Source: Myxococcales bacterium
Lineage (GTDB): Bacteria; Myxococcota; Myxococcia; Myxococcales; JAJYLH01
Length of the DNA stretch: 62,825 bases
NCBI GenBank assembly: GCA_021787845.1
Contig: JAJYLH010000032.1
Coordinates: 1-62,825, forward strand
Direction of reading: 5' to 3'
Shown here: positions 1 through 62,825 of the stretch, piece by piece
How the letters are laid out: each line of letters begins with the position of its first letter
Numbering within the stretch: the first letter of the stretch is position 1
Position numbers and translations under genes: made by a program
The notes under the pieces: model-generated
The model's database searches: none
What the model was told of the DNA's origin: nothing
What the model saw: only the letters and a program-made list of their open reading frames with translations

Positions 1-57
1 CCCGCGAACAGGCGCGTAACCACCTCTCCCGCTACGCCGACGGCAACCCACGCAACG

Positions 58-642
58 TCATCCTACGCTCCGCCCCAGCCCACCAGAAGGCTCATCTCCA
101 TGTGGTTTCAGAATAGCCGCACCCAATTCCTTTTGGTCCTGGGCGATATTCGGCTCGGCTGTTAGCACACTCAACAAGGCTCCACGAAGAGCCGCCAATT
201 TCCGTTCCTGCGCGGCCGTTCTAATACGCATCCACGTTGCTTCGAAAAGCGTAGCGAACTCGTCGGACTGATAGTAATCCTTCAGCTTCTCCAGGTCGTC
301 TTCAGTAACCTGCATGCGCTGGCTAAGATACTCCATCGTCTCGTCCACTTTCGTCTCGTCCACTTTCTTCCGCCATCGCTTATCCTTCGTTCCCCAATAG
401 AGTTGATCCAAGGCAGAACCGACCCCGAACGGTAGTAGGCGCAGGAGGGCCCTGAAACCAATTTCGGCACGATCGGCTAGCGCTACCTTCCGCGCGTCAA
501 ACCGAAAACGCACGATCATCGCATCTTGGAGATTGTCTTTGATCGCCGCCATCCTGCGCTTCCCCGCTCTTGCAACGAGCACGATCCCGCCGATGATGAG
601 GCCGGCGATAAGGAGTCCGATCACCTCAGCGAAAACTGTCAC
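58..642 (-). CDS. Single-pass membrane protein, last gene of the HEPN-FtsA operon
   Basis: A 194-aa protein with one hydrophobic segment at about residues 5-27, followed at once by basic residues (RAGKRR). This predicts a short outside N-terminus, one membrane helix and a long cytoplasmic domain. The rest is charged and mainly helical, with a small internal duplication (KVDET KVDET at about 94-103). I recognise no family. Its start overlaps the 3' end of the HEPN-FtsA gene by 17 bases on the same strand, so translation is probably coupled. A membrane partner suits an FtsA-like protein that carries its own membrane-targeting helix. Base composition is poorer in GC than the region beyond 3300. 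Confidence 0.7.
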   Translation of the reverse strand: MTVFAEVIGLLIAGLIIGGIVLVARAGKRRMAAIKDNLQDAMIVRFRFDARKVALADRAEIGFRALLRLLPFGVGSALDQLYWGTKDKRWRKKVDETKVDETMEYLSQRMQVTEDDLEKLKDYYQSDEFATLFEATWMRIRTAAQERKLAALRGALLSVLTAEPNIAQDQKELGAAILKPHGDEPSGGLGRSVG

Positions 643-2698
643 TAATCCACTTTACGAAAGCTCTTGGCACACGCCAGGGACGCGACTCGTCGGACAGATA
701 CGGTCGCAATTGCAACAGCCCCACCGCCGTCGCCAAGCGTGGGTCGCTAATAACCTCTTCGCCAAGCCATGGCACTCCTCGACGTACAGGGAGTGCCAAC
801 ACTTGCTCAGCTAACTCTTCGATGCCCACCAAGAGCGACGAGCCACCGGTGACCACTAGCCCGCTGTTGAGCTCGTCCTCGGCACCACACGCCCGGATCT
901 CCCGGAGGACGAGTTCGAAGATCTCCGCCATGCGTGGCTCGATGATTTCCCCGAGGATCTGCCGGGCTATCTTCCGCGGCGGCCGGTCGCCCATGCTGGG
1001 GACGTCGATCAGCTCCTCCGGCCCGCACATCGCCGCCAGGGCGCACCCATGTTCCCGCTTGATCCGCTCGGCGTCGGCCAGGGGCGTGCGCAGCCCAATG
1101 ACGACGTCATTCGTCACGAGTTCTCCGCCCACGGGAATCGCCGTAGCGTGGATGAGGGCTCCGTCCACGAACACCGCGAGGTCGGTGGTGCCGCCGCCGA
1201 TGTCGACTATGCAGGTTCCCAGTGCCCGCTCCTCTTCGGTCAGCACGCTCTGCGCGGATGCGAGGGCCTGAAACAGGGTTCCGCTCACTTTGAGGCCCGC
1301 AAGCTCCACAGACCTGTTGATGCTCCGTACTGCCGTGCGCAGCGCCACAACGATTAGCACGTCCGCTTCCAGTCGCTTGCCAGTGATGCCGTACGGGGTC
1401 TTGATGCCGCCTAGCCCGTCGACCACGAACTCTTGAGGAAGTACGTAGACCACCTCGCGATCGTTGGGAATGGCCGCCGCCTGCGCGATCTCATGGACCC
1501 TAGCGATGTCTGCCGACGTAATGTGGCTGCCGTGGATTTCCGTGATCCCGCGCGAGCGGAAAGCCTTGACGCTAGATCCCCCGACGCCGACGACGACGCT
1601 GTCGATATAGCATTTCGCGGACTTCTCCGCGTTCGCTATCGCTAGCCGTATCGCACCGACGGTTTGATCCATGTCGACGACCATCCCGTTGCGTAAGCCT
1701 CGGACATGCGCCTCCCCCGTCCCGAGAATCGTCAGCTCCCCGCTGGGCGACTGTTCACCGACTGCCACGGCCACCTTCGTCGTGCCGATGTCGAGCGCGA
1801 CGATCACCTCACCTCTCCTGGACGCAGGTTTTCTGGCATTGGGCGACGCCTGCGAAGGCACTTGACCCCTCTGGAGTGGATTACTTGGATGATCTTCGGA
1901 AGTCTCAGTCGCCGGCCGAGTGGCCTCTGTGGCACCTTTCACAGGTGCCTTCTTCCCGCTGGCCCGACGGCGTCCTCCACTGGTCGCGCTCGGCTCCGGT
2001 TGGCCACCCGAACTTTCCACTCCGCCAACCGCACCCGGCTCTAGTGAAATCACGCTCTTCGCGGCCTCGAGTGCTCCTTCACTCTCCGCAACTCGATGAC
2101 GGGCCTCGTTGGGTAAGAGATGATTACTCACATCCTCTGAAGTCTCTGAAATACCGCTATTCTCAAGTTCAGCCATTTCCGTGGAGACGTGTCGTATTCC
2201 ATCAGCAGGAAGCGCCCTTGTGCCCATGCTGTATTGTGCTCGCGTCTCTCGGGCTACTTCGTCCTCGTATTGCATCTGTGAATCAGATAACTGCTCACGT
2301 CTGTACAGCTCTTCCAGGCAGGATGCCGCTTCAGGATCGATCTCAGCGCAGAATTCCATGACCGTGCGTACGATCAATCTTAGCTGAACAGGATGAAGAG
2401 GCAACCCATGATGGGGCATCATGTTCCTAAGGTCCTTGGCGAGAAACAGCCTATTCATGAGCCCTGGATCATGTTGCCCGGCCTTCTCAACAGCTTCAAG
2501 TCCCTTGTGAATAGACTCTCGTGGACGAATAAACCGACCATGTTCAAGCTGCGCCTGAAGGTGAAAGAAGACCCGATTCACAACTTCCGCGTACTCGGTA
2601 GGCTTGGCGCGTTGGTAAAGAGTGGTGATTTCCTTCCATCCAAAATCTACATGGAGTTCACTGCGGCTCTTGATTTTTCTTCTGCTTGGGGAAGCCAC
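626..2698 (-). CDS. HEPN-like domain fused to FtsA-type actin ATPase
   Basis: The 690-aa protein has three parts. Residues 1-165 are helical and contain LRNMMPHHG at 90-98, a match to the HEPN ribonuclease signature R-N-x-x-x-H (R91, H96). Residues 170-295 are low complexity and probably a flexible linker. Residues 296-690 are FtsA: phosphate-1 loop ALDIGTTK (301-308), phosphate-2 DIGGGTTD (499-506), adenosine motif TGGSS (617-621), and a C-terminal amphipathic segment (FVKWISDSFR) resembling the FtsA membrane-targeting helix. Housekeeping FtsA is about 410-450 aa, sits in the division (dcw) cluster and has no such N-terminus. The gene overlaps both operon neighbours and is divergent from an RtcR-like regulator. 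The FtsA part is certain. The HEPN reading rests on one motif and predicted helicity. HEPN RNases act in toxin-antitoxin and CRISPR-linked defence, so an effector role is my inference. Confidence 0.88.
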   Translation of the reverse strand: MASPSRRKIKSRSELHVDFGWKEITTLYQRAKPTEYAEVVNRVFFHLQAQLEHGRFIRPRESIHKGLEAVEKAGQHDPGLMNRLFLAKDLRNMMPHHGLPLHPVQLRLIVRTVMEFCAEIDPEAASCLEELYRREQLSDSQMQYEDEVARETRAQYSMGTRALPADGIRHVSTEMAELENSGISETSEDVSNHLLPNEARHRVAESEGALEAAKSVISLEPGAVGGVESSGGQPEPSATSGGRRRASGKKAPVKGATEATRPATETSEDHPSNPLQRGQVPSQASPNARKPASRRGEVIVALDIGTTKVAVAVGEQSPSGELTILGTGEAHVRGLRNGMVVDMDQTVGAIRLAIANAEKSAKCYIDSVVVGVGGSSVKAFRSRGITEIHGSHITSADIARVHEIAQAAAIPNDREVVYVLPQEFVVDGLGGIKTPYGITGKRLEADVLIVVALRTAVRSINRSVELAGLKVSGTLFQALASAQSVLTEEERALGTCIVDIGGGTTDLAVFVDGALIHATAIPVGGELVTNDVVIGLRTPLADAERIKREHGCALAAMCGPEELIDVPSMGDRPPRKIARQILGEIIEPRMAEIFELVLREIRACGAEDELNSGLVVTGGSSLLVGIEELAEQVLALPVRRGVPWLGEEVISDPRLATAVGLLQLRPYLSDESRPWRVPRAFVKWISDSFR

Positions 2699-2957
2699 CT
2701 ACAGTCTCCCGCCACACAGTGTCGTCAAAGCCCATGATGTCACACAGCTTGTTAAACAGCCAGCTTTCGAGATCCATGAGTTCATTGTTGGCCTCGGCGC
2801 TGGAAAGTCCTTGCGTCTTGATCTTGTCGACGAGCTTCGACGCTTCAAGCGTAACAGTTTCAGAGACACCAATGAACTCGCGCGCAAGCCTGAGTTGGGT
2901 CTTGCGGTCAAGATTAAGACCAAGCGTCTCATGGTTGCGAGGTGATTCGCCTTCCAT
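2658..2957 (-). CDS. Small helical protein, first gene of the HEPN-FtsA operon
   Basis: A 99-aa charged, probably all-helical protein without a signal or membrane segment. Its 3' end overlaps the start of the HEPN-FtsA gene by 41 bases, in a different frame. I recognise no family. In HEPN toxin systems a small protein often precedes the toxin and acts as antitoxin or guard. That role is possible by position only: the MNT nucleotidyltransferase motif (GSx10DxD) that accompanies many HEPN toxins is absent. The ATG at 2957 follows AT-rich sequence without a clear Shine-Dalgarno site. Confidence 0.65.
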   Translation of the reverse strand: MEGESPRNHETLGLNLDRKTQLRLAREFIGVSETVTLEASKLVDKIKTQGLSSAEANNELMDLESWLFNKLCDIMGFDDTVWRETVGGFPKQKKNQEPQ

Positions 2958-3252
2958 ATGAAGAGTAGGTTAAGAATATAGTCCAATAATAGCATATGCT
3001 GGCCGTCGCAGCAAGCCATCTCCAACGGGGCTGGAACCACGGAGACAGAAGTGCCACCGACAAGGTTGGCGGCGACGTGCCTGTGCTGTGCTCGTCGCGG
3101 AATCTCTTGCCGCTCACCGCCCTCATCGTCCCAACCCCGCGCCTGACGCTCCCCGCCGAATCCGAGCATCCCTCGCGCTCTCGCCGCCGTCAAGCGCTTC
3201 CGCTTCGGCACCACGGTTGCCTTCGGCCGGACGGCGGGCGTAGGCTGCCGGC
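2958..3252. other. Divergent intergenic control region
   Basis: This 295-base gap separates the leftward HEPN-FtsA operon from the rightward RtcR-like gene. The operon-proximal side (2958-3000) is AT-rich with a short palindrome (AGCATATGCT), suited to a promoter for the operon. The other side is GC-rich and carries a -24/-12 sigma-54 match. I find no gene here. Confidence 0.5.
3206..3221 (+). promoter_or_regulatory. Candidate sigma-54 (-24/-12) promoter
   Basis: CGGCACCACGGTTGCC matches the TGGCAC-N5-TTGC consensus. The invariant GG (3207-3208) and GC (3219-3220) have the required ten bases between them. The site ends 31 bases before the ATG of the RtcR-like activator, so an activator of sigma-54 may be driving its own gene. 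A chance match in GC-rich DNA is possible. Confidence 0.45.
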
Positions 3253-4758
3253 ATGGCTCATGTCCTGGTCTCCTGGATCGGGCACACGGACCTTCGGGCG
3301 GTGACGGAGTCGGCGCGGGTCGGCTACGGGCCGGTCTTGAACGCCCTCCGGGGTCGTGCCTTCGACGCCGCGGTGCTCGTCACGAATTCACCGGAAGCGC
3401 AGGTGCAGGCCTTCGAGCAGTGGGTCGGCTCCGCTATCGAGCGACCGGTGTCGGTGTCCATCCGGCAGGTGTCGCTCACCTCGCCGATGAACTTCACCGA
3501 GGTGCACAACGCGGCGGTGGCCGGGTGTGAGGAGGCGGTGAAGTTTGGCGAGGGCGCAAACGAGCTGACGTTTCACCTCAGCCCCGGCACGCCGGTCATG
3601 GCCGCGGTCTGGATGATCCTGGCCAAATCGCGGTTCTCTGCAGCGAAGCCGAAGCTCATCGCCTCGTCGCACGAGAAGGGTGTCGAAGACGTGGACTTTC
3701 CCTTCGACCTGGTGGCGGAGTTCATGCCCGAAGTCTGGCGGCGTGAAGAGCTGCAGCGCTTGCAGTTAGCGGAAGCGAAGCCGGGGGCCACGGCACACTT
3801 CGGCGACATCGTGTACCGGAGCCCGGCGATGCGCCGGGTGGTGGGAATCGCAGAGCGGCTGGCGCCGACCGACGTGTCGGTCGTCATCGAAGGCGAGTCC
3901 GGCACCGGCAAGGAGCTGTTCGCCCGCGCCATCCACCAGGCCAGTGGGCGGGCCAAGGAGCCGTTCATCGCCGTGAACTGCGGCGCCATCCCCGACACCC
4001 TCGTTGAGTCCGAGTTCTTCGGCCACGTGAGGGGTGCGTTCACCGGCGCCGTCACCGATCGCGCGGGATACTTCGAGGCCGCCGACGGCGGCACGCTTTT
4101 CCTCGACGAAATCGGGGAGCTGCCGCTCCTCGCGCAGGCCAAGCTCCTGCGCGTACTCCAAGAGAAAGAGGTGCGCCGGATCGGCGCGGTCTCGTCCATG
4201 ACTCGGGTGGACGTGCGCGTCATCGCTGCCACCAACCGGAACCTGGTGGACGAAGTGGCGGCGGGGCGATTTCGGGGCGACCTCTACTACCGCCTGGCTC
4301 GGGCCGGCTTCCGGCTGCCCTCCCTCCGGGAGCGACGGGACGAGATCGACCTCCTCCTCGACGTCCTGATGAAGCGGGCGGAGGGCCAGGGTCTGCCCGA
4401 AAAAAAGCTTTCGGCTTCAGCGCGCGAGCTCCTTCGCAAACACTCCTGGCCCGGCAATGTCAGGGAGCTGGAGAACACGCTGTACCGTCTCCGGCTCTGG
4501 TCGGACCGGAAGGAGATCTCGGCGGATGACGTTCGGGATGTCCTGCATTCCGGCCAGGAATTGCCACCCGACCGCATTCTTGACCTGCCGATCGGCGAGG
4601 GCTTCAGCCTCCAAAGGATTCTTGATCGGGTTCGCGAGCACTACATCAGCCGCGCCCTGGCCGAGACCGGCGGGACAAAGTCGAAGGCCGCTAAATTATT
4701 GGGCTTTGCGAACGCCATGACCTTCGCGAACTGGCAGAAGAAACCCGCTCGCGAGTGA
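3253..4758 (+). CDS. RtcR-like CARF/sigma-54 transcriptional activator
   Basis: A 501-aa bacterial enhancer-binding protein. Residues 1-175 resemble the RtcR sensory domain, a CARF fold: a Rossmann-like start, and a strand-turn-helix reading [15 protein letters not shown] that parallels the HITTGTHVAQ stretch of E. coli RtcR. Residues 185-420 are the AAA+ sigma-54 domain, with Walker A GESGTGKE (214-221), the sigma-54 contact loop GAFTGA (261-266) and Walker B TLFLDEI (281-287). The C-terminus is a Fis-like HTH ([11 protein letters not shown]). CARF domains bind cyclic oligoadenylates or related RNA-end ligands. RtcR normally switches on the rtcBA RNA-repair operon, but neither gene is here. 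The divergent neighbour is the HEPN-FtsA operon, its likely target. The gene is much richer in GC than that operon. Confidence 0.9.
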
Positions 4759-4910
4759 CGGCACGACGGCTGCATCGGTAGCAGCCCGAACGGCACGGAG
4801 GGTGGTAGGCAGTAGCGCTGCCGCCCGGACTGAAGTCCAGGTCCAAGACGAGCGAACGTCACGCCGCATCAGCGGCTGCCGAGTCGTCTGTCCGTTGCCG
4901 GGAGGGCGTT

Positions 4911-5273
4911 ATGAAACACACGAAGCGTCGCCGTCGTCATCTCTGCTCGGCCTGCCATCAGCATCGGGCGCTCTTTCGCACTCGCCGCGGTCAGGTCAAG
5001 GCGGACCGGTCGCACGAAGTCTGCTTCCGCTGCTACCGCGCCGAGTGCGATCGGGTGCGCGCCGAAAAGCTGGCGCGCTCTGAAGCCGCCCGTGCGCTCC
5101 CCGCGCGCGGCCCTGTCGGCCGCGCACAGCGAAGCCGAGAGCGTTGCCCTCGGCCAGCCGGCGCGGACGCTGAAGGCTGTCCTGCCGCAGTTCGCCCGGG
5201 CGGCCGGCCAGCGGGCGGCGGCGGCGGCCGGCCGGCTCAGCACTCTCCACGCCGCCCTGGGCGACGCGGGTAA
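4911..5273 (+). CDS. Zinc-knuckle protein (CxxC...CxxC)
   Basis: Starts at an ATG eight bases after a strong GGGAGGG site. The first 60 residues hold CSACHQH and CFRCYRAE, two paired-cysteine motifs about 25 residues apart in a basic setting, a treble-clef or zinc-ribbon pattern that I recall as common in small proteins of GC-rich Proteobacteria. The last 60 residues are low complexity and overlap the next gene by about 180 bases in another frame, so the true C-terminus is uncertain; a frameshift near 5090 could explain the arrangement. Probably nucleic-acid binding. It appears to be the first gene of the transfer-like module. Confidence 0.55.
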   Translation: MKHTKRRRRHLCSACHQHRALFRTRRGQVKADRSHEVCFRCYRAECDRVRAEKLARSEAARALPARGPVGRAQRSRERCPRPAGADAEGCPAAVRPGGRPAGGGGGRPAQHSPRRPGRRG

Positions 5274-6867
5274 GAACCTCGCCGATGGGCAGGCGCGGCG
5301 CGACCACGATCTTTCACGGTTCCAGTCGAGCGAGACCTTGACCCGCCTGAAGCGGAAGCTCCTCTGGCGGGAAAAGCTCTTGGTCTTGGCCGAAGCCGTG
5401 GCCGTCTCCCTGGCCATCGCCTCGTTTCTCGGGCTGACCGACAACTACGGGGGAGCGGCACCGCTCTCGGCTTGGTTGTCGGGCGCATCGCTCGCGGCCT
5501 CGGCCGTTCTTTCGGGCTGGGGCTTGGCCTGGATCGGGGCCAAGCTCCTCGGCACCGGCCCCTTGCCCAAGCGGCTCGGCCTCATCGCAGGCCTCGGACT
5601 TGGGGCCGCCAGTCTCGCCTTCGCGGCGGCGATCGGGTTCGTGCGGTACGCCGGCGCGGACTCGCGCCTGTCTTCGGGCGCCGCCGCGGCCGGTTCGGTC
5701 GGCCTCGCGATCATCGTGTCGCTCTGCTCGGCGGTCGTGTTCACGACCTGCCTCATCACCCGGCGCCAGCTTCTGTTCGTAGAAGCTGAGCTCTCCGAGG
5801 TCACGAAGCGGAGCGACGCCCACGGTCGGGAAATCTCTCGGCTGACAATCGCTCGCGATGAGGCGGCCGAACGCGAAGCGGGCGCCACCCGCGAGTCCGG
5901 CATCGTTGACGAGCTTGAGACGGCGTTCGAAGCGGCTGTCCAGCTCATCGCCGGGAAACTGAGGGCCTACAACGCCATCCTGCCGGATCGGTTGGCGCGG
6001 GCGGTCAGCGCCTGGCGCACCCTGAAAGACCTCTCGGCTCCCGAGCTGGAAATGGTTGCTGCCACGGCCTTCCGGCTGGTGCCGGTGGACGAGAAGACCG
6101 GGGGGAAGACCGGAATCCTCAGCGTGCTGCGCACCCTGACGATGCTCCTCTTGGTGCTCGGGGCAACGTCTTTCTTCGCCTGTACCGACCATCGCCCTCC
6201 GGCAGCGGTCACGCTCATCTGCGACCCGTCCGGGAAAGCGCCGGAGGACGTGTGCTCACCGCTCCTCCTCTCTCTCGCGTACCAGCACTTCATCCAGGTG
6301 GGGCCGCCGCTCAATTCGCGGTTCACCATTATCTACACCGGTAGGAGTCTGTCGGCGACCGTGACCGCTCCGGCTCTCGTGGTGTTGCCGCGCTCGCGGG
6401 CCGACCGGGATGCCTGGATCGATCGGACGGTCACGGCGCTCGGTTCCGAGACCCTGCCGAACCTGCCGGCCGACGGAAAAGACAACGTGAGCGACCTCCT
6501 CTCCGCGCTCGTCATCGCGAGTGAGGACGCGAGCGCCTTCCCGGCGGATCGTCACTCGCTGTTCATCGCCTCGGACGGCCTGCTGGTCTCCCGAGAGCTC
6601 GGCCTCAACGCCGAGCGGCACGTGCCCTCTACCCAGGAAGTGCTGGCGCGGCTTCGCGAGAAACACATCCGGCTCGACCTCAGCCTCTTCACCGGTCGCC
6701 TCACCATCTGCGGGTTCTCCAACGCCGGGCTGACCGCTTCCGCTCTTGAGGCTCGTGCCGAACTCTGGCGCGAACTCATCGCGAGTAGCCAGGGCGGAAC
6801 GCCGATCATCCTGCCGACCTGCCGCGGTCTGTACCAGGACACCGTTCTCAACCGGCGGGTGCCTTGA
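5092..6867 (+). CDS. Multi-pass membrane protein with vWA-like ectodomain
   Basis: A 591-aa protein from a GTG; no ATG occurs in this frame before about 6050. A coiled N-terminus is followed by four hydrophobic segments (about residues 100-230), a charged coiled-coil stretch (230-330), another hydrophobic segment (about 345-362, ending near a Cys) and a soluble domain to the C-terminus. The soluble part shows a vWA/Rossmann rhythm, with a strand SLFIASDG and a helix dense in small residues, although a full DxSxS metal site is not evident. It lies eleven bases before the 50-aa TM gene and the coupling-ATPase gene. I infer a membrane platform for DNA transfer or replication of the element. No named family recognised. 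Confidence 0.7.
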   Translation: MRSPRAALSAAHSEAESVALGQPARTLKAVLPQFARAAGQRAAAAAGRLSTLHAALGDAGKNLADGQARRDHDLSRFQSSETLTRLKRKLLWREKLLVLAEAVAVSLAIASFLGLTDNYGGAAPLSAWLSGASLAASAVLSGWGLAWIGAKLLGTGPLPKRLGLIAGLGLGAASLAFAAAIGFVRYAGADSRLSSGAAAAGSVGLAIIVSLCSAVVFTTCLITRRQLLFVEAELSEVTKRSDAHGREISRLTIARDEAAEREAGATRESGIVDELETAFEAAVQLIAGKLRAYNAILPDRLARAVSAWRTLKDLSAPELEMVAATAFRLVPVDEKTGGKTGILSVLRTLTMLLLVLGATSFFACTDHRPPAAVTLICDPSGKAPEDVCSPLLLSLAYQHFIQVGPPLNSRFTIIYTGRSLSATVTAPALVVLPRSRADRDAWIDRTVTALGSETLPNLPADGKDNVSDLLSALVIASEDASAFPADRHSLFIASDGLLVSRELGLNAERHVPSTQEVLARLREKHIRLDLSLFTGRLTICGFSNAGLTASALEARAELWRELIASSQGGTPIILPTCRGLYQDTVLNRRVP

Positions 6868-6878
6868 GGCAGCCGACC

Positions 6879-7031
6879 ATGACCGCTGTCGCCTTCCTCG
6901 CTCTCGGTGTGCTCGCCCTAGCGGCTCTCGGCACCGGCTGGGCGAATTTCACCCGCCACCGGCAGGCGCTCCGGAAGCTCCGGCCGAGCCGGAAGACCTC
7001 CCTGAAAAAGCGAGCGGACGATGGGCCTTGA
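6879..7031 (+). CDS. 50-aa single-TM basic protein
   Basis: ATG at 6879 to TGA at 7029-7031. The first ~22 residues form one hydrophobic helix and the remainder is strongly basic (RHRQALRKLRPSRK). It overlaps the ATG of the downstream ATPase by 11 bases. VirD4/TraD coupling ATPases normally carry an N-terminal membrane anchor, which the next protein lacks, so this small protein may supply the anchor in trans. That is inference from arrangement. Confidence 0.6.
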   Translation: MTAVAFLALGVLALAALGTGWANFTRHRQALRKLRPSRKTSLKKRADDGP

Positions 7032-8553
7032 CCTGACACGCCTCGCGCTCGCGCTCGGCCGGCGGCGGCTGACCGGGAGCAGTTCCTCTTCGTCGAGCAC
7101 CACGACCGGCGTCGTGGTTGGCAGTACCGCTAGCGGTGAACCGGTACGGTTCGAAGCTCCATCCTTGGAACACGCCGGGCACCTCACGGTCTTCGGCTCG
7201 TCGGGCTGCGGCAAGACCTCGCTCATCGCCGGGTTCCTGGCCGCGGAGATTGCGGAAGACAACGCTCTTCCGCCCGAGCAGCGCCGGTCATTTCTCGTCT
7301 GCGACCCGAAGGGAGATACGGTAGCGCTGCTGCTTGCCGCGATGGCGGCTCAACCGGCACGACTCGACGACGTTCGGTGGCTGGACTCGTTTTCCGCGGG
7401 TGGTTTTCCGTTCAACCTGAATCACCTGGCGCTCGGGGACACCCCCCGCGACCTACGTGCCCTGGCCTTGGCCGATCTGGTCGGCCAAGTATCCACGTCC
7501 ACGGGCAAGTCACCGATGGGAGGCAGTGGCCACAGGCAACGGGATGTACTCCAGCACGTGATCCTCGGTGCGCTGTCTGTCCCGCATCCGCGCGCGAGCC
7601 TCTTGCTTGCCCTCGACGCCTTGGAACTGCCGGACGGCCCCCAACGTCTGGCCGCTGCCACGACCTCGAGCCGTGCGCGTCAGTTCTGCCTCTCGACCAG
7701 ACTCGGCGAAGAGCTGCGGGTGAGTTGCGCTTCACGCCTGAGGGTAGCGCTTTCGGCAACCGACAGCCTGAGCCGGCTCATTTCCGCGCCCACGTGCGTC
7801 CAGTTCGACGAGCTGCTCGCGCCGGGTCGCATCACGCTCGTCAACCTCGGGAATCCACCGGGGGGAATGCTGGCGCTCCAGGGCTTCTACGCCAACCTCG
7901 TGGTGCGTCTCGCGAGCGAGCACCTTCTCAGCCGGCGAAGTCCCTGGCCTGGATCGAGTACCTCCGTCGTCCTCGACGAAGCGCAGGTCACGGCCGAGAC
8001 GCTCGGGGACATCATGGAGCGGGCCTACACGGTCGGCCGCTCCAAGGGCATCAGCTTCGTCACCCTGACGCAGAGTCCGGTCCTGATCCAAGCCGCCTCG
8101 GACACGCTCCTTCGCGTTCTTCTCACCAACAGCGCCGCCGGCAAGCTCATCGGGAGACTCAGCGCCCCGGATGCCGAACTCCTGGCCAGGGAGCGTGCGC
8201 CGGGGAAGGGCGTGGCCGAGAGCGCGAGCCTGGTTCGGTCGCGCCTCGTGTCCACGATCACGAGCCTGGAGGACAGGGAGTTCATCTTCCTCAAGGCCGG
8301 CCAGCACCAGCGGTTCACTGCCGCCCCCCTCGACATCCCCGGCTGGGAGAGAGCGCTCGCGGAAAACGCCGACCGCGTCAAAGCTGTAGAGGAGCGGCTC
8401 TGCCTACCGAAAGACCTGCCGCCCCGCTTCTCCCTGACCGAGGTCGTGCTCCCGAAAAAAACTCGCGGTCATGGTGGACGCCAAGCGGCAGCCCCACCGT
8501 CCGGCTCACCGCCCTCTTCCACCTCCAAGCCGCCGCGCTCGCGGTGGGGATGA
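7021..8553 (+). CDS. VirD4/TraD-like coupling ATPase
   Basis: A 510-aa soluble P-loop ATPase. Walker A is GSSGCGKT (59-66), preceded by a serine-rich N-terminus instead of membrane helices. VLDEAQ near residue 317 is Walker B with a following Gln. The segment FVTLTQSP and the TraM-recognition-like C-terminal half fit the TraG/TraD/VirD4 group that pumps DNA through conjugation pores, or brings DNA to them. No relaxase gene is visible in the window, so the element may be mobilisable rather than self-transmissible, or its relaxase may lie further left. It forms an operon with the genes on either side: an 11-base overlap before and a three-base gap after. Confidence 0.8.
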   Translation: MGLDLTRLALALGRRRLTGSSSSSSSTTTGVVVGSTASGEPVRFEAPSLEHAGHLTVFGSSGCGKTSLIAGFLAAEIAEDNALPPEQRRSFLVCDPKGDTVALLLAAMAAQPARLDDVRWLDSFSAGGFPFNLNHLALGDTPRDLRALALADLVGQVSTSTGKSPMGGSGHRQRDVLQHVILGALSVPHPRASLLLALDALELPDGPQRLAAATTSSRARQFCLSTRLGEELRVSCASRLRVALSATDSLSRLISAPTCVQFDELLAPGRITLVNLGNPPGGMLALQGFYANLVVRLASEHLLSRRSPWPGSSTSVVLDEAQVTAETLGDIMERAYTVGRSKGISFVTLTQSPVLIQAASDTLLRVLLTNSAAGKLIGRLSAPDAELLARERAPGKGVAESASLVRSRLVSTITSLEDREFIFLKAGQHQRFTAAPLDIPGWERALAENADRVKAVEERLCLPKDLPPRFSLTEVVLPKKTRGHGGRQAAAPPSGSPPSSTSKPPRSRWG

Positions 8554-8556
8554 ACC

Positions 8557-8961
8557 ATGGGCAAAAAGAAAAAGCGGTTCCACCCGCTCTCGTTTCTCGT
8601 CGGTCTCATCAAGGCGACCTTCAAGCTCGGCCGCTTTCTCCTCGGCCTGGCCTGGCGCCTCGCGACGTTCACCGTGGAAGCGGCCCTCTGGCTCTTCCTC
8701 GGCGTGAAGTCCCTCTTCGGCTTCGGCCGGCAGCTCAGCCGGAGCGCGCGAGCGGCAGCGACCGGGGTCGTCTACTGCCCCGACGGTCACGCCATCCCGA
8801 TCGGCACGGGCGACGTGGTTCATTCGTGCTCTTCGTGCGGCTTCCGCTACCGCGGGTCGCCCTTGGTGTGCCCGAACCCCGAGTGCGAGGCGCCGGTCGC
8901 AGCCTACGTGGACTGCCCCACGTGTGGGCTCTCGGTCTCCTCACCTTTCCGGAGTCGTTGA
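8557..8961 (+). CDS. Membrane-associated double zinc-ribbon protein
   Basis: 134 aa. It opens with a basic patch (MGKKKKRF), then amphipathic or hydrophobic helices over about residues 12-60. A cysteine-rich C-terminal half follows, with YCPDGH, CSSCGF, CPNPEC and CPTCG, enough ligands for two rubredoxin-like zinc ribbons. Its stop overlaps the next ATG by one base. The role is unknown; the position suggests an accessory factor for the coupling ATPase. Confidence 0.7.
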   Translation: MGKKKKRFHPLSFLVGLIKATFKLGRFLLGLAWRLATFTVEAALWLFLGVKSLFGFGRQLSRSARAAATGVVYCPDGHAIPIGTGDVVHSCSSCGFRYRGSPLVCPNPECEAPVAAYVDCPTCGLSVSSPFRSR

Positions 8962-9740
8962 TGGCCCTCCCCGTCGTGACCGACCGCGACCGGAAGCTCC
9001 TCCGACTCATTGGGGAGGTCGGGTACGTGTCCACGCCGCAGGCCAGCCGTGAACTCTTCCCGAGCCACGACCGGCTTCGTCGGCGGGTGAAAGGACTCAC
9101 GGCGGCGAAGCTTGTCAGCGTCACCGTGACCTCCTCGACCGAGCCGCGTCTCCTGTCGCTGACCCGTAGGGGTCTCGCTCTCCTTGTTCGGAAAGAGCCG
9201 GAGCTGGAAGGCAAGCTCCGCTTACCGGGACCCCTGCGGCTTGCCGGCGTGGCCCACCGGCTGGCCGTGACCGACGCCCACCTGTACGCGAAAGGGCTCG
9301 GACAGAAACGCGGAGCACCGCTCCTCTCCTGGTCGGGTCCGGGCGGGAGCCTCGGGGCGGAGCTCGGGCTCGACGCCCTCGGCCTTCGTCCCGACGGGCT
9401 GGCGGAGTTCAAGACGCCGGACGGCAGCGTCGTCATCGCCGTGGAGGTGGATCGCGGCACCGAGACGCTGAAGGTGCTCGAACGCAAGCTCGAGCGCTAC
9501 CGGCCGGCGGCCGAAGACGGCCGACTCGACGCTCTCTGGCTGGTCGTCGATAGCGGTGCCGGCCGGCTCCTGACGCTCGCCGGCGTTGCCGAGCGGGCGG
9601 AACTCGACGAGTGGGTGCGGGTCTTGCCTGTCGATCACCTCCGGCAAAGACCGGTCCGGGAGCTGCCGGGGCGCGGGCAGGAGGAGGATGGGCCGTCAGG
9701 CCCTAATCCCGCGAACACGGCTGTTCACGATCGAAGGTGA
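8961..9740 (+). CDS. Replication-relaxation family protein
   Basis: 259 aa from the ATG at 8961. Residues 1-75 form a winged helix (TDRDRKLLRLIGEVGYVSTP, then a recognition helix). The second half has a PD-(D/E)XK-like core, AVEVDRGTE followed by a K-rich helix and a LWLVVDSG strand, as in Pfam PF13814 replication-relaxation proteins. These are best known from plasmids and integrative elements of Bacillus and Streptomyces, so their use in a Gram-negative element is unusual. Probably binds the element's origin. Confidence 0.78.
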   Translation: MALPVVTDRDRKLLRLIGEVGYVSTPQASRELFPSHDRLRRRVKGLTAAKLVSVTVTSSTEPRLLSLTRRGLALLVRKEPELEGKLRLPGPLRLAGVAHRLAVTDAHLYAKGLGQKRGAPLLSWSGPGGSLGAELGLDALGLRPDGLAEFKTPDGSVVIAVEVDRGTETLKVLERKLERYRPAAEDGRLDALWLVVDSGAGRLLTLAGVAERAELDEWVRVLPVDHLRQRPVRELPGRGQEEDGPSGPNPANTAVHDRR

Positions 9741-9824
9741 TTCTCGGTGTTTTCACACCGAAGGCCCGACGGTCGTGGGTGGGTCGAACGGTGGGGCTCT
9801 CGGGTGGGGGGGGGTGGAGAGGCC

Positions 9825-10100
9825 GTGACGGACGACCGACAACCGCCTACGGGAGAAGAGCCGGAGGGCTGCCCCTCGGGGGAGCCGCTCGTCCTCACCG
9901 TGGACGAAGCCGCCGGGCTCCTGCGCCTCAACCGGAAGAGCGTGTACGAGGCCATCCGCCGGGGCGAACTTCCGGGAGTCAGGCGAGTCGGAGCGGCCCT
10001 CCGGATCCACCGCGAAACGCTGGTGCGGTGGCTCGCGTCGGGCGCTACCATCGGGTCGCCCTGCCAAGGGGCGCGCCTTCGCTCACGGAGAGATCCATGA
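9825..10100 (+). CDS. Excisionase-like helix-turn-helix protein
   Basis: About 91 aa from a GTG at 9825, which follows GGGTGGAGAGG; an upstream ATG at 9747 would add a low-complexity tail. The core LTVDEAAGLLRLNRKSVYEA with RRGELPGVRRVG and an R-W-L end is the MerR-like HTH_17 excisionase domain. It overlaps the integrase start in an ATGA arrangement, the usual xis-int pair. Likely directs excision and may repress integration. Confidence 0.85.
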   Translation: MTDDRQPPTGEEPEGCPSGEPLVLTVDEAAGLLRLNRKSVYEAIRRGELPGVRRVGAALRIHRETLVRWLASGATIGSPCQGARLRSRRDP

Positions 10101-11239
10101 GCGTGAGACACGTGAAGCGCCGGGACCGGAAGACCGGCGAGGTGAGGACCTTCCTGATGGTCGACGTCGTCTTCGAGCATCCGGACGGACGGACCGAGCG
10201 CGTGCGGAAAGTGTCGCCCGTGCAGACGAAGAGAGGAGCGGAGCAGTACGAGCGTGACCTGCGTCAGGCGATCCTCGGGGGCCAGCGCCAGCCCGAGGTG
10301 AAAGCGAAGGAGAACGTGCCCACCCTCGGGGAGTTCGCGCCGGAGTTCATCGAGGGGTACGCGAAGGCGAACCAGGAGAAGCCCTCCACCATCCACTCGA
10401 AAGAAGCCATCATCAGGACCTACCTCGTGCCGCGGTTCGGCGGCAAGCGCCTCGACCAGATCGAAACGGTGGACGTGCAGCGCCTGAAAGGGAGCCTCCA
10501 GAAGCTCAAGCCGAAGACCGTGAACAACGTGCTCTCGTGCCTCCTGACGCTCTTCAAGACCGCTGTCGAGTGGGGCGTCGTCGAGAACCGGCCGACGGTG
10601 AAGCTCCTCAAGGTGCCGAAGACTGAGGTCGCCTTCTACGAGCCCGAAGAGTACGAGCGGCTCGTGGAAGCGGCGGGAGCCATCGACCCGCGCCTCGAGA
10701 TCATGGTGCTCCTCGGCGGCGATGCCGGACTCCGTTCGGGCGAGATCATCGCCGTCGAGTGGAGCGACATCGACTTCAAGCGCGGCCTCCTCAAGGTGCA
10801 GCGCTCGGAGTGGCGGGGCCAAGTGACCGTGCCGAAGGGCGGACGGAGCCGGCAGGTGAAACTGACCGACCGGCTGCTCGAGAAGCTCCGGGCGCACCGG
10901 AACCTCCGGGTTCGGGTGCTCAGCCGCGACGGTGGCGACCAAGTCACGCGCCAGGTGCTCTCCGGCTGGATGGCGACGGCGCAGCGCCGGGCGAACTTGA
11001 AAGAGACCGGGGCGCTCCACATCCTGCGCCACACGTTCTGCTCCCGCCTCGCTCTGCTCGGCGCGCCGACGATGGCGATCAAGGAGCTGGCCGGTCACCA
11101 GGACATTTCGACGACGCAGAAGTACATGCACCTGTCCCCGGCGGCGAAGGAGAGCGCTATTGCTCTCCTCAACGGCGCGACGGAGCAGGTTTACGGCAAC
11201 CTGACGGCAACACAGACCACAAAGGCCGGGAACCCCTAG
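10097..11239 (+). CDS. int: Tyrosine integrase of the element
   Basis: 380 aa from the ATG at 10097 (ACGGAGAG eight bases upstream). An N-terminal SAM-like core-binding domain spans about residues 70-160. The catalytic domain shows Arg in GLRSGE, HILRHTF (HxxR), LAGHQDIS (second His) and Tyr in TTQKYMH, the complete tyrosine-recombinase set. It stops only 16 bases from the encoded CCA end of the tRNA-Asp gene, the classic place for an integrase that uses a tRNA 3' end as attachment site. Confidence 0.93.
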   Translation: MSVRHVKRRDRKTGEVRTFLMVDVVFEHPDGRTERVRKVSPVQTKRGAEQYERDLRQAILGGQRQPEVKAKENVPTLGEFAPEFIEGYAKANQEKPSTIHSKEAIIRTYLVPRFGGKRLDQIETVDVQRLKGSLQKLKPKTVNNVLSCLLTLFKTAVEWGVVENRPTVKLLKVPKTEVAFYEPEEYERLVEAAGAIDPRLEIMVLLGGDAGLRSGEIIAVEWSDIDFKRGLLKVQRSEWRGQVTVPKGGRSRQVKLTDRLLEKLRAHRNLRVRVLSRDGGDQVTRQVLSGWMATAQRRANLKETGALHILRHTFCSRLALLGAPTMAIKELAGHQDISTTQKYMHLSPAAKESAIALLNGATEQVYGNLTATQTTKAGNP

Positions 11240-11255
11240 GATTCCCGGCCTTTTT

Positions 11256-11256
<1 letters not shown>
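11221..11256 (+). terminator. Intrinsic terminator after the integrase
   Basis: AAAGGCCGGGAA and ATTCCCGGCCTTTT form a 12-bp stem around an eight-base loop, followed by six T residues. The stem spans the last codons and stop of the integrase and its T-run touches the tRNA CCA end. It also has an A-run on the other side, so it may shield the element from read-through out of the tRNA genes. Confidence 0.85.
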
Positions 11257-11332
<76 letters not shown>

Positions 11333-11354
11333 GTTCACCTCTCCGGGTCGCTCT

Positions 11355-11429
11355 TGGTAGGCGGGACAGGCTTCGAACCTGCGACCCTCGGTGTGTAAGA
11401 CCGATGCTCTACCGCTGAGCTACCCGCCC
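11355..11429 (-). tRNA. tRNA-Val (TAC)
   Basis: On the minus strand, acceptor GGGCGGG pairs with CCCGCCT (one G-T), discriminator A, CCA encoded. Anticodon stem TCGGT/ACCGA holds the loop CTTACAC, giving TAC. T-arm GCAGG-TTCGAAG-CCTGT. It lies 22 bases upstream of tRNA-Asp and is probably co-transcribed with it. Confidence 0.95.
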
Positions 11430-11554
11430 AAACGCGGGTGGCCTTATGCCCGAAAGACCGTCCGAGGCGCAAGAAAAAAGAGAACCGGCTCGCGCGCCCC
11501 CTTCGAGAACGCTGGCGTTGGCGCGGTTCTGCCCGCTAGAAGCATCGGCCTCCG

Positions 11555-13408
11555 ATGGACGCGGCGACCTTTTTCCAGCAGTGGCGGCGGCTCTTGGACC
11601 TCGAGCGGGCGGCAGGGCGGGCCCAGTTCGAGGCGGCGCGCGCACAGCTCGACCCGGCGGGGCGCATCGCGCGCGGGCTCGCGGTCGGCGGGCTCGTGGT
11701 CCAGGACACTTCGGCCGGTGCGCTCGGCCGTACGGCCTGGGACCTGACGCCGAAGGCTGGCGAGCTCGCGCCGGTGCTGGCGGTCGGGGATCCGGTGCGG
11801 GTCTATCGCCGCCGCGAGCCAGGCAGGAGCGCTCGCGGTCTCATCTCGCGGCGTACGCGCCGGGCGGTGACGGTGCAGTTCGACGAGCCGCCGGACCTGG
11901 ACGAGGCGGACCTGGTGGTCGAGCGCGAGTACGACGAGACGAGCGAGCGGCGTCTCGCCGGCGGCCTGAGCGCGCTGGAAGGCGCCCGAGGGCGCTCCGG
12001 GGAATGGCGAGCGCTCTTGCTGGGCGAGCGCGCGGCGCGGTGGCGGCGGCCGGAAGCGTTCGAGGACGCGAGCCTGAACGAGGCGCAGCGGCAGGCGGTA
12101 GCGCAAGCGCTGGCCGCCGAGGACGTCGCCCTGGTACACGGCCCGCCGGGAACCGGGAAGACCGAAGTGCTGGCGGCCATCGCGCAAGGCGAGCTCGCGC
12201 GTGGCGGCACGGTGCTCGCGTGCGCCGCCTCGAACGCGGCGGTCGACAACCTCGTCGCGCGGCTCGTGGCGCGTGGGCTCGATCCGACGCGGCTCGGCAA
12301 TCCGGCCCGGGTGCATCCGGACCTGGTGGCACACACGCTCGAAGCGAAGTCGCGCGCCCACGAGAAGGCTGGCATCGCCGTCGATCTCCAGCGCGAGGCC
12401 CGGGAGCTCTTCCGCCGGGCGGATCGGGCGTCGCGGCAGGGGAGGGCTTCCGATCGGTTCGCCGAGGCGCGCCAGGCGCGGATCGAAGGCCGGCGGCTCT
12501 TCGCCGAGGCGCGACGGCTCGCGACCGAGGCGGAGAGCGAGGTGCTCTCTCGCGCGCGAGTGGTGTGCGCGACGCTGACCGGGCTCGAGCGGATTTCGTC
12601 GTCGCGGTTCTCTCTCGCGGTCATCGACGAGGCGACGCAGGCGACGCTCCCCGCGACCGTTCTCGCCCTGCTCCTCGCCGACCGCGCGGTGCTGGCGGGC
12701 GATCCGCGGCAGCTTCCGCCGACCGTCCTCAGCGTCGAGGCGGCGCGCGAGGGGCTGTCGCGCACCTTGTACGAGCGGCTTCTCGACGCGCACGGCGGCG
12801 CGCCCTCGACCATGCTCGAGGTGCAGCACCGGATGCACCAGGCGATCATGCGTTTCCCGAGCGAGACGCTCTACGGCGGCCGTCTCGTGGCCCATCCTTC
12901 GGTGGCGGCGCACGCCTTCGAGGGGGTAGCACCGCTTCTGTTCCTCGACAGCGCCGGGAAAGGGTGGACGGAAGAGGTCCCGGAGGGCAGCGAGAGCCGG
13001 CGCAATCCGGGCGAGGCGGAGCGGGTCGTCTGCGAGGTCCGCGCGCTCGTCGGCCGCGGGGTGCCGGCCAGGGAGATCGGCGTCATCGCGCCCTACGCGG
13101 CGCAGGTGCAGCTCCTCCGCTCGCTCCTCCCCGACGACGAGTTGGAAATCGACACGGTCGACGCCTTCCAGGGCCGGGAGAAGGAAGCGATTCTGGTCTC
13201 GCTGACGCGGTCGAACGAGGCGGGCGACCTCGGCTTCTGCGCGGACGTGCGGCGGATGAACGTCGCCCTCACCCGCGCGCGCAAGCGGCTCTTCCTGGTG
13301 GGCGACTCCGCAACCGTAGGAGGGCACCCCTTCTATGAGGCGTACGTCCGGCACGTCCAGGAGACCGGCGCCTACCGGAGCGCGTGGGAAGAAACCGAGC
13401 CCGAGTGA
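11555..13408 (+). CDS. UPF1/IGHMBP2-like superfamily 1 helicase
   Basis: 617 aa. The N-terminus is a beta-barrel-like region (residues 1-150) typical of IGHMBP2-type helicases. Motif I is GPPGTGKTE (about 196-204), motif II IDEATQ (357-362), motif III GDPRQLPPT, motif V DTVDAFQGREKE and motif VI LTRARKRL. The DEATQ box and the FQGRE motif place it in the UPF1-like branch, 5'-to-3' helicases on RNA or DNA. A coiled insertion between motifs Ic and II is normal for the family. First protein gene right of the tRNAs, convergent with the M50 peptidase across a 9-bp repeat array. Confidence 0.9.
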   Translation: MDAATFFQQWRRLLDLERAAGRAQFEAARAQLDPAGRIARGLAVGGLVVQDTSAGALGRTAWDLTPKAGELAPVLAVGDPVRVYRRREPGRSARGLISRRTRRAVTVQFDEPPDLDEADLVVEREYDETSERRLAGGLSALEGARGRSGEWRALLLGERAARWRRPEAFEDASLNEAQRQAVAQALAAEDVALVHGPPGTGKTEVLAAIAQGELARGGTVLACAASNAAVDNLVARLVARGLDPTRLGNPARVHPDLVAHTLEAKSRAHEKAGIAVDLQREARELFRRADRASRQGRASDRFAEARQARIEGRRLFAEARRLATEAESEVLSRARVVCATLTGLERISSSRFSLAVIDEATQATLPATVLALLLADRAVLAGDPRQLPPTVLSVEAAREGLSRTLYERLLDAHGGAPSTMLEVQHRMHQAIMRFPSETLYGGRLVAHPSVAAHAFEGVAPLLFLDSAGKGWTEEVPEGSESRRNPGEAERVVCEVRALVGRGVPAREIGVIAPYAAQVQLLRSLLPDDELEIDTVDAFQGREKEAILVSLTRSNEAGDLGFCADVRRMNVALTRARKRLFLVGDSATVGGHPFYEAYVRHVQETGAYRSAWEETEPE

Positions 13409-13428
13409 CGGACCCGCGCCGCCACGTC

Positions 13429-13473
13429 GATCAGACCGATCGGTCGGATCCGACGGATCGGTCTGATCGGCGA
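13429..13473. repeat. 9-bp tandem array, copy 1
   Basis: Five units in register: GATCAGACC, GATCGGTCG, GATCCGACG, GATCGGTCT, GATCGG. The whole array is near-palindromic and can fold into a long hairpin. It fills the gap between the convergent helicase and M50 genes and runs up to the M50 stop codon. Related arrays lie at 35273 and 59070. Confidence 0.85.
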
Positions 13474-14250
13474 TCACCCACCGGTGGTCGCGCCGCGCCG
13501 CCGCCTCACGATCGACCGGACGCCCAGGATCATCGCCGCGAGCGAGAGGAGCATCCACAGGCCCGCCCAGAACGCCGCCGGGATGTGCGTCAGGTGCTGC
13601 ATCGCGTCGGCGTCCGACGAGGAGCCCGCGAGCCCGTAGCCGAAGAGCCCCTTGATGCCTTCGAGCGCGGCGAGGCACGACATCGTCGCGATCCACACCA
13701 CCGTCGCGCGCCGGAGCCACAAGGGCGCCTTCCACGCGACGAGCCCCAGGACGAGCCCCAGCGGAATCGCGAACGCCATCGTGAACAGGCCGTCGGTCTG
13801 GGCATAGCCGGTCGCGTGCTGGATGGCGCTGCCGGTGTTCGCGGGCGGCTTGAACGGCACCCAGAGCAGCACCACCAGCCACATCCAGACGACGAGCGTC
13901 CACAGAATCGCCCGGCCCGAGCGCATCCGGCCCGCCGCGACGAGCAGCAGCGCTCCCCAGAGGGAGGAGCCCACATACCCAGCGGAAGCGACCAGCATCC
14001 CGTCGAGCCGGCTCGCGGGGAAGAGGCTCTGCGTCAGGCCGCCCTCGGTGGGGCTGATGGTGACGCTCACCACCTTCCCGCCGAGCAGCTTCGCCATCAG
14101 GGCGTGGCTCGACTCGTGCAGGAGTGTGACGAGGAGGCGAAATGGATAGACGGGCAGCGTGTGCCAGAAGAACACGCTGATGACCGCCGCGAGCGCGATG
14201 GAGACGAGGAGCGCGCGGGTGGACATCGGCGGTGGGTCGCTCTTCGCCAT
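13474..14250 (-). CDS. M50-type membrane metallopeptidase
   Basis: 258 aa with about six hydrophobic segments. The motif HESSH (45-49), inside a helix after the first TM segment, is the HExxH zinc site of site-2-protease-like (M50B) enzymes. The stretch ASAGYVGSSLWGALLL resembles the conserved glycine-rich segment of that subgroup. These intramembrane proteases cut membrane-bound regulators; the substrate is not known here. The ATG at 14250 was chosen because upstream codons look non-coding; an internal ATG at 14226 is possible. Confidence 0.85.
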   Translation of the reverse strand: MAKSDPPPMSTRALLVSIALAAVISVFFWHTLPVYPFRLLVTLLHESSHALMAKLLGGKVVSVTISPTEGGLTQSLFPASRLDGMLVASAGYVGSSLWGALLLVAAGRMRSGRAILWTLVVWMWLVVLLWVPFKPPANTGSAIQHATGYAQTDGLFTMAFAIPLGLVLGLVAWKAPLWLRRATVVWIATMSCLAALEGIKGLFGYGLAGSSSDADAMQHLTHIPAAFWAGLWMLLSLAAMILGVRSIVRRRRGATTGG

Positions 14251-14421
14251 CGCTCGCGGAACGTAACACGCGGCGACGGTCCGTTCGTTCGAGCCCCCCT
14301 TGGGGCCCCTCCCCGATCGACCTCCTCGCGTGCTAGGTTCCCGCGCCCTTCGCACGACGAAGAACGTCGCGCGCCCGAAGGTTCTTGCTCCCATGCCTTT
14401 CCCAGCCGGAGACCGAAGCGT

Positions 14422-15183
14422 TTGACCGAGCTCGTTCAACGCCCCCTCGCGCCCAAAGAGAGCTGTCCCGACGTCGAGGACTGCTTCCAGGACGCCACCG
14501 AAATCGGGCACATCTGCACCTTCGGCCCGCTGTGCGGCACCTGCGTCGTCTACCGGGCCGTCGCAAAGGAGCGAGGGTTGCTCGCCGGCACCTGCCGCCT
14601 GCGCCCGGAGCGCGGAACGTTTCCCTGCACCGCGCCGATCTGCGCGTCGTACATCCCACGCAGCGGCGCGCCCAACGCGAAGGGCGAGGTGGCGAGCGAG
14701 CGCGACCGGCTGATCCCGCTGCCGCCGGTGGCGAAGAAGGAGCGGTCGGTCCGCGCGGTCGCGCCGGTCGTCCGCCCGCGCGAGCACGTACCGGACGGCC
14801 CGGTGGGAGAGCTTCAGATGACCCGCGAAGAGCTGAAGAGCCTCATCCGCGAGGCGATGGACGAGGAGCGCGGCGGCGCTTTCGTCCCCCTCGCCAACAA
14901 GTGGCAGGGCGGGACCGTGGTCCTCCGCCCGGGCCAGGCGGAAGCGCAGTCGAAGGAGGTCCCCGTCGACGCGCTCTTGCACAAGGTCGTGATGATTCGC
15001 GACCGCTTGCGCGTCCTGGAGCAGAAGATCAACGCGCACCCGAAGCTCGCCGACGCCGAGAAGGTCGAGCTGGAGTCGTACATCACGCGGTGCTACGGCA
15101 GCCTCACCACCTTCAACGTGCTCTTCCGCGACAAGGCCGACCAATTCCAAGGCGAGAAGCTCTCATCGAAGGATGACGAATGA
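14422..15183 (+). CDS. Cys-rich protein with helical C-terminus
   Basis: About 253 aa from a TTG at 14422 (GGAG 11 bases upstream); no nearer ATG exists in frame. Eight cysteines lie within the first 75 residues (15, 21, 32, 38, 41, 58, 69, 74), which suggests an iron-sulfur or structural zinc domain. From about residue 133 (MTREELKSLI) the protein is charged and helical. No family recognised. The stop overlaps the ATG of the SEC-C gene in an ATGA, so the two form an operon. Confidence 0.72.
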   Translation: MTELVQRPLAPKESCPDVEDCFQDATEIGHICTFGPLCGTCVVYRAVAKERGLLAGTCRLRPERGTFPCTAPICASYIPRSGAPNAKGEVASERDRLIPLPPVAKKERSVRAVAPVVRPREHVPDGPVGELQMTREELKSLIREAMDEERGGAFVPLANKWQGGTVVLRPGQAEAQSKEVPVDALLHKVVMIRDRLRVLEQKINAHPKLADAEKVELESYITRCYGSLTTFNVLFRDKADQFQGEKLSSKDDE

Positions 15184-15782
15184 CCCCCGACAAGCACATC
15201 GCTCAGGAGCATCTGGACGCCGCGCGCGACGCGGTGCTGGGGCTGGACGCCAAGCAGGCGCCGACGAGCCCCACCGCCCTGAACGAGCGGTTGAGCATCG
15301 GCCAGGACGAGGTGACGAGCGCGGTCGAGATGCTCCTGAAGACCGCGAAGAGCAAGCACCTGACCCGGGCGACGCCGCTCGTCTTCACCCTCCTCGAGGC
15401 GGCGAACCGCGCCTTCCCGGAGGAGATGCGCTCGCCCATCCGCTCGAAGGGGTTCGTCACCTCCATCGCCGCGGTCTCGGGCGAAGCGAAGAACGTCGCC
15501 GCCGACAAGGGGCAGAAGCCCTCTCCCACCCGGGAACGGCAGCCGGTCCTCGGCGGCTTCCTCGACCAGGCGCTCCTCGCGGAGGGCGCCCTCCCCGCCT
15601 CGCTCAATCCCGACGAACGCGCCGGCGTGGTCGCGCTCGCGCTCGGCACCCTGCGGGCGATCGACCGGCACCTGGCGGGAGCGGAGCAGCCCACCGTCCT
15701 GTCCAAGACGCCCGGCCGCAACGACCCCTGCTCCTGCGGGAGCGGCAAGAAGTTCAAGAAGTGCCACGGCGCGCCCGGCTAG
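15180..15782 (+). CDS. SEC-C motif protein
   Basis: 200 aa. A helical N-terminal 170 residues of unknown family end in PCSCGSGKKFKKCHG, the zinc-binding SEC-C motif found at the end of SecA and in many accessory proteins. Translationally coupled to the Cys-rich gene before it. The function of the helical part is unknown. Confidence 0.85.
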   Translation: MTPDKHIAQEHLDAARDAVLGLDAKQAPTSPTALNERLSIGQDEVTSAVEMLLKTAKSKHLTRATPLVFTLLEAANRAFPEEMRSPIRSKGFVTSIAAVSGEAKNVAADKGQKPSPTRERQPVLGGFLDQALLAEGALPASLNPDERAGVVALALGTLRAIDRHLAGAEQPTVLSKTPGRNDPCSCGSGKKFKKCHGAPG

Positions 15783-15951
15783 GAGGTCGTGGCCGCCAGG
15801 CCCACGCAAGCGAAGGCCCGAGCTTCTAGAACCCGAGCGCGGTCGAGGGACCAGCGGATCGCTTCGGAGCGCGCCCTGGTCATGGCCACGCCCTCGGGGG
15901 CGGCGTCGGCGTCGACGGCCAGCCGGCTCGACACACGAGCGTCGCGTCGGG

Positions 15952-16374
15952 TCAGCGCTTCGGGGACAGCTTCTGGTGGACCGCCGGTCGCGGAGCGTTG
16001 CTCGCGAAGAGGCCGCCGCGGGCGTGGATTTCATAGCCGACCAGCACCGCTGCCGCTGCCGCGACCAAGAAGAGGATGATCGCGCCCTCGAACGGCACCT
16101 TCTGGTCGAGCCCGTCGTGGCGCAGCAAGCTGTGCCGTTCGCGGCGGACGCGCTTGAGCACCCGGGCCCCGAACCCGAGCGGCGCCCGCGCCTTGCCCAA
16201 GCCGTGCAGGGCGCGCGAGGCGGCCTTCGCCTTGGCGTGCTCGGCGGCGCAGGGGGGGCAGCCCGCCAGATGCGCCCGCAACGCCTCGGCCTCGGCGGCG
16301 GACAGCTCACCGTCGACCAGCGCGGTGAGCTCTCCGACCGGATGCCAGCCTTGAGCGCTGCTCTCCAGCATCAC
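15952..16374 (-). CDS. Anti-sigma factor, zinc-finger type
   Basis: 140 aa. Residues 15-45 contain HLAGCPPCAAEH, the HxxxCxxC zinc-binding anti-sigma motif (zf-HC2). One transmembrane helix follows at about 96-114 (ILFLVAAAAAVLVGYEI) with a short outer tail. It starts in a four-base ATGA overlap with the stop of the ECF sigma gene and most likely holds that factor at the membrane until a stress signal arrives. The short outer tail suggests redox or proteolytic control rather than a ligand sensor. Confidence 0.88.
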   Translation of the reverse strand: MMLESSAQGWHPVGELTALVDGELSAAEAEALRAHLAGCPPCAAEHAKAKAASRALHGLGKARAPLGFGARVLKRVRRERHSLLRHDGLDQKVPFEGAIILFLVAAAAAVLVGYEIHARGGLFASNAPRPAVHQKLSPKR

Positions 16375-17075
16375 CGGTCCTCCACCCCGTCGGGCGCCAG
16401 GCCCGCCTTCAAGAGCACCTCGGCGAGCGCCGAGCGCGCCCGGTGGAGCCGGCTCTTGACCGTTCCTGCCGGCAGCTCCGCGATGCGCCCGACTTCTTCG
16501 TACGACAGCCCCTCGATGTCGCGCAAGACGACCAGCAGCCGGTGCTCCGGCGACAGGCTCCGGAGCGCCCGCTGGACGCCGCTGCGCGTCTCCTCGCTCA
16601 AGTAGGCCCGGTCTGGCCGTTCAAGCGAGGAGCCGAACCCCTCGGCATCGCTCTCGGCCGCCTGCTCGACATCCGCCGCCGCGGGGGCCCGCCGCTCCAG
16701 GTACTCGATGCGGTTCAAGCAGTGGTTGCGCGCGACCCGGAAGATCCAGGTCGACAGCCGACAGTCGCCCCGAAACCGCGGCAGGTTCCGGTGCACCGCC
16801 AGAAACACCTCCTGCGCCACATCTTCCGCCTCGTGCGGGTCGCCGAGCATCCGCAGGGTCATCGAGTAGACCCGGTCCTGGTGCCGCCGGACCAGGTCCC
16901 GAAACGCGCGAGCGTCTCCTTGCTTCAGCCGCCGGAGCAGCAGGCGCTCGAGTATCGGAACGTGCTCGCGGCCGTCCGGACGCTCACCAGGAGCGCTTTC
17001 GCTCTGTCCGTCCGGCTCCGCGGCCCGGTCGAGCCCGGTGGGGGCCGGAAACGGGCTCGGCGTGTCGATGGTCAT
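16371..17075 (-). CDS. ECF sigma factor, RpoE-like
   Basis: 234 aa. Region 2 is VRRHQDRVYSMTLRMLGD followed by AEDVAQEVFLAVHR; region 4 is LSPEHRLLVVLRDIEGLSYEEV with a TVKSRLHRAR recognition helix. A 40-residue polar N-terminal extension precedes region 2. Paired with the anti-sigma gene downstream. A match to the ECF promoter consensus lies about 50 bases upstream, implying autoregulation. The divergent trehalose synthase gene makes an osmotic or desiccation regulon plausible, but only by position. Confidence 0.93.
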   Translation of the reverse strand: MTIDTPSPFPAPTGLDRAAEPDGQSESAPGERPDGREHVPILERLLLRRLKQGDARAFRDLVRRHQDRVYSMTLRMLGDPHEAEDVAQEVFLAVHRNLPRFRGDCRLSTWIFRVARNHCLNRIEYLERRAPAAADVEQAAESDAEGFGSSLERPDRAYLSEETRSGVQRALRSLSPEHRLLVVLRDIEGLSYEEVGRIAELPAGTVKSRLHRARSALAEVLLKAGLAPDGVEDR

Positions 17076-17123
17076 CCACGGACCTCCTGGCCGCGCGCCC
17101 TCTCAACGTCTGTCAGGACCTTC

Positions 17124-17149
17124 GACCGGTCGCCAGACGTGCCAGTTCC
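17124..17149 (-). promoter_or_regulatory. ECF-type promoter of the sigma/anti-sigma operon
   Basis: On the minus strand, GGAAC (17149-17145), 16 bases, then CGGTC (17128-17124). This is the layout of RpoE-family promoters. It lies 48 bases before the sigma start codon, as expected for an autoregulated ECF gene. Confidence 0.6.
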
Positions 17150-17275
17150 CGGTCGGCGTTCGCATCATACCGATATGCGGCCAATCGCCCTGGATTCCGG
17201 TGGCGAAAGCGGTCCGATTCGGCTTGCCGACCGCTCTCGGAGCGTCCAAGATGAACCGACATGCCTGGAGAGCCG

Positions 17276-18760
17276 ATGACCAACCCGCTGAGCCCTTTTG
17301 CGACGGATCGCGCGGAGCAACCGCGGCCGGCCGGCCGGGCACAGGCCGCGCCAGCGCCCGTCGAGCCGGGGCTGCCGCTGCTCATCTGCGCGTCTCACCG
17401 CGAGCCCTGGACCCAGCGGCGCGTCGGTCACGCCGAGCTGACCGTGCGGACGACCGGCGGGCTGGTGACCGCCCTCGACGCGGCGCTGCGCCGCCTCGGG
17501 GGCCGCTGGATCGCGACCGGGAGCGAGCCCCGCAGGAGCCGCGCCCCGGAGGACGAAGACGGCGCGACCTACGAGGTCGAGCAACTCGGCCTGACGACCC
17601 GGGAGATGGACGGGTACTACTCTGGCTTCTCGAACGGCGTCCTCTGGCCGCTCTTCCACTACTTCCTGGGGAGGGTGAACTTCGACGCCCGTGAGTGGCG
17701 CGAGTACGAGCGGGTGAACGCGCGTTTCGCGGCGGCGGTCGCGCGGGGCCTGGAGGAGAGCGACGGCGCCGTCGCCTGGGTCCACGACTATCACCTGACG
17801 CTCGCGCCGATGATGATCCGCAAGCTGCGGCCGCACGCGCGCGTCGGCTTCTTCCTCCACACGCCGTTCCCGGCTTTCGAGGTGTTTCGCATTTTGCCCA
17901 CCCGCCAGCAGCTCCTCGAAGGGCTCCTCGGCGCGGACCTCGTCGGCTTCCACACCCGCAGCTATCGGGACGCTTTCCTGGAGGCGGTCCAGAAGCTCGT
18001 GGGCGCGCGGAGCGACCGCCGGGGCGCCGTCGAATACCGAGGCCACCGCACGCGCACCCTCTTTTCGCCGATCGGAGTCGACGTCGAGCGGCTCTCCGCC
18101 CTCGGGCAGGACCCACGCACCACCTCGAAAGCGCAGCGGCTTCGCCGGAGCGTTCCCGGTGACCAGATCGTCCTCGGCATCGACCGGCTCGACTACTCGA
18201 AGGGCATCCTCGAGCGGCTGGCCGGCTTCGAGCGGCTCCTGGAGCGCCAGCCGCGCTACCGCGGCCACGTCACGCTGGTCCAGATCGCGGTGCCCTCCCG
18301 CGAACGCATCAGCGACTACCAGCGGCTCAAACGGGACGTCGACGGCGCGGTCGGCCGGCTCGAAGGCCGCTACGGCGACGCGGCCTGGTCGCCGGTGCGC
18401 TACATCACCCGCAGCTTCCAGCCCGACGACCTCGCCGCGTGGTACCGCGCGGCGGACATCTGCCTGGTCACCCCGCTGCGCGACGGGCTCAACCTGGTCG
18501 CCAAGGAGTACGTCGCCTGCCGCGTCGACGGCGGGGGCGCGCTGGTCCTCTCGGAGTTCTGCGGCGCGGCCGAGGAGCTCACGGGGGCCTACTTCGCGAA
18601 CCCCTTCGGCCCCGACTCCATCGCGGACGCGCTGGAGCAGGCGCTGACCGACGACCGGATGGAGCGCGAGCGTCGGATGGCGCACCTGCGCGAAGAGGTC
18701 GTCGGCAACGACGTCCACGAGTGGGCACAGGGGTTCCTCCGGGACCTCGCGCAGGGCTAG
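17276..18760 (+). CDS. otsA: Trehalose-6-phosphate synthase
   Basis: 494 aa, GT20 family. It transfers glucose from UDP-glucose to glucose-6-phosphate to make trehalose-6-phosphate, a precursor of the stress protectant trehalose. Signature stretches: WVHDYHLTLAP, GFFLHTPFPA, GFHTRSY, the donor loop DRLDYSKGI, and the C-terminal PLRDGLNLVAKEYVA. The ATG at 17276 is preferred over one at 17261 because CTGGAGAG lies eight bases before it. No trehalose-phosphate phosphatase (otsB) gene is adjacent. The 3' end overlaps that of the convergent glycosylase gene. Confidence 0.94.
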   Translation: MTNPLSPFATDRAEQPRPAGRAQAAPAPVEPGLPLLICASHREPWTQRRVGHAELTVRTTGGLVTALDAALRRLGGRWIATGSEPRRSRAPEDEDGATYEVEQLGLTTREMDGYYSGFSNGVLWPLFHYFLGRVNFDAREWREYERVNARFAAAVARGLEESDGAVAWVHDYHLTLAPMMIRKLRPHARVGFFLHTPFPAFEVFRILPTRQQLLEGLLGADLVGFHTRSYRDAFLEAVQKLVGARSDRRGAVEYRGHRTRTLFSPIGVDVERLSALGQDPRTTSKAQRLRRSVPGDQIVLGIDRLDYSKGILERLAGFERLLERQPRYRGHVTLVQIAVPSRERISDYQRLKRDVDGAVGRLEGRYGDAAWSPVRYITRSFQPDDLAAWYRAADICLVTPLRDGLNLVAKEYVACRVDGGGALVLSEFCGAAEELTGAYFANPFGPDSIADALEQALTDDRMERERRMAHLREEVVGNDVHEWAQGFLRDLAQG

Positions 18761-19353
18761 CGGTCCGGGGGAATCTGCCGCCGGCGCGCCATCGGGAAGG
18801 GCCGGGGGCGGGAGACGGCGGGCTCCTGGTCGATGGCGAAGCGCCACCGCTTTCGCGCCCAGACGCCGGCGTAGTCGACGTTCACCCGTTCGCCGGTCAC
18901 GATGCGTGGCCGCGGACCTTCCCGCGCCTCGAGGTAGAGCGCGTCCCCGCAGAGGTCCGCGCCGTACCGGCGGCCGTCGAGGTGCAGCCCGCGGCAGAGG
19001 GCGCCCGGTCCGGACAGGTGCCCGTCGCAATGGGCCAGCGGCACCGCGGCCCGGACCAGCACCGCTTCCGCTAGGCCCGGCGGCCGGGCGACCACGTTGA
19101 AGCACCAGTACATCCCGTAGATCAAGTAGAGGTAGGCGTGACCGGGCTCGCCGAACATCACTTCGGTCCGGGCGGTCCGCCCCTTCGCCGCGTGGCAGGC
19201 GAGGTCCTTCGCCCCGCAATAGGCTTCCGTCTCGACGACGCGGCAGCGCCGTTCGCGACCGTCGTCCGGGTCCCGGTGGACGAGGGCGCAACCGAGCAGG
19301 TCCCGCGCGACCTGGACGGTCGGCCGCGCGTAGAATTCGCGAGGGAGCTTCAA
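18757..19353 (-). CDS. DNA-3-methyladenine glycosylase (AAG/Mpg family)
   Basis: About 198 aa from a TTG at 19353, which gives MKLPREFYARP, the usual start of the family. It contains VARDLLGCALVHR, the catalytic-Glu segment VVETEAYCGAKDLACHA, YLIYGMYWCFNVV and a GPGALCRGL turn. It excises alkylated purines from DNA in base-excision repair. It follows the FHA gene by 29 bases on the same strand. Confidence 0.88.
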   Translation of the reverse strand: MKLPREFYARPTVQVARDLLGCALVHRDPDDGRERRCRVVETEAYCGAKDLACHAAKGRTARTEVMFGEPGHAYLYLIYGMYWCFNVVARPPGLAEAVLVRAAVPLAHCDGHLSGPGALCRGLHLDGRRYGADLCGDALYLEAREGPRPRIVTGERVNVDYAGVWARKRWRFAIDQEPAVSRPRPFPMARRRQIPPDR

Positions 19354-19382
19354 GGGGTCAGGGGAAGCGCTGCCGCATGGCG

Positions 19383-20393
19383 TCAGGGCCGCATCTGCTC
19401 GAGCCGGATGAGGCCGTCCTGCTGGGTCGCGTCGAAGTGCGTCTGGCAGTCGTCGAGGAGCCGCCTCGGATCGCCCTTGAGCTTCCAGCCGTCGAGCTGG
19501 TCGGCCGCGTCCTGGTCCCCGCCGCGGGCCAACCGCTGGAGCAGCCCGTCGTACTGAGCGATCTCGGTGCCCAGGGCCCGCCACTGGTCGGCGTACGACT
19601 CGGTGGCGCCGATACGGGTGGCGAAGAGGCTGGTCAGCGGCACCGAAGCCGCCCGGAGGTTGGGGTCCGGCAAGGCGGCTCCCATCTTCTTGAGCTGGTC
19701 GAGGCCGGCCTGCTCCTCCTTCACCCGGGCCGTGACCCTCTCGACGACATCGGCGACGACCTTCTCCCGCTTGCGCGAGGTCGCGAGAACCCGGCGGTCC
19801 ACCCTCTTCTCGTAGCGGGAGAGCCGCCCGTGGCGGCCCAAGCGGGGGGTGCCCGCGAGCGCCGCGAGCGCGCGCAGCCGCGCGGCGCCTTCGCGCGCCA
19901 CGCTGCAAGGCTCTTGCCCCAGGTAGGTCGTCACCTTCGTCTGATACGCGCCGAAAGCCGCCGCCGCCCTCTGGCGTTGACGAACCACCCGCAGGGCGAC
20001 CGCCGCGCCCGCGCCGAGCACCAGGACGACCGTCACCACGACGATGACCGCCGGGCTCAAGCGGCTGGGAGGCTTCAGCGGTTTGCCGGCGAGATTGCGC
20101 ACCGCGATGCGTCCCTGGAACTGCCCGAGCTTGAGGACATCGCCGTCGAAGACCGGTCCCGACTCGACCCGCCGGCCGTTGACGTAGGAGCCGTTCGAGC
20201 TCTTCAGGTCGCGCAGCAAGAGCCCGCGTCCGTCGGCGACGAGCTCGCAGTGGTGCGCGGAGACGGCCGGATCCTGCAGGACGATCTCGTTGTCGCGCGT
20301 GCGCCCGATGGTGGTGCGCTCGTCGGTGATTTCGAACTTGACCTTGCCGCTCGGGCCTTGGAGCAGGAGCGTCGCCGAACCGAAAGGGGACAT
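19383..20393 (-). CDS. FHA-domain membrane protein
   Basis: 336 aa. The forkhead-associated domain covers residues 1-97: TIGRTRDNEIVL, VSAHHCEL and LKSSNGSYVNG, with the phosphothreonine-binding R, S and N all present. A membrane helix at about 113-135 (AVIVVVTVVLVLGAGAAVAL) separates it from a helical C-terminal domain of about 190 residues, probably outside the membrane. Suggests binding of a phosphorylated partner in Ser/Thr kinase signalling; no kinase is nearby. Confidence 0.85.
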   Translation of the reverse strand: MSPFGSATLLLQGPSGKVKFEITDERTTIGRTRDNEIVLQDPAVSAHHCELVADGRGLLLRDLKSSNGSYVNGRRVESGPVFDGDVLKLGQFQGRIAVRNLAGKPLKPPSRLSPAVIVVVTVVLVLGAGAAVALRVVRQRQRAAAAFGAYQTKVTTYLGQEPCSVAREGAARLRALAALAGTPRLGRHGRLSRYEKRVDRRVLATSRKREKVVADVVERVTARVKEEQAGLDQLKKMGAALPDPNLRAASVPLTSLFATRIGATESYADQWRALGTEIAQYDGLLQRLARGGDQDAADQLDGWKLKGDPRRLLDDCQTHFDATQQDGLIRLEQMRP

Positions 20394-20672
20394 GAACCGG
20401 ACTCGTTGACCTCGTCGCCCAAAGGCGGTCAGACTCCGCGCATCTTAGTGAATCGACCCCTGGTCGAGCAACGCGCGATCGGCAGCCGACGACGTCGGTG
20501 GTCGCGACCGGCCCCGCCCGGTCGATCGTCCGCCCGTCGCCGCGACTCTTCTTGTGCTTTCGCTCTCTCACCCGGAACTCTCGCTCACATGGCATCCGAG
20601 CAGATGCTTGCGGCGGCGGCGCATCCGACCGGCAGCGCTGCCGGCTGGTAGCGGCGGTGCCGCCTCACGCCT

Positions 20673-21152
20673 TCAGCCTCGCTTGGCGGCTTGCGGGAGC
20701 GCGAGCCCCAGCTCCTTGAGGTCGCCGAGCAGGAGCACCTCGCCGGTGAAGCGCGCGAAAGAATCCACGACCATCCGCGCGCTCACGTTCGGGCGCGGCA
20801 CTTCCGGCAGCCCGACCGCGACCGACCCAAGCCCCGCCGCCTCGATCGCCGACACGGCGCGCGGCGCCACCTCGGCAAAGCACGTGGCCGCGCCCTCGAG
20901 CGGCCCGACCCCGAACGCCAGAATCCGCGGCGCGGCCAGACGCCCGTTGGTCACCGTCAGCAGCGCTTCCGTGAGCCGCCCCGTCAGCGCCTCCGCCTCC
21001 AAGAGTCTCGTGAGCGCTCCCGCCAAGCGCCAGTCGAGCAGTCCGGCGAGACCGACCAGCGGCCGCTCGTCCTCGGCGACGAAGACGACGAATGCGTCCA
21101 CCAGGAGCTCGCCCAGGCTCGCGAGCTCCAGCGGCGCCAGGCGCAGCGCCAT
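20673..21152 (-). CDS. Stand-alone M17-aminopeptidase N-domain-like protein
   Basis: 159 aa. The order LVVF-like strand, EDERPLVGLAGLLDWRL, a TGRL helix, then RILAFGVGP recalls the macro-fold N-terminal domain of leucyl aminopeptidases (M17). The metal-binding catalytic domain is missing. Such single-domain forms may be regulatory or bind nucleotides. Its start abuts the nusB stop, so it may be the last gene of a ribH-nusB operon. Family assignment is moderate. Confidence 0.65.
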   Translation of the reverse strand: MALRLAPLELASLGELLVDAFVVFVAEDERPLVGLAGLLDWRLAGALTRLLEAEALTGRLTEALLTVTNGRLAAPRILAFGVGPLEGAATCFAEVAPRAVSAIEAAGLGSVAVGLPEVPRPNVSARMVVDSFARFTGEVLLLGDLKELGLALPQAAKRG

Positions 21153-21614
21153 CTACCGCTTCCCCGTCTCGTGCGCGATGCGGTCGAGGATGCCGTTGAC
21201 GAACGACGCCGACTCCTCCGTTCCGAACCGTTTCGCGATCTCGATCGCCTCGTTCAGGATCACCCGCACCGGCACATCCTTGCGATAGACTATTTCGTAC
21301 ACCGCGAGGCGCAGGACGTTGCGGTCGACCAGAGCCATCCGGTCCAGCCGCCAGTGCTGGGTCGACTTGCGCAACGTGTCGTCGATCTCGGCGAGATGGG
21401 CCGAGGTGCCGCGCACCAGCGTCGCCGCGAAGTCCTCGAGCGCTAGCTCCTCGGTACCGCTCTTACTCGGCTCGACGAAGCCGCCCGCCCGGTAGAGCAG
21501 GAGCGCCTCCTCGGCGTCGGCGGACCCGGTGATGTCCATCTGATAGAGGACCTGCACCGCGACTTCGCGCGCTTGCCTGCGAGCCCCGATTCGGGCGCGT
21601 GCCGAGTGCGTCAC
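21153..21614 (-). CDS. nusB: Transcription antitermination factor NusB
   Basis: 153 aa from a GTG at 21614. All-helical, with RRQAREVAVQVLYQMDITG, the conserved RLDRMALVDRNVLRLAVYE helix and NEAIEIAKRFGTEESASFVNGIL near the end. NusB pairs with S10 (NusE) to bind boxA RNA in rRNA transcription. Four-base overlap with ribH, a frequent bacterial ribH-nusB arrangement. Confidence 0.95.
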   Translation of the reverse strand: MTHSARARIGARRQAREVAVQVLYQMDITGSADAEEALLLYRAGGFVEPSKSGTEELALEDFAATLVRGTSAHLAEIDDTLRKSTQHWRLDRMALVDRNVLRLAVYEIVYRKDVPVRVILNEAIEIAKRFGTEESASFVNGILDRIAHETGKR

Positions 21615-22087
21615 GCCGGCCTCGACAGACCTTGGACGACGCGGACCAGCTCGATGCACGCGACCGCCGCGTCGAACCCCTTGTTGCCGCCCTTGGTGCC
21701 CGCGCGCTCGATCGCCTGCTCCAAGGTGTCGCAGGTCAAGACGCCGAACGACAGCGGTGCCGCCGAGCTCAGCGCCACCTGGGCGAGCCCCTTGGTCACC
21801 TCGGCCGCGAGCACGTCGTAGTGGGTGGTCGAGCCTCGAATCAGCGCGCCGAGCGCGACGATGCCGTCGAACTGGCGGGCGTGGGCGACCGCCTGCGCGA
21901 CGAGCGGCAGCTCCCAGGTGCCGGGGACCTTGAACACCTCGATCGCGTCGTCCGGGACGCCGTGGCGAACCAGCGCGTCGAGGGCGCCCTCGACCAGCCG
22001 GTCGGTGATGAACGCGTTGAAGCGGCTGACGCACAGCGCGAACTTCAACCCCGAACCTTCGAGCGAGCCTTCGTGGATTTTCGGCAT
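21611..22087 (-). CDS. ribH: 6,7-dimethyl-8-ribityllumazine synthase
   Basis: 158 aa. It condenses the ribityl-aminopyrimidine with dihydroxybutanone phosphate in the penultimate step of riboflavin synthesis. Motifs: VSRFNAFITDRLVEGAL, VPGTWELPLVAQ, ALGALIRGSTTHYDVL and FGVLTCDTLEQAIERAG. The ATG at 22087 gives the normal length. First gene of the ribH-nusB operon. Confidence 0.96.
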   Translation of the reverse strand: MPKIHEGSLEGSGLKFALCVSRFNAFITDRLVEGALDALVRHGVPDDAIEVFKVPGTWELPLVAQAVAHARQFDGIVALGALIRGSTTHYDVLAAEVTKGLAQVALSSAAPLSFGVLTCDTLEQAIERAGTKGGNKGFDAAVACIELVRVVQGLSRPA

Positions 22088-22272
22088 CGACGCTCGTTCC
22101 TTTGACGCCAGCCCCGTGGCGCGGCGCGTGCATTTAGCGCATCCGCCAACCGACCGCCAGACCGCGCCCCGCCGGTTCGCGCCTTCGTCCGGCGGCGCGG
22201 GCACGGTTGTGGGGCGAGGAAACGGTGGCCATCGTGAGCGCCGGGTTCGCCTCCCCGAGGAGGCTTGGGCGG

Positions 22273-22707
22273 ATGGAACGCGTATCGGGCGAGCACGAGG
22301 AGCTGGTTCGCGACCGGCTCAAGGACCTGAGCGACGCGGTCGGGCGCCTCGTCCAGGACCACGTCGAGCTCGCGAAGAGCGAGCTGAAGTCGACGGCGCG
22401 GACGGCCGGAAGAGACCTGGGGCTCGCCGCCGCCGGAGCTGCCCTGGCGGCGCTCGGTTACGTTCTCTGGATGCTCGCGGTCGCCTGGTTCATCGGTCTC
22501 GCGCTGGGCCTCGGCTGGGCGCTCTTGATCGTCGGGGGCTTCCACCTGGTCGTTGGATTCGGGCTCGCTGGCGCTTTCGTCCAGCGGCTGCGCAGCAGAG
22601 ATAGGCCAGGGCTCCCGCAGACCACGTCGGCGCTGCGGGAGGACCGCGACTTCCTCGGCGAAATCGGACAGATCGTTCGGGGCGACGTGGCCGCGCGGGA
22701 GCGATGA
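22273..22707 (+). CDS. Holin-X/phage-holin-like membrane protein
   Basis: 144 aa from the ATG at 22273, with GAGGAG upstream. A charged amphipathic helix (EELVRDRLKDLSDAVGRLVQDHVELAKSEL region) precedes two hydrophobic helices, the pattern of Pfam 'holin-X, superfamily III'. These are chromosomal, non-lytic in most genomes and of unknown role. It begins a three-gene cassette with a DUF3618 protein and another TM protein. Confidence 0.75.
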   Translation: MERVSGEHEELVRDRLKDLSDAVGRLVQDHVELAKSELKSTARTAGRDLGLAAAGAALAALGYVLWMLAVAWFIGLALGLGWALLIVGGFHLVVGFGLAGAFVQRLRSRDRPGLPQTTSALREDRDFLGEIGQIVRGDVAARER

Positions 22708-22719
22708 ACAAGGACCTGG

Positions 22720-22914
22720 GTGCCGTCGATGGTGCGTGAACCCGACCAGATCCGGGCTGAAATCGAGCGAACGCGGGACGAGATCGCGACCCGCCTCGCG
22801 AGCCTGCGCACGAGCGTCACCGAGGCGACCGACTGGAAGACCTACGTCCGCCGCCGGCCGCTCGCGTTCCTCGCCGGCGCGTTCGGCCTCGGGCTGCTCG
22901 TCGGCCTGCGCTAG
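22720..22914 (+). CDS. DUF3618 membrane protein
   Basis: 64 aa from a GTG at 22720, or 61 aa from an ATG at 22729. It has the DUF3618 signature REPDQIRAEIERTRDEIATRL, then a C-terminal membrane helix (FLAGAFGLGLLVGL). Found beside holin-X proteins in many genomes, which the context here repeats. Function unknown. Confidence 0.8.
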   Translation: MPSMVREPDQIRAEIERTRDEIATRLASLRTSVTEATDWKTYVRRRPLAFLAGAFGLGLLVGLR

Positions 22915-22924
22915 GAGCCTGCCG

Positions 22925-23176
22925 ATGCCCTCGACGGAAGCGACGCCCGGTCCGGCCCCGACGACCGCGCCGCGGGCACTCCCGCCGGCGGAACACTCGA
23001 CCCGGCCGACGCTGCGGATGCGGATTGCCGGCTGGCGGCTGACCGTGGCGGACCAGTGTCGCCAGAAGCCCGCGCTGTCGCTCGGCATCGCGCTCGCAGC
23101 GGGCTTCGCCCTCGGGCGGCTCGCGCGGTTCGCCTTCGGCCGCCGGTCCGGAAGAGCGCTGCGCGACGGCGTCTAG
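22925..23176 (+). CDS. Small TM protein of the holin-like cassette
   Basis: 83 aa with a proline-rich N-terminus, a basic stretch, and one hydrophobic C-terminal helix (ALSLGIALAAGFALGRL). It follows the DUF3618 gene by 10 bases, so co-transcription is likely. The closing TM and GR-rich tail mirror the end of the DUF3618 protein. No family recognised. Confidence 0.65.
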   Translation: MPSTEATPGPAPTTAPRALPPAEHSTRPTLRMRIAGWRLTVADQCRQKPALSLGIALAAGFALGRLARFAFGRRSGRALRDGV

Positions 23177-23226
23177 CCAGCGCGAAGCTTGACTTTCGTC
23201 GCCGGCGACGCCTTTCGTTGCGGCCG

Positions 23227-23724
23227 ATGTCGCTGTGGCTCCATCCGGGCGTCGTGCACTTCGCGGTCGCGTTGGTCCTCGCCGGCGTCCTGCTCGACGT
23301 CGTCGCCCTCTGGCGCGCGAGCGAACGGCTCCTCTTCGCGGGCTACTGGAACACGCTCCTCGGCGCGGCAGCGCTGGCGGTGGCGGTCGCCACCGGCGCC
23401 CTGGCGGAGGCGAACCTCGGCGCCCACAACGGGCTGGGCGACGCTCTTCTCGCGCTGCATCGCGCGACCGCCTACGCGGCGCTGATTCTGGCGCTCGCTC
23501 TCGCCACCGCACGCCTCGCCATGCGCGGCCGCATCCGCCCGAAGACCCGGACCCTCTATCTCGCGGCGGCCTTCACCACCTCGGCGCTCATCATCATCAG
23601 CGCGACCCTGGGCGGCGTGCTCGTCTACCGCTTCGGCCTCGGCATCCCCCCCGACGCCGCCCGCGCGGTGATCGCCGCACAACGAAAGCCCCTCGAGACC
23701 GCTAACACCGCTCAGAAGCGCTGA
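23227..23724 (+). CDS. DUF2231-like four-TM membrane protein
   Basis: 165 aa from the ATG at 23227. LHPGVVHFAVALVLAGVLLD at the N-terminus, with a His in the first helix, and four hydrophobic helices match DUF2231 proteins, proposed haem-binding or redox membrane proteins. Convergent with the xanthine dehydrogenase genes with only a 12-base gap. Confidence 0.78.
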   Translation: MSLWLHPGVVHFAVALVLAGVLLDVVALWRASERLLFAGYWNTLLGAAALAVAVATGALAEANLGAHNGLGDALLALHRATAYAALILALALATARLAMRGRIRPKTRTLYLAAAFTTSALIIISATLGGVLVYRFGLGIPPDAARAVIAAQRKPLETANTAQKR

Positions 23725-23736
23725 CGATCGCCTGCT

Positions 23737-26088
23737 TCACGCGTTCGCCGACGCGCGCTCCGAGAGCGCTGCCGCCGCCCGTTCCTTCGTCGCCTCGATG
23801 GAGCGCAAGACCGCTTCTGGCGTGCAGGGCATCGAAAGCTCGACCTCCTGCCCCGGCGCGGCGAAGGACGAAATCGCGTGGCGCAGCGCGGTCACCGCGG
23901 CGATGGCGAGCATCAGCGGCGGCTCGCCCACCGCCTTGCTCCCGCCGATGACGCCCTCCTGCGGCGCGTGCTCGAGCAGCTTCACCCGGAAGTCGGCCGG
24001 CGCGTCGCCGATGGCGGGAACCTTGTAGGTGCTCGGCGAGAGCGTGAGCAGGTGCCCTTCGGCGTCCCACAGGACCTCTTCCGAGGTAAGCCAGCCGTAC
24101 CCCTGGACGAAAGCGCCCTCGACCTGCCCGCGGTCGATGGTCGGCGCGAGCGAGTCGCCGGCGTCGTGGAGGATGTCGACCCGGACCAGGCGCGTCTCGC
24201 CGGTCAGGGCCGACAGCTCGATTTCCACCACCGCGCCGCCGAAGGCGAAGTAGTGGAACGGGTTTCCCTTCCCCCGACTCTGGTCGTAGCCGATGCCGGG
24301 CGTGCGATAGAAGCCGGTCGCGGAAAGCGCAATCTGCCGGGACCACGCCTCCTGCGCGACCTTCCGGAGCTCGAGGCGACGCCCGTCCGGCGCCCGCACG
24401 AAGCCGTCCTCGAACACGAGCCGCGCCGATTCCGCTTCCTCGATGCCGAGCAGCAACGCCGCCACGGGGCGAATGCGCTCCCGGATGGCACGACAGGCGT
24501 CCGCCACCGCCTGGCCGTTCAAGTCGGCGCCGCTCGAGGCGGCGGTGGCCGACGTGTTCGGCACCTTCTCGGTCGAGGTGGTCATCACCCGGACGCGCGC
24601 GAGCGGCACGCCCAGCTCGTGCGCGGCGATGGCCTGCATCTTGGTGTGCAGGCCCTGCCCCATCTCCGTGCCGCCGTGGCTCACCTGCGCCGAGCCGTCC
24701 TGGTAGAGGAGCACCAGCGCTCCCGCCTGGTTGAGCGGCGCGTGGGTGAAGGAGATGCCGAACTGGAGCGGCTGGAAGCCGAGGCCGCGCTTCGAGAACG
24801 GGCTGCGGGTGTTGAACGTCTCGATTTCGCCGCGCCGGCGGACGTAGCTCGAGCTCACCATCAGCTCGTCGAAGATGCGCTCGGCCCGCGAGTCACGGAC
24901 CTGCTGGTCATAAGGGGTGCGGTCGTGCGGCGGCGCATCTAGGTAGTTGCGGCGCCGGAGCAGAGCGGGATCGATGCCGAGCCTCTCGGCGGCCCGGTCG
25001 AGGATGATTTCGCCCGCGACCATCCCCTGGGGCCCCCCGAACCCGCGAAACGCGGTGTTCGAGGCGAGGTTCGTCTTCGCCACCCGCCCTTCGAAGCGCA
25101 GCGCCGGCACCCAATAGCCGCTCGACAGGTGGAAGAGGGCGCGGTCGAGGATCGAGCGCGAAAGATCGAGGCTCCAGCCACCGTTCGCGTACACCTTCGC
25201 GTCGAGGGCGAGGAGCCGGCCGTCGTGGTCGAACCCGGCGTCGTAGCGCGTCAGGAACGGGTGGCGCTTGCCGGTCTGGACCATGTCCTGGTCGCGGTCG
25301 AGCCGGACCTTCACCGGCCGCCGGGTACGGTGCGCGCCGAGCGCCGCGAGCGCCGCCCAGGTCGCCGCTTGCGTCTCCTTGCCGCCGAAGCCACCACCCA
25401 TCCGCGGCACTTCGCAGACGACGAGCTGCCGCGTCAGCCCGAGGACCTCGGCGATCTTCGCCTGCACTTCGCTCGGGTTCTGCGAGCTCGTGACGACGCG
25501 CAACGCGCCGCCCTCCTCGCACAGCGCGAGCGCCGCCTGGGTCTCCAGGTAGAAATGATCCTGCGCGCCGGTCTCGACCTCGCCGGCAAGACGCAACGGG
25601 GCCGACGCGAGCGCCCGGGCGACGTCGCCGCGGGCCATCACGTGCGGGTCGGTGTGAAACGAGCCCCGGGCAATCGCCTCGCGCAGATCCAACAAGGCCG
25701 GCAGCTTCTCGTATTCGATCTCCAGCAGCGCTGCCGCCTTCCGGCAGAGCTCGACGGATTCGCCGAGCACCAGCGCGACCACCTGCCCTTCCGCGAACAC
25801 CTCGTCCTCGGCGAGGAGCGGCTCGTCGTGGCGCGTCGCGCCGACCTGGTTCGCGCCAGGAACGTCGGCAGCGAAGAGAACGGCACCGATGCCGGGTAGC
25901 TTGAGCGCTCTCGTGGCGTCCTTGCGCCGGATGCGCGCGCGCGCGTGTGGCGAGCACACCACAAACCCGTGCAGCAAGCCCCGGGGCGGCGGAAAGTCGT
26001 CGACGTAGAGCGCTTCCCCCGTCGCGTGCCCCAGGGCGCTCTCGTGAGGCAGCGGCTGGTGCAGCGGCGTTCGAACCGGCTCCGGCAT
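23737..26088 (-). CDS. xdhB: Xanthine dehydrogenase, molybdopterin subunit
   Basis: 783 aa. It hydroxylates hypoxanthine and xanthine to urate at a molybdenum cofactor. The N-terminal a/b-hammerhead (ALGHATGEALYVDD) is followed by the Mo-binding domains: MGGGFGGKET, the Arg-bearing AFRGFGGPQGM, GTEMGQGLHTKM and the active-site Glu in KAVGEPPLMLA. Start ATG at 26088, two bases beyond the stop of xdhA, so the two are one operon. No xdhC maturation gene is present. Confidence 0.93.
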   Translation of the reverse strand: MPEPVRTPLHQPLPHESALGHATGEALYVDDFPPPRGLLHGFVVCSPHARARIRRKDATRALKLPGIGAVLFAADVPGANQVGATRHDEPLLAEDEVFAEGQVVALVLGESVELCRKAAALLEIEYEKLPALLDLREAIARGSFHTDPHVMARGDVARALASAPLRLAGEVETGAQDHFYLETQAALALCEEGGALRVVTSSQNPSEVQAKIAEVLGLTRQLVVCEVPRMGGGFGGKETQAATWAALAALGAHRTRRPVKVRLDRDQDMVQTGKRHPFLTRYDAGFDHDGRLLALDAKVYANGGWSLDLSRSILDRALFHLSSGYWVPALRFEGRVAKTNLASNTAFRGFGGPQGMVAGEIILDRAAERLGIDPALLRRRNYLDAPPHDRTPYDQQVRDSRAERIFDELMVSSSYVRRRGEIETFNTRSPFSKRGLGFQPLQFGISFTHAPLNQAGALVLLYQDGSAQVSHGGTEMGQGLHTKMQAIAAHELGVPLARVRVMTTSTEKVPNTSATAASSGADLNGQAVADACRAIRERIRPVAALLLGIEEAESARLVFEDGFVRAPDGRRLELRKVAQEAWSRQIALSATGFYRTPGIGYDQSRGKGNPFHYFAFGGAVVEIELSALTGETRLVRVDILHDAGDSLAPTIDRGQVEGAFVQGYGWLTSEEVLWDAEGHLLTLSPSTYKVPAIGDAPADFRVKLLEHAPQEGVIGGSKAVGEPPLMLAIAAVTALRHAISSFAAPGQEVELSMPCTPEAVLRSIEATKERAAAALSERASANA

Positions 26089-26090
26089 GG

Positions 26091-27548
26091 TCAGGCGCCC
26101 CTCGCCCGGAGGTGAATCGTCGACGTCGGCCGCGGATCGAGCGCGACCGGTCCCTCGCCGGTCTCGAAGTAGAAACCGACCAGCAGGTTCTTCGCGACGG
26201 CCATCCGATACCAGGCCGACCCGCGCGCGTCCGAAATCGGCTGGAAGTCGTGCTCGAGCGCCTCGGTCGCGGCGCGCACCGAGGCCTCGGTCCACGGTTT
26301 GCCGGCCAGCGCCGCTTCTGTTCCATGCGCCCGGGCCGGCGTCGCCGCCATCCCGCCGTAGCCCAGCCGGACATCGGAAGCGGTGCCGTCCCCCGACAGC
26401 CGGACGAAAGCGCCCATCGCCACCGTGCTGATGTCGAGCTCGCGTCGCTTGCTGACCTTGTACGAGCTCGCCCGGACGCCCTCGGGAACCCGCGGCAGGT
26501 GGACGGTCGAGAGAATCTCGCCAGGCTCGAGCGCGGTCTTGCGGTAGCCGAGGAAGAACCGCTCGATCGGAATGCGCCGCGTTCCGCCGGCCGAGGCGAG
26601 CGACAGCTCGGCGCCCAGCGCGAGCATCACCGGCGCGAGGTCCCCGATCGGCGAGGCGTTGCAGAGGTTCCCGCCCACCGTCGCGCGGTTTCGGATCTGC
26701 CGGGAGGCGAAGACCCGCAGCATCTTCTCGAGAGGGGTGACGCTCGCCTCGAGCGTTTCCTGCAGCTCGGTCAGCGTCACCGCCGCGCCGACGTCCCACC
26801 CGGCCGCCGTCCGCTCGACGCGCCGGAGCTCGGGAACGGCTTCGACCGACACCAGCGCTTCCGGTTCCCGAAAGCGCTTCGTCACCTCGAGGGCGAGGTC
26901 GGTCCCGCCCGCGACGATGCGCGCGTTCGGATGCGCTGCGAGGATCGCGAACAGCTCCTTCAGGCTCCCCGGGCTGAAATAGCGCTTCCCGGCGCGCTCG
27001 TACGACAAGCGCCGCGGCTCCAGCTCGCGGTGGAGCCGTTCGGCGAAGGCGTCGGCCGGCCGGCTCGACGCGAGCTCTTGGGCGACCTCGCGGATCGCTC
27101 GGTACCCGGTGCAACGGCAGATGTTTCCCGCGAGCTGATCGTCGAGCTGCCAGCCCTCGCGCAGGTCGTCGCGGTAGGTCGCCTCGACGAGGGACATCAC
27201 CACTCCCGGAGTGCAATAGCCGCACTGGGAGCCCTGATGCTTCGCCATCGCCTCCTGGATGACGTGAGGGCTGCCGTTCTGCTGGAGCGCTTCTACCGTG
27301 TAGACGCGCCGGCCCTGCATCATCGGCAGGAGCACGAGACAGGAATTCACCGCGCGAAAGCAGGGCGTGCCGTCGAGCCGCCGATCCTGCACCACCACCG
27401 TGCACGCGCCGCAATCGCCCTCGGCGCACCCTTCCTTGGCGCCGCACAGCCCCAGCCGTTCGCGCAGGAACTTGAGCAGCGTGGTGCTCGGCGGCAGGTC
27501 CCGGGTTTCGACGAGCTCGTCGTTGACGGTGAGGCGCAGCGTGTCCAC
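26091..27548 (-). CDS. xdhA: Xanthine dehydrogenase, FeS/FAD subunit
   Basis: 485 aa. The N-terminal [2Fe-2S] domain (CGAKEGCAEGDCGAC) and the second helical [2Fe-2S] domain (GYCTPG and NICRCTGY) pass electrons to the FAD domain, which shows GGTDLALEVT and ATVGGNLCNASPIGDL. The C-terminal CO-dehydrogenase-flavoprotein domain completes the usual XdhA layout. It delivers electrons from the Mo subunit to NAD. Confidence 0.93.
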   Translation of the reverse strand: MDTLRLTVNDELVETRDLPPSTTLLKFLRERLGLCGAKEGCAEGDCGACTVVVQDRRLDGTPCFRAVNSCLVLLPMMQGRRVYTVEALQQNGSPHVIQEAMAKHQGSQCGYCTPGVVMSLVEATYRDDLREGWQLDDQLAGNICRCTGYRAIREVAQELASSRPADAFAERLHRELEPRRLSYERAGKRYFSPGSLKELFAILAAHPNARIVAGGTDLALEVTKRFREPEALVSVEAVPELRRVERTAAGWDVGAAVTLTELQETLEASVTPLEKMLRVFASRQIRNRATVGGNLCNASPIGDLAPVMLALGAELSLASAGGTRRIPIERFFLGYRKTALEPGEILSTVHLPRVPEGVRASSYKVSKRRELDISTVAMGAFVRLSGDGTASDVRLGYGGMAATPARAHGTEAALAGKPWTEASVRAATEALEHDFQPISDARGSAWYRMAVAKNLLVGFYFETGEGPVALDPRPTSTIHLRARGA

Positions 27549-27704
27549 AAGGCCTCCTGCAGGCGAGGCCTTTCTCTTAGCACAGCAGGGAGAAATCGCC
27601 GCCGCCGACGCACTTCACGGGCGGACGCGACCAGCGCGCGCGAGCTTCGAGCGCCGGCGCGAAGATGCTCACGCGGCACCGTCGCCGCCCAGCGTTCCGG
27701 GCCT

Positions 27705-27890
27705 TCAGATTTCCAGCGGCGGCTGCGGACCCGGAATGATGCCCGCGATGTCCGGGTCCTCGGCGCCGTCGCGCTGGCGGCCGCGCTCGGCTTTCTCCCG
27801 CCGCCGCTTCTCCCGGTCTTCCGCCTTCTGCTGGTTCTTCTCCTGCCGCCGGATTTCCTTGATCCGCTTCAAAGCTCCTGGTCCTGCCAT
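27705..27890 (-). CDS. Small conserved basic protein with DPDIAGIIPGPQP tail
   Basis: 61 aa from an ATG at 27890. A highly charged K/R/E-rich helix is followed by the tail DPDIAGIIPGPQPPLE. I recall near-identical short proteins from other deltaproteobacterial genomes, but this was not searched. Function unknown; the helix suggests nucleic-acid or ribosome association. Confidence 0.65.
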   Translation of the reverse strand: MAGPGALKRIKEIRRQEKNQQKAEDREKRRREKAERGRQRDGAEDPDIAGIIPGPQPPLEI

Positions 27891-28393
27891 GGCCTTGTGC
27901 CCCCTTCCCTGCCCCCACGAGATGGACACGACGCGCACCGGCGTCACCTTGCGTCGGATGCGCTCAACCCCGTCTTCCGCGAACACGCGCGGGAGGCCCC
28001 GAGGGGACCGCGCGCGATGACGAGTATCACCTTGCGAGCGCGCTCGAAAGATCCCGGACGGCGAGACGAGGGTGTCGCGCGCTCGAACGCCCCACGGGAA
28101 ACGAAGCCCTCGCGGCGCGCATTCCAGACCGCCGAAGGCAAGCGCCTATCGGCCGTCGACGATGCCGCGCAGACGGCGCGAGCGGCCTCGTTCCGCCGAC
28201 GTTTCGCTCCCGTACAGGCGCCGGCCGGGCTCACAGCCGCTCGCCCCACGCCTCCTAGCGCCGGTCCGAACGGCGCCCCGCCGCCACCGCAGAAAGGGCT
28301 CCCCGTCGCTGGAGGAACGCGCCCGGTGACGCACGGCGTTCCAGCCTCACGAGCCGTCGCGGGTCGGAATCGCGCCGGGCAGAACCGGTTCCG
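27891..28393. other. 503-bp gap, no gene seen
   Basis: Open frames cover this stretch on both strands but all read as arginine- and alanine-rich shadow sequence without a ribosome site or recognisable motif. No tRNA, repeat or terminator was found. It may hold the promoter of the 61-aa gene. Confidence 0.5.
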
Positions 28394-29662
<1,269 letters not shown>

Positions 29663-29814
29663 GCAGCTCCCCGCGCTCTTCGTCCTCGCGCGATGGTACG
29701 TGCAACCGCTCCCGCCGTCCAACCCGAAGAACGTGCCGCGACCGGTTCGAATATAGTCGCCGGGTCCGCGGGTCGCCAAAGCCGAGGCGCTCCCCGCCCT
29801 CCGCTCTTTCGACG

Positions 29815-30612
29815 ATGCGCGCCGACGTTTCCCTCTGCGACGAAGCTTCGTTCTCCCCCGTGCCGCGGCGCCGGAGAAAGTCGACCGCGCGCGTCGCCCT
29901 CTTGCTCGCCTACGACGGCGCGGGCTTTCGCGGCTTCCAGCGTCAGCCGGGCCAGCGCACGGTCGAGGGCGAGATCCTCCAGGCGCTGACGGACTGCCGC
30001 CTGCCGACAGCGCTGTCGTTCGCCTCCCGGACCGACGCGGGTGTGCACGCGGAGGGCCAGGTGATCGTGGTGCGCACGCCCCCCGACCTCGACGGCCAGG
30101 TGCTCGGTCGAACCCTTCGCTCCCGGCTTCCCCCGGACGTGCGCGTCCGGTTGGTGTGCCCGACCCCGCGGAAGTTTCATCCGCGCTGGACCGCGGTCGG
30201 TAAGCGGTACCGCTACCGGATTTCGGCGGCGCCCTCGCCCCGCGCCTGGTCTCTGCCGGGGCTGGACCGCGCTCGCTTCATGCAAGCGCTGTCGGTGCTC
30301 GCGCGGGCGCCGCGCCTGTGCGGGCTGACCGCGGCGGGGGCGCCGATGAAACCGGCGCCGCCGCTCGACCGGCTCGAGTGGCGCGAGGACGGCGACGCGC
30401 TCGCGGTCACGCTGGAGGGGCCCGCGTTTCGCCGCTACGCGTTACGGCACCTGATCGGCGCCGCGGTGTCCTGCGCGCGCGGCGACCGGCCGCTCGGGTC
30501 GCTCGTCGACCTCGCCGTCGGCGCCCCGCCGTATCGCGGCTTGCGCGCTCCCGCCGACGGGTTGGTGCTGGAGCAAGTGTTCTACCCGCCGGAGCTGGAT
30601 CCGTTCGGCTGA
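29815..30612 (+). CDS. truA: tRNA pseudouridine synthase A
   Basis: 265 aa, the usual length after a 25-residue basic N-terminal extension. It modifies uridines 38-40 in tRNA anticodon stems. [19 protein letters not shown] opens the fold, the catalytic Asp is in [13 protein letters not shown], and [12 protein letters not shown] is near the end. Divergent from clpX. Confidence 0.93.
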
Positions 30613-31005
30613 GCCGCGGCCGGTCCCACCGCGCGTGACTCACACCTGCTCCTCGCCCGATCGGTCCGAGCAGTCGGATGGGGCGGCTCGCCTGTCAGCG
30701 CGGGCTCGCCCCCGCAATCCCAGTCGTCGAGCTTCGCATTCGTCGTGCCAGCGCTCCGGCCGGAGGGCCGGCGCTGCTGAGCCCCGTCAGGGGTGTAGCT
30801 AGACCCTCGCCTAAAAAGGCCGATCGCCTATTTCGCGAGGGCTCGAGCCGCGAGCGTTGGCCCGCGGTACCTGTCTGCGACGCGGGTGGTTGCCGAGAAC
30901 CGCGGGCTCACGCCTGCGGCGCAAGCCGTCCACGGTCCGCAAGTGCCTCGAATGGAGACCAAGAACGCAGGCCGCAACCGCGATCCCTTTTCGGCTAGGC
31001 TCTAG
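30613..31005. repeat. Gap with REP-like hairpin (30750-30780)
   Basis: No convincing gene. AGCGCTCCGGCCGGAGGGCC followed by GGCGCT folds into a hairpin, and its right arm (GGCCGGAGGGCCGGCGCTGC) is close to the hairpin arm at 62510-62535, so this is a dispersed repeat. A second imperfect hairpin (CCCTCGC with GCGAGGG) lies further right at about 30805-30842. The gap separates convergent genes. Confidence 0.55.
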
Positions 31006-31545
31006 CTACTTTCGCAGCGGTGAAAATCGGTTCGCCTCCGGCAGAGCGGGAGGCCTGACGAGAGCCAGCCTTCCGCGCGGGGCGCTCACCTCGCCGCCGC
31101 CGGCGAGGAGCTTCAGGCGCCGGCGCCGAGGCAGCCGCGCGAGCGCCTGTGCGCGCTCGGAGATGGTCGCCGCGAGCACCAGGTCGTCGAGAAGCTTCTT
31201 CAGCCGCGGGGTGTGTCCGGCCGGGCACACGCAGGCGTACTGCTCGATGCGGCGGCGTAAGACGACGAGGTCCTGCACCGCCGGGTCTTCCCACGGCGAG
31301 CACGGCGAGCATCGCCCGGACCAGAGCAGCCCCAGGCGCGTCAACAAGATCCGGCGGACCAGACCCTCGTCGGCGTTCGGGTGCGTGTAGGCGAGCCCCT
31401 TCTCGACGAACGGCCGGCCGACGAGCACGAAGTAATCGACGAGCGCGTCGCGCAGGTCGCGTGCGCTCGGACGGTTCACCGCGAGCGTCGCTTCGAGAAG
31501 GATCTCCAGCTCACGTGCGTCCATCCCGGCGAGCAGCACCTTCAC
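31006..31545 (-). CDS. Hypothetical protein, Cys-containing
   Basis: 179 aa. The residue mix is protein-like (aliphatic heptads, DYFVLVGRPFVEKGLAYTHP) rather than the R/A/P-rich pattern of shadows here. Five cysteines fall in two clusters, CSPC and CVCPAGH. No family recognised, no signal or TM segment. The start at 31545 could instead be the ATG at 31524. Confidence 0.5.
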   Translation of the reverse strand: MKVLLAGMDARELEILLEATLAVNRPSARDLRDALVDYFVLVGRPFVEKGLAYTHPNADEGLVRRILLTRLGLLWSGRCSPCSPWEDPAVQDLVVLRRRIEQYACVCPAGHTPRLKKLLDDLVLAATISERAQALARLPRRRRLKLLAGGGEVSAPRGRLALVRPPALPEANRFSPLRK

Positions 31546-32063
31546 GGTCCGTGCCGAAGCCGCGCCGCGCGCGGTCGCGAAAGCGTCGATGCCGGGGGAA
31601 GCGCTTTCCCCACCCGGGTCGAGCCGCTGCCCGCCAACGGTCCCGAAGGGCCGCGAGGCTCGGCCGACCGGCCGCGTGATCGGCCGAGCGGCGGGATCGC
31701 CCGGCCTCCATCGGACCGATCGGTCCGCCGCCGGCTCGCCTCGGCGGCGCGCGAACCGGATCGACCGGAGGTGTCACGATCGAGGTGATGCGGGCACGGC
31801 TTCTCCTGCCGTTCCCGGCTCGAGCGGGTGGAGAGGTGACGGCTCGGGCGGCTCGCCCGCGCGCGGGAACCGACACCCGCGGGCCTTTCGACCGCCAGGA
31901 GCGCCGCGTCCTTCAGGCAGCGTCACGCGACCGATCCTCGCACGGCCGCCGCGCCATGCGCGATAGTCCGCGAAGAGCCCCGCGGAACTGTTTGCGGGCG
32001 CGAGGCGAGCGCGCTCGAGAGCGGGATCGTTGCCGTCCAACGCTTGCGCTCCTGGAGGCCATC
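31546..32063. other. 518-bp gap, no gene seen
   Basis: Frames are open but shadow-like. The only structure I see is the perfect 16-base palindrome CGGACCGATCGGTCCG at 31712-31727, a likely fragment of the 9-bp GATC repeat family. A promoter for fmt must lie toward the right end. Confidence 0.45.
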
Positions 32064-33032
32064 ATGCCGGCGAATCGTCCGTTGCGGGTCGTCTTCCTCG
32101 GCACCCCCGTCTACGCGCTGCCGAGCCTCGATGGAATACTCGAGAGCGGTGCCGAGCTCCGTGCGGTCGTCTGCCAGCCGGACCGCCGCAAGGGCCGGGG
32201 GCTCGGCGTCGCCCGCCCGCCGGTCAAGGAATGGGCGCTCGCACGTGGCCTGCCGGTGCACCAGCCCGAAAAAGTGCGCCAGGGAAAGCTGCGGGACCTG
32301 CTCGAGCCTTACGCGCCGGACGTGCTGGTGGTGACCGCCTACGGCCGCATCCTCCCGCCGGAGGTGCTGTCGCTCCCGCCGCTCGGGGTGCTCAACGGGC
32401 ACGCGTCGCTCCTGCCGAAGTACCGGGGAGCGGCACCGGTTCAGTGGGCCATCGCGCGGGGCGAAACCGTCACTGGCGTGACCGTGATGCAGATGGACGA
32501 GGGGCTCGACACCGGTGACGTGCTGCTCGCGCGCCCGCAGCCGATCGGCGCGGAGGAAGACGCCGTCCAGCTCGCCGACCGCTTGTCGGTCCTGACGGGA
32601 CAGGCGCTACGGGAGGCGCTGGAACGGCTCGCCGCGGGCCGGCTCACCCGAACGCCGCAGAATGCCGCCGAGGCGACGCTGGCGCCGCCGCTCGAGAAGG
32701 AGGACGGCTATCTCGACCTGCGTCTGAGCGCGCGGGAGTTGACCTGGCGGGTGCGCGGCTTTCAGCCCTGGCCGGGAGCGGTGCTGTTCATCGGTAGCCA
32801 TCCCGTGAAGGTGTTTCGCTGCCGTACCTCGTCTGGCACGGGAGCGCCGCCGGGGACCGTCACCCACGCGGGCGACACGCTCGGGGTGGAGACGGGCGAG
32901 GGCGTTCTCGAGCTGGCGGAGGTCCAACCCGAGGGGCGGCGGCGAATGAGCGCGCGCGAGTTCCTCGCCGGCCATCGGCTCCGGCCGGGGGACCGCTTCG
33001 TGGTGCCGCCGCCGGGCGCCCACGGCGCGTGA
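32064..33032 (+). CDS. fmt: Methionyl-tRNA formyltransferase
   Basis: 322 aa from the ATG at 32064, with TGGAGG upstream. It formylates initiator Met-tRNA. VVFLGTPVYALPSL opens the Rossmann fold; the catalytic Asn, His and Asp are in LNGHASLLPKYRGAAPVQWA and MDEGLDTGD. The C-terminal OB-like domain is present (LTWRVRGFQPWPGA). No def gene precedes it, unlike the common def-fmt pair. Confidence 0.94.
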   Translation: MPANRPLRVVFLGTPVYALPSLDGILESGAELRAVVCQPDRRKGRGLGVARPPVKEWALARGLPVHQPEKVRQGKLRDLLEPYAPDVLVVTAYGRILPPEVLSLPPLGVLNGHASLLPKYRGAAPVQWAIARGETVTGVTVMQMDEGLDTGDVLLARPQPIGAEEDAVQLADRLSVLTGQALREALERLAAGRLTRTPQNAAEATLAPPLEKEDGYLDLRLSARELTWRVRGFQPWPGAVLFIGSHPVKVFRCRTSSGTGAPPGTVTHAGDTLGVETGEGVLELAEVQPEGRRRMSAREFLAGHRLRPGDRFVVPPPGAHGA

Positions 33033-33802
33033 GCGTGACCCCGTCGCTCCTCGACGCCTGCCTCCTCGCGGGCACCACCTTCGTCGCCGGCACCATCGAC
33101 GCCATCGCCGGGGGCGGCGGGCTCGTCACGGTGCCGGCGCTCCTCGCGGTCCACCTTCCGCCACGGCTCGCGCTCGGAACGAACAAGGGCCAGAGCGCGT
33201 TCGGATCGGGGGCGGCACTGGTGCGCTACTGGAGGAGCGGTCTCGTCGACCGGAAGCGCGTGCTCCAAGTCTTCGCGCTCGCCTTCGGCGGCTCCCTGGG
33301 AGGAGCAACGCTCCTACTGAGCCTCAGCCCCGCCATCCTGCGTCCGCTGGTGCTGGGGCTCCTCGTCGCGGCGGCGGTGTTCATCGCGGTGCGAAAGCCG
33401 CCGAAATCGAGCGCGTCCCGGCCGGTGACCCGGGCGCGCCGACTTTCCGCCTTGGCGTTGACCCTGGTCATCGGCGGCTACGACGGCTTCTTCGGCCCGG
33501 GCACCGGAACGTTTCTCATCGTCGTCTTCGTCGGCCTTCTCGGCGAAACGATGCAGCGGGCGAGCGCCAACGCCAAGGTCGCGAACTTCGGGTCGAACCT
33601 GGCAGCGCTGCTGCTCTTCTGGAGCCGGGGCGTCATCGTGTGGCCGTACGCCTTGCCGATGGCGCTGGCGCAGCTCGGCGGGGGTTCCCTGGGGGCGCAT
33701 CTCGCGGTGAAGGTGGGCGACAGGCTGGTGCGCACGGTGGTCCTCGTCGTCTGCACGGCACTCGTCGTCAAGATCGCGGTCGACCTGGTGGGTGCGCGAT
33801 GA
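33029..33802 (+). CDS. TSUP/TauE-SafE family membrane exporter
   Basis: 257 aa with about eight hydrophobic segments. The N-terminal GTIDAIAGGGGLVTVPALL and central IGGYDGFFGPGTGTF are the two duplicated signature loops of the TSUP family, which moves sulfite, sulfonates or other small anions. It starts in a GTGA overlap with the fmt stop, so it is co-translated with fmt; a functional link is not obvious. Confidence 0.88.
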   Translation: MSVTPSLLDACLLAGTTFVAGTIDAIAGGGGLVTVPALLAVHLPPRLALGTNKGQSAFGSGAALVRYWRSGLVDRKRVLQVFALAFGGSLGGATLLLSLSPAILRPLVLGLLVAAAVFIAVRKPPKSSASRPVTRARRLSALALTLVIGGYDGFFGPGTGTFLIVVFVGLLGETMQRASANAKVANFGSNLAALLLFWSRGVIVWPYALPMALAQLGGGSLGAHLAVKVGDRLVRTVVLVVCTALVVKIAVDLVGAR

Positions 33803-34007
33803 CCGGCCTTCGGCAGTCGCCGCCACAGCGACGGTCCTTGGCCCCCGCTCGACGGCGCTCGGCTTTGAAGCCCGGTGAGACGTGGCCCGCAGCGAGGCCG
33901 GCCATGCGATCTGGCGCGACGCGATCCCGGGGCGGCGCGCGCGGGAATTCGGTGGCGAGCGCCCTGCTCTCGTGTCGGTTAGACTCGCAAACTCTTTCGA
34001 GGTTCGG

Positions 34008-34868
34008 ATGCCGACCACCCTCGTGCGCACGCTCTTTGGAGTTCTTGGCGAGGAGCCCCCGCTGTCGCCGGAAATGCTCGCGGCCGCGCTCTCGCTCGTG
34101 TCGCGCACCTCGGCGTGCGTGCCTTTTCGCGTGGCCGACGGGCGGCTCGAAGCCGCGTTCGCGGGAACGCGCGCCCTCGGTCTGGCAGGACTGGCCGTCG
34201 CTCGGCCGCTCGCGCAGGGAGCGGCGAAGCTGGTGGATGCGCTCGAGGGCGACGCTGCCGCGATGGGAGAGGCGACCGTCGTCGTGCAGAACGAGGGGCG
34301 GCTGGTCGGGCACTTCGGCGCGACGGTCGGGTTGACGATGCTTCTCGACCAAGCCCGGTTCGACTGCCATGGCAAGCGCGCTCTGGTCTTCGGAGCCGGC
34401 AAGGGAGCGAGAGGGGTGGCGTACAGCTTGGCCCGGGCCGGCGCCAGCGAGGTGATCATCGCGAACCGCACCTTCCAGCGGGCGCGGGACCTGTGCGAGA
34501 GGCTGTCGGGGCTCGGAGCGGAAGCGCTCGCGGCACCCGCTTCCGCTGCCGCTATCCGGGAGCTGCTCCCGATGGCGCAGGTGGTGGTGAACGCGACGAC
34601 GGTGGGCGAAGGCGCGCCCGACGAATCGCCGCTGCCGCCGAGTGCCGGGTTCCATCCGGACGCCTTGGTCCTCGAGCTGGTCCAGCGGCCCTTGAAGACG
34701 CGGTTCATCCGCCAGGCGCAGGAGCAGGGGGCGCAGGTCGTCGACGGCCTCGAGGTGCTGGTGCACGAAGGGCTGGCGACGCTCCAGCTCTGGCTGGGGC
34801 GGCCGGTCGACGCTTCTCGCCTGGTGCCGGTGATGCGCGCTGCGGCTTTGGAAGCGCTGCTGGGATGA
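34008..34868 (+). CDS. AroE-like dehydrogenase lacking catalytic residues
   Basis: 286 aa from the ATG at 34008. The NADP half is typical of shikimate dehydrogenase: FGAGKGARGVAYSLARAG, IIANRTFQRARDL, VVNATTVG. In the substrate half, aligned by eye to E. coli AroE, the catalytic Lys motif (NVTxPxK) reads AVARPLA, the AVNT segment reads GEATV and the NTD motif reads FGAT, so the Lys, Asn and Asp that hold shikimate are all replaced. It probably acts on another substrate or has lost catalysis. No shikimate-pathway gene is nearby. Confidence 0.75.
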   Translation: MPTTLVRTLFGVLGEEPPLSPEMLAAALSLVSRTSACVPFRVADGRLEAAFAGTRALGLAGLAVARPLAQGAAKLVDALEGDAAAMGEATVVVQNEGRLVGHFGATVGLTMLLDQARFDCHGKRALVFGAGKGARGVAYSLARAGASEVIIANRTFQRARDLCERLSGLGAEALAAPASAAAIRELLPMAQVVVNATTVGEGAPDESPLPPSAGFHPDALVLELVQRPLKTRFIRQAQEQGAQVVDGLEVLVHEGLATLQLWLGRPVDASRLVPVMRAAALEALLG

Positions 34869-34911
34869 GGCAGCGCCGCCGCATGGCGAGAGCGCTTTCG
34901 GGATTCGAGGA

Positions 34912-35226
34912 ATGAAGCCGTATCGCAGGCACGTGTTCATCTGCACCAATCGGCGCCCCGAAGACGACCCCCGCGGCTGTTGCGCCGCGAAAGGGAGCGA
35001 CGCGGTCAGAGACCGCTTCAAGGAAACGCTCGGGGCCCGCGGGGTCAAGGGCGTGCGGGCGAACGCCTCCGGCTGCCTCGACCAGTGCGCCAACGGCTGC
35101 ACCGTCGTCGTCTACCCCGACGCGGTCTGGTACGGCCACGTCACGGTGGACGACGTCGACGAGATCGTCGAGCGCCATCTGATCGGCGGCGAACCCGTCG
35201 AGCGGCTGCGCATCGACCGAACGTAA
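34912..35226 (+). CDS. Thioredoxin-fold [2Fe-2S] ferredoxin
   Basis: 104 aa. VFICTNRRPEDDPRGCC (Cys 11, 23, 24) and ASGCLDQCANGC (Cys 55, 59, 63) are the ligand region of the Shethna/NuoE-like thioredoxin-fold ferredoxins. The end of the domain shows VVYPDAVWYGHV, the conserved strand of the family. Electron carrier; partner unknown. It follows the AroE-like gene by 43 bases on the same strand. Confidence 0.88.
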   Translation: MKPYRRHVFICTNRRPEDDPRGCCAAKGSDAVRDRFKETLGARGVKGVRANASGCLDQCANGCTVVVYPDAVWYGHVTVDDVDEIVERHLIGGEPVERLRIDRT

Positions 35227-35272
35227 GGGGTCCTGTGCCCCTTTCCGGTTCGTCGGCGGCGACGTGACGTCG

Positions 35273-35323
35273 GATCAGACCGATCAGACCGATCGGACCG
35301 ATCGGACCGATCGGTCTGATCGG
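35273..35323. repeat. 9-bp tandem array, copy 2
   Basis: GATCAGACC twice, GATCGGACC twice, GATCGGTCT once, then GATCGG: five full units plus a partial. Same family as the arrays at 13429 and 59070. This copy lies between two genes on the same strand, the ferredoxin and Hsp20 genes. Confidence 0.85.
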
Positions 35324-35366
35324 ATGGCTCGACAGCGGGTCGCCGCTGGCCCCGCGGCCGGTGCCC

Positions 35367-35394
35367 TTGACGCCCTTCCGGGCGCGGTTACGTT
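35367..35394 (+). promoter_or_regulatory. Candidate sigma-70-type promoter of hsp20
   Basis: TTGACG (35367-35372) and TACGTT (35389-35394) with 16-base spacing, about 90 bases before the Hsp20 start. The match is reasonable for GC-rich DNA but unsupported otherwise. No CIRCE or ROSE-type heat element is evident. Confidence 0.3.
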
Positions 35395-35485
35395 GGTGCG
35401 CGGGTCGGGTCGGCCGCGGAGAAACGACCCCGAAACCACGCCGCTGGAAGGCGGCATCAACCACTTCGATCCAAGGAGATTGGCG

Positions 35486-35944
35486 ATGACCACTCTGGCT
35501 CGCTTCGCACCCCTGCGCGACGCGCTGCGCCTCCACGAGGAGCTCAGCCGGGCGTTCGACCCGCACTTCTTCGAGATGCGGCCCTTCGCCTTCGACACGG
35601 AAAGCCTCGCCAGCGGCTTCTCCCCGCCGGTGGACATCTACGAGGACACCGAAGGCATCACCCTGCGCGCCGAGGTTCCGGGCCTTGCGGCGAACGACGT
35701 CGACCTGCGCATCGAGAACGGCACCCTGACGCTGAAGGGCGAGCGCAAGCTCGAGCACGACGAAAAGAAGGACAACTACCATCGCATCGAGCGCTGGTAC
35801 GGCGCCTTCAGCCGCAGCTTCACGCTCCCGCCGACGGTGGACACCGAGAAGGTCCGGGCCGAGACCAAGAACGGCATCCTCTCGGTGTTCCTGCCCAAGC
35901 GGGAGGAGACCAAGCCGAAGCAGATCAAGGTCAACGTGCAGTAG
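35486..35944 (+). CDS. Small heat-shock protein, Hsp20 family
   Basis: 152 aa from the ATG at 35486, after a strong AAGGAG. The alpha-crystallin domain spans about residues 45-140, with PPVDIYEDTEGITLRAEVPG, GTLTLKGERK and the C-terminal AETKNGILSVFLPK; the tail holds the I-x-V-like KQIKVNV oligomer contact. Holdase chaperone that keeps unfolded proteins soluble. Confidence 0.95.
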   Translation: MTTLARFAPLRDALRLHEELSRAFDPHFFEMRPFAFDTESLASGFSPPVDIYEDTEGITLRAEVPGLAANDVDLRIENGTLTLKGERKLEHDEKKDNYHRIERWYGAFSRSFTLPPTVDTEKVRAETKNGILSVFLPKREETKPKQIKVNVQ

Positions 35945-36088
35945 CGGTGACGTCTGGCAAGAGGGCTCACGGAGATCGGGACCGGTCGCCCCGGGCGACA
36001 GCGTTCGGGACGACCGGCCGCCTCACCGACGGTCGTGAGCTGATGCTTCCCGGCGCCGCTCTGCCTGACCGGAAGCGATGCCGGTGGT

Positions 36089-37678
36089 TCAGTGGGCTGC
36101 CCCCGGCCGCCTGGCCTTCTGCTCGGCCTGGAGCCGTTCCAACCCCACCGCCGAATGGTCGGCGAAGACCATCGCCGCCGCGACCGCCGGATGCTTCTGG
36201 GCGATGAGGTCGTGCATCGTCTGGCACACGCGGCGGTAGGACGGGTGCCCCTGCGGCGCCGTGCGCAGCTCGATCACGTGCATCGCCTCCCGCGCGTTCA
36301 TCTGCATCGCGTAGCGCAGCCGGTACGCCATCGAGATGGCATAGGGCCCGAGCTCACCGAGACCGCCGCCACACAGCGCATCGAAGAGGCGTGCGCTCTC
36401 GTCCATCGCGCGCGACCAGTCGGCCGCGAAGCCCGCTTCCGCGATCTCTTCGGGCATCGTGAAGCCGTGCGCCGGCGAGAGCGGCTGCCAGTCGATGGTC
36501 AGCATCCGGTGGCGCTGCAGGTCGCGAAAGGCGCCGTAGTCGGAGAGGATGTCGAAACGGTAGCTCGTGCGCTCGAAGGCGCGGCCGGGCTTGTGCCGGC
36601 GGTTCACGCGCTCGCCCACGTAGGCCCGCAGAATCTCGCCGCGCTCGGCGTCGCTCATCGAGCGGGCAACCGCGAGGAGTTGTTCGTCCGGCAGCGTCGC
36701 GTGCGGATAGAGCGCCGCCGCGACAACCTTCGCTTCACCATCGGGATCGAAATCCGCGAGGGTCACCTCGGAACGCTCTTCCGGCGTCACGCTCGCGAGG
36801 CGCGCGTGGGCGGTCGCCTGCGCGTGCGCGCGCGTGTCCGCGAGGTATTGGCTCCAGCGCACGCCGCGGTCGGGCTGATCGACGCGGGCGACGAACGCCG
36901 GGATCACCTTGCGTAGCTCGACCAGCATCCGGTCCGCGCACCCGCGCGCTTCCGCGAGCGGCGACGCCCGCAGGCGCAAGAGGAGCGCTTCGAAAGCTTG
37001 ACCGCTGCCGTAGAGCCCGACGCTCGACTTGGTCGCCGCCGGGAGGAGGCCGCGCACGGTGTCCAGGGCCTTCGCCCGTACCGCTCGCCGCCACGCGCCC
37101 TCGGCGGTCGTCGCGTCGCGCGGGAACTTGCGCTCGAAGAACGACTGCATCCCGTCGAGGAATCGCGCGTAGGTGGCGAACGCGCGGTCCATCGCCGCAT
37201 CGAATTCGCCGTGGAGCGAAGACGATTCGATCTCCGGCGGCGTCACGTAGCGCCACCTGCCGCCCGGCCGGTCGGTGTACGGGATGTAGCGCGTCGACTG
37301 CTCGAGGTAGGCCATCAGCCGGCCGCGCTCGAGGACCTTCGTCAGCACGTTCGACGCGCCCTCCACCGCAAGATGCACGCCGCCGAGCTGCGCGACCGAG
37401 TCGTCACCGAACTCCACGAAGACCTTTTCATAAAGCGATTCGGCACGCTCAGCGCCAGCGCTGCCGGTCGGCACCGAGGCGCGCCCGCCGGGGAGGAATT
37501 CGTCCGCGAAGAGGCGGCGCAGGCTCTTCGGCGAGCGCGAGTAGCGGGCGAAGAGGGCGCCCTTGACCACTTCCGGCAGGCCGGTCAGCGCGAAGACCGG
37601 CCCCTCGAGAGCGGTAAAGTAGGGTGCGAGTGCTTCGCGTTCCTCGGCGGTGAGCGTGTCGACGTTCGAGGGGATCAA
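36089..37678 (-). CDS. Double-domain ThyX-like thymidylate synthase
   Basis: 529 aa from a TTG start (MIPSNVDTLTAEE). Two ThyX-type halves are visible. The N-terminal half has FGDDSVAQLGGVHLAVEG and LEQSTRYIPY. The C-terminal half has DLQRHRMLTIDWQPLS and YAMQMNAREAMHVIELR. The ThyX RHR motif is kept only in the C-terminal half; the N-terminal equivalent reads ERGR, while the S-x-RY part is best in the N-terminal half. Ordinary ThyX is about 220-260 aa and tetrameric. Either a composite site forms or the protein has a related FAD-dependent role. Confidence 0.82.
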   Translation of the reverse strand: MIPSNVDTLTAEEREALAPYFTALEGPVFALTGLPEVVKGALFARYSRSPKSLRRLFADEFLPGGRASVPTGSAGAERAESLYEKVFVEFGDDSVAQLGGVHLAVEGASNVLTKVLERGRLMAYLEQSTRYIPYTDRPGGRWRYVTPPEIESSSLHGEFDAAMDRAFATYARFLDGMQSFFERKFPRDATTAEGAWRRAVRAKALDTVRGLLPAATKSSVGLYGSGQAFEALLLRLRASPLAEARGCADRMLVELRKVIPAFVARVDQPDRGVRWSQYLADTRAHAQATAHARLASVTPEERSEVTLADFDPDGEAKVVAAALYPHATLPDEQLLAVARSMSDAERGEILRAYVGERVNRRHKPGRAFERTSYRFDILSDYGAFRDLQRHRMLTIDWQPLSPAHGFTMPEEIAEAGFAADWSRAMDESARLFDALCGGGLGELGPYAISMAYRLRYAMQMNAREAMHVIELRTAPQGHPSYRRVCQTMHDLIAQKHPAVAAAMVFADHSAVGLERLQAEQKARRPGAAH

Positions 37679-37729
37679 CGGCGGCCTCGGCGAAAAGCGA
37701 AAGCGTAGCGCGTGCTACAAGCGGGCGCG

Positions 37730-38692
37730 ATGGAGGCGTTCGAGAACCGACTGCGCAAGAATCTCGCGCGCCTGGCACCGTGGGCGAAGCGGGAAGGCAT
37801 CGGCGCGTGGCGCGTCTACGATCGCGACCTGCCGGAAGCGCCGTACGCGGTCGACCGCTACGGCGATCGCGTCCTCGTCACGGAGTATGAGAGCGCTGTC
37901 GGTCGGCGACAGAGCCGCTCGGAGCGGGCAGGCGAGATCGAGGAGACCGGACGCGCCATCGAAGCAGTTCTAGGCGTGTCCCGCGAGGCGATCCTGCGCA
38001 AGACGCGCACGCGTCACCGGTCGACGGAACGGCGCGCGCGGGGTGATGCGTCGCACGAGTTTCCCGTCGAAGAGCACGGCCGCCGCTTTCTCGTGAATCT
38101 GGTCGACTACCTGGACACCGGGCTCTTCCTCGACCAGCGGGTGGCGCGAGAGCGCCTCGCCGAGATCGCTCCTGGCCAAAGGGTCCTGAACCTCTTCTCG
38201 TATACGGGAGCGTTCTCGGTCTACGCAGCGACGGGCGGAGCTCGCGAGGTGACGAGCGTCGATCTCTCGGGCACCTATCTCGCCTGGGCGAGACGCAACT
38301 TCGAGGTCAATGGCGTCGAGCCGCGTCGCCATCCCCTGGTGCGTGCCGACGTCGTCGACTTTCTGCGCGCCTCGGACGCGACCTGGGAGACCATCGTGCT
38401 CGACGCCCCGACCGCGTCGCGCTCGAGCGGCGGGCACTCGTTCGATCTCCAATCCGCGCACCCGAGGTTGCTCCAGCTCGCGCTCGCCCGCCTCGCGCCG
38501 GGGGGCCGGCTTTTCTTCTCTACCAACGATCGCCGATTCCGGCTCGCGTTCTCCGGCGCCGAAGACCTGAGCATTCGTGAGATCACCCGCGAGACGACGC
38601 CGCCTGATTTCCGCCACGCTCCGCACCGCGCGTTCGAGGTTCAGCATGGTCGTCGGCTGGGCGGCGCCGCTCATGGTGACCGTTACCGCTGA
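37730..38692 (+). CDS. RlmK/RlmI-like class I rRNA methyltransferase
   Basis: 320 aa from the ATG at 37730. An N-terminal substrate domain (LRKNLARLAPWAKREGI, AWRVYDRDLPEAPYAVDRY) is followed by the SAM fold with VLNLFSYTGAFSVYAA, SVDLSGTYLAWARRN and DAPTASRSSGGHSFDLQ. This matches the C-terminal (RlmK) half of E. coli RlmKL, which makes m7G2069 in 23S rRNA; the RlmL half is absent, as in many bacteria. Confidence 0.85.
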   Translation: MEAFENRLRKNLARLAPWAKREGIGAWRVYDRDLPEAPYAVDRYGDRVLVTEYESAVGRRQSRSERAGEIEETGRAIEAVLGVSREAILRKTRTRHRSTERRARGDASHEFPVEEHGRRFLVNLVDYLDTGLFLDQRVARERLAEIAPGQRVLNLFSYTGAFSVYAATGGAREVTSVDLSGTYLAWARRNFEVNGVEPRRHPLVRADVVDFLRASDATWETIVLDAPTASRSSGGHSFDLQSAHPRLLQLALARLAPGGRLFFSTNDRRFRLAFSGAEDLSIREITRETTPPDFRHAPHRAFEVQHGRRLGGAAHGDRYR

Positions 38693-38757
38693 CGTCGAGC
38701 CCAGCGGTCCCCAGAGAGGCTGCCGGCGCCATCCGGGATGAAGGGGGTGGTGCCGCT

Positions 38758-38946
38758 TCAGCTCACCGGTTTCGGTTTCGGTCGGTGTTTCGTCTTCGGC
38801 GGGGAGCGGCCGGCGATGTCGATGACGATCGTCTCCTCCGCCACCACCCCCTCGCGCGCTTCTTCCTTCGGGTTCTTGACGCCCTGCTCGCGCGCCTCCG
38901 CTTCTTCCGGAGTCAGCTCGCCCAGCTCGCCTTCGATGACCGGCAT
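38758..38946 (-). CDS. Small charged protein
   Basis: 62 aa: an acidic first half (EGELGELTPEEAEA) and a basic lysine/proline tail (KTKHRPKPKP). The composition is unlike a frame shadow. Unknown family; could be a small cytosolic or DNA-associated protein. Confidence 0.45.
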   Translation of the reverse strand: MPVIEGELGELTPEEAEAREQGVKNPKEEAREGVVAEETIVIDIAGRSPPKTKHRPKPKPVS

Positions 38947-39082
38947 GAAACCGCCTCCCGTCCGCGAAGGTGCTTCCGCCTCGGTCGGGGCGACAGCGGC
39001 GGCGAGCGCTTGCCGGACGTGCTTTCCCTCGTGTCGCTCGGTGGGCTTGCCAGATCGCGGACGGCCGGAGCATCGTGCGACC

Positions 39083-39745
39083 GTGCGCGCCTTCCTCCTG
39101 CTGGCGTTTGTTCTGGCGATCGACGGCTGCCATCACCGGCCGGCGCCTGCGCGCCCTCCTGCCCAGACCGCGAACGCCCGCCAAGAGCCGATCGCTCCCT
39201 CGCCAGCGCCGTCGGTCTCCAGGACCGCCGCCGTTCCCCGACCGGACGCAGGCATTGCGCCGGCGCCTCCGTTGACGGCCGCCGAGATGCAGGCGCTCGA
39301 CCGGTACGCGGCGTTCTCGAACGACGGCTACGCTTTCGCCGACGCGGAGACGAGCCCGGGTGCCGGGATCGAGGTCCTCACGTTCTACGCGGTGCCGACC
39401 GGAACGGTGGAGAAGCGGATGGTCCTCGACAGCGCTGCCGCCCGGCAGCGTGCCGCGGCGGATCTCGCCGCCGACGGGTTCCCCCGCCCCGGGGCGCCAG
39501 CACGCCTGCCGCCCGGATTCTCGACCGAGATTCAGGGCGCGAAGGTGACCGTGACCCTAGCGGGGCAGCCGGTGACGCATCCGTTCGTCGCCTTTCCGAG
39601 CCTACCGAATGTCCGCCCGGGGAAGGCGCGAATTCTGGCGGTCTCGAGCGACGGCAGCCACGTCGCGGTCCGGGTCGAGTCGGCGACCGCGGTCGGCGAA
39701 TTCGGTCCGGCGCGGGTCGTGCGGGTCGTTCCCTTGTTCAAGTGA
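39083..39745 (+). CDS. Putative lipoprotein
   Basis: 220 aa from a GTG at 39083. The N-terminus RAFLLLAFVLAIDGC is a lipoprotein signal with Cys at about residue 16, then a proline-rich linker to residue 65 and a soluble beta-rich domain. No family recognised. The 3' end overlaps that of the convergent glycosyltransferase gene by 8 bases. Confidence 0.68.
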   Translation: MRAFLLLAFVLAIDGCHHRPAPARPPAQTANARQEPIAPSPAPSVSRTAAVPRPDAGIAPAPPLTAAEMQALDRYAAFSNDGYAFADAETSPGAGIEVLTFYAVPTGTVEKRMVLDSAAARQRAAADLAADGFPRPGAPARLPPGFSTEIQGAKVTVTLAGQPVTHPFVAFPSLPNVRPGKARILAVSSDGSHVAVRVESATAVGEFGPARVVRVVPLFK

Positions 39746-41042
39746 GCGGCACCGACACGCTAGCCGGTAGCGTTGCCGGTGGTCGGTAGGGCTTTCGCTG
39801 TGCCGGCGGCCACCGCGGCGGGGCGCGCCCGGCCGCTTCTTCGAGCGCCGCCGCGAGCGCTCGTGCGCACGACCCGGGGGAGAAGGCGCGGGCCTTTTCG
39901 CGACCCGCGTCGCCGAGGCGGCCGGCGAGCGCCGGAAGCCGCGCGAAGAGCTCGATCGCGCCCGCCAGGAGCGCTGGCGAGCCGGGCGGGACGAGCCAGC
40001 CGTCGACGCCATGGCGGACGATTTCCGGCGTCCCCCCGACCCGGGTCGCGATGACCGGAACGCCGCGGGCCATCGCCTCCAGGAGGACGTTCGCGCAGCC
40101 CTCGGAATGCGAGGAGAGCACCAGCGCGTCGCACCGGTCCCAGAACGGTTCGAGGTCCGCGAGGGGTCCGAGGAGCAGCGCGTGCTGGTCGAGCCCAAGG
40201 CTCGAGAGAAGCCGCCCAACGGGAGCGCTGTCGCCCGGCCCGGCGAGCAGGAGCCGCACAGCGAGCCCGCGCGACCGCGCGCGCACACACGCTTCGAAGA
40301 GAACCGGCAGCCCTTTTTCCGGCGCGAGCCGGCCGGCGAAGCCGACCGTGAACGGATCGCCAGCATGACGAGAGCGGCGCCGCTGCCGCTCGGGGAGGGC
40401 GACGCCGTTGGGCACGACCCGCGCGGGGACCTTCAGCAATGGCTCCCAGTGGCGGCGAACCGCCTCCGCGTTGCAAACGACCAACGCCGGCTGCGCCAGG
40501 CGCAGAAGCCACCGCAGGCCTCTCGCCTCGACGGAGCGGGGGTCGGCCGACTGGCCGAAGGTGAGGCCGCCGGCGCGCCACACGCTGGGAATGGACCAGC
40601 GGCGGCCCACCAGGCCGGCAGCGGCCCAGCCGTAGCCCAGGCTCCCGAGGACCACGTCGAAGGGCCGGCGCCGGTGGAGCGCGTCCAGCTCGCCGATGAG
40701 CTGCGTCAGGTCGGACAGGTAACCGGGGAGTCGCGCGAGAGAGAAGGCGTTGCTTTTCGGAAAATGGCGGGACCAGAGGAACGCTTCCACTCCGGCGGAG
40801 CGAAACCAATCCACGACCGCGGTGCCGGGGCCCGTGACAGCGGTGGTGTCGATGCCCACGGACGACAGGTGCGGAATCAGGAGGCTCGCCTGCCGTTCGG
40901 CGCCGCCCATCGCGACCGCCGGTTGCAGATAAAGGAGCCGGAGGCGCTCGTTCCCCGGTCGACGAAGACGCCGGACCCGCCGGGACGGCGCTTGGTACGC
41001 CGAGCGGTACCGGTCCAGCTCCTCGTCGAGCCCGTGCGTCAC
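39738..41042 (-). CDS. Glycosyltransferase, GT4 family
   Basis: About 434 aa from a GTG at 41042. An ATG at 41174 would add 44 residues but leave only 27 bases to the divergent gene, so the shorter form is preferred. The GT-B fold shows AMGGAERQASLLIPHL, the donor half FAGRLAPEKGLPVLFEA and the nucleotide-sugar site SSHSEGCANVLLEAMARGVPVIATRVGG (E-x7-E). Likely builds a surface glycan; acceptor and sugar unknown. Confidence 0.87.
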   Translation of the reverse strand: MTHGLDEELDRYRSAYQAPSRRVRRLRRPGNERLRLLYLQPAVAMGGAERQASLLIPHLSSVGIDTTAVTGPGTAVVDWFRSAGVEAFLWSRHFPKSNAFSLARLPGYLSDLTQLIGELDALHRRRPFDVVLGSLGYGWAAAGLVGRRWSIPSVWRAGGLTFGQSADPRSVEARGLRWLLRLAQPALVVCNAEAVRRHWEPLLKVPARVVPNGVALPERQRRRSRHAGDPFTVGFAGRLAPEKGLPVLFEACVRARSRGLAVRLLLAGPGDSAPVGRLLSSLGLDQHALLLGPLADLEPFWDRCDALVLSSHSEGCANVLLEAMARGVPVIATRVGGTPEIVRHGVDGWLVPPGSPALLAGAIELFARLPALAGRLGDAGREKARAFSPGSCARALAAALEEAAGRAPPRWPPAQRKPYRPPATLPASVSVPLT

Positions 41043-41201
41043 GCCAGAAGGTGGACCCTCGGGCGGCGGAAAAGCGAGAAGCGCGCGAGAGCTCGCCTCA
41101 TCGGTCGTGCATTGGCAGAGCGAGACTCGGGCACCATCGTGAACGCGTGCGCGGCGCACGACGGCGGCGTTCATCCGCGTCGGACAAGGGGGAGCGACAC
41201 G

Positions 41202-41513
41202 ATGGCGATGGGGTGGAAGGATTGGTACAAGGCAGCGAAGAAGAACGTCCGCCCGACCTACCGGCAGATCCGCAAGATGGACTCGGACGACTGGCTCGCG
41301 GCCATCGGGCTGGAGAAGCGCAACGTCACCGCGGACGTCCTGGGCGCGCTGGGGCTGGTGACGGTGGGGTGCGGCATCGGTTTCGCCCTTGGGCTGCTCT
41401 TCGCGCCGAAGAAGGGCGAGGAGCTGCGGCGCGACTTCAACCAGCGGCTGCGCGGCCAGGCGCGGGTGACCGCGAGCGAAACGGCGCCGGCACCCAGCGG
41501 CTACGCGAGCTAG
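41202..41513 (+). CDS. YtxH-like small membrane protein
   Basis: 103 aa after a strong AAGGGGGAG. A basic N-terminus, one membrane helix (LGALGLVTVGCGIGFALGLLFAP) and the motif LFAPKKGEELRRD are typical of YtxH/gas-vesicle-type stress proteins, whose role is unknown. Divergent from the glycosyltransferase. Confidence 0.82.
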   Translation: MAMGWKDWYKAAKKNVRPTYRQIRKMDSDDWLAAIGLEKRNVTADVLGALGLVTVGCGIGFALGLLFAPKKGEELRRDFNQRLRGQARVTASETAPAPSGYAS

Positions 41514-41531
41514 GTCGGGAGGAACAAGTCC

Positions 41532-41603
41532 ACCGCGAGACGCGCAGGGACACGGAGAGCGCAGAGGGCTCGAGACTCTCTGCGTTCCCTGCGCCTTGGC
41601 GGT
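41532..41603. repeat. Inverted repeat in convergent gap
   Basis: Left arm ACCGCGAGACGCGCAGGG and right arm CCCTGCGCCTTGGCGGT form an imperfect ~28-bp stem with extra matches (AGAG/CTCT) toward the loop. It resembles dispersed 'CCGCCAAGGCGC' repeats that I recall from environmental genomes. Probably a bidirectional terminator for YtxH-like and cyclophilin genes. Confidence 0.6.
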
Positions 41604-41633
41604 AAATTCTCGTGGTGTCGGGGAGCGGCTGCC

Positions 41634-42149
41634 CTACTCCTGGACGGTGATCTTGTTCACCCTCACCGGGGTCCGCGGGCGATCGCCCGGGCCGGTCGGA
41701 GTCGATTCGATCTTCCGCACCACGTCTTGGCCGTCGGTCACCTTGCCGAAGACCGGGTGCTTGGACTGGCCGGGGGTGAACCAGTCGAGGTAGCTGTTGT
41801 GGACGGTGTTGATGAAGAACTGCGACCCGCCGGAGTTGGGGCGGCCGGTGTTCGCCATCGCCAGCGTCATCGGCTCGTTGGAGAGCTTGGCGTCGGCCGG
41901 GTGCTCGTCGGGAATGGTGCCGTGGGGCGGCCCGCCCGTGCCGGCGCGGCGGTCGTTCGGGTCCTTCGAATAGGGGCAACCGAACTGGACCATGAAGCCC
42001 TTGATCACGCGATGGAAATGCAGGCCGTCGTAGAAGCCGCCTTTCGCGAGGTCGAGGAAGTTCTTCGAGGTTACCGGCATCCGGTCGAGATAGATCTCGG
42101 CTTTGAAGGTGCCCAGGCTGGTGTCGAACGTGGCGGTCGGGTTGGCCAT
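41634..42149 (-). CDS. Peptidyl-prolyl isomerase, cyclophilin type
   Basis: 171 aa, ATG preceded by GGAGG. Cyclophilin core: ARG/His loop in [15 protein letters not shown], the substrate pocket [18 protein letters not shown], and [12 protein letters not shown]. No signal peptide, so cytoplasmic (PpiB-like). Catalyses proline isomerisation in protein folding. Confidence 0.95.
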
Positions 42150-42288
42150 CTTGCCTCCAGGGAGAAGAGAGCGCCGAAGAACGGCGGGCGTGTCCTACCA
42201 CAGCAGCCCGGGGGAAACGGCGGGGGAACCCCCGAAGCGTCGCCTGGGGGAAACGCGCCGTTCTCGGGTGGCGAAGCTCGTGGGAGAG

Positions 42289-42489
42289 CTAACGGCGGCC
42301 GCGGTGCGAGGCGCAAGGGTACTTGCCGGTGAGCATGCGCTTGCCTTCGCGGGTGGAGACGAGCCGATCGTTGGGGACCATCTTCTCGATGATGCAGCCG
42401 CAGGAGAGCCGGGCGCGGACCACCGTGTTCCCGCTCTCCTCGTCGGGCATCGTTCCGAGCACCTCTTCGGCCGTGAATCCGTTCGGCAT
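42289..42489 (-). CDS. Small conserved protein with CGC...C..H
   Basis: 66 aa with ARLSCGCIIEKMVPNDRL and YPCASHRGR. Three Cys and one His could bind one zinc. I recall similar short proteins from deltaproteobacterial genomes; function unknown. Lies 139 bases upstream of the cyclophilin gene on the same strand. Confidence 0.65.
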   Translation of the reverse strand: MPNGFTAEEVLGTMPDEESGNTVVRARLSCGCIIEKMVPNDRLVSTREGKRMLTGKYPCASHRGRR

Positions 42490-42815
42490 CTTGTTCTGCC
42501 CACCAGAGGCCCTGCCGTAGCTCGATAGCGCCCCAGGTCGCCCGTTTGAGGGAACCTGAATCGCTTCTGCCCGGCAGGACCGGATCCGCCACTCGCAGCA
42601 CCGGTCGGGATGCGCCGCGAGGTCGAGCCGCGCTCAGAGCGTGTCGCGCCCGCGCCCCGAGTCTCCGGAAGAACGCTCGTCGCAGCGGTCCCCGAGACGA
42701 CCGGCCCCGTGCGGGGGCGTCCAGTCGAAATGCTACTCCGAAAGCGACGCGGATCAAGAGACGAGGATGCCCGGCAGGACGGGCGGCGCGCCCGGGGGAC
42801 GACCGCCTCCCGGCT
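42490..42815. other. 326-bp gap, no gene seen
   Basis: Only arginine-rich shadow frames. No clear hairpin, RNA gene or conserved motif. It must carry the promoter of the 66-aa gene and the 3' end region of the dehydrogenase gene. Confidence 0.45.
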
Positions 42816-44132
42816 TCACGCCTTGACGATTCTTTCCCGCCCCACGGTGACCTGGCGCGTCGCGTTGCGCGAGTCGATCACCAGCTTCGCGTGCCGCACC
42901 ACCTCGGCGTAGTCGACGTTCGAATGGTCGGTGACGATCACCACCGCCTCGTAGCGGGCGAGCGTCTCCGGCGTCAGCGCGACGCTCTCCAGGCCGAGGT
43001 CGTGCCGGCGCATCTTGTGCGTCCGGGGCACGTACGGGTCGTGGTAGTCGACGATAGCGCCCTTGCTCTCCAAGAGCTCGATCACTTCGAACGCCGGGCT
43101 CTCGCGAACGTCGTCGATGTCGCGTTTGTAGGCGAGGCCGAGCACCAGCACTCTCGCCCCCTTCAACGCCTGCCCGCGGTCGTTGAGCGCGTCGATAAGC
43201 CGCATCACGACGTAGTGCGGCATCCCGGTGTTGATTTCGCCGGCCAGCTCGATGAACCGCGTCGAGAACTGGTACTCGCGCGCCTTCCAGGTCAGGTAGA
43301 ACGGGTCGATGGGAATGCAGTGCCCGCCCAGGCCGGGGCCGGGATAGAAGGGCATGAACCCGAACGGCTTGGTCGCCGCCGCGTCGATCACCTCCCAGAC
43401 GTCGATGCCCATCCGGTCGCAGAGCATCTTCATCTCGTTGGCCAGGGCGATGTTGACCGAGCGGAAGATGTTCTCGGTCAGCTTCGTGAGCTCAGCGGCA
43501 CGGGTGGAGGAGACCGGAACCACTCTCTCGAAAGCGCTCCGGTACAGGGCCTCGGCAGCGCTGCGGGCCACCTCGTCATCGGCGCCGACCACCTTCGGCA
43601 CCTGCACCGTGCGAAAGCGCTGGTTCCCCGGGTCTTCGCGCTCGGGGCTGAAGGCGGTGAACAGGTCGTGTCCGACCTTCAGGCCGCTCTTCTCGAGAAT
43701 CGGGTTCATCACCTCGAGGGTGGTCCCCGGATAGGTGGTCGACTCCAGCACCACCAGGCGGTCAGGCTTCAAGTGCGGAGCGATGGCCTCGCAGGTGTCG
43801 ACGATGAAGGACATGTCCGGCTCGCGCGCCTTGGTCAGCGGGGTCGGGACGCAGACGACGATGGCGTCGCAGTCGGCGATGCGCGAGTAGTCGGTGGTGG
43901 CGTCGAAGCGCCGGGTGGCCACCAGCTCCTCCACCTCGCTCGCGGGGATGTGGTGGATGTAGCTCCTGCCTTCCTTGAGCGCTTTCGGCTTGCGCTCATC
44001 GATGTCGAAGCCGACCAGCCGAAAGCCGGCTTTGGCGAAGGCGAGCACGAGCGGCAGACCGACGTAACCCAAGCCGACGACGCCGACGGTCGCGTCGCGG
44101 CGTTCGAGCTTGTCGAGCAGGGAATGAGCCAC
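42816..44132 (-). CDS. UDP-sugar 6-dehydrogenase, WbpA type
   Basis: 438 aa from a GTG. The NAD fold starts GVVGLGYVGLPLV; TPLTKAREPDMSFI, FSPEREDPGN and the catalytic Cys in GGHCIPIDPFYL identify the UDP-GlcNAc/ManNAc 6-dehydrogenase branch (WbpA/WecC). It oxidises the C6 alcohol to a uronic acid for surface polysaccharide. The nearby glycosyltransferase may serve the same glycan. Confidence 0.92.
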   Translation of the reverse strand: MAHSLLDKLERRDATVGVVGLGYVGLPLVLAFAKAGFRLVGFDIDERKPKALKEGRSYIHHIPASEVEELVATRRFDATTDYSRIADCDAIVVCVPTPLTKAREPDMSFIVDTCEAIAPHLKPDRLVVLESTTYPGTTLEVMNPILEKSGLKVGHDLFTAFSPEREDPGNQRFRTVQVPKVVGADDEVARSAAEALYRSAFERVVPVSSTRAAELTKLTENIFRSVNIALANEMKMLCDRMGIDVWEVIDAAATKPFGFMPFYPGPGLGGHCIPIDPFYLTWKAREYQFSTRFIELAGEINTGMPHYVVMRLIDALNDRGQALKGARVLVLGLAYKRDIDDVRESPAFEVIELLESKGAIVDYHDPYVPRTHKMRRHDLGLESVALTPETLARYEAVVIVTDHSNVDYAEVVRHAKLVIDSRNATRQVTVGRERIVKA

Positions 44133-44412
44133 GGGACCAACCTCTTCGCAAAAGGACGCGGGCTTCTAGCACGGGCCCGCCCGTCACGCAGCAGGGTGAC
44201 GGCCGCAGAGTGCCGTGACCGATGGCTTTCCTTCACGCTCTCCGCGAGCGCTCGGCGTGCCAGGCGACCGGGGACGCTTCGACCTCGGCGGGCGGCGCCC
44301 TGGTCGCTTCTCTCGGGTCGGCCGATGGAACGCTTGCCGGCCCACGGGACGCGCATCGCGGCCAGGAGCGCCCATTGACCGGGCCGGCGCGAGCCGCTAC
44401 AGGGCCGGCCTC

Positions 44413-45507
44413 GTGAGCGTCCGGGCCCATGGACCGTTGGGTGTCCTGCTCCTCAACGTCGGCACGCCCGACGCGCCCGAGGCGCGCGCAGTTCGCCGCT
44501 ACCTGCGCGAATTCTTGAGCGACCCGCGGGTGGTCGACCTACCGGCGCTTCTGCGCTGGCCGCTCGTGCACCTCGTCATCCTGCCGACCCGGCCGCGGAC
44601 GAGCGCCGAGGCCTACCGGAAGATTTGGACGGACGAGGGTTCGCCGCTGCTCGTCCACTCGAGAGCGCTCCTGGAGGGCTTGCGGGCCCGTCTAGGGAAC
44701 GGCTACGCCGTCGACCTGGGGATGCGCTACGGCCAGCCGTCGATCGACGGTGCTCTGGGGCGCTTGAGCCAGGCGCGAGCGGAGCGGCTGATCCTGGTGC
44801 CGCTCTTCCCGCAACTCGCTTCGGCCACGACCGGCACCGCGCTGGAGGCGGTCTATCGCCGGGTCGCTTCTCTCGTGAACGTGCCGTCGGTCGCGGTGGT
44901 GCCGCCGTTCTTCGACGACGTGGGCTTCCTCGACGCTTTCGCGCAGGCCGGTCGCGATGCGATGGCCTCGTTCCAGCCGGACCACGTCCTGTTCAGCTTT
45001 CACGGTCTGCCCGAGCGCCAGGTGCGCAAGAGCGACGAGTCGGGCGCGCGCTGCCTCGCGACGTCGGCCTGCTGTGCCGCTCTCGATGGAGAGAACCGCG
45101 ACTGCTATCGCGCGCACTGCTTCTTCACCGGACGGCAACTCGCCGAACGGCTGGGGCTCTCTGAGGACGCTTGGAGCCTCTCGTTCCAGTCGCGCCTGGG
45201 CCGCACGCCGTGGATTCAGCCGCACACCGACGCGACGCTGGCGACGCTCGGCCGGCGTGGCACCAAGCGGGTGCTGGTCTTCTGTCCGGCGTTCGTCGCC
45301 GATTGCGTGGAGACCCTCGAAGAGGTAGCGCTGCGCGGTCGGGATCAGTTCCGCGCGGCGGGCGGGGAAGCGCTCGAGCTCGTCCCGTCGCTCAACGCAC
45401 GGCCGAGCTGGGTGGAGGCGCTCGCGCGGTTGATCGAACGGACGGCGCCTCGCTCACCGGAAGCGGTCCCGATCAGCGTAGGCTCGAGGGCGTCCCCCGG
45501 AGATTAG
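44413..45507 (+). CDS. hemH: Ferrochelatase with internal Cys cluster
   Basis: 364 aa from a GTG at 44413. It inserts iron into protoporphyrin IX. LLLNVGTPDAPEARAVRRYL, YGQPSIDGAL and the catalytic His in FSFHGLPER are present. Cys 214, 220, 221, 231 and 236 form an insertion like the internal [2Fe-2S] site described for Myxococcus xanthus ferrochelatase; most bacterial enzymes lack it. No other haem gene is nearby. Confidence 0.94.
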   Translation: MSVRAHGPLGVLLLNVGTPDAPEARAVRRYLREFLSDPRVVDLPALLRWPLVHLVILPTRPRTSAEAYRKIWTDEGSPLLVHSRALLEGLRARLGNGYAVDLGMRYGQPSIDGALGRLSQARAERLILVPLFPQLASATTGTALEAVYRRVASLVNVPSVAVVPPFFDDVGFLDAFAQAGRDAMASFQPDHVLFSFHGLPERQVRKSDESGARCLATSACCAALDGENRDCYRAHCFFTGRQLAERLGLSEDAWSLSFQSRLGRTPWIQPHTDATLATLGRRGTKRVLVFCPAFVADCVETLEEVALRGRDQFRAAGGEALELVPSLNARPSWVEALARLIERTAPRSPEAVPISVGSRASPGD

Positions 45508-45559
45508 AACGCGCGTGTCACTCCCGTCGAGGACAGAATTCGTGCCCAAGCGAAGAATC

Positions 45560-45634
45560 GCTCATCCCGAGCGCAGTCGAACGGACGAGCGGTTTCCTCG
45601 CGGCGCCCATCCCTCGAATTCGCTCGGGATGAGC
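45560..45634. repeat. Inverted repeat in convergent gap
   Basis: GCTCATCCCGAGCGCAGTCG (45560-45579) and its near-complement CGAATTCGCTCGGGATGAGC (45615-45634) form a ~20-bp stem. It sits between convergent hemH and the TlpA-like gene, so a terminator role is likely. The same core (TCATCCCGAGCG) occurs at about 54372. Confidence 0.65.
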
Positions 45635-45688
45635 GGAAATCGCCGATGCGGCAAGTCTTGGACAGCGGTGAACGTGGGTGCAGGAACG

Positions 45689-46243
45689 CTACCGGCGGGC
45701 AGCAGCTCTCACGGGTACGGCATCGCCCACCGAGAGCAAGGTTTGGATTTCCTGCCGCAGGGTGGCGCGTTCCGCATCCTCGAATCCTTGGCGTACGAAC
45801 TTGACGTGACCGGTGCGGTCGAGCAGTAGCGCCGTCGGGAGGCGTGAGAGACCGAGGCGGGGTGCGACCACCTCGGCGCCCGGGTCCCGGAGAACCGTCA
45901 GGTCGTCGAGCTGATGCTGGCGCAGGAAGGCCCGGCCGGCGCGCGCGTCTTCGTCGACGTCGACGCCGATGAAACGAAAGCCTTTCGCGCCGTAGGCGCG
46001 CTGGAGATCGTCGTAGAAGGGCAGCGCTTCCACACAGGGTTCGCACCAGCTCGCCCACACGTCGACCAGCACCACGTTCCCGCGAAGGCTGGAGAGGGCG
46101 AGGCTCTTCGCGTGCCCATCGGTTGCGGTCGTGCCCAGCACGGGAAGGGCCAGGTCGAACGCCGAGCCGGTCCGCACCGCGAGGGGCGTGGTCGCGCACG
46201 CGAAAAGGAAGAGGACGCCCGGAATCAGGGCCCGCCGGCTCAC
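45689..46243 (-). CDS. TlpA-like thioredoxin lipoprotein
   Basis: 184 aa from a GTG at 46243. The N-terminus IPGVLFLFACATTP is a lipoprotein signal. The thioredoxin-like domain holds the redox pair in DVWASWCEPCVEALP and the cis-Pro region LSRLPTALLLDR. A membrane-anchored, periplasm-facing reductase, possibly for cytochrome maturation or cell-wall enzymes. Four-base overlap with mpl. Confidence 0.88.
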   Translation of the reverse strand: MSRRALIPGVLFLFACATTPLAVRTGSAFDLALPVLGTTATDGHAKSLALSSLRGNVVLVDVWASWCEPCVEALPFYDDLQRAYGAKGFRFIGVDVDEDARAGRAFLRQHQLDDLTVLRDPGAEVVAPRLGLSRLPTALLLDRTGHVKFVRQGFEDAERATLRQEIQTLLSVGDAVPVRAAARR

Positions 46244-47715
46244 GCGGCGCCTCCTTCGAGCCCGGCCCGGAGCTTGGCGACGAGCCCCCCGAAAGCGCCG
46301 TTGCTCATCGCGAGGATCACGTCGCCCCCTTGCGCTTCTTCGAGCACCGTGCGCGCGATGTCGTCCGCCTCCTGGAACGTTCGCGCGCGCGCGCCGCGAT
46401 GGCCGATGGCCTGCGCCAGCGCGCTCACGTCGAGCACCTCGTTCGGCCGTAGGCCCGCGACTTTCTTGGGGCTCGCGAGGATCACCTCGGCCGCGCCGTC
46501 GAACGCGCGCTCGTAGTCGTGCTGGTGAATCGCGCGGCTCGCGGTGTTGGAGCGTGGCTCGAACAGGGCCCAGAGGCGACGGCCGGGAAAGCGCGCGCGC
46601 ACCGCGGCGATCGTCTCCCGGACCGCGGTCGGGTGGTGGGCGAAGTCGTCGACGAGCGCGACGTCCCGCGCGGTAGCGACGAGCTCCTGGCGTCGCCGAA
46701 CACCGGCGAAGGTCGATAGGCCCCGGGCGATCTCGTCGGGCGACAAACCGAGGCTCAGCGCGAGCGCGATGGCGCCGGTGGCGTTCTCCACGTTGTGCAA
46801 CCCGTGCAGCGGGAGCCGAAAGGGCCCGACGTCGCGCCCGCGCCAGGTCACCCGGAACGACGCGCCGTCGGGGCCCATCCGGACCTCGCGCGCCTCGACG
46901 TCGGCAGGCTCGCGGACGCTGTAGGTCGCGACCTGGCAGCGGGCGCTTCGGACGAGCCGCGGCGTATTCTCGAACGACGCGCACGCCGCCACGAAGCCGT
47001 CCGCCGCCACGAGGTCGAACAGCCGCGTGAACGCCGACTCGTAGTGCGCCAGGTCGCGGTAGATGTCCGCGTGGTCGAGCTCGGCGCCGGTGAACTGCAC
47101 GAGCTTCGGCCGGTAGTGCAGGAACTTCGGCCCCTTGTCGAAATAGGCGGTGTCGTACTCGTCGCCCTCGACGACGAACGCGCCGCCCGACCCGAGATGG
47201 AACGATTCCGCGAAATTCTTCGGCACGCCGCCGACGAGGAACGACGGGTCTTGGCCGGCGCTCGTCAAGAGGTGGGCGAGAAGGCTGGTGGTGGTCGTCT
47301 TCCCGTGGGTGCCGGCGACGACGACGCTGGTCTTCGTTTCGAGGAAGAGCTTGCCGAGCGCCGCGGGAAACGAGGCGTGGACGAGGCCCCGCTCGCGCAT
47401 CGCGGTGGCCTCGGGGTTCCCCTTTCGCACGACGTTGCCGACGACGACGAGGTCCGGCTGCGCTGCCGTCAAGTTCGCGGGCGAGAAGCCCGGCATCACC
47501 CGGATGCCCCACTCCGGCAGCTTCTCGCTCATCGGCGGGTAGATGTTCTCGTCCGAGCCGGTGACCTGGTAGCCGGCTTGCTTAAGGAGCCCCGCGAACG
47601 ACCCCATCCCGGTCCCGGCGACGGCGATGACGTGGACGCGCTTCAGGTGAGCGAGAGCGATGTCGGGGAACGGGACCGGACCCGGGTTGGGGACGCTCAA
47701 GTCGAACGCTGGCAT
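46240..47715 (-). CDS. mpl: Murein tripeptide ligase Mpl
   Basis: 491 aa from the ATG at 47715 with GGAGG. It joins UDP-MurNAc to the recycled tripeptide L-Ala-D-Glu-mDap, bypassing MurC-MurE. Mur-ligase motifs: VIAVAGTGMGSFAGLL, the ATP loop GTHGKTTTTSL, VEGDEYDTAYFDKGPKF and ALFEPRSNTASR. The Mpl-specific shape DEYDTAYFDKGPKF separates it from MurC. Neighbours are a murein LD-carboxypeptidase fusion and TlpA-like protein, a cell-wall recycling operon. Confidence 0.93.
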   Translation of the reverse strand: MPAFDLSVPNPGPVPFPDIALAHLKRVHVIAVAGTGMGSFAGLLKQAGYQVTGSDENIYPPMSEKLPEWGIRVMPGFSPANLTAAQPDLVVVGNVVRKGNPEATAMRERGLVHASFPAALGKLFLETKTSVVVAGTHGKTTTTSLLAHLLTSAGQDPSFLVGGVPKNFAESFHLGSGGAFVVEGDEYDTAYFDKGPKFLHYRPKLVQFTGAELDHADIYRDLAHYESAFTRLFDLVAADGFVAACASFENTPRLVRSARCQVATYSVREPADVEAREVRMGPDGASFRVTWRGRDVGPFRLPLHGLHNVENATGAIALALSLGLSPDEIARGLSTFAGVRRRQELVATARDVALVDDFAHHPTAVRETIAAVRARFPGRRLWALFEPRSNTASRAIHQHDYERAFDGAAEVILASPKKVAGLRPNEVLDVSALAQAIGHRGARARTFQEADDIARTVLEEAQGGDVILAMSNGAFGGLVAKLRAGLEGGAA

Positions 47716-47782
47716 CGAGCCTCCGCGCGACGGACCGGCGGGCACCTTACCGCCCGCGGGCCCATCTGGCGACGAACGTTCG

Positions 47783-49792
47783 TCACTCGAAGCCGAGGGA
47801 GCGAGCGACGAGGTCGTGGACGATCGGCCGGAAGAGGCGAATCTTCTCGCTCGGCCGTTCGTGGACGACCGCGTTGGTGAGAAAGGCGATGGAGAGCTTG
47901 GCGTCCCGGTCGATCCACAGCGAGCCGCCGGTGAAGCCCAGGTGCCCTGCCGCCCCCTTGGGGCCCCGCCCGAGAATGCTGCCCAGGGCAGGAGCGTCGC
48001 CGGAGGGCGTGTCGAGGCCGTAGGTGCGCGAGCCGGCCGCCCGGGTGAAGAGCAGCTCCGCCTTCTCCCGCGGCAAGAGGCCGCCCGAGTCGTCTTCCGC
48101 GTCCCGCCGCAGCCGGTCGCCGTACTGGGCGAGCGCGAGCGCGTCGAGGAAGAGCCCCGCGTGCCCGCACGCAACGCCCAGACAGGCGGCGTTGTCGTCG
48201 TCGGGCGCACGGTCTTGCGCCTGCGCGTCGAAACCCAGGCGGTCGACCAGGTCCCTTTCGACCGCGGGGTTTCCGGGTCGTGGTCGCCCCTGGCCGGTCC
48301 GCACCGGCGCCAGGTGACGGGGAACGGGAACCGCCTCGTCGCCCAGCTCCAGCCACAACGCGAGAAACCCGAGGTCGGAGTAGGTCGGCCGCGGCTCGGC
48401 CGCCTTGGTCGCGGCGAGGACCTCCCGGTAGATGCGCTTGACCTGCTCGCGCCACGAATCGTCGTGAATCAGCCGGGAGAGCGGAAGGTTCAGGCGCGTG
48501 GCAGCGTGGGCGAAGAGAGGCCTCCAGGCCGGCAGCCCTGCCGTGTGGCTCAAGAGCTGTCCCACCGAAGGACGGCCGTCGAGCCACTCGACCGGCCTAT
48601 CCAGAGGGAAGCGCTGCAGCGCAGCGACGGCGGTGGCGACCTTCGTCAGGCTCGCGAGGTCGAAGACCGGCCGCCCGTCGGGGACGTTCAGGTCCATCGC
48701 CACCTCGCCGTCTTGCACGACGCAGAGGCTCGCGTGGGTGTAGAGGCCCGTGTCGCGGCCGGTCTCCAGCGTCCGGACGATGTCGCCCCCGGTGGTCCGC
48801 CCGGCGGCCGGAGGGTGAGCGTGCGGTTCGTCGTGGACGAACGATTCGAGAAAGACGAGGGTGCTCTCTTCGGCGTCGACCCGCACCCGGACCCCGAACG
48901 TAAGCGCGTGGTTCGTCGTGCCGTGGCCACACGGCAGGTCGGTGAGGCAGGGCAGGCCGAGCGCAAAGGCATGGTCGACGATCACCTCGCGCGCGGTCGG
49001 GCCGCCGGCCGGCGCGTGCCGGCGCTCCGGATCCGCCCTCTGGTAGGCGACGCCGCTCCCGCTCGGCTCAGGCTCGTCGCAGTCGGTGAGCTCGCCGAAG
49101 ACGAGCGCCCGCACGCCGCGGAAGACGCCCGCCTGCCGGCACTGGGTCAGCAGGCGATCCAGCCGGTAGGGACGCTCCCCCACGTCTTCCAGGAAGAGCA
49201 CCGCGCCCTCGAACGAGGGCAGGTACGGAGTGCCGCAGAGCGAGGCGATCACCGCGAGGTTGCCGCCGACGAGCAAGCCTTCGGCGCGTCCGCCGACGAG
49301 GGGGCGTCCTTGGAGCGCGGGCGCGGGCGCATCCGAGGTCAGGAGCGTGAAGAGGCGGTCCAGGACCGCTGCTGGTTCGCTCGCGAGCCTGGCGACCATG
49401 CTGCCGTGAATCGAGGGGACGCCCGCCTGGAACAGGCGCAGGTGGAGGGCCGTCAGGTCGGAGAAGCCGACGAAGACCTTCCTCGCCCGACGCAGGTCCT
49501 CCAGTTGAATCGACGCGAGCAGGCGGGAAGTGCCGTAGCCGCCGCGGGCAGCCCAAACGAGGTCAGCGTCCGGGGAGCGGAAGGCATGATTGAGCTCGGC
49601 GGCGCGCCGTTTGTCGGAGCCGGCGAAGAACCGGTCGTGGGCGAACAGGTCGTCCTGGAACCGGGGCTTGAGGCCGCGCGATTGGAGGAGCGAAACGCCC
49701 TGGCGAAATCTCTCAACATCGAAGGGACCGGCGGGGGCGACGATTTCGACGGGGCTACCCGCCTGCACGCGGCGCAGGAGCATGCGCCACAC
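47783..49792 (-). CDS. LD-carboxypeptidase/beta-lactamase-like fusion
   Basis: 669 aa in two enzymes. Residues 1-320 are peptidase S66 (LdcA), which trims the terminal D-Ala from murein tetrapeptides: nucleophile Ser111 in GFSDLTALH, Glu202 in FLEDVGER, His290 in GHGTTN. Residues 335-669 are a serine beta-lactamase/class C PBP-like domain: S381-L-T-K384, Y471-S-D473 and a final HLGFTGGS. No signal peptide, so both halves appear cytoplasmic, unusual for the second. Start is GTG at 49792; ATG at 49783 is possible. Sits directly upstream of mpl. Confidence 0.92.
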   Translation of the reverse strand: MWRMLLRRVQAGSPVEIVAPAGPFDVERFRQGVSLLQSRGLKPRFQDDLFAHDRFFAGSDKRRAAELNHAFRSPDADLVWAARGGYGTSRLLASIQLEDLRRARKVFVGFSDLTALHLRLFQAGVPSIHGSMVARLASEPAAVLDRLFTLLTSDAPAPALQGRPLVGGRAEGLLVGGNLAVIASLCGTPYLPSFEGAVLFLEDVGERPYRLDRLLTQCRQAGVFRGVRALVFGELTDCDEPEPSGSGVAYQRADPERRHAPAGGPTAREVIVDHAFALGLPCLTDLPCGHGTTNHALTFGVRVRVDAEESTLVFLESFVHDEPHAHPPAAGRTTGGDIVRTLETGRDTGLYTHASLCVVQDGEVAMDLNVPDGRPVFDLASLTKVATAVAALQRFPLDRPVEWLDGRPSVGQLLSHTAGLPAWRPLFAHAATRLNLPLSRLIHDDSWREQVKRIYREVLAATKAAEPRPTYSDLGFLALWLELGDEAVPVPRHLAPVRTGQGRPRPGNPAVERDLVDRLGFDAQAQDRAPDDDNAACLGVACGHAGLFLDALALAQYGDRLRRDAEDDSGGLLPREKAELLFTRAAGSRTYGLDTPSGDAPALGSILGRGPKGAAGHLGFTGGSLWIDRDAKLSIAFLTNAVVHERPSEKIRLFRPIVHDLVARSLGFE

Positions 49793-49801
49793 GCTAACAC
49801 T

Positions 49802-50020
49802 TCAGGGAGTTCGGGCGATTCGTTCGAGCAGCCGCCGTTCCTCCAGGGCGTGCACCAGATTGGCGCTCGCCCAGCGTGCGGCTTCTTCCTCGTCGTCGTA
49901 CAAGCAGCACGCCTCGAGGTAGAGCCGCTCGCCGAGCTGGCCCAAGAGCGTGTAGAGCTCCCGCGTCGACCGGCGCAGTCCCTCGAGCCGGCGGGCGGTC
50001 TTTTGCGTCGCGGTCTGCAT
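49802..50020 (-). CDS. Small helical protein upstream of the murein operon
   Basis: 72 aa from an ATG at 50020 after GGAGG. Two predicted helices, with RRLEGLRRSTRELYTLLGQLG and LYLEACCLYDDEEEAARWA. It ends nine bases before the LD-carboxypeptidase fusion, so likely the operon's first gene. No family recognised. Confidence 0.7.
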   Translation of the reverse strand: MQTATQKTARRLEGLRRSTRELYTLLGQLGERLYLEACCLYDDEEEAARWASANLVHALEERRLLERIARTP

Positions 50021-50352
50021 CGGAGCCTCCGCCGGGCGCTGGCTTCCCGGCGCCCACCTCTTTCGTGTTGCATCCGCCGCGCCAGCGTTCGGCCTCGCGC
50101 GTGAAACCCGAGGATCTCGACGTACGAGCACCGCCTTCGGTTCGTCGTGTGCGGAGAATCACGCAAAGATTTCCACGATCGCGGCGGGGATCACGACAAT
50201 CGTGTCCGACGCCTCGGTGTGCAGAGACGCACCTTGGCGCCGATCGATCTCGGGAAGAGACGCCCAGTGTCCAAAGGTCACGTTCCGTTCGGACCGGTCG
50301 GGGCGAGGGCCGCTTCGGCCGGGCGGGCCGCCTCTAGGGAACCGGCACCGCT
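50021..50352. other. 332-bp gap, no gene seen
   Basis: Upstream region of the murein-recycling operon. Frames are shadow-like. No strong hairpin or sigma-54 match seen; the operon promoter is presumably here. Confidence 0.45.
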
Positions 50353-51516
50353 CTAGGGCTCATCGAGCGGCTCGGGGGCGTGGAGCGGGCGGCGGACGTG
50401 GCGGAGGTAGTCGCGCACCCAGGTGAGCGGCAGCGCTGCCGCGTGGTTGTCGTTGACGCCGTCCATCGGCCGCGCCATGCACATCGAGTTGAGGATCGCC
50501 TCCTCGGTGCATTCGATGACCGCCTCGTAGAGCGGGTCCATCCGGTGGTCGAGGAGGAACTTCGCCCGATAGATGATCTTCGGCGAGTTGCGGGGAACCT
50601 GGTTGGTGGTGGAGAAGGCGAGGATGATTTCCCCCGACCCGTGCTCGGCGAAGCTGCCCACCCGGCCGATGCCGAGGGCCGCACGCTTGGCGAGGCGGTT
50701 GAGCTGGTGCGGCATCAGCGGGGTGTCGGTGGCGACCACCGCGATGATCGACCCGTAGCGCTTCTTGCGTTTGGGGACGTGGGCGAACAAGGGCGCCAGG
50801 TGCTCGCCGACGGGATAGCCGGTGAAGCGCAGGGCGTTGAGGTAGCCGAAGTTGGACATCACGAGGACGCCCAGCGTGTAGCCGCCGAGGACCGGCGGGA
50901 GCTTCCGGGAAGCGGTGCCGATCCCCGACTTGAAGTCGCAGGTGATCATCCCGGTGCCGCCGCCGACCGAGCCCTCCGCGACCGGCCCGTCGGCGGCGGT
51001 CTGGATGGCCTCGACCACGTGCTCTTCCTTGACGTGGCGGCCGGCGACGTCGTTGAGCCAGGAGTCGTCGCACTCGCCGACCACGGGGATGATGACGTCC
51101 TCCTCGTCGCCGATGCCGGGATACTGGCGGACGAGGTAGCGAACGGTGGCGTCGCTGACCGCGCCCACCGCGAGGGTGTTGGTCAGGAGAATGGGCGTTT
51201 CCAAGAGACCCCATTCCATCACCTGGGTGAGGCCGCTCATCTCGCCGGCGCCGTTCAAGATGAAGCCGCCGCCGACGCAGCGGTCGGTGAACGCGTTCCC
51301 GCTGGCGGGAAGGATGGCGGTCACTCCGGTGCGCACCGGTCCGATGCCGCGCTGCAGCGCTCCCCCCCCCCGAATGATGGTGGAGTGGCCGACCTTGACC
51401 CCGGTGACGTCGGTGATGGCGTTGTAGTGGCCGGGCCGGTATTTCCCGAGCGGGAAGCCCAGCGCGCGGGCGCGCACGCGCGGGATGGCCTGGTCGGGGA
51501 GGTTCCAGTCGGTCAT
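50353..51516 (-). CDS. P1 (DmpA-like) family aminopeptidase
   Basis: 387 aa from the ATG at 51516. Signature runs: NAITDVTGVKVGHSTI, GGGFILNGAGEMSGL, SVGGGTGMITCDFK and SGIGTASR, where self-cleavage and the N-terminal nucleophile lie in this family. P1 proteins release D- or L-amino acids from peptides or amides and are Ntn-hydrolase-like. No signal peptide. Confidence 0.92.
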   Translation of the reverse strand: MTDWNLPDQAIPRVRARALGFPLGKYRPGHYNAITDVTGVKVGHSTIIRGGGALQRGIGPVRTGVTAILPASGNAFTDRCVGGGFILNGAGEMSGLTQVMEWGLLETPILLTNTLAVGAVSDATVRYLVRQYPGIGDEEDVIIPVVGECDDSWLNDVAGRHVKEEHVVEAIQTAADGPVAEGSVGGGTGMITCDFKSGIGTASRKLPPVLGGYTLGVLVMSNFGYLNALRFTGYPVGEHLAPLFAHVPKRKKRYGSIIAVVATDTPLMPHQLNRLAKRAALGIGRVGSFAEHGSGEIILAFSTTNQVPRNSPKIIYRAKFLLDHRMDPLYEAVIECTEEAILNSMCMARPMDGVNDNHAAALPLTWVRDYLRHVRRPLHAPEPLDEP

Positions 51517-51716
51517 CGCGAGGGGCGTTCTACCACGGCGACGCGGCGGGCGGCGGCGAAAACGCCCTCCGGCAGCGGAGTCGGGAGGTAGGGTCCATGC
51601 CGATCCGGTCGACGCACTTGCGGCATCCCAGTCGTCGCCAGCCGCTGGCCGGCGATGGCGGGCCGGCGGCCCACCACCGCCCAAGGGGCACGAAGTGCGC
51701 GAACCGGACCGGTGGA

Positions 51717-52151
51717 CTATTCGGGCAGGACTCCCGAATCCACCGCGACCCACCGGGAGACGCCGTCGACGCTCTTCTTGCGGAAGGCGCCGAGAAAGAC
51801 GACGAAGGTCATCGATGGAGCCTTGTGGAGCTTGGGGTTCGCCCGCACGTATTGCACCGGGAAGCTGGAGCCCTTCTCCAGGGCGTCGTACCAGCGGCGC
51901 CGGTCGTGGGCGTAGACCCGATGAGTCTCGTCGTAAGGGGTCGTCCACATGAAACCGTATTCGACGCCATCGACCGCGTAGGCGTAGCCGAGCCAGGTGT
52001 CCTCGCCGTGCGTCTGCCATCTGGCGACGTAGGCGGTCGTCTCCGCATCGACGAGCGCCTCCGCCTTCCGGCAGTCGATGACCTCGCGATGCACGTTGTC
52101 GCGGACCACGCCGTAGAGGTCGACGTGAAGCGTGGGAATCGGCCTGGGCAT
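51717..52151 (-). CDS. Hypothetical protein
   Basis: 144 aa from the ATG at 52151, chosen because GGAGG lies nine bases upstream. A mixed alpha/beta soluble protein with WLGYAYAVDGVEYGFMWTTP and a VVFLGAFRKK strand. No known domain recognised; no signal or TM helix. Confidence 0.65.
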   Translation of the reverse strand: MPRPIPTLHVDLYGVVRDNVHREVIDCRKAEALVDAETTAYVARWQTHGEDTWLGYAYAVDGVEYGFMWTTPYDETHRVYAHDRRRWYDALEKGSSFPVQYVRANPKLHKAPSMTFVVFLGAFRKKSVDGVSRWVAVDSGVLPE

Positions 52152-52218
52152 CGCTATGACCTCCATCGCGAGAGTGACGCGATCTACCGCCGATCGCGAT
52201 GGCGCGGTCGAACGCCCG

Positions 52219-52941
52219 TCACCAACGCAGGAGCGCGGAGAGGTCGGCGAACGGCGTCGTGCAGGGAGGACCCGGAGCGAACCGGAGCGCCTCGGAGCCG
52301 TCGGCCATCCGCGCGTAGACGGTCGAGGAGCGGGTGGCGTAGTCGAATTCGGGCACGTGGACGCAGAGCGACTCGAAGGGCGGGTCGACGTGCGTGCGCA
52401 GGGCGGAAGCGATGGCGTCGAGGTCGAGCGGTCTCGAGGAGAGCGGCGCCATCAGCTCGCGCACGTGCGCCTCGCGCGGGGGCGGCTCGGCGCCGAAGCC
52501 GCGCTCGGTGACGACGTGCCTGCCGGGGCCGAGGCGTTCGACGCGCATCGTCTCGCCGTCGCTGACCGCGATGAGGCCCTGGGCGCCATCGGTCGCGAAG
52601 AGATGGAAGCCGTTGAAGTCGAGCGGATCGAGCGTGCCGAGGCGCGACTCGACCTCGGCGATGGGCGCGAGCTGAGCGAGAGCGGTGACGATGAGCCCGC
52701 GCGACCGGCGGTCGGCCGAGCGCATCGCTCCCGCGCGGTTGGTGAGGCCGATGAAAATCTGGCGCGCGTTGACCGCCCACCACGAGCCGCCAGCGACCCG
52801 GTCGACCGGCGCGACGAACGGAACGCCGCCGCTGTGCCGCTGGGGTCCCGAAGAGGGGCGGCCCAGTCGCTCATCACGATTGGCCGCGACGACCAGCGGC
52901 GCTTCCGGGAAGACCGAGAGCCAGGCGACGAGCGTACACAT
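52219..52941 (-). CDS. TANGO2/NRDE family protein
   Basis: 240 aa. It begins MCTLVAW and contains AANRDER (the NRDE motif) and GGSWWAVNARQIFIGLTNR, defining features of the TANGO2 family. The initial Met-Cys suggests an Ntn-hydrolase-like Cys nucleophile. Proposed roles include haem or acyl-CoA trafficking; unproven here. Confidence 0.9.
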   Translation of the reverse strand: MCTLVAWLSVFPEAPLVVAANRDERLGRPSSGPQRHSGGVPFVAPVDRVAGGSWWAVNARQIFIGLTNRAGAMRSADRRSRGLIVTALAQLAPIAEVESRLGTLDPLDFNGFHLFATDGAQGLIAVSDGETMRVERLGPGRHVVTERGFGAEPPPREAHVRELMAPLSSRPLDLDAIASALRTHVDPPFESLCVHVPEFDYATRSSTVYARMADGSEALRFAPGPPCTTPFADLSALLRW

Positions 52942-52947
52942 CGAGAA

Positions 52948-54102
52948 TCACGCGGGCGACCGCGCGGCCTGGACCACCCGCGGCCGATCGCCCGGCAGCC
53001 GCTGCTCCGTCCGCTCCTCGCGCTCCTCGCGCCGCTTCTCCCGCGCGCGCTCCTGGTGGCGCCGGATCGCCGGCGCGAGAATCTCGCCGATGAGCGTGCG
53101 GTAGTCCATCCCCGCGCCCTTGGCGATGAGCACGAGGTCCGACCAGCCCGGCGTCAGCCCCGGCAGCGGGTTGCACTCGAGGAAATAGACGCGGCCCTGC
53201 GCGTCCATCCGGAAGTCGATGCGGGCGACGTCGCGGCAGGCGAGCGCGGCGAAGCATTCGCGCGCCGCCCGCTCCAGCGCCCGCTGCTCGCCGGGCTCGA
53301 TCTTCGCGGGCACGTCGTAGCGGATCTTCGAGCTCCAGTCCTGCTTGTGCTCGAACGAGTAGACCGGCGTCTTCTCGGCCTGGTCGAGGAACACGACCTC
53401 CATCACCGGCAAGACGCGCACGCGGCGCTCGCCCAGGAGGCCGACCGTGAACTCGCGGCCGGCGATGTACTGCTCGACGAGCACGGGCTGCTTGTACTTT
53501 TCGAGGAGCTTGCGCGCGGTCTCCCGCAGCTCGGCTTCACTGCGCACGACGCTCGCCGGGTGCACGCCCTTCGAAGAGCCCTCGGCGTTCGGCTTGACGA
53601 TGAGCGGGAAGGTCGAGAGCTCCTTGGGCAGCTTCTCCTTGCCGCTCGCCATCAGGAGGAAGTTCGGGGTCAGGATGCCGTGCTGGCGCACCATCCGCTT
53701 GGCGAGCGTCTTGTCGAGCGCGATGGCGAGCGTCGCGGGGTCCGAGCCGGAGTAGGGAATGTCCATGAGCTCCAGGAGCGCTGGTACTTGGCTCTCGCGG
53801 GTGCGCCCGCGCAGGCCCTCTGCGATGTTGAAGACCACGTCGACCGGCGTCGAGGCGAGGGTGCTCGGCAGCTCGTTCGTCGCCTCCAGGTCGATCACCT
53901 GATGGCCGAAGGAGGCGATCGCCTCGCGGATCGCCTGCAGGGTCGCGGGCGCGTCGTACTCGGCCTCGTCGTCGCCGGTCCCGTCGACGTGGGGCTTCAC
54001 CCGCTTGACGTTGTAGGCGAAGCCTACCTTGAGCGGTGCCGCCCTCTTCGGAGGGTCGCTTTTCGTGCTGCTCTCGAACGTGTTGCACATGGTGGCTGTC
54101 AT
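52948..54102 (-). CDS. D-Ala-D-Ala ligase-like ATP-grasp protein
   Basis: 384 aa. The ATP-grasp fold shows PLIVKPNAEGSSKGVHPASV, LVEQYIAGREFTVGLLG and DFRMDAQGRVYFLECNPLPGL, with the Mg-binding E and N in place. The N-terminal region carries VDVVFNIAEGLRGRTRESQVPALLE, a variant of the Ddl substrate loop, and a C-terminal charged helical tail of about 45 residues is extra. Likely joins two amino acids; may be a paralogue rather than the main Ddl. Starts in an ATGA overlap with the DUF4177-like gene. Confidence 0.88.
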   Translation of the reverse strand: MTATMCNTFESSTKSDPPKRAAPLKVGFAYNVKRVKPHVDGTGDDEAEYDAPATLQAIREAIASFGHQVIDLEATNELPSTLASTPVDVVFNIAEGLRGRTRESQVPALLELMDIPYSGSDPATLAIALDKTLAKRMVRQHGILTPNFLLMASGKEKLPKELSTFPLIVKPNAEGSSKGVHPASVVRSEAELRETARKLLEKYKQPVLVEQYIAGREFTVGLLGERRVRVLPVMEVVFLDQAEKTPVYSFEHKQDWSSKIRYDVPAKIEPGEQRALERAARECFAALACRDVARIDFRMDAQGRVYFLECNPLPGLTPGWSDLVLIAKGAGMDYRTLIGEILAPAIRRHQERAREKRREEREERTEQRLPGDRPRVVQAARSPA

Positions 54103-54539
54103 CCCCGTGGCGAGAAGTGCCCTTGGGAGCGCTCTCGCTCTGCATTACCGTTCTTGCCGGTTGACACCGCTTGCGGCGACCGGGTGAAGACGACGAACGC
54201 CATCGCCGGGCGCTTCGACGACTCGCGCATCGCGAAGTGGAAGCCGTCGAAGGTCCACCCCTCGGCGACCCAGCCGTTGACGATCTCTTCCAGCGACTCG
54301 TCGGTGACGGTCGAGGTCTCGACGATCTTGTAGTGGGGCGGCCGGGCGGCGCGCGTCGCTCGACGAGGTTCATCCCGAGCGAGGTCGGCGGGCGCGGGAT
54401 GGACGGGAAGCGACGGAGGCTCGCCCTCCGCGTCGGACGATGGGGGTTCGCCTTCGGCCTCGGGCGACGATGGAGGCTCGCTCGCCCCCGCGCACGTCTG
54501 CTCTTCGCTCGCCACGACGGATTCTGCGCTTGTTGGCAT
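54099..54539 (-). CDS. DUF4177-like domain protein
   Basis: 146 aa from an ATG at 54539. An acidic, repetitive N-terminus (EGEPPSS repeated) precedes a C-terminal domain with KIVETSTVTDESLEEIVNGW, EGWTFDG and AMAFVVFTR, the pattern of DUF4177-type proteins. No signal. Overlaps the Ddl-like gene by four bases, so the two are coupled. Confidence 0.7.
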   Translation of the reverse strand: MPTSAESVVASEEQTCAGASEPPSSPEAEGEPPSSDAEGEPPSLPVHPAPADLARDEPRRATRAARPPHYKIVETSTVTDESLEEIVNGWVAEGWTFDGFHFAMRESSKRPAMAFVVFTRSPQAVSTGKNGNAERERSQGHFSPRG

Positions 54540-54777
54540 CGGCGTTTTCAAGCCCGGGTCCGGATGGACACAGGCGGAGAGTAGACAACTGATCCGCGCC
54601 GCGCAAGTCGATGCCGTTTCGCGCTGGGGCCAGCGGGAAACGCAGCCTGCCGCCCGGGCGGTGGCCGGCCTGGTCCCTGGGCGAGCGGCACGCGGCCGCG
54701 CAGGGATACCCGGCGGGAGAGCTGATGCTAAGCGGGAGCCCTTCCGGGTGACCGGTGCGGGTTCTCTTCGGCCGCCA

Positions 54778-55156
54778 TCACCAGGGGGAGCAGTCCGCCT
54801 CGGGTGGCCAACCTGCATCAGGGACTACCCCTTCGCAGGCGCATCCGTTCTCGACCCACGAACGGGTCTTCGAGTCGCAGCACCAGCAGGTCACGACGCC
54901 CCACCCGGGCGCGGGCCCGCTCATGCGTGCGTTCCCAACGGAAGCAGAAAAGCAACCATCTTCGCACTCGACGTCGCTCCGCGTGCCCGGCCAGGGTCCG
55001 CACGGGCCGGCGTCAGCGACGCGGCTGCGTCGGCGACCGATGCTCCGGCATCGCCTCCATCGCCGGCGACGTGGGCGGTGCACAGGCCAGCGTGAAAGCC
55101 GTTGCGGCCGCCGTGGCGAAGCAGCAGACTGCGCGCGGGTTGAAGGAGGTCGTCAT
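54778..55156 (-). pseudogene. Possible frameshifted Cys-rich lipoprotein
   Basis: A reading frame from ATG 55156 gives a signal-like start ([16 protein letters not shown]) but stops at 55013. An overlapping frame (54778-55083) then supplies an unusually Cys-rich stretch ([24 protein letters not shown]) unlike a shadow. A one-base shift near 55020-55080 would join them into a roughly 125-aa exported protein. Its ATG is the complement of the hutU start region (CATG at 55154-55157). Confidence 0.35.
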
Positions 55157-56816
55157 GGGCAGCTCCGTCCCGACCATCCGCGCGCCGCGCGGCACCGAGC
55201 TTTCCTGCAAGGGCTGGGTGCAGGAAGCCGCGATGCGGATGCTGATGAACAACTTGGACCCCGAGGTCGCCGAGCGGCCGGAAGAGCTGGTCGTCTACGG
55301 CGGTCGTGGGAAGGCGGCGCGCGATTGGCCATCGTACCACCGCATCGTCGCGTCGCTCGAGGCGCTGGAGAACGACGAGACGCTCCTCGTTCAAAGCGGC
55401 AAGCCGGTCGGCATCGCCAGGACGCATCCCGACGCGCCGCGGGTGCTGATTGCGAACTCGAACCTGGTCGGCAAGTGGGCGACCTGGGAGCACTTCTGGG
55501 AGCTCGAACGCAAGGGTCTGATGATGTTCGGGCAGATGACCGCCGGGTCGTGGATCTACATCGGCACGCAAGGGATTCTGCAAGGCACCTACGAGACCTT
55601 CGCGGCGGCCGGGCGGCAGCACTTCGGCGGCGACCTGTCGGGCAAGCTCATCCTCTCGGGCGGCCTGGGCGGCATGGGAGGCGCGCAGCCGCTCGCCGCG
55701 ACGATGGCCGGCGCGATTTTCCTGGGCGTCGAGGTCGATCCCGCGCGCGTCCGGCGGCGGCTCGAAACCCGCTACCTCGACGAGCAGGCGACGAGCCTCG
55801 ACGACGCGCTCCGGCGCATCGGCAACGCGCGCTACGAGAGGAGAGCCGTGTCGATCGGCCTCGTCGGGAACGCCGCGGACGTGTTCGCTGAGCTCGTCAA
55901 GCGCGGCGTGACGCCGGAGCTGGTGACCGATCAGACGAGCGCGCACGACCCGCTCAACGGTTACGTGCCCAACCGGATGAGCCTGGCGGAAGCGCTGGAG
56001 CTTCGTCGCACCCACCCCGAGGAGTACATCCGCCGCGCGAAGGAGACGATGGCCGAGCACGTCAGCGCGATGCTCGATTTCCAGAAGAAGGGCGCGCACG
56101 TCTTCGACTATGGCAACAACATCCGGGCCTTCGCGAAAGAGGCCGGGTGCGAGAACGCGTTCGACTTCCCGGGCTTCGTCCCGGCGTACATCCGGCCGAT
56201 GTTCTGCCGCGGCGAGGGGCCGTTCCGGTGGGTCGCGCTGTCGGGAGATCCGAACGACATCCGCACGACCGACGAGGAGCTGATCAGACTCTTTCCCGAG
56301 AAGCACGACATGATCCGCTGGCTGCGCACGGCCGAGGAGCGGGTCCAGTTCCAAGGCTTGCCCGCGCGCATCTGCTGGCTCGGCCTGGGCGAGCGCGACA
56401 AGGCGGGGCTACTGTTCAACGACCTTGTCGCGAGCGGGCGCGTCAAAGCGCCCATCGTCATCGGCCGCGACCACCTCGACGCGGGGAGCGTCGCGAGCCC
56501 CAACCGCGAAACGGAAGCGATGAAGGATGGCACCGACGCGGTCGCCGACTGGCCGGTCCTCAACGCGCTCTTGAACGCGGTCAACGGCGCCTCGTGGGTG
56601 AGCTTCCATCACGGCGGCGGCGTCGGGATGGGCTACGCCCTTCACGCCGGGCAAGTGATCGTCGCCGATGGCACGGGGGAAGCAGCGCGCCGGCTCGAAC
56701 GCGTCCTCACCGGCGACCCGCTGACCGGCGTGTTCCGACACGTCGACGCCGGCTACGAAGAAGCTATCCAGGTCGCCCACCGGCGCGGCGCGAAGATTCC
56801 CGGCGTGACGGTCTGA
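55155..56816 (+). CDS. hutU: Urocanate hydratase
   Basis: 553 aa from the ATG at 55155, after GAAGGAGG. It turns urocanate into imidazolonepropionate in histidine breakdown. Key runs: [48 protein letters not shown] (NAD site) and the active-site Cys in [13 protein letters not shown]. Other hut genes are absent, so this gene stands apart from any histidine operon. Confidence 0.96.
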
Positions 56817-56836
56817 GCGCAGTAAGCGGGCAAAGC

Positions 56837-57014
56837 CAGTAGGATGGACAGTCCGGTCGCGTGTTGAGCGCGAGAAGTTGTAGCAACGATCGCGCGACCG
56901 GCTGTCCGTCGTTCCAGAGCGCTCGCACAAGGAGCGGCGGATCAGCGCGCTCGGGAGCGTCGGACAGCCGTCCGTCGCGCCTGCTGGCGCACGGCCGGAC
57001 TGTCCAACCTACTG
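56837..57014. mobile_element. 178-bp inverted-repeat element (MITE-like), copy 1
   Basis: Ends CAGTAGGATGGACAGTCCGG and, inverted, CAGTAGGTTGGACAGTCCGG: 20 bp with one mismatch. It has no open protein frame of interest. Internal sequence (CGGCTGTCCGTCGTTCCAGA) is shared with copy 2. It lies between convergent hutU and moeB and supplies the TAG stop codon of moeB. Confidence 0.75.
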
Positions 57015-58169
57015 TCTCAAGAGGGCACAGGCGACTTCGCCGTACTCGGGCAGCTCGGTCATCTTCACCGGTCCGCAGGCGATGCAGCTCGGGTCTCTCT
57101 TGTACCTGAGCTCGCGGAACGTCTGCTCGAGCGCGTCGTAGACGACGAGCCGTCCGACGAGCGGCCGCCCCCGGCGCAAGAGGAGCTTGAGCGCTTCCAC
57201 CGCCTGGAGCGACCCGATGATGCCGGGCACCACCCCGAGGACGCCCGCCTCCTGACAGGTCGGCGCGAAGTCCGCTGGCGGCGGCTCCGGGAAGAGGCAG
57301 CGGTAGCAGGGGCCATCGCCCGGCACGAAGGTCGTCACCTGCCCCTCGAACCGGAAAACCGAGCCGTGTACGCTCGGCTTGCGCAGCATCACGCAGGCGT
57401 CGTTGACGAGATAGCGGGTGGAGAAGTTGTCGCAGCCGTCGACGACGAGATCGTAGCCGGCAAGGATCTCGAGCGCGTTCTCGCGGGTCAGCCGCGCGCG
57501 ATGCTCGATGACGCGGACGCCCGGGTTCAACGCCTGGATGGTCTTCGCGGCGCTCGCGGTCTTCGGCATCCCGACGCGATCGGTCGCGTGGAGGATCTGT
57601 CGCTGGAGGTTCGACTCGTCGACCACGTCGTCGTCGATGATGCCGAGAGTGCCGACGCCGGCGGCGGCGAGGTAGAGCGCGCTCGGGCTCCCGAGTGCCC
57701 CGGCGCCGATGCAGAGCACCTTCGACGCGAGCAGCTCGAGCTGCCCTTCCTCGCCCACCTCCGGTATCGAGACCTGCCGGCGATAGCGAGACCGCTCTTG
57801 GCCGGTGAGCTGTCGCGGTGTCGCCGATGGGCCGCCCGACCGCTTCCACTGATCGAACCCGCCGGCCAGGGACCAGACCTTCGTGTAGCCGAGCGCCTGA
57901 AGCGTCTTTGCCGCGAGGAGCGACCGGATGCCCTCCGCGCAGTAGACCACCACCGGCCGGTGCCTCGGGATCCGCGCCTCGACCTCGAGCTCGAGATGGC
58001 CGCGAGGTATCGACACCGCTCCCGGAAGGCTTCCCGCGTCGAGCTCGCTGTGGTCGCGCACGTCCAGCAGCTCGAGCCCTACGCCCGCGTCGAGCAATCG
58101 CCGCAGCTCCTCGACGGAGATCTCCGGCACCGTGCGCCGCGCATCATCGAGCAGGTCCAGACCGCTCAT
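57009..58169 (-). CDS. moeB: Rhodanese-MoeB fusion, sulfur-carrier adenylyltransferase
   Basis: 386 aa. Residues 15-110 are a rhodanese domain (ELLDVRDHSELDAGSLPG, active Cys in VVYCAEGIRS). Residues 125-386 are a ThiF/MoeB E1 domain: ATP loop LCIGAGALGSPSALYLA, DGCDNFSTRYLVN, zinc pairs CYRC and CIAC, and TCQEAGVLG. It adenylates and probably thiolates MoaD/ThiS-like sulfur carriers. The last two sense codons and the TAG stop (LRQ-TAG) run into an inverted-repeat element. Confidence 0.92.
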   Translation of the reverse strand: MSGLDLLDDARRTVPEISVEELRRLLDAGVGLELLDVRDHSELDAGSLPGAVSIPRGHLELEVEARIPRHRPVVVYCAEGIRSLLAAKTLQALGYTKVWSLAGGFDQWKRSGGPSATPRQLTGQERSRYRRQVSIPEVGEEGQLELLASKVLCIGAGALGSPSALYLAAAGVGTLGIIDDDVVDESNLQRQILHATDRVGMPKTASAAKTIQALNPGVRVIEHRARLTRENALEILAGYDLVVDGCDNFSTRYLVNDACVMLRKPSVHGSVFRFEGQVTTFVPGDGPCYRCLFPEPPPADFAPTCQEAGVLGVVPGIIGSLQAVEALKLLLRRGRPLVGRLVVYDALEQTFRELRYKRDPSCIACGPVKMTELPEYGEVACALLRQ

Positions 58170-58312
58170 CGCTCCCTCTGGGGTCCCCGGAACAACGATC
58201 CGCTTGCCCTCTGCTCCGTGCCTATCCGGTTGACATACTTACACCCGGTCGATCGTCGTAGGGCAGGGGCTGGTCTTCCCCTTGACGCAACATCGATGTA
58301 GCGACAGCCAGC

Positions 58313-58496
58313 CAGTAGGATGGGCAGTCCGCGGAATCGCAGCGCGATTCCCGGCTGCCCGTCCTTCCAGAGCGTCCGAGTGCAGGGACAGGCCGACGCC
58401 GCTCGATCCGTCTGGAGGATCCGGTAACGATCGCTCTCGGACGGACAGCCCGCCGAGCGCGAAGAGCCACGCTCGACGGGACTGTCCATCCTACTG
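58313..58496. mobile_element. 184-bp inverted-repeat element (MITE-like), copy 2
   Basis: Ends CAGTAGGATGGGCAGTCC and, inverted, CAGTAGGATGGACAGTCC (one mismatch in 18). The interior CGGCTGCCCGTCCTTCCAGA matches copy 1 with two differences. It lies 143 bp upstream of moeB, so the two copies bracket that gene. The rest of the 499-bp gap 58170-58668 has no gene; the promoter of the SPW gene should be at its right end. Confidence 0.75.
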
Positions 58497-58668
58497 GTGT
58501 CGAGCGGACAGGCATGCTCTCTTCTAACGCGCCAGAGGCGAGGCCGCTTGCGCGCCGGCCGGATGGCGACCACGCGGCCGGCGGTCCGCCGCCTGGGGCG
58601 CGACTTCCCCAACGGGCCCGCTGGCCCCAAGTTCCTTGCGTGAACAGGCGGCTTCGGAGGAGGGGAGC

Positions 58669-59055
58669 ATGGCGACCATGAACGAAACGAGCCCGGTCGT
58701 GCGCACCGGCCCGCCGGCGGAGGCGACCGGCGCCCGGTACGTGAACCTCGTCTTGAGCGTGTGGCTCTTCATCTCGGCGTTCGTCTGGACCCACACGATG
58801 GCGCAGCAGACGAACACCTGGATCTGCGGCGTCTTGGGCGCCATCTTCGCCCTCATCGCGATGAGCGTCCCGGCGGTCCGCTACCTGAACACGCTGCTCT
58901 CCATCTGGCTGTTCATCTCGGCGTTCGCGCTGGCGACGGTCAACGTCGGCACCGTCTGGAACAACGCGCTCGTCGCCATCGCGATGTTCGTCGTGTCGCT
59001 CATCGGCGCCAGCGCCGACCTCCCGATGCGCCGGCGGCCGGTCCATCCGGCGTAG
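58669..59055 (+). CDS. SPW-repeat membrane protein
   Basis: 128 aa after a strong GGAGGAGGGG. Four hydrophobic helices in two homologous pairs: NLVLSVWLFISAFVW and NTLLSIWLFISAFAL are the two SPW-type repeats (Pfam SPW family), followed by WNNALVAIAMFVVS. Small integral membrane protein of unknown role. Confidence 0.85.
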   Translation: MATMNETSPVVRTGPPAEATGARYVNLVLSVWLFISAFVWTHTMAQQTNTWICGVLGAIFALIAMSVPAVRYLNTLLSIWLFISAFALATVNVGTVWNNALVAIAMFVVSLIGASADLPMRRRPVHPA

Positions 59056-59069
59056 GAAACGCGGGCGAC

Positions 59070-59110
59070 GATCAGACCGATCGGTCCGATCCGACCGATC
59101 GGTCCGATCA
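59070..59110. repeat. 9-bp tandem array, copy 3
   Basis: GATCAGACC, GATCGGTCC, GATCCGACC, GATCGGTCC, GATCA: four full units and a partial, near-palindromic overall. It lies between convergent SPW and GspE/PilB-like genes. Same family as 13429 and 35273. Confidence 0.85.
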
Positions 59111-59115
59111 CGCGC

Positions 59116-60933
59116 TCAAATCGTCGTCGCGCGCAGGACCTCGTCGACCGTCGTGTGTCCGAGCGCGACCTTGCGGGCGCCGCTCTCGCGTAGCGTGTGC
59201 ATCCCTTGCGCCCGCCGCGCGCTCTCCTGGACCGAGGCGAGGGTGGCGCCGTTGGCGACGAGCTCGCGCAGGTCGTTCGTCAGGGTGAGCAGCTCGAAGA
59301 CCGCGGAACGGCCGAGAAACCCGGTCATCCGGCACTTCGGGCAGCCGGCGCCGCGGCGCGCACGCACGTCGTCTGAAAGCTCGACGCCCAGCGCCTGCAC
59401 CTCGTCGGCGGTCAGCGTCGCGTCGGCGCCGCAGTGGGGGCAGACGGTCCGCACGAGCCGCTGCGCCATCACGCCCACCAGGCTCGACGCGATGAGAAAC
59501 GGCTCCACACCCAGGTCCCGCAAGCGCACCACCGCCTCGACCGCGGAGTTCGTGTGCAAGGTCGAGAGCACGAGGTGGCCGGTGAGCGCGGCCTGGACGG
59601 CGGCGGACGCGGTCTCGCGGTCGCGGATTTCGCCGACCATGATCACGTCGGGGTCCTGCCGGAGGATGTGCCGGATGGCCGCCGCGAAGTCGAGGTCGAT
59701 CTTCGGCTGCACCTGGATTTGGTTCAGGCCCTCGAAGACCATCTCGATCGGGTCCTCGATGGTGGTGACGTTGATCTCCGGTCCGGCGACGACGCGCAGC
59801 GCCGAGTAGAGCGTGGTCGTCTTTCCGCTCCCGGTGGGGCCGGTGACCAGGAGCATCCCGTGCGGGCGCGCGATCCAGCTCTCGAAGACCGCCTGCTCCT
59901 CCGGGAAGAAGCCGAGCGACGCGAGGTCCTGCGCGAGCGCGTCCGGGTCGAAGATGCGCAGCACCATCTTCTCGCCGAACGCGGTCGGCACCGTCGAGAC
60001 GCGCAGCTCGACTTCCCTGCCGCTCAACCCCAGCGCTGCCGCCGGGCGTTCGGTCTTGATGCGCCCGTCCTGCGGCCGCCGCTTCTCGGCGATGTCCATC
60101 CGCGCGAGCATCTTCAGCCGCGACACCACCGGCCCGTGGACGCCGTGCGGCAGCGAGTAGACCCGGTGCAACACGCCGTCGATGCGCAGCCTGACGTCGC
60201 TCGTCGCCCGGCGCGGCTCCAGGTGGATGTCGCTCGCCCGCTGCTCGAAGGCGTAGCGCAGGAGGTAGTCGACCGCGGCGACCACCGGCCGGTCGTTCGC
60301 GTCCAGCTCCTTGCCGCCGGAGATGCGCACGAGCTGCTCGAAGTCGGCGAGCTGCGCGCCCGCGAAGCCCGAGTCGGTCATCGCCGCGAGCGACCGCTTG
60401 AAGCCGTAGACGTGCTCGATCGAGCGCAGCACGTCGGCCTTGGCGGAGAGCACCGGCTGGATGGCCGCGTTCGCGAGCTGCCGGAGCGACTCGAACAGCT
60501 CCCGGTCGAACGGGTTGACCACCGCGACGACGAGCTGCCCGTCCTTCCACTCGAGCGGCAGCGCGCCGTGCTTCTCCGCGTACGGCCGCGAGAGCGTCCG
60601 GGTGATGAGCTGCATGTCGAGCTTGAGCGGGTCGATCTTGCGGTACTCGAGGCCGGCCGCGCGCGCCGCCGCCTCGGTCACCTGGTCCTCGTCGAGGCTC
60701 TGCCCCGGCTGGCCGCGCGCCGGAATCGAAAGCGCCGCCGCCAGCTCCACCGGCGAAACCTCGTACCCCTTGGGGCCTCCCCGCTCCCTCGCGAGCCGCA
60801 CCCGCGCCGCCGGCGCGCGCGCTTCCGCCTCCTCCCTCAGCGCCGGCGTCAAGAGCCCCGCCGCCTGCAACCCGTCGAGCACGAACGAGAGGTGGAAGTC
60901 GCCGCGCTGCCGCGGCTTTCGCAAGGGCGCCAT
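59116..60933 (-). CDS. GspE/PilB-type secretion ATPase
   Basis: 605 aa. An MshEN-like N-terminal region (about 60-170) precedes the ATPase: Walker [11 protein letters not shown], Asp box TIEDPIEMV, Walker B GEIRDRETA, His box HLVLSTLHTN. A zinc loop with CPHC and CPKC is the GspE/PilB signature. Drives type II secretion or type IV pilus extension from the cytoplasmic face. No pilus or gsp genes are alongside, so it may be a stand-alone paralogue. Its start lies 66 bp from the stop of the YXWXP-repeat gene to the right. Confidence 0.92.
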   Translation of the reverse strand: MAPLRKPRQRGDFHLSFVLDGLQAAGLLTPALREEAEARAPAARVRLARERGGPKGYEVSPVELAAALSIPARGQPGQSLDEDQVTEAAARAAGLEYRKIDPLKLDMQLITRTLSRPYAEKHGALPLEWKDGQLVVAVVNPFDRELFESLRQLANAAIQPVLSAKADVLRSIEHVYGFKRSLAAMTDSGFAGAQLADFEQLVRISGGKELDANDRPVVAAVDYLLRYAFEQRASDIHLEPRRATSDVRLRIDGVLHRVYSLPHGVHGPVVSRLKMLARMDIAEKRRPQDGRIKTERPAAALGLSGREVELRVSTVPTAFGEKMVLRIFDPDALAQDLASLGFFPEEQAVFESWIARPHGMLLVTGPTGSGKTTTLYSALRVVAGPEINVTTIEDPIEMVFEGLNQIQVQPKIDLDFAAAIRHILRQDPDVIMVGEIRDRETASAAVQAALTGHLVLSTLHTNSAVEAVVRLRDLGVEPFLIASSLVGVMAQRLVRTVCPHCGADATLTADEVQALGVELSDDVRARRGAGCPKCRMTGFLGRSAVFELLTLTNDLRELVANGATLASVQESARRAQGMHTLRESGARKVALGHTTVDEVLRATTI

Positions 60934-60999
60934 CAGGCCGACCGTTCTAGCACGAGAGCTCGCTCGAGCTCTCCGACGCGCGCCGATCGGCTCGCCGGT

Positions 61000-62166
61000 C
61001 TATCGCCGCTCGGGCCTCGGCCGTGGGGCCCGACGCCGGGGCGGCGGGGCGTTGCCGTGCTCGTTGCGCCGGTCGTTGCGCCGTTGCTGTGGCGCGACCC
61101 GGATCGGCTGGCTGAACCGCGGTGGCGGGTTGTAGCGGCGGAACTGGGGAGCAGGAGCGGCGCGGCGAGGCGGCGGCTGGTAAGCGGGGCGCGGCCCCGG
61201 CCGGCGCTCGGGCGCGGGGAAGGCCGGCGCGGGGACGCGTTCGACGGCTCCCGGCCGGCGAGAGGGCACCGGCCGAGGGTAGCCCGGGTGGTAGCGCTCG
61301 ACGCCGCGGTTGCGCGGGAAGTTCGGCGGCCGGGTCGGGACCGGTCGCGCCTCTCCGTGCCAGACCGGGACGAAGCGCTGCGGAACGACGGGCACCGGAC
61401 GCGCGCGCCCGGTCGCGACCGGCACCGGCCGGATCACCCGATGGGTGTACCGCTCGACCCGCACGGGCTGGGGACCCGGGTTGTAGGCGTAGCCGCGATA
61501 GCGCACGTAGGTCTCGACCGGCCGGGTGTCCGTGTAGACGTACCGGACGCGCTCGCGCGGGACGACGTAGACGCCGACGTCGGGCTCGTCGAAGACGTTG
61601 ACCTGGACGAAGGCCCAGTAGGGGCCGTACCAAGCGGCAGTCCAGCCGGGGGGCGGCAGCGGTGCCCACCCCACGTAGCCGCCGCCCCAGCGCCAGTCGA
61701 CCCAGGCGGGCGCCCAGACGAAGCCCGGCACCCAGACCCACCCGTAGGTCGCGTCGAGCGCCCACCGGCCGTAGTGGAAACAGGCCCAGCCGAAGGGCAG
61801 GCCGCTGACGAAGGACCAGCCGTACGGGGTGTAGACCCAGCGGCCGTAGCTGACGTAGGGCCTGAAATCGGGGCCGACGACCGAGGCGTAGGGTCGGAAG
61901 ACCCAGCCGAACGCCGGCAGGTCGAGCCACTCGCCGTAGGGCGCGAGGCTGTTGTAGAAGCTGTCGAAATCGACCTGCGCGCCCGGGCTCTCGGCGATGG
62001 CGCTGGGCGCGACCGGCGCGGGCGGCTGGTAGCCTCCGCTGTTGGATTCCCACTGACCGATGCTCTCGTCGCCGTAGTCGTCGCCGTAGTCCTGCGCGTG
62101 CGCGACCTGACCGAAAGCGACCACCGCCGCGACGGCGAGCCAGCCTGCCTGTTTCCACGCCACCAT
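61000..62166 (-). CDS. Exported aromatic YXWXP-repeat protein, DUF6600-like
   Basis: 388 aa from the ATG at 62166, after AAGGAG. A signal peptide (LAVAAVVAFGQVAHAQ) is followed by an Asp/Tyr-rich stretch and a domain of Tyr/Trp/Pro repeats (YGWSFVSG, YGRWALDATYGWVWVPGF, WGGGYVGWAPLPPPGW) as in DUF6600 proteins. The last 130 residues are Pro/Arg-rich and probably disordered. Secreted or periplasmic; function unknown. May bind a surface polymer through the aromatic and basic regions. Confidence 0.8.
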   Translation of the reverse strand: MVAWKQAGWLAVAAVVAFGQVAHAQDYGDDYGDESIGQWESNSGGYQPPAPVAPSAIAESPGAQVDFDSFYNSLAPYGEWLDLPAFGWVFRPYASVVGPDFRPYVSYGRWVYTPYGWSFVSGLPFGWACFHYGRWALDATYGWVWVPGFVWAPAWVDWRWGGGYVGWAPLPPPGWTAAWYGPYWAFVQVNVFDEPDVGVYVVPRERVRYVYTDTRPVETYVRYRGYAYNPGPQPVRVERYTHRVIRPVPVATGRARPVPVVPQRFVPVWHGEARPVPTRPPNFPRNRGVERYHPGYPRPVPSRRPGAVERVPAPAFPAPERRPGPRPAYQPPPRRAAPAPQFRRYNPPPRFSQPIRVAPQQRRNDRRNEHGNAPPPRRRAPRPRPERR

Positions 62167-62466
62167 GGTCCGCTCCTTCCCCGGTTCTCCCCGCCGGACG
62201 ATCTGTAACACTTCGACGGGCGTCGCGCGCGCCGATTCATCCGAGGCGGTCCAGTCGTCGAGTCGGAGCGCGAGCCTTCGAGCGCATCTCGGCCTCCGAC
62301 ACGGCAGCGGGACGACGGGTAAGACCCCATGGCCTGCCGGGCATCAACGTGCCCGGAGGAGAACGGTGCCGGGCCGCCGGCCTGGCGTCGGGCCAGCGCC
62401 CGCATCCCAAACGATCGGGCTCCGACTTTGCCGGCGTCGACCCGATGAGCGGACGGGCTCGGAATG

Positions 62467-62535
62467 GTAGTGGCGGCTCTCTGGCCCAGCACGCCAACGA
62501 TCGCGATCATGCCGGGCCAGAGGGCCGGCACTACT
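62467..62535. repeat. REP-like hairpin
   Basis: GTAGTGGCGGCTCTCTGGCC and its near-complement (GGCCAGAGGGCCGGCACTAC) form an imperfect ~20-bp stem. The right arm matches the hairpin at 30758-30780, identifying a repeated family. Confidence 0.6.
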
Positions 62536-62557
62536 GACTTGCCGCGTGGCTTGGCAG

Positions 62558-62702
62558 TATTAATCGTTACGAAAGTATCTGCACCTCGCATCATAGTCGT
62601 GGCACGGGCGTCCCCGCCCGTGTAGCCTTCGTTGTGGCTTTCGCAGGCGAGGACGCCTGTGCCACGAGACTCCGACTGCGACTACTTTCGCAACGATTAA
62701 TA
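62558..62702. mobile_element. 145-bp MITE-like inverted-repeat element
   Basis: Ends TATTAATCGTTACGAAAGTA and, inverted, TATTAATCGTTGCGAAAGTA. AT-rich ends differ sharply from the local GC. Inside is a second nested inverted repeat (CGTGGCACGGGCGTCC with GGACGCCTGTGCCACG), so nearly the whole element can fold. No coding frame. Confidence 0.7.
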
Positions 62703-62825
62703 GAGGCTGGGTATCCAGACATCTCAGGTTGTCGTTCCCGCTCGCCCTGAGGCGGCCGGGCCCACGGACCTCGCTCGTTGCCACCGCCCTCGTGCCCGGC
62801 CCTCGAAGGGCCGCGAGGGCTCGGC

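Follow-up and report, generated by a model that had tools for sequence, protein, structure and literature searches.

A second, N-terminally extended FtsA encoded beside an apparent mobile island in a Myxococcales genome

The divisome protein FtsA is nearly always the product of a single-copy gene in the dcw cluster. The contig analysed here (62,825 nucleotides, hereafter the window) encodes a protein in which a complete FtsA follows a long N-terminal region of its own, raising the question of what an FtsA with an extra domain is doing in this position. The original prediction was that the extra domain is a HEPN-like RNase, fused to FtsA to give a nucleotide-gated, membrane-recruited effector that senses or attacks division. 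Here we find that the fusion to FtsA is beyond chance, whereas the HEPN-like motif is not. We describe the gene as a mobile-element-associated, N-terminally extended FtsA paralogue, seen so far in one genome, and do not claim it as a HEPN–FtsA fusion.

A complete FtsA in a second copy

The predicted open reading frame is real and lies on the minus strand, a point absent from the original prediction; the plus-strand frame over the same interval has many stops (Table 1). Its GTG start codon is preceded by a good ribosome-binding site (GGGAG, some 8 nt upstream), and the frame runs through 690 codons with no stop or frameshift. In the translation, a helical stretch extends to about residue 136–159 and gives way to a linker that reaches residue 296. 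A linker ahead of FtsA had been anticipated, although at 125 residues rather than the roughly 137 found.

Table 1 Features of the fusion gene, its operon and the neighbouring island
Feature	Position	Strand	Description	Basis
Multicopy repeat end	1–129	.		blastn against own-genome loci
194-aa orphan	58–642	−	Downstream of fusion gene, overlapping it by 17 nt; one N-terminal transmembrane helix	Hydropathy
Fusion gene	626–2698	−	690 aa: orphan helical N-terminal domain, linker, complete FtsA	ORF, translation, FtsA profiles
Complete FtsA module	626–1810 (with stop)	−	Residues 297–690 (394 residues)	TIGR01174; identity to host FtsA
C-terminal amphipathic basic tail	629–685	−	Residues 672–690	Hydrophobic moment
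Approximate subdomain 2B	824–1033	−	Residues 556–625; FtsZ-facing	Alignment
SHS2/1C domain of FtsA	1349–1579	−	Residues 374–450	PF02491, 81.5 bits
Flexible linker	1811–2221	−	Residues 160–296; low-complexity	Sequence, composition
N-terminal orphan domain	2222–2698	−	Residues 1–159; predicted all-helical	AlphaFold2 single-sequence, low confidence
Rx4H motif (HEPN-like)	2411–2428	−	R91-N92-M-M-P-H96	Sequence, background frequency
99-aa orphan	2658–2957	−	Upstream of fusion gene, overlapping it by 41 nt	ORF
RtcR_PspF2-type CARF-AAA-HTH sigma54 activator	3253–4758	+	Divergent from operon	PADLOC, 579 bits
FtsK/TraD/VirD4-like ATPase	7021–8553	+		Weak matches to TraG-D_C, T7SS EccC, mad8
Replic_Relax protein	8964–9740	+		PF13814, 64 bits
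Tyrosine recombinase (integrase) frame	9737–11239	+		PF00589, 89.5 bits
Excisionase-like (Xis-like) HTH_17 protein	9747–10100	+		PF12728, 52.5 bits
tRNA-Asp	11256–11332	−	Putative integration site	ARAGORN

The FtsA module scores 382.7 bits against TIGR01174 over profile positions 1–370 of 371 (cut-off 175.85), and both PF14450 and the inserted SHS2/1C domain PF02491 exceed their cut-offs. The fusion module keeps 44 of the 48 alignment columns that do not vary among 17 other FtsAs (the E. coli protein being one of the 17), the same number as the host FtsA. In the alignment with the host protein, subdomain 2B is the best conserved part (76%) and 1C the least conserved folded part (57%); in known structures, the FtsZ tail docks on 2B. 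The last 15 residues reach a 15-mer hydrophobic moment of 0.84, a value attained by 0.08% of shuffles. Profiles, invariant columns and tail moment thus agree with the predicted full-length FtsA carrying nucleotide-site residues and a terminal amphipathic helix. Rough NG86 estimates of divergence from the host FtsA (dN 0.24, dS 0.67; dN/dS about 0.36), taken together with the retained invariant positions, suggest that the module has been maintained. On this sequence evidence it is apparently functional, and its conservation leads us to infer that it binds FtsZ and localizes to the Z-ring.

The window is a whole contig of a 6.24-Mb genome that is 98% complete and drafted in 153 contigs. On another contig, C128, the same genome carries an ordinary ftsQ–ftsA–ftsZ cluster with an intact ftsA, and there is a single FtsZ match genome-wide. 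The fusion is therefore a second, accessory FtsA and not the organism's only one, which would have counted against the original prediction, and it lies, as predicted, outside any dcw cluster. Among the 185 genomes of the phylum that match the module (this query, E ≤ 1e-30), 183 have a single FtsA match. The module is 66% identical to the host FtsA and about 48–52% identical to other FtsAs, and in the tree it is sister to the host protein (SH-aLRT 100) on a branch about four times longer (0.54 versus 0.13), a position that points to a lineage-specific duplicate or to arrival from a close relative. At some positions, P588 and I546 for example, the fusion retains a widely conserved residue where the host copy has diverged, so it is not a recent copy of the present host gene. 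The FtsAs on 14 genome contigs matched by the module lie in open frames of 406–561 aa, none with an N-terminal extension of comparable length, and no FtsA relatives were found in viral contigs. Compared with FtsA as a family (TIGR01174; PF14450 plus PF02491), the fusion has the same domain order, invariant residues, SHS2/1C insert and amphipathic tail, but it is a second copy, lies outside dcw, evolves faster, has 296 extra N-terminal residues that include the orphan helical domain, and is apparently on mobile DNA. As a separate observation, the host's canonical FtsA (positions 820–2103 of locus L001, on C128) is itself unusual in deviating at four of the 48 positions invariant in the 17 other FtsAs.

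The N-terminal domain and the HEPN family

The motif RNMMPH was found at R91–H96, where the original prediction had placed it. HEPN domains, as surveyed by Anantharaman et al. (2013; PMC3710099), comprise 100–120 residues in two alpha-hairpins (four helices); their Rx4-6H motif ends helix 3 and extends into the loop that leads to helix 4, the R is followed by a polar residue (N, D or H), and helix 2 often carries E-x3-[KR], with an acidic residue. Single-sequence AlphaFold2 predicted, with low confidence, helices at residues 21–30, 33–52, 60–76, 78–93, 103–120 and 122–136. R91 and H96 fall at one predicted helix end, before the next helix, as in the survey, and E38-x3-R42 falls within the predicted helix 33–52, although such patterns are common by chance. 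Structure prediction and fold search, proposed as a check of the HEPN claim, thus gave a helix pattern that fits, but the two models of the region have pLDDT values of 46–48 and Foldseek returned no meaningful PDB fold match for either; the matches obtained were to unrelated helical proteins and were rejected.

Searches of Pfam, NCBIfam, PADLOC and PHROGs gave no HEPN or other profile match to the N-terminal domain, even at loose cut-offs, and no PDB chain matched it by sequence; divergent HEPNs can escape single-sequence profile searches. When the N-terminal region is shuffled, R-x4-6-H turns up in 92% of the shuffles and the stricter RNx3H in 1.5%; RNx3H also occurs in 3.4% of 296 coding-like ORFs from the sequences analysed. 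Among 40 window proteins, RNx3H was seen in two where about 1.3 are expected, the second case being unrelated. Given these background frequencies the motif carries little weight alone, and with no detectable relatives and a signature at chance level, HEPN identity is not demonstrable. The fusion shares with the HEPN superfamily (PMC3710099) the Rx4H motif with N after R, its predicted helix-end position and the domain size, but has no detectable profile, sequence or fold similarity to it. The claim of HEPN identity is accordingly not supported by these searches; we regard it as possible but on balance doubtful, and a nucleotide-gated effector attacking division as hypothetical.

No homologue of the N-terminal domain was detected in 195 genomes of the phylum or in 396 and 398 genomes of two other phyla (about 990 altogether), nor in plasmids, phages, viral contigs or genome contigs. 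Several weak candidates were set aside: seven matches at E 0.003–0.01 in the 794 genomes of the other phyla were at chance level, and those that realigned lacked the motif; a match in locus L066 was also at chance level; one in G106 (locus L009) was not in a plausible gene; and one in Sinorhizobium (H41, E 2) lay inside an unrelated helical ORF resembling a CYTH–CHAD protein. The host genome itself has seven PF05168 HEPN matches (L071, L075, L080 and L082–L085), all elsewhere than the fusion gene, so HEPN-type toxin–antitoxin genes are probably common in it; as evidence on the N-terminal domain these matches were set aside. DUF4145 and HEPN_Apea are absent from the host genome.

An overlapping operon next to an apparent island

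The fusion gene overlaps an orphan gene on either side, and the overlaps indicate that the three genes probably form one operon with the fusion gene in the middle. Neither orphan found a relative in profile and sequence searches, the 99-aa protein matching no family, and the phylum's 194 other genomes hold no relative of the operon. Its codon usage is foreign-looking: GC3 is 0.76 in the FtsA module and 0.52–0.62 in the rest of the operon, compared with 0.94 in the host ftsA and 0.79–0.85 in neighbouring genes. The repeat whose end opens the contig recurs at nine other places in the genome (96–100% identity over up to 139 nt), often close to contig ends and in several cases at contig starts; it probably marks the terminus of a transposable element at which the assembly breaks. 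The last 25 or so residues of the 194-aa orphan are read from this repeat, and because the frame runs into it the gene is probably cut short.

On the other side of the operon lie, from left to right, genes for the CARF activator, a protein of unknown type, the FtsK/TraD-like ATPase, a protein whose cysteine pattern resembles a zinc ribbon, Replic_Relax, the HTH protein and the recombinase; only 17 nt separate the end of the recombinase frame from the tRNA-Asp 3′ end. An integrase, an HTH_17 protein and Replic_Relax beside a tRNA gene are arranged as in an integrative element that uses tRNA-Asp as its site, and the interval 3253–11332 is apparently a tRNA-Asp-integrated island. A search of window positions 1–11500 found no second copy of the tRNA end (att), and the left side runs off the contig. 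Because the island's other end lies off the contig, we infer rather than observe that the operon is its cargo; with that end missing and the island neighbours having host-like GC3, the operon may be a separate insertion.

We also sought a sigma54 link from the RtcR-type regulator to the operon. Sigma54-like sites at 3206 and 4759 (+), ahead of the regulator and the next plus-strand genes, suggest self-activation by the regulator and control of the genes that follow. The good sites all face the plus strand and none was found facing the operon, which we therefore do not place under the CARF regulator.

Readings of the locus

The reading that we favour, tentatively and as a nearly balanced proposition, is that the gene encodes an accessory FtsA that stems from the host lineage, is borne by a mobile element and serves it as a targeting module, modulating host division. 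It draws on the presence of a second FtsA and its sister position, the retained invariant positions, subdomain 2B, dN/dS and tail, the gene overlaps, the GC3 values and the mobility genes; counting against it are the single genome, the want of relatives for the N-terminal domain and the partners, and a downstream partner that is perhaps truncated. In this proposal the operon would be cargo of the tRNA-Asp-integrated island, and the FtsA module would bind ATP, FtsZ and membrane like an ordinary FtsA, carrying the N-terminal domain to the host Z-ring on its long tether. There the domain, be it a HEPN RNase or a module that binds without catalysis, might modulate or block division for the benefit of the element, or sense disturbed division, and the 99-aa and membrane-anchored 194-aa partners may regulate the fusion protein or be co-recruited.

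The emphasis could lie instead on catalysis, with a divergent HEPN RNase for which FtsA provides membrane or Z-ring targeting or a decoy for phage division inhibitors; disturbance of FtsA or FtsZ would free the RNase and the cell would stop (abortive infection), the 99-aa protein being a possible antitoxin. The RNx3H motif with N after R, its helix-end position, E38-x3-R42 and a length of about 115 residues fit the survey of the family (PMC3710099), phages do encode FtsZ inhibitors (PMC3961180, PMC10714956), and the apparent mobile-element location suits such a role. We nevertheless consider this unlikely, as the motif is at background frequency, HEPN profile, PDB and fold matches are lacking, and no homologue shows conservation of the R and H. 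The fully conserved module, its sister position to the host FtsA and the failure to match any toxin or defence family would suit an ordinary accessory divisome paralogue that adapts division to a growth state through a non-catalytic interaction domain, the integrase being nearby by coincidence; the foreign-looking GC3 of the operon, its lack of relatives among the phylum's 194 other genomes and its position adjoining a repeat and island genes make this improbable.

Chance fusion of a duplicated ftsA to an adjacent frame, with the product now on its way to being lost, would account for the long branch, the probably truncated downstream gene and the singleton distribution, but is quite improbable for a gene with 690 uninterrupted codons, 44 of 48 invariant positions, an amphipathic tail and a dN/dS of about 0.36. 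An assembly artefact joining two genes is scarcely credible: the genome is a fragmented draft and composition shifts within the gene, but at 66% identity the FtsA part is no fragment of the host ftsA, and the frame runs unbroken through the linker, which has the GC3 of the N-terminal part. More elaborate, and distinctly far-fetched, is a scheme in which the element captured a host-lineage FtsA as bait and tether for a HEPN RNase, to be set free at the Z-ring upon disturbance of division by a phage or rival element, with the products of RNA damage sensed by the CARF (RtcR-type) regulator that drives element genes. We know of no defence or conflict effector built on a divisome actin.

The accessory FtsA that we favour has a possible functional analogy, and only that, in CbtA and lambda Kil (PMC5624674, PMC3961180), products of toxin modules or mobile DNA that target the Z-ring or cytoskeleton of the host; those are small FtsZ or MreB inhibitors, whereas here the divisome protein itself would be the targeting module. 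In agreement with the original prediction, we know of no described HEPN–FtsA fusion. Among 5.39 million open papers, five contain both words: a paper on conflict systems (PMC7159879) has HEPN and FtsA once each, both in its reference list, and the other four were assessed from their titles. The word 'FtsA' is absent from the HEPN survey (PMC3710099). An intact second FtsA with an extra domain on an apparent mobile element would offer a natural way into the question of how outside DNA could reach the division ring. Should the extra domain prove active, the protein would represent a new type of division-targeted effector; if inactive, it would still be a natural FtsA fusion useful in divisome work.
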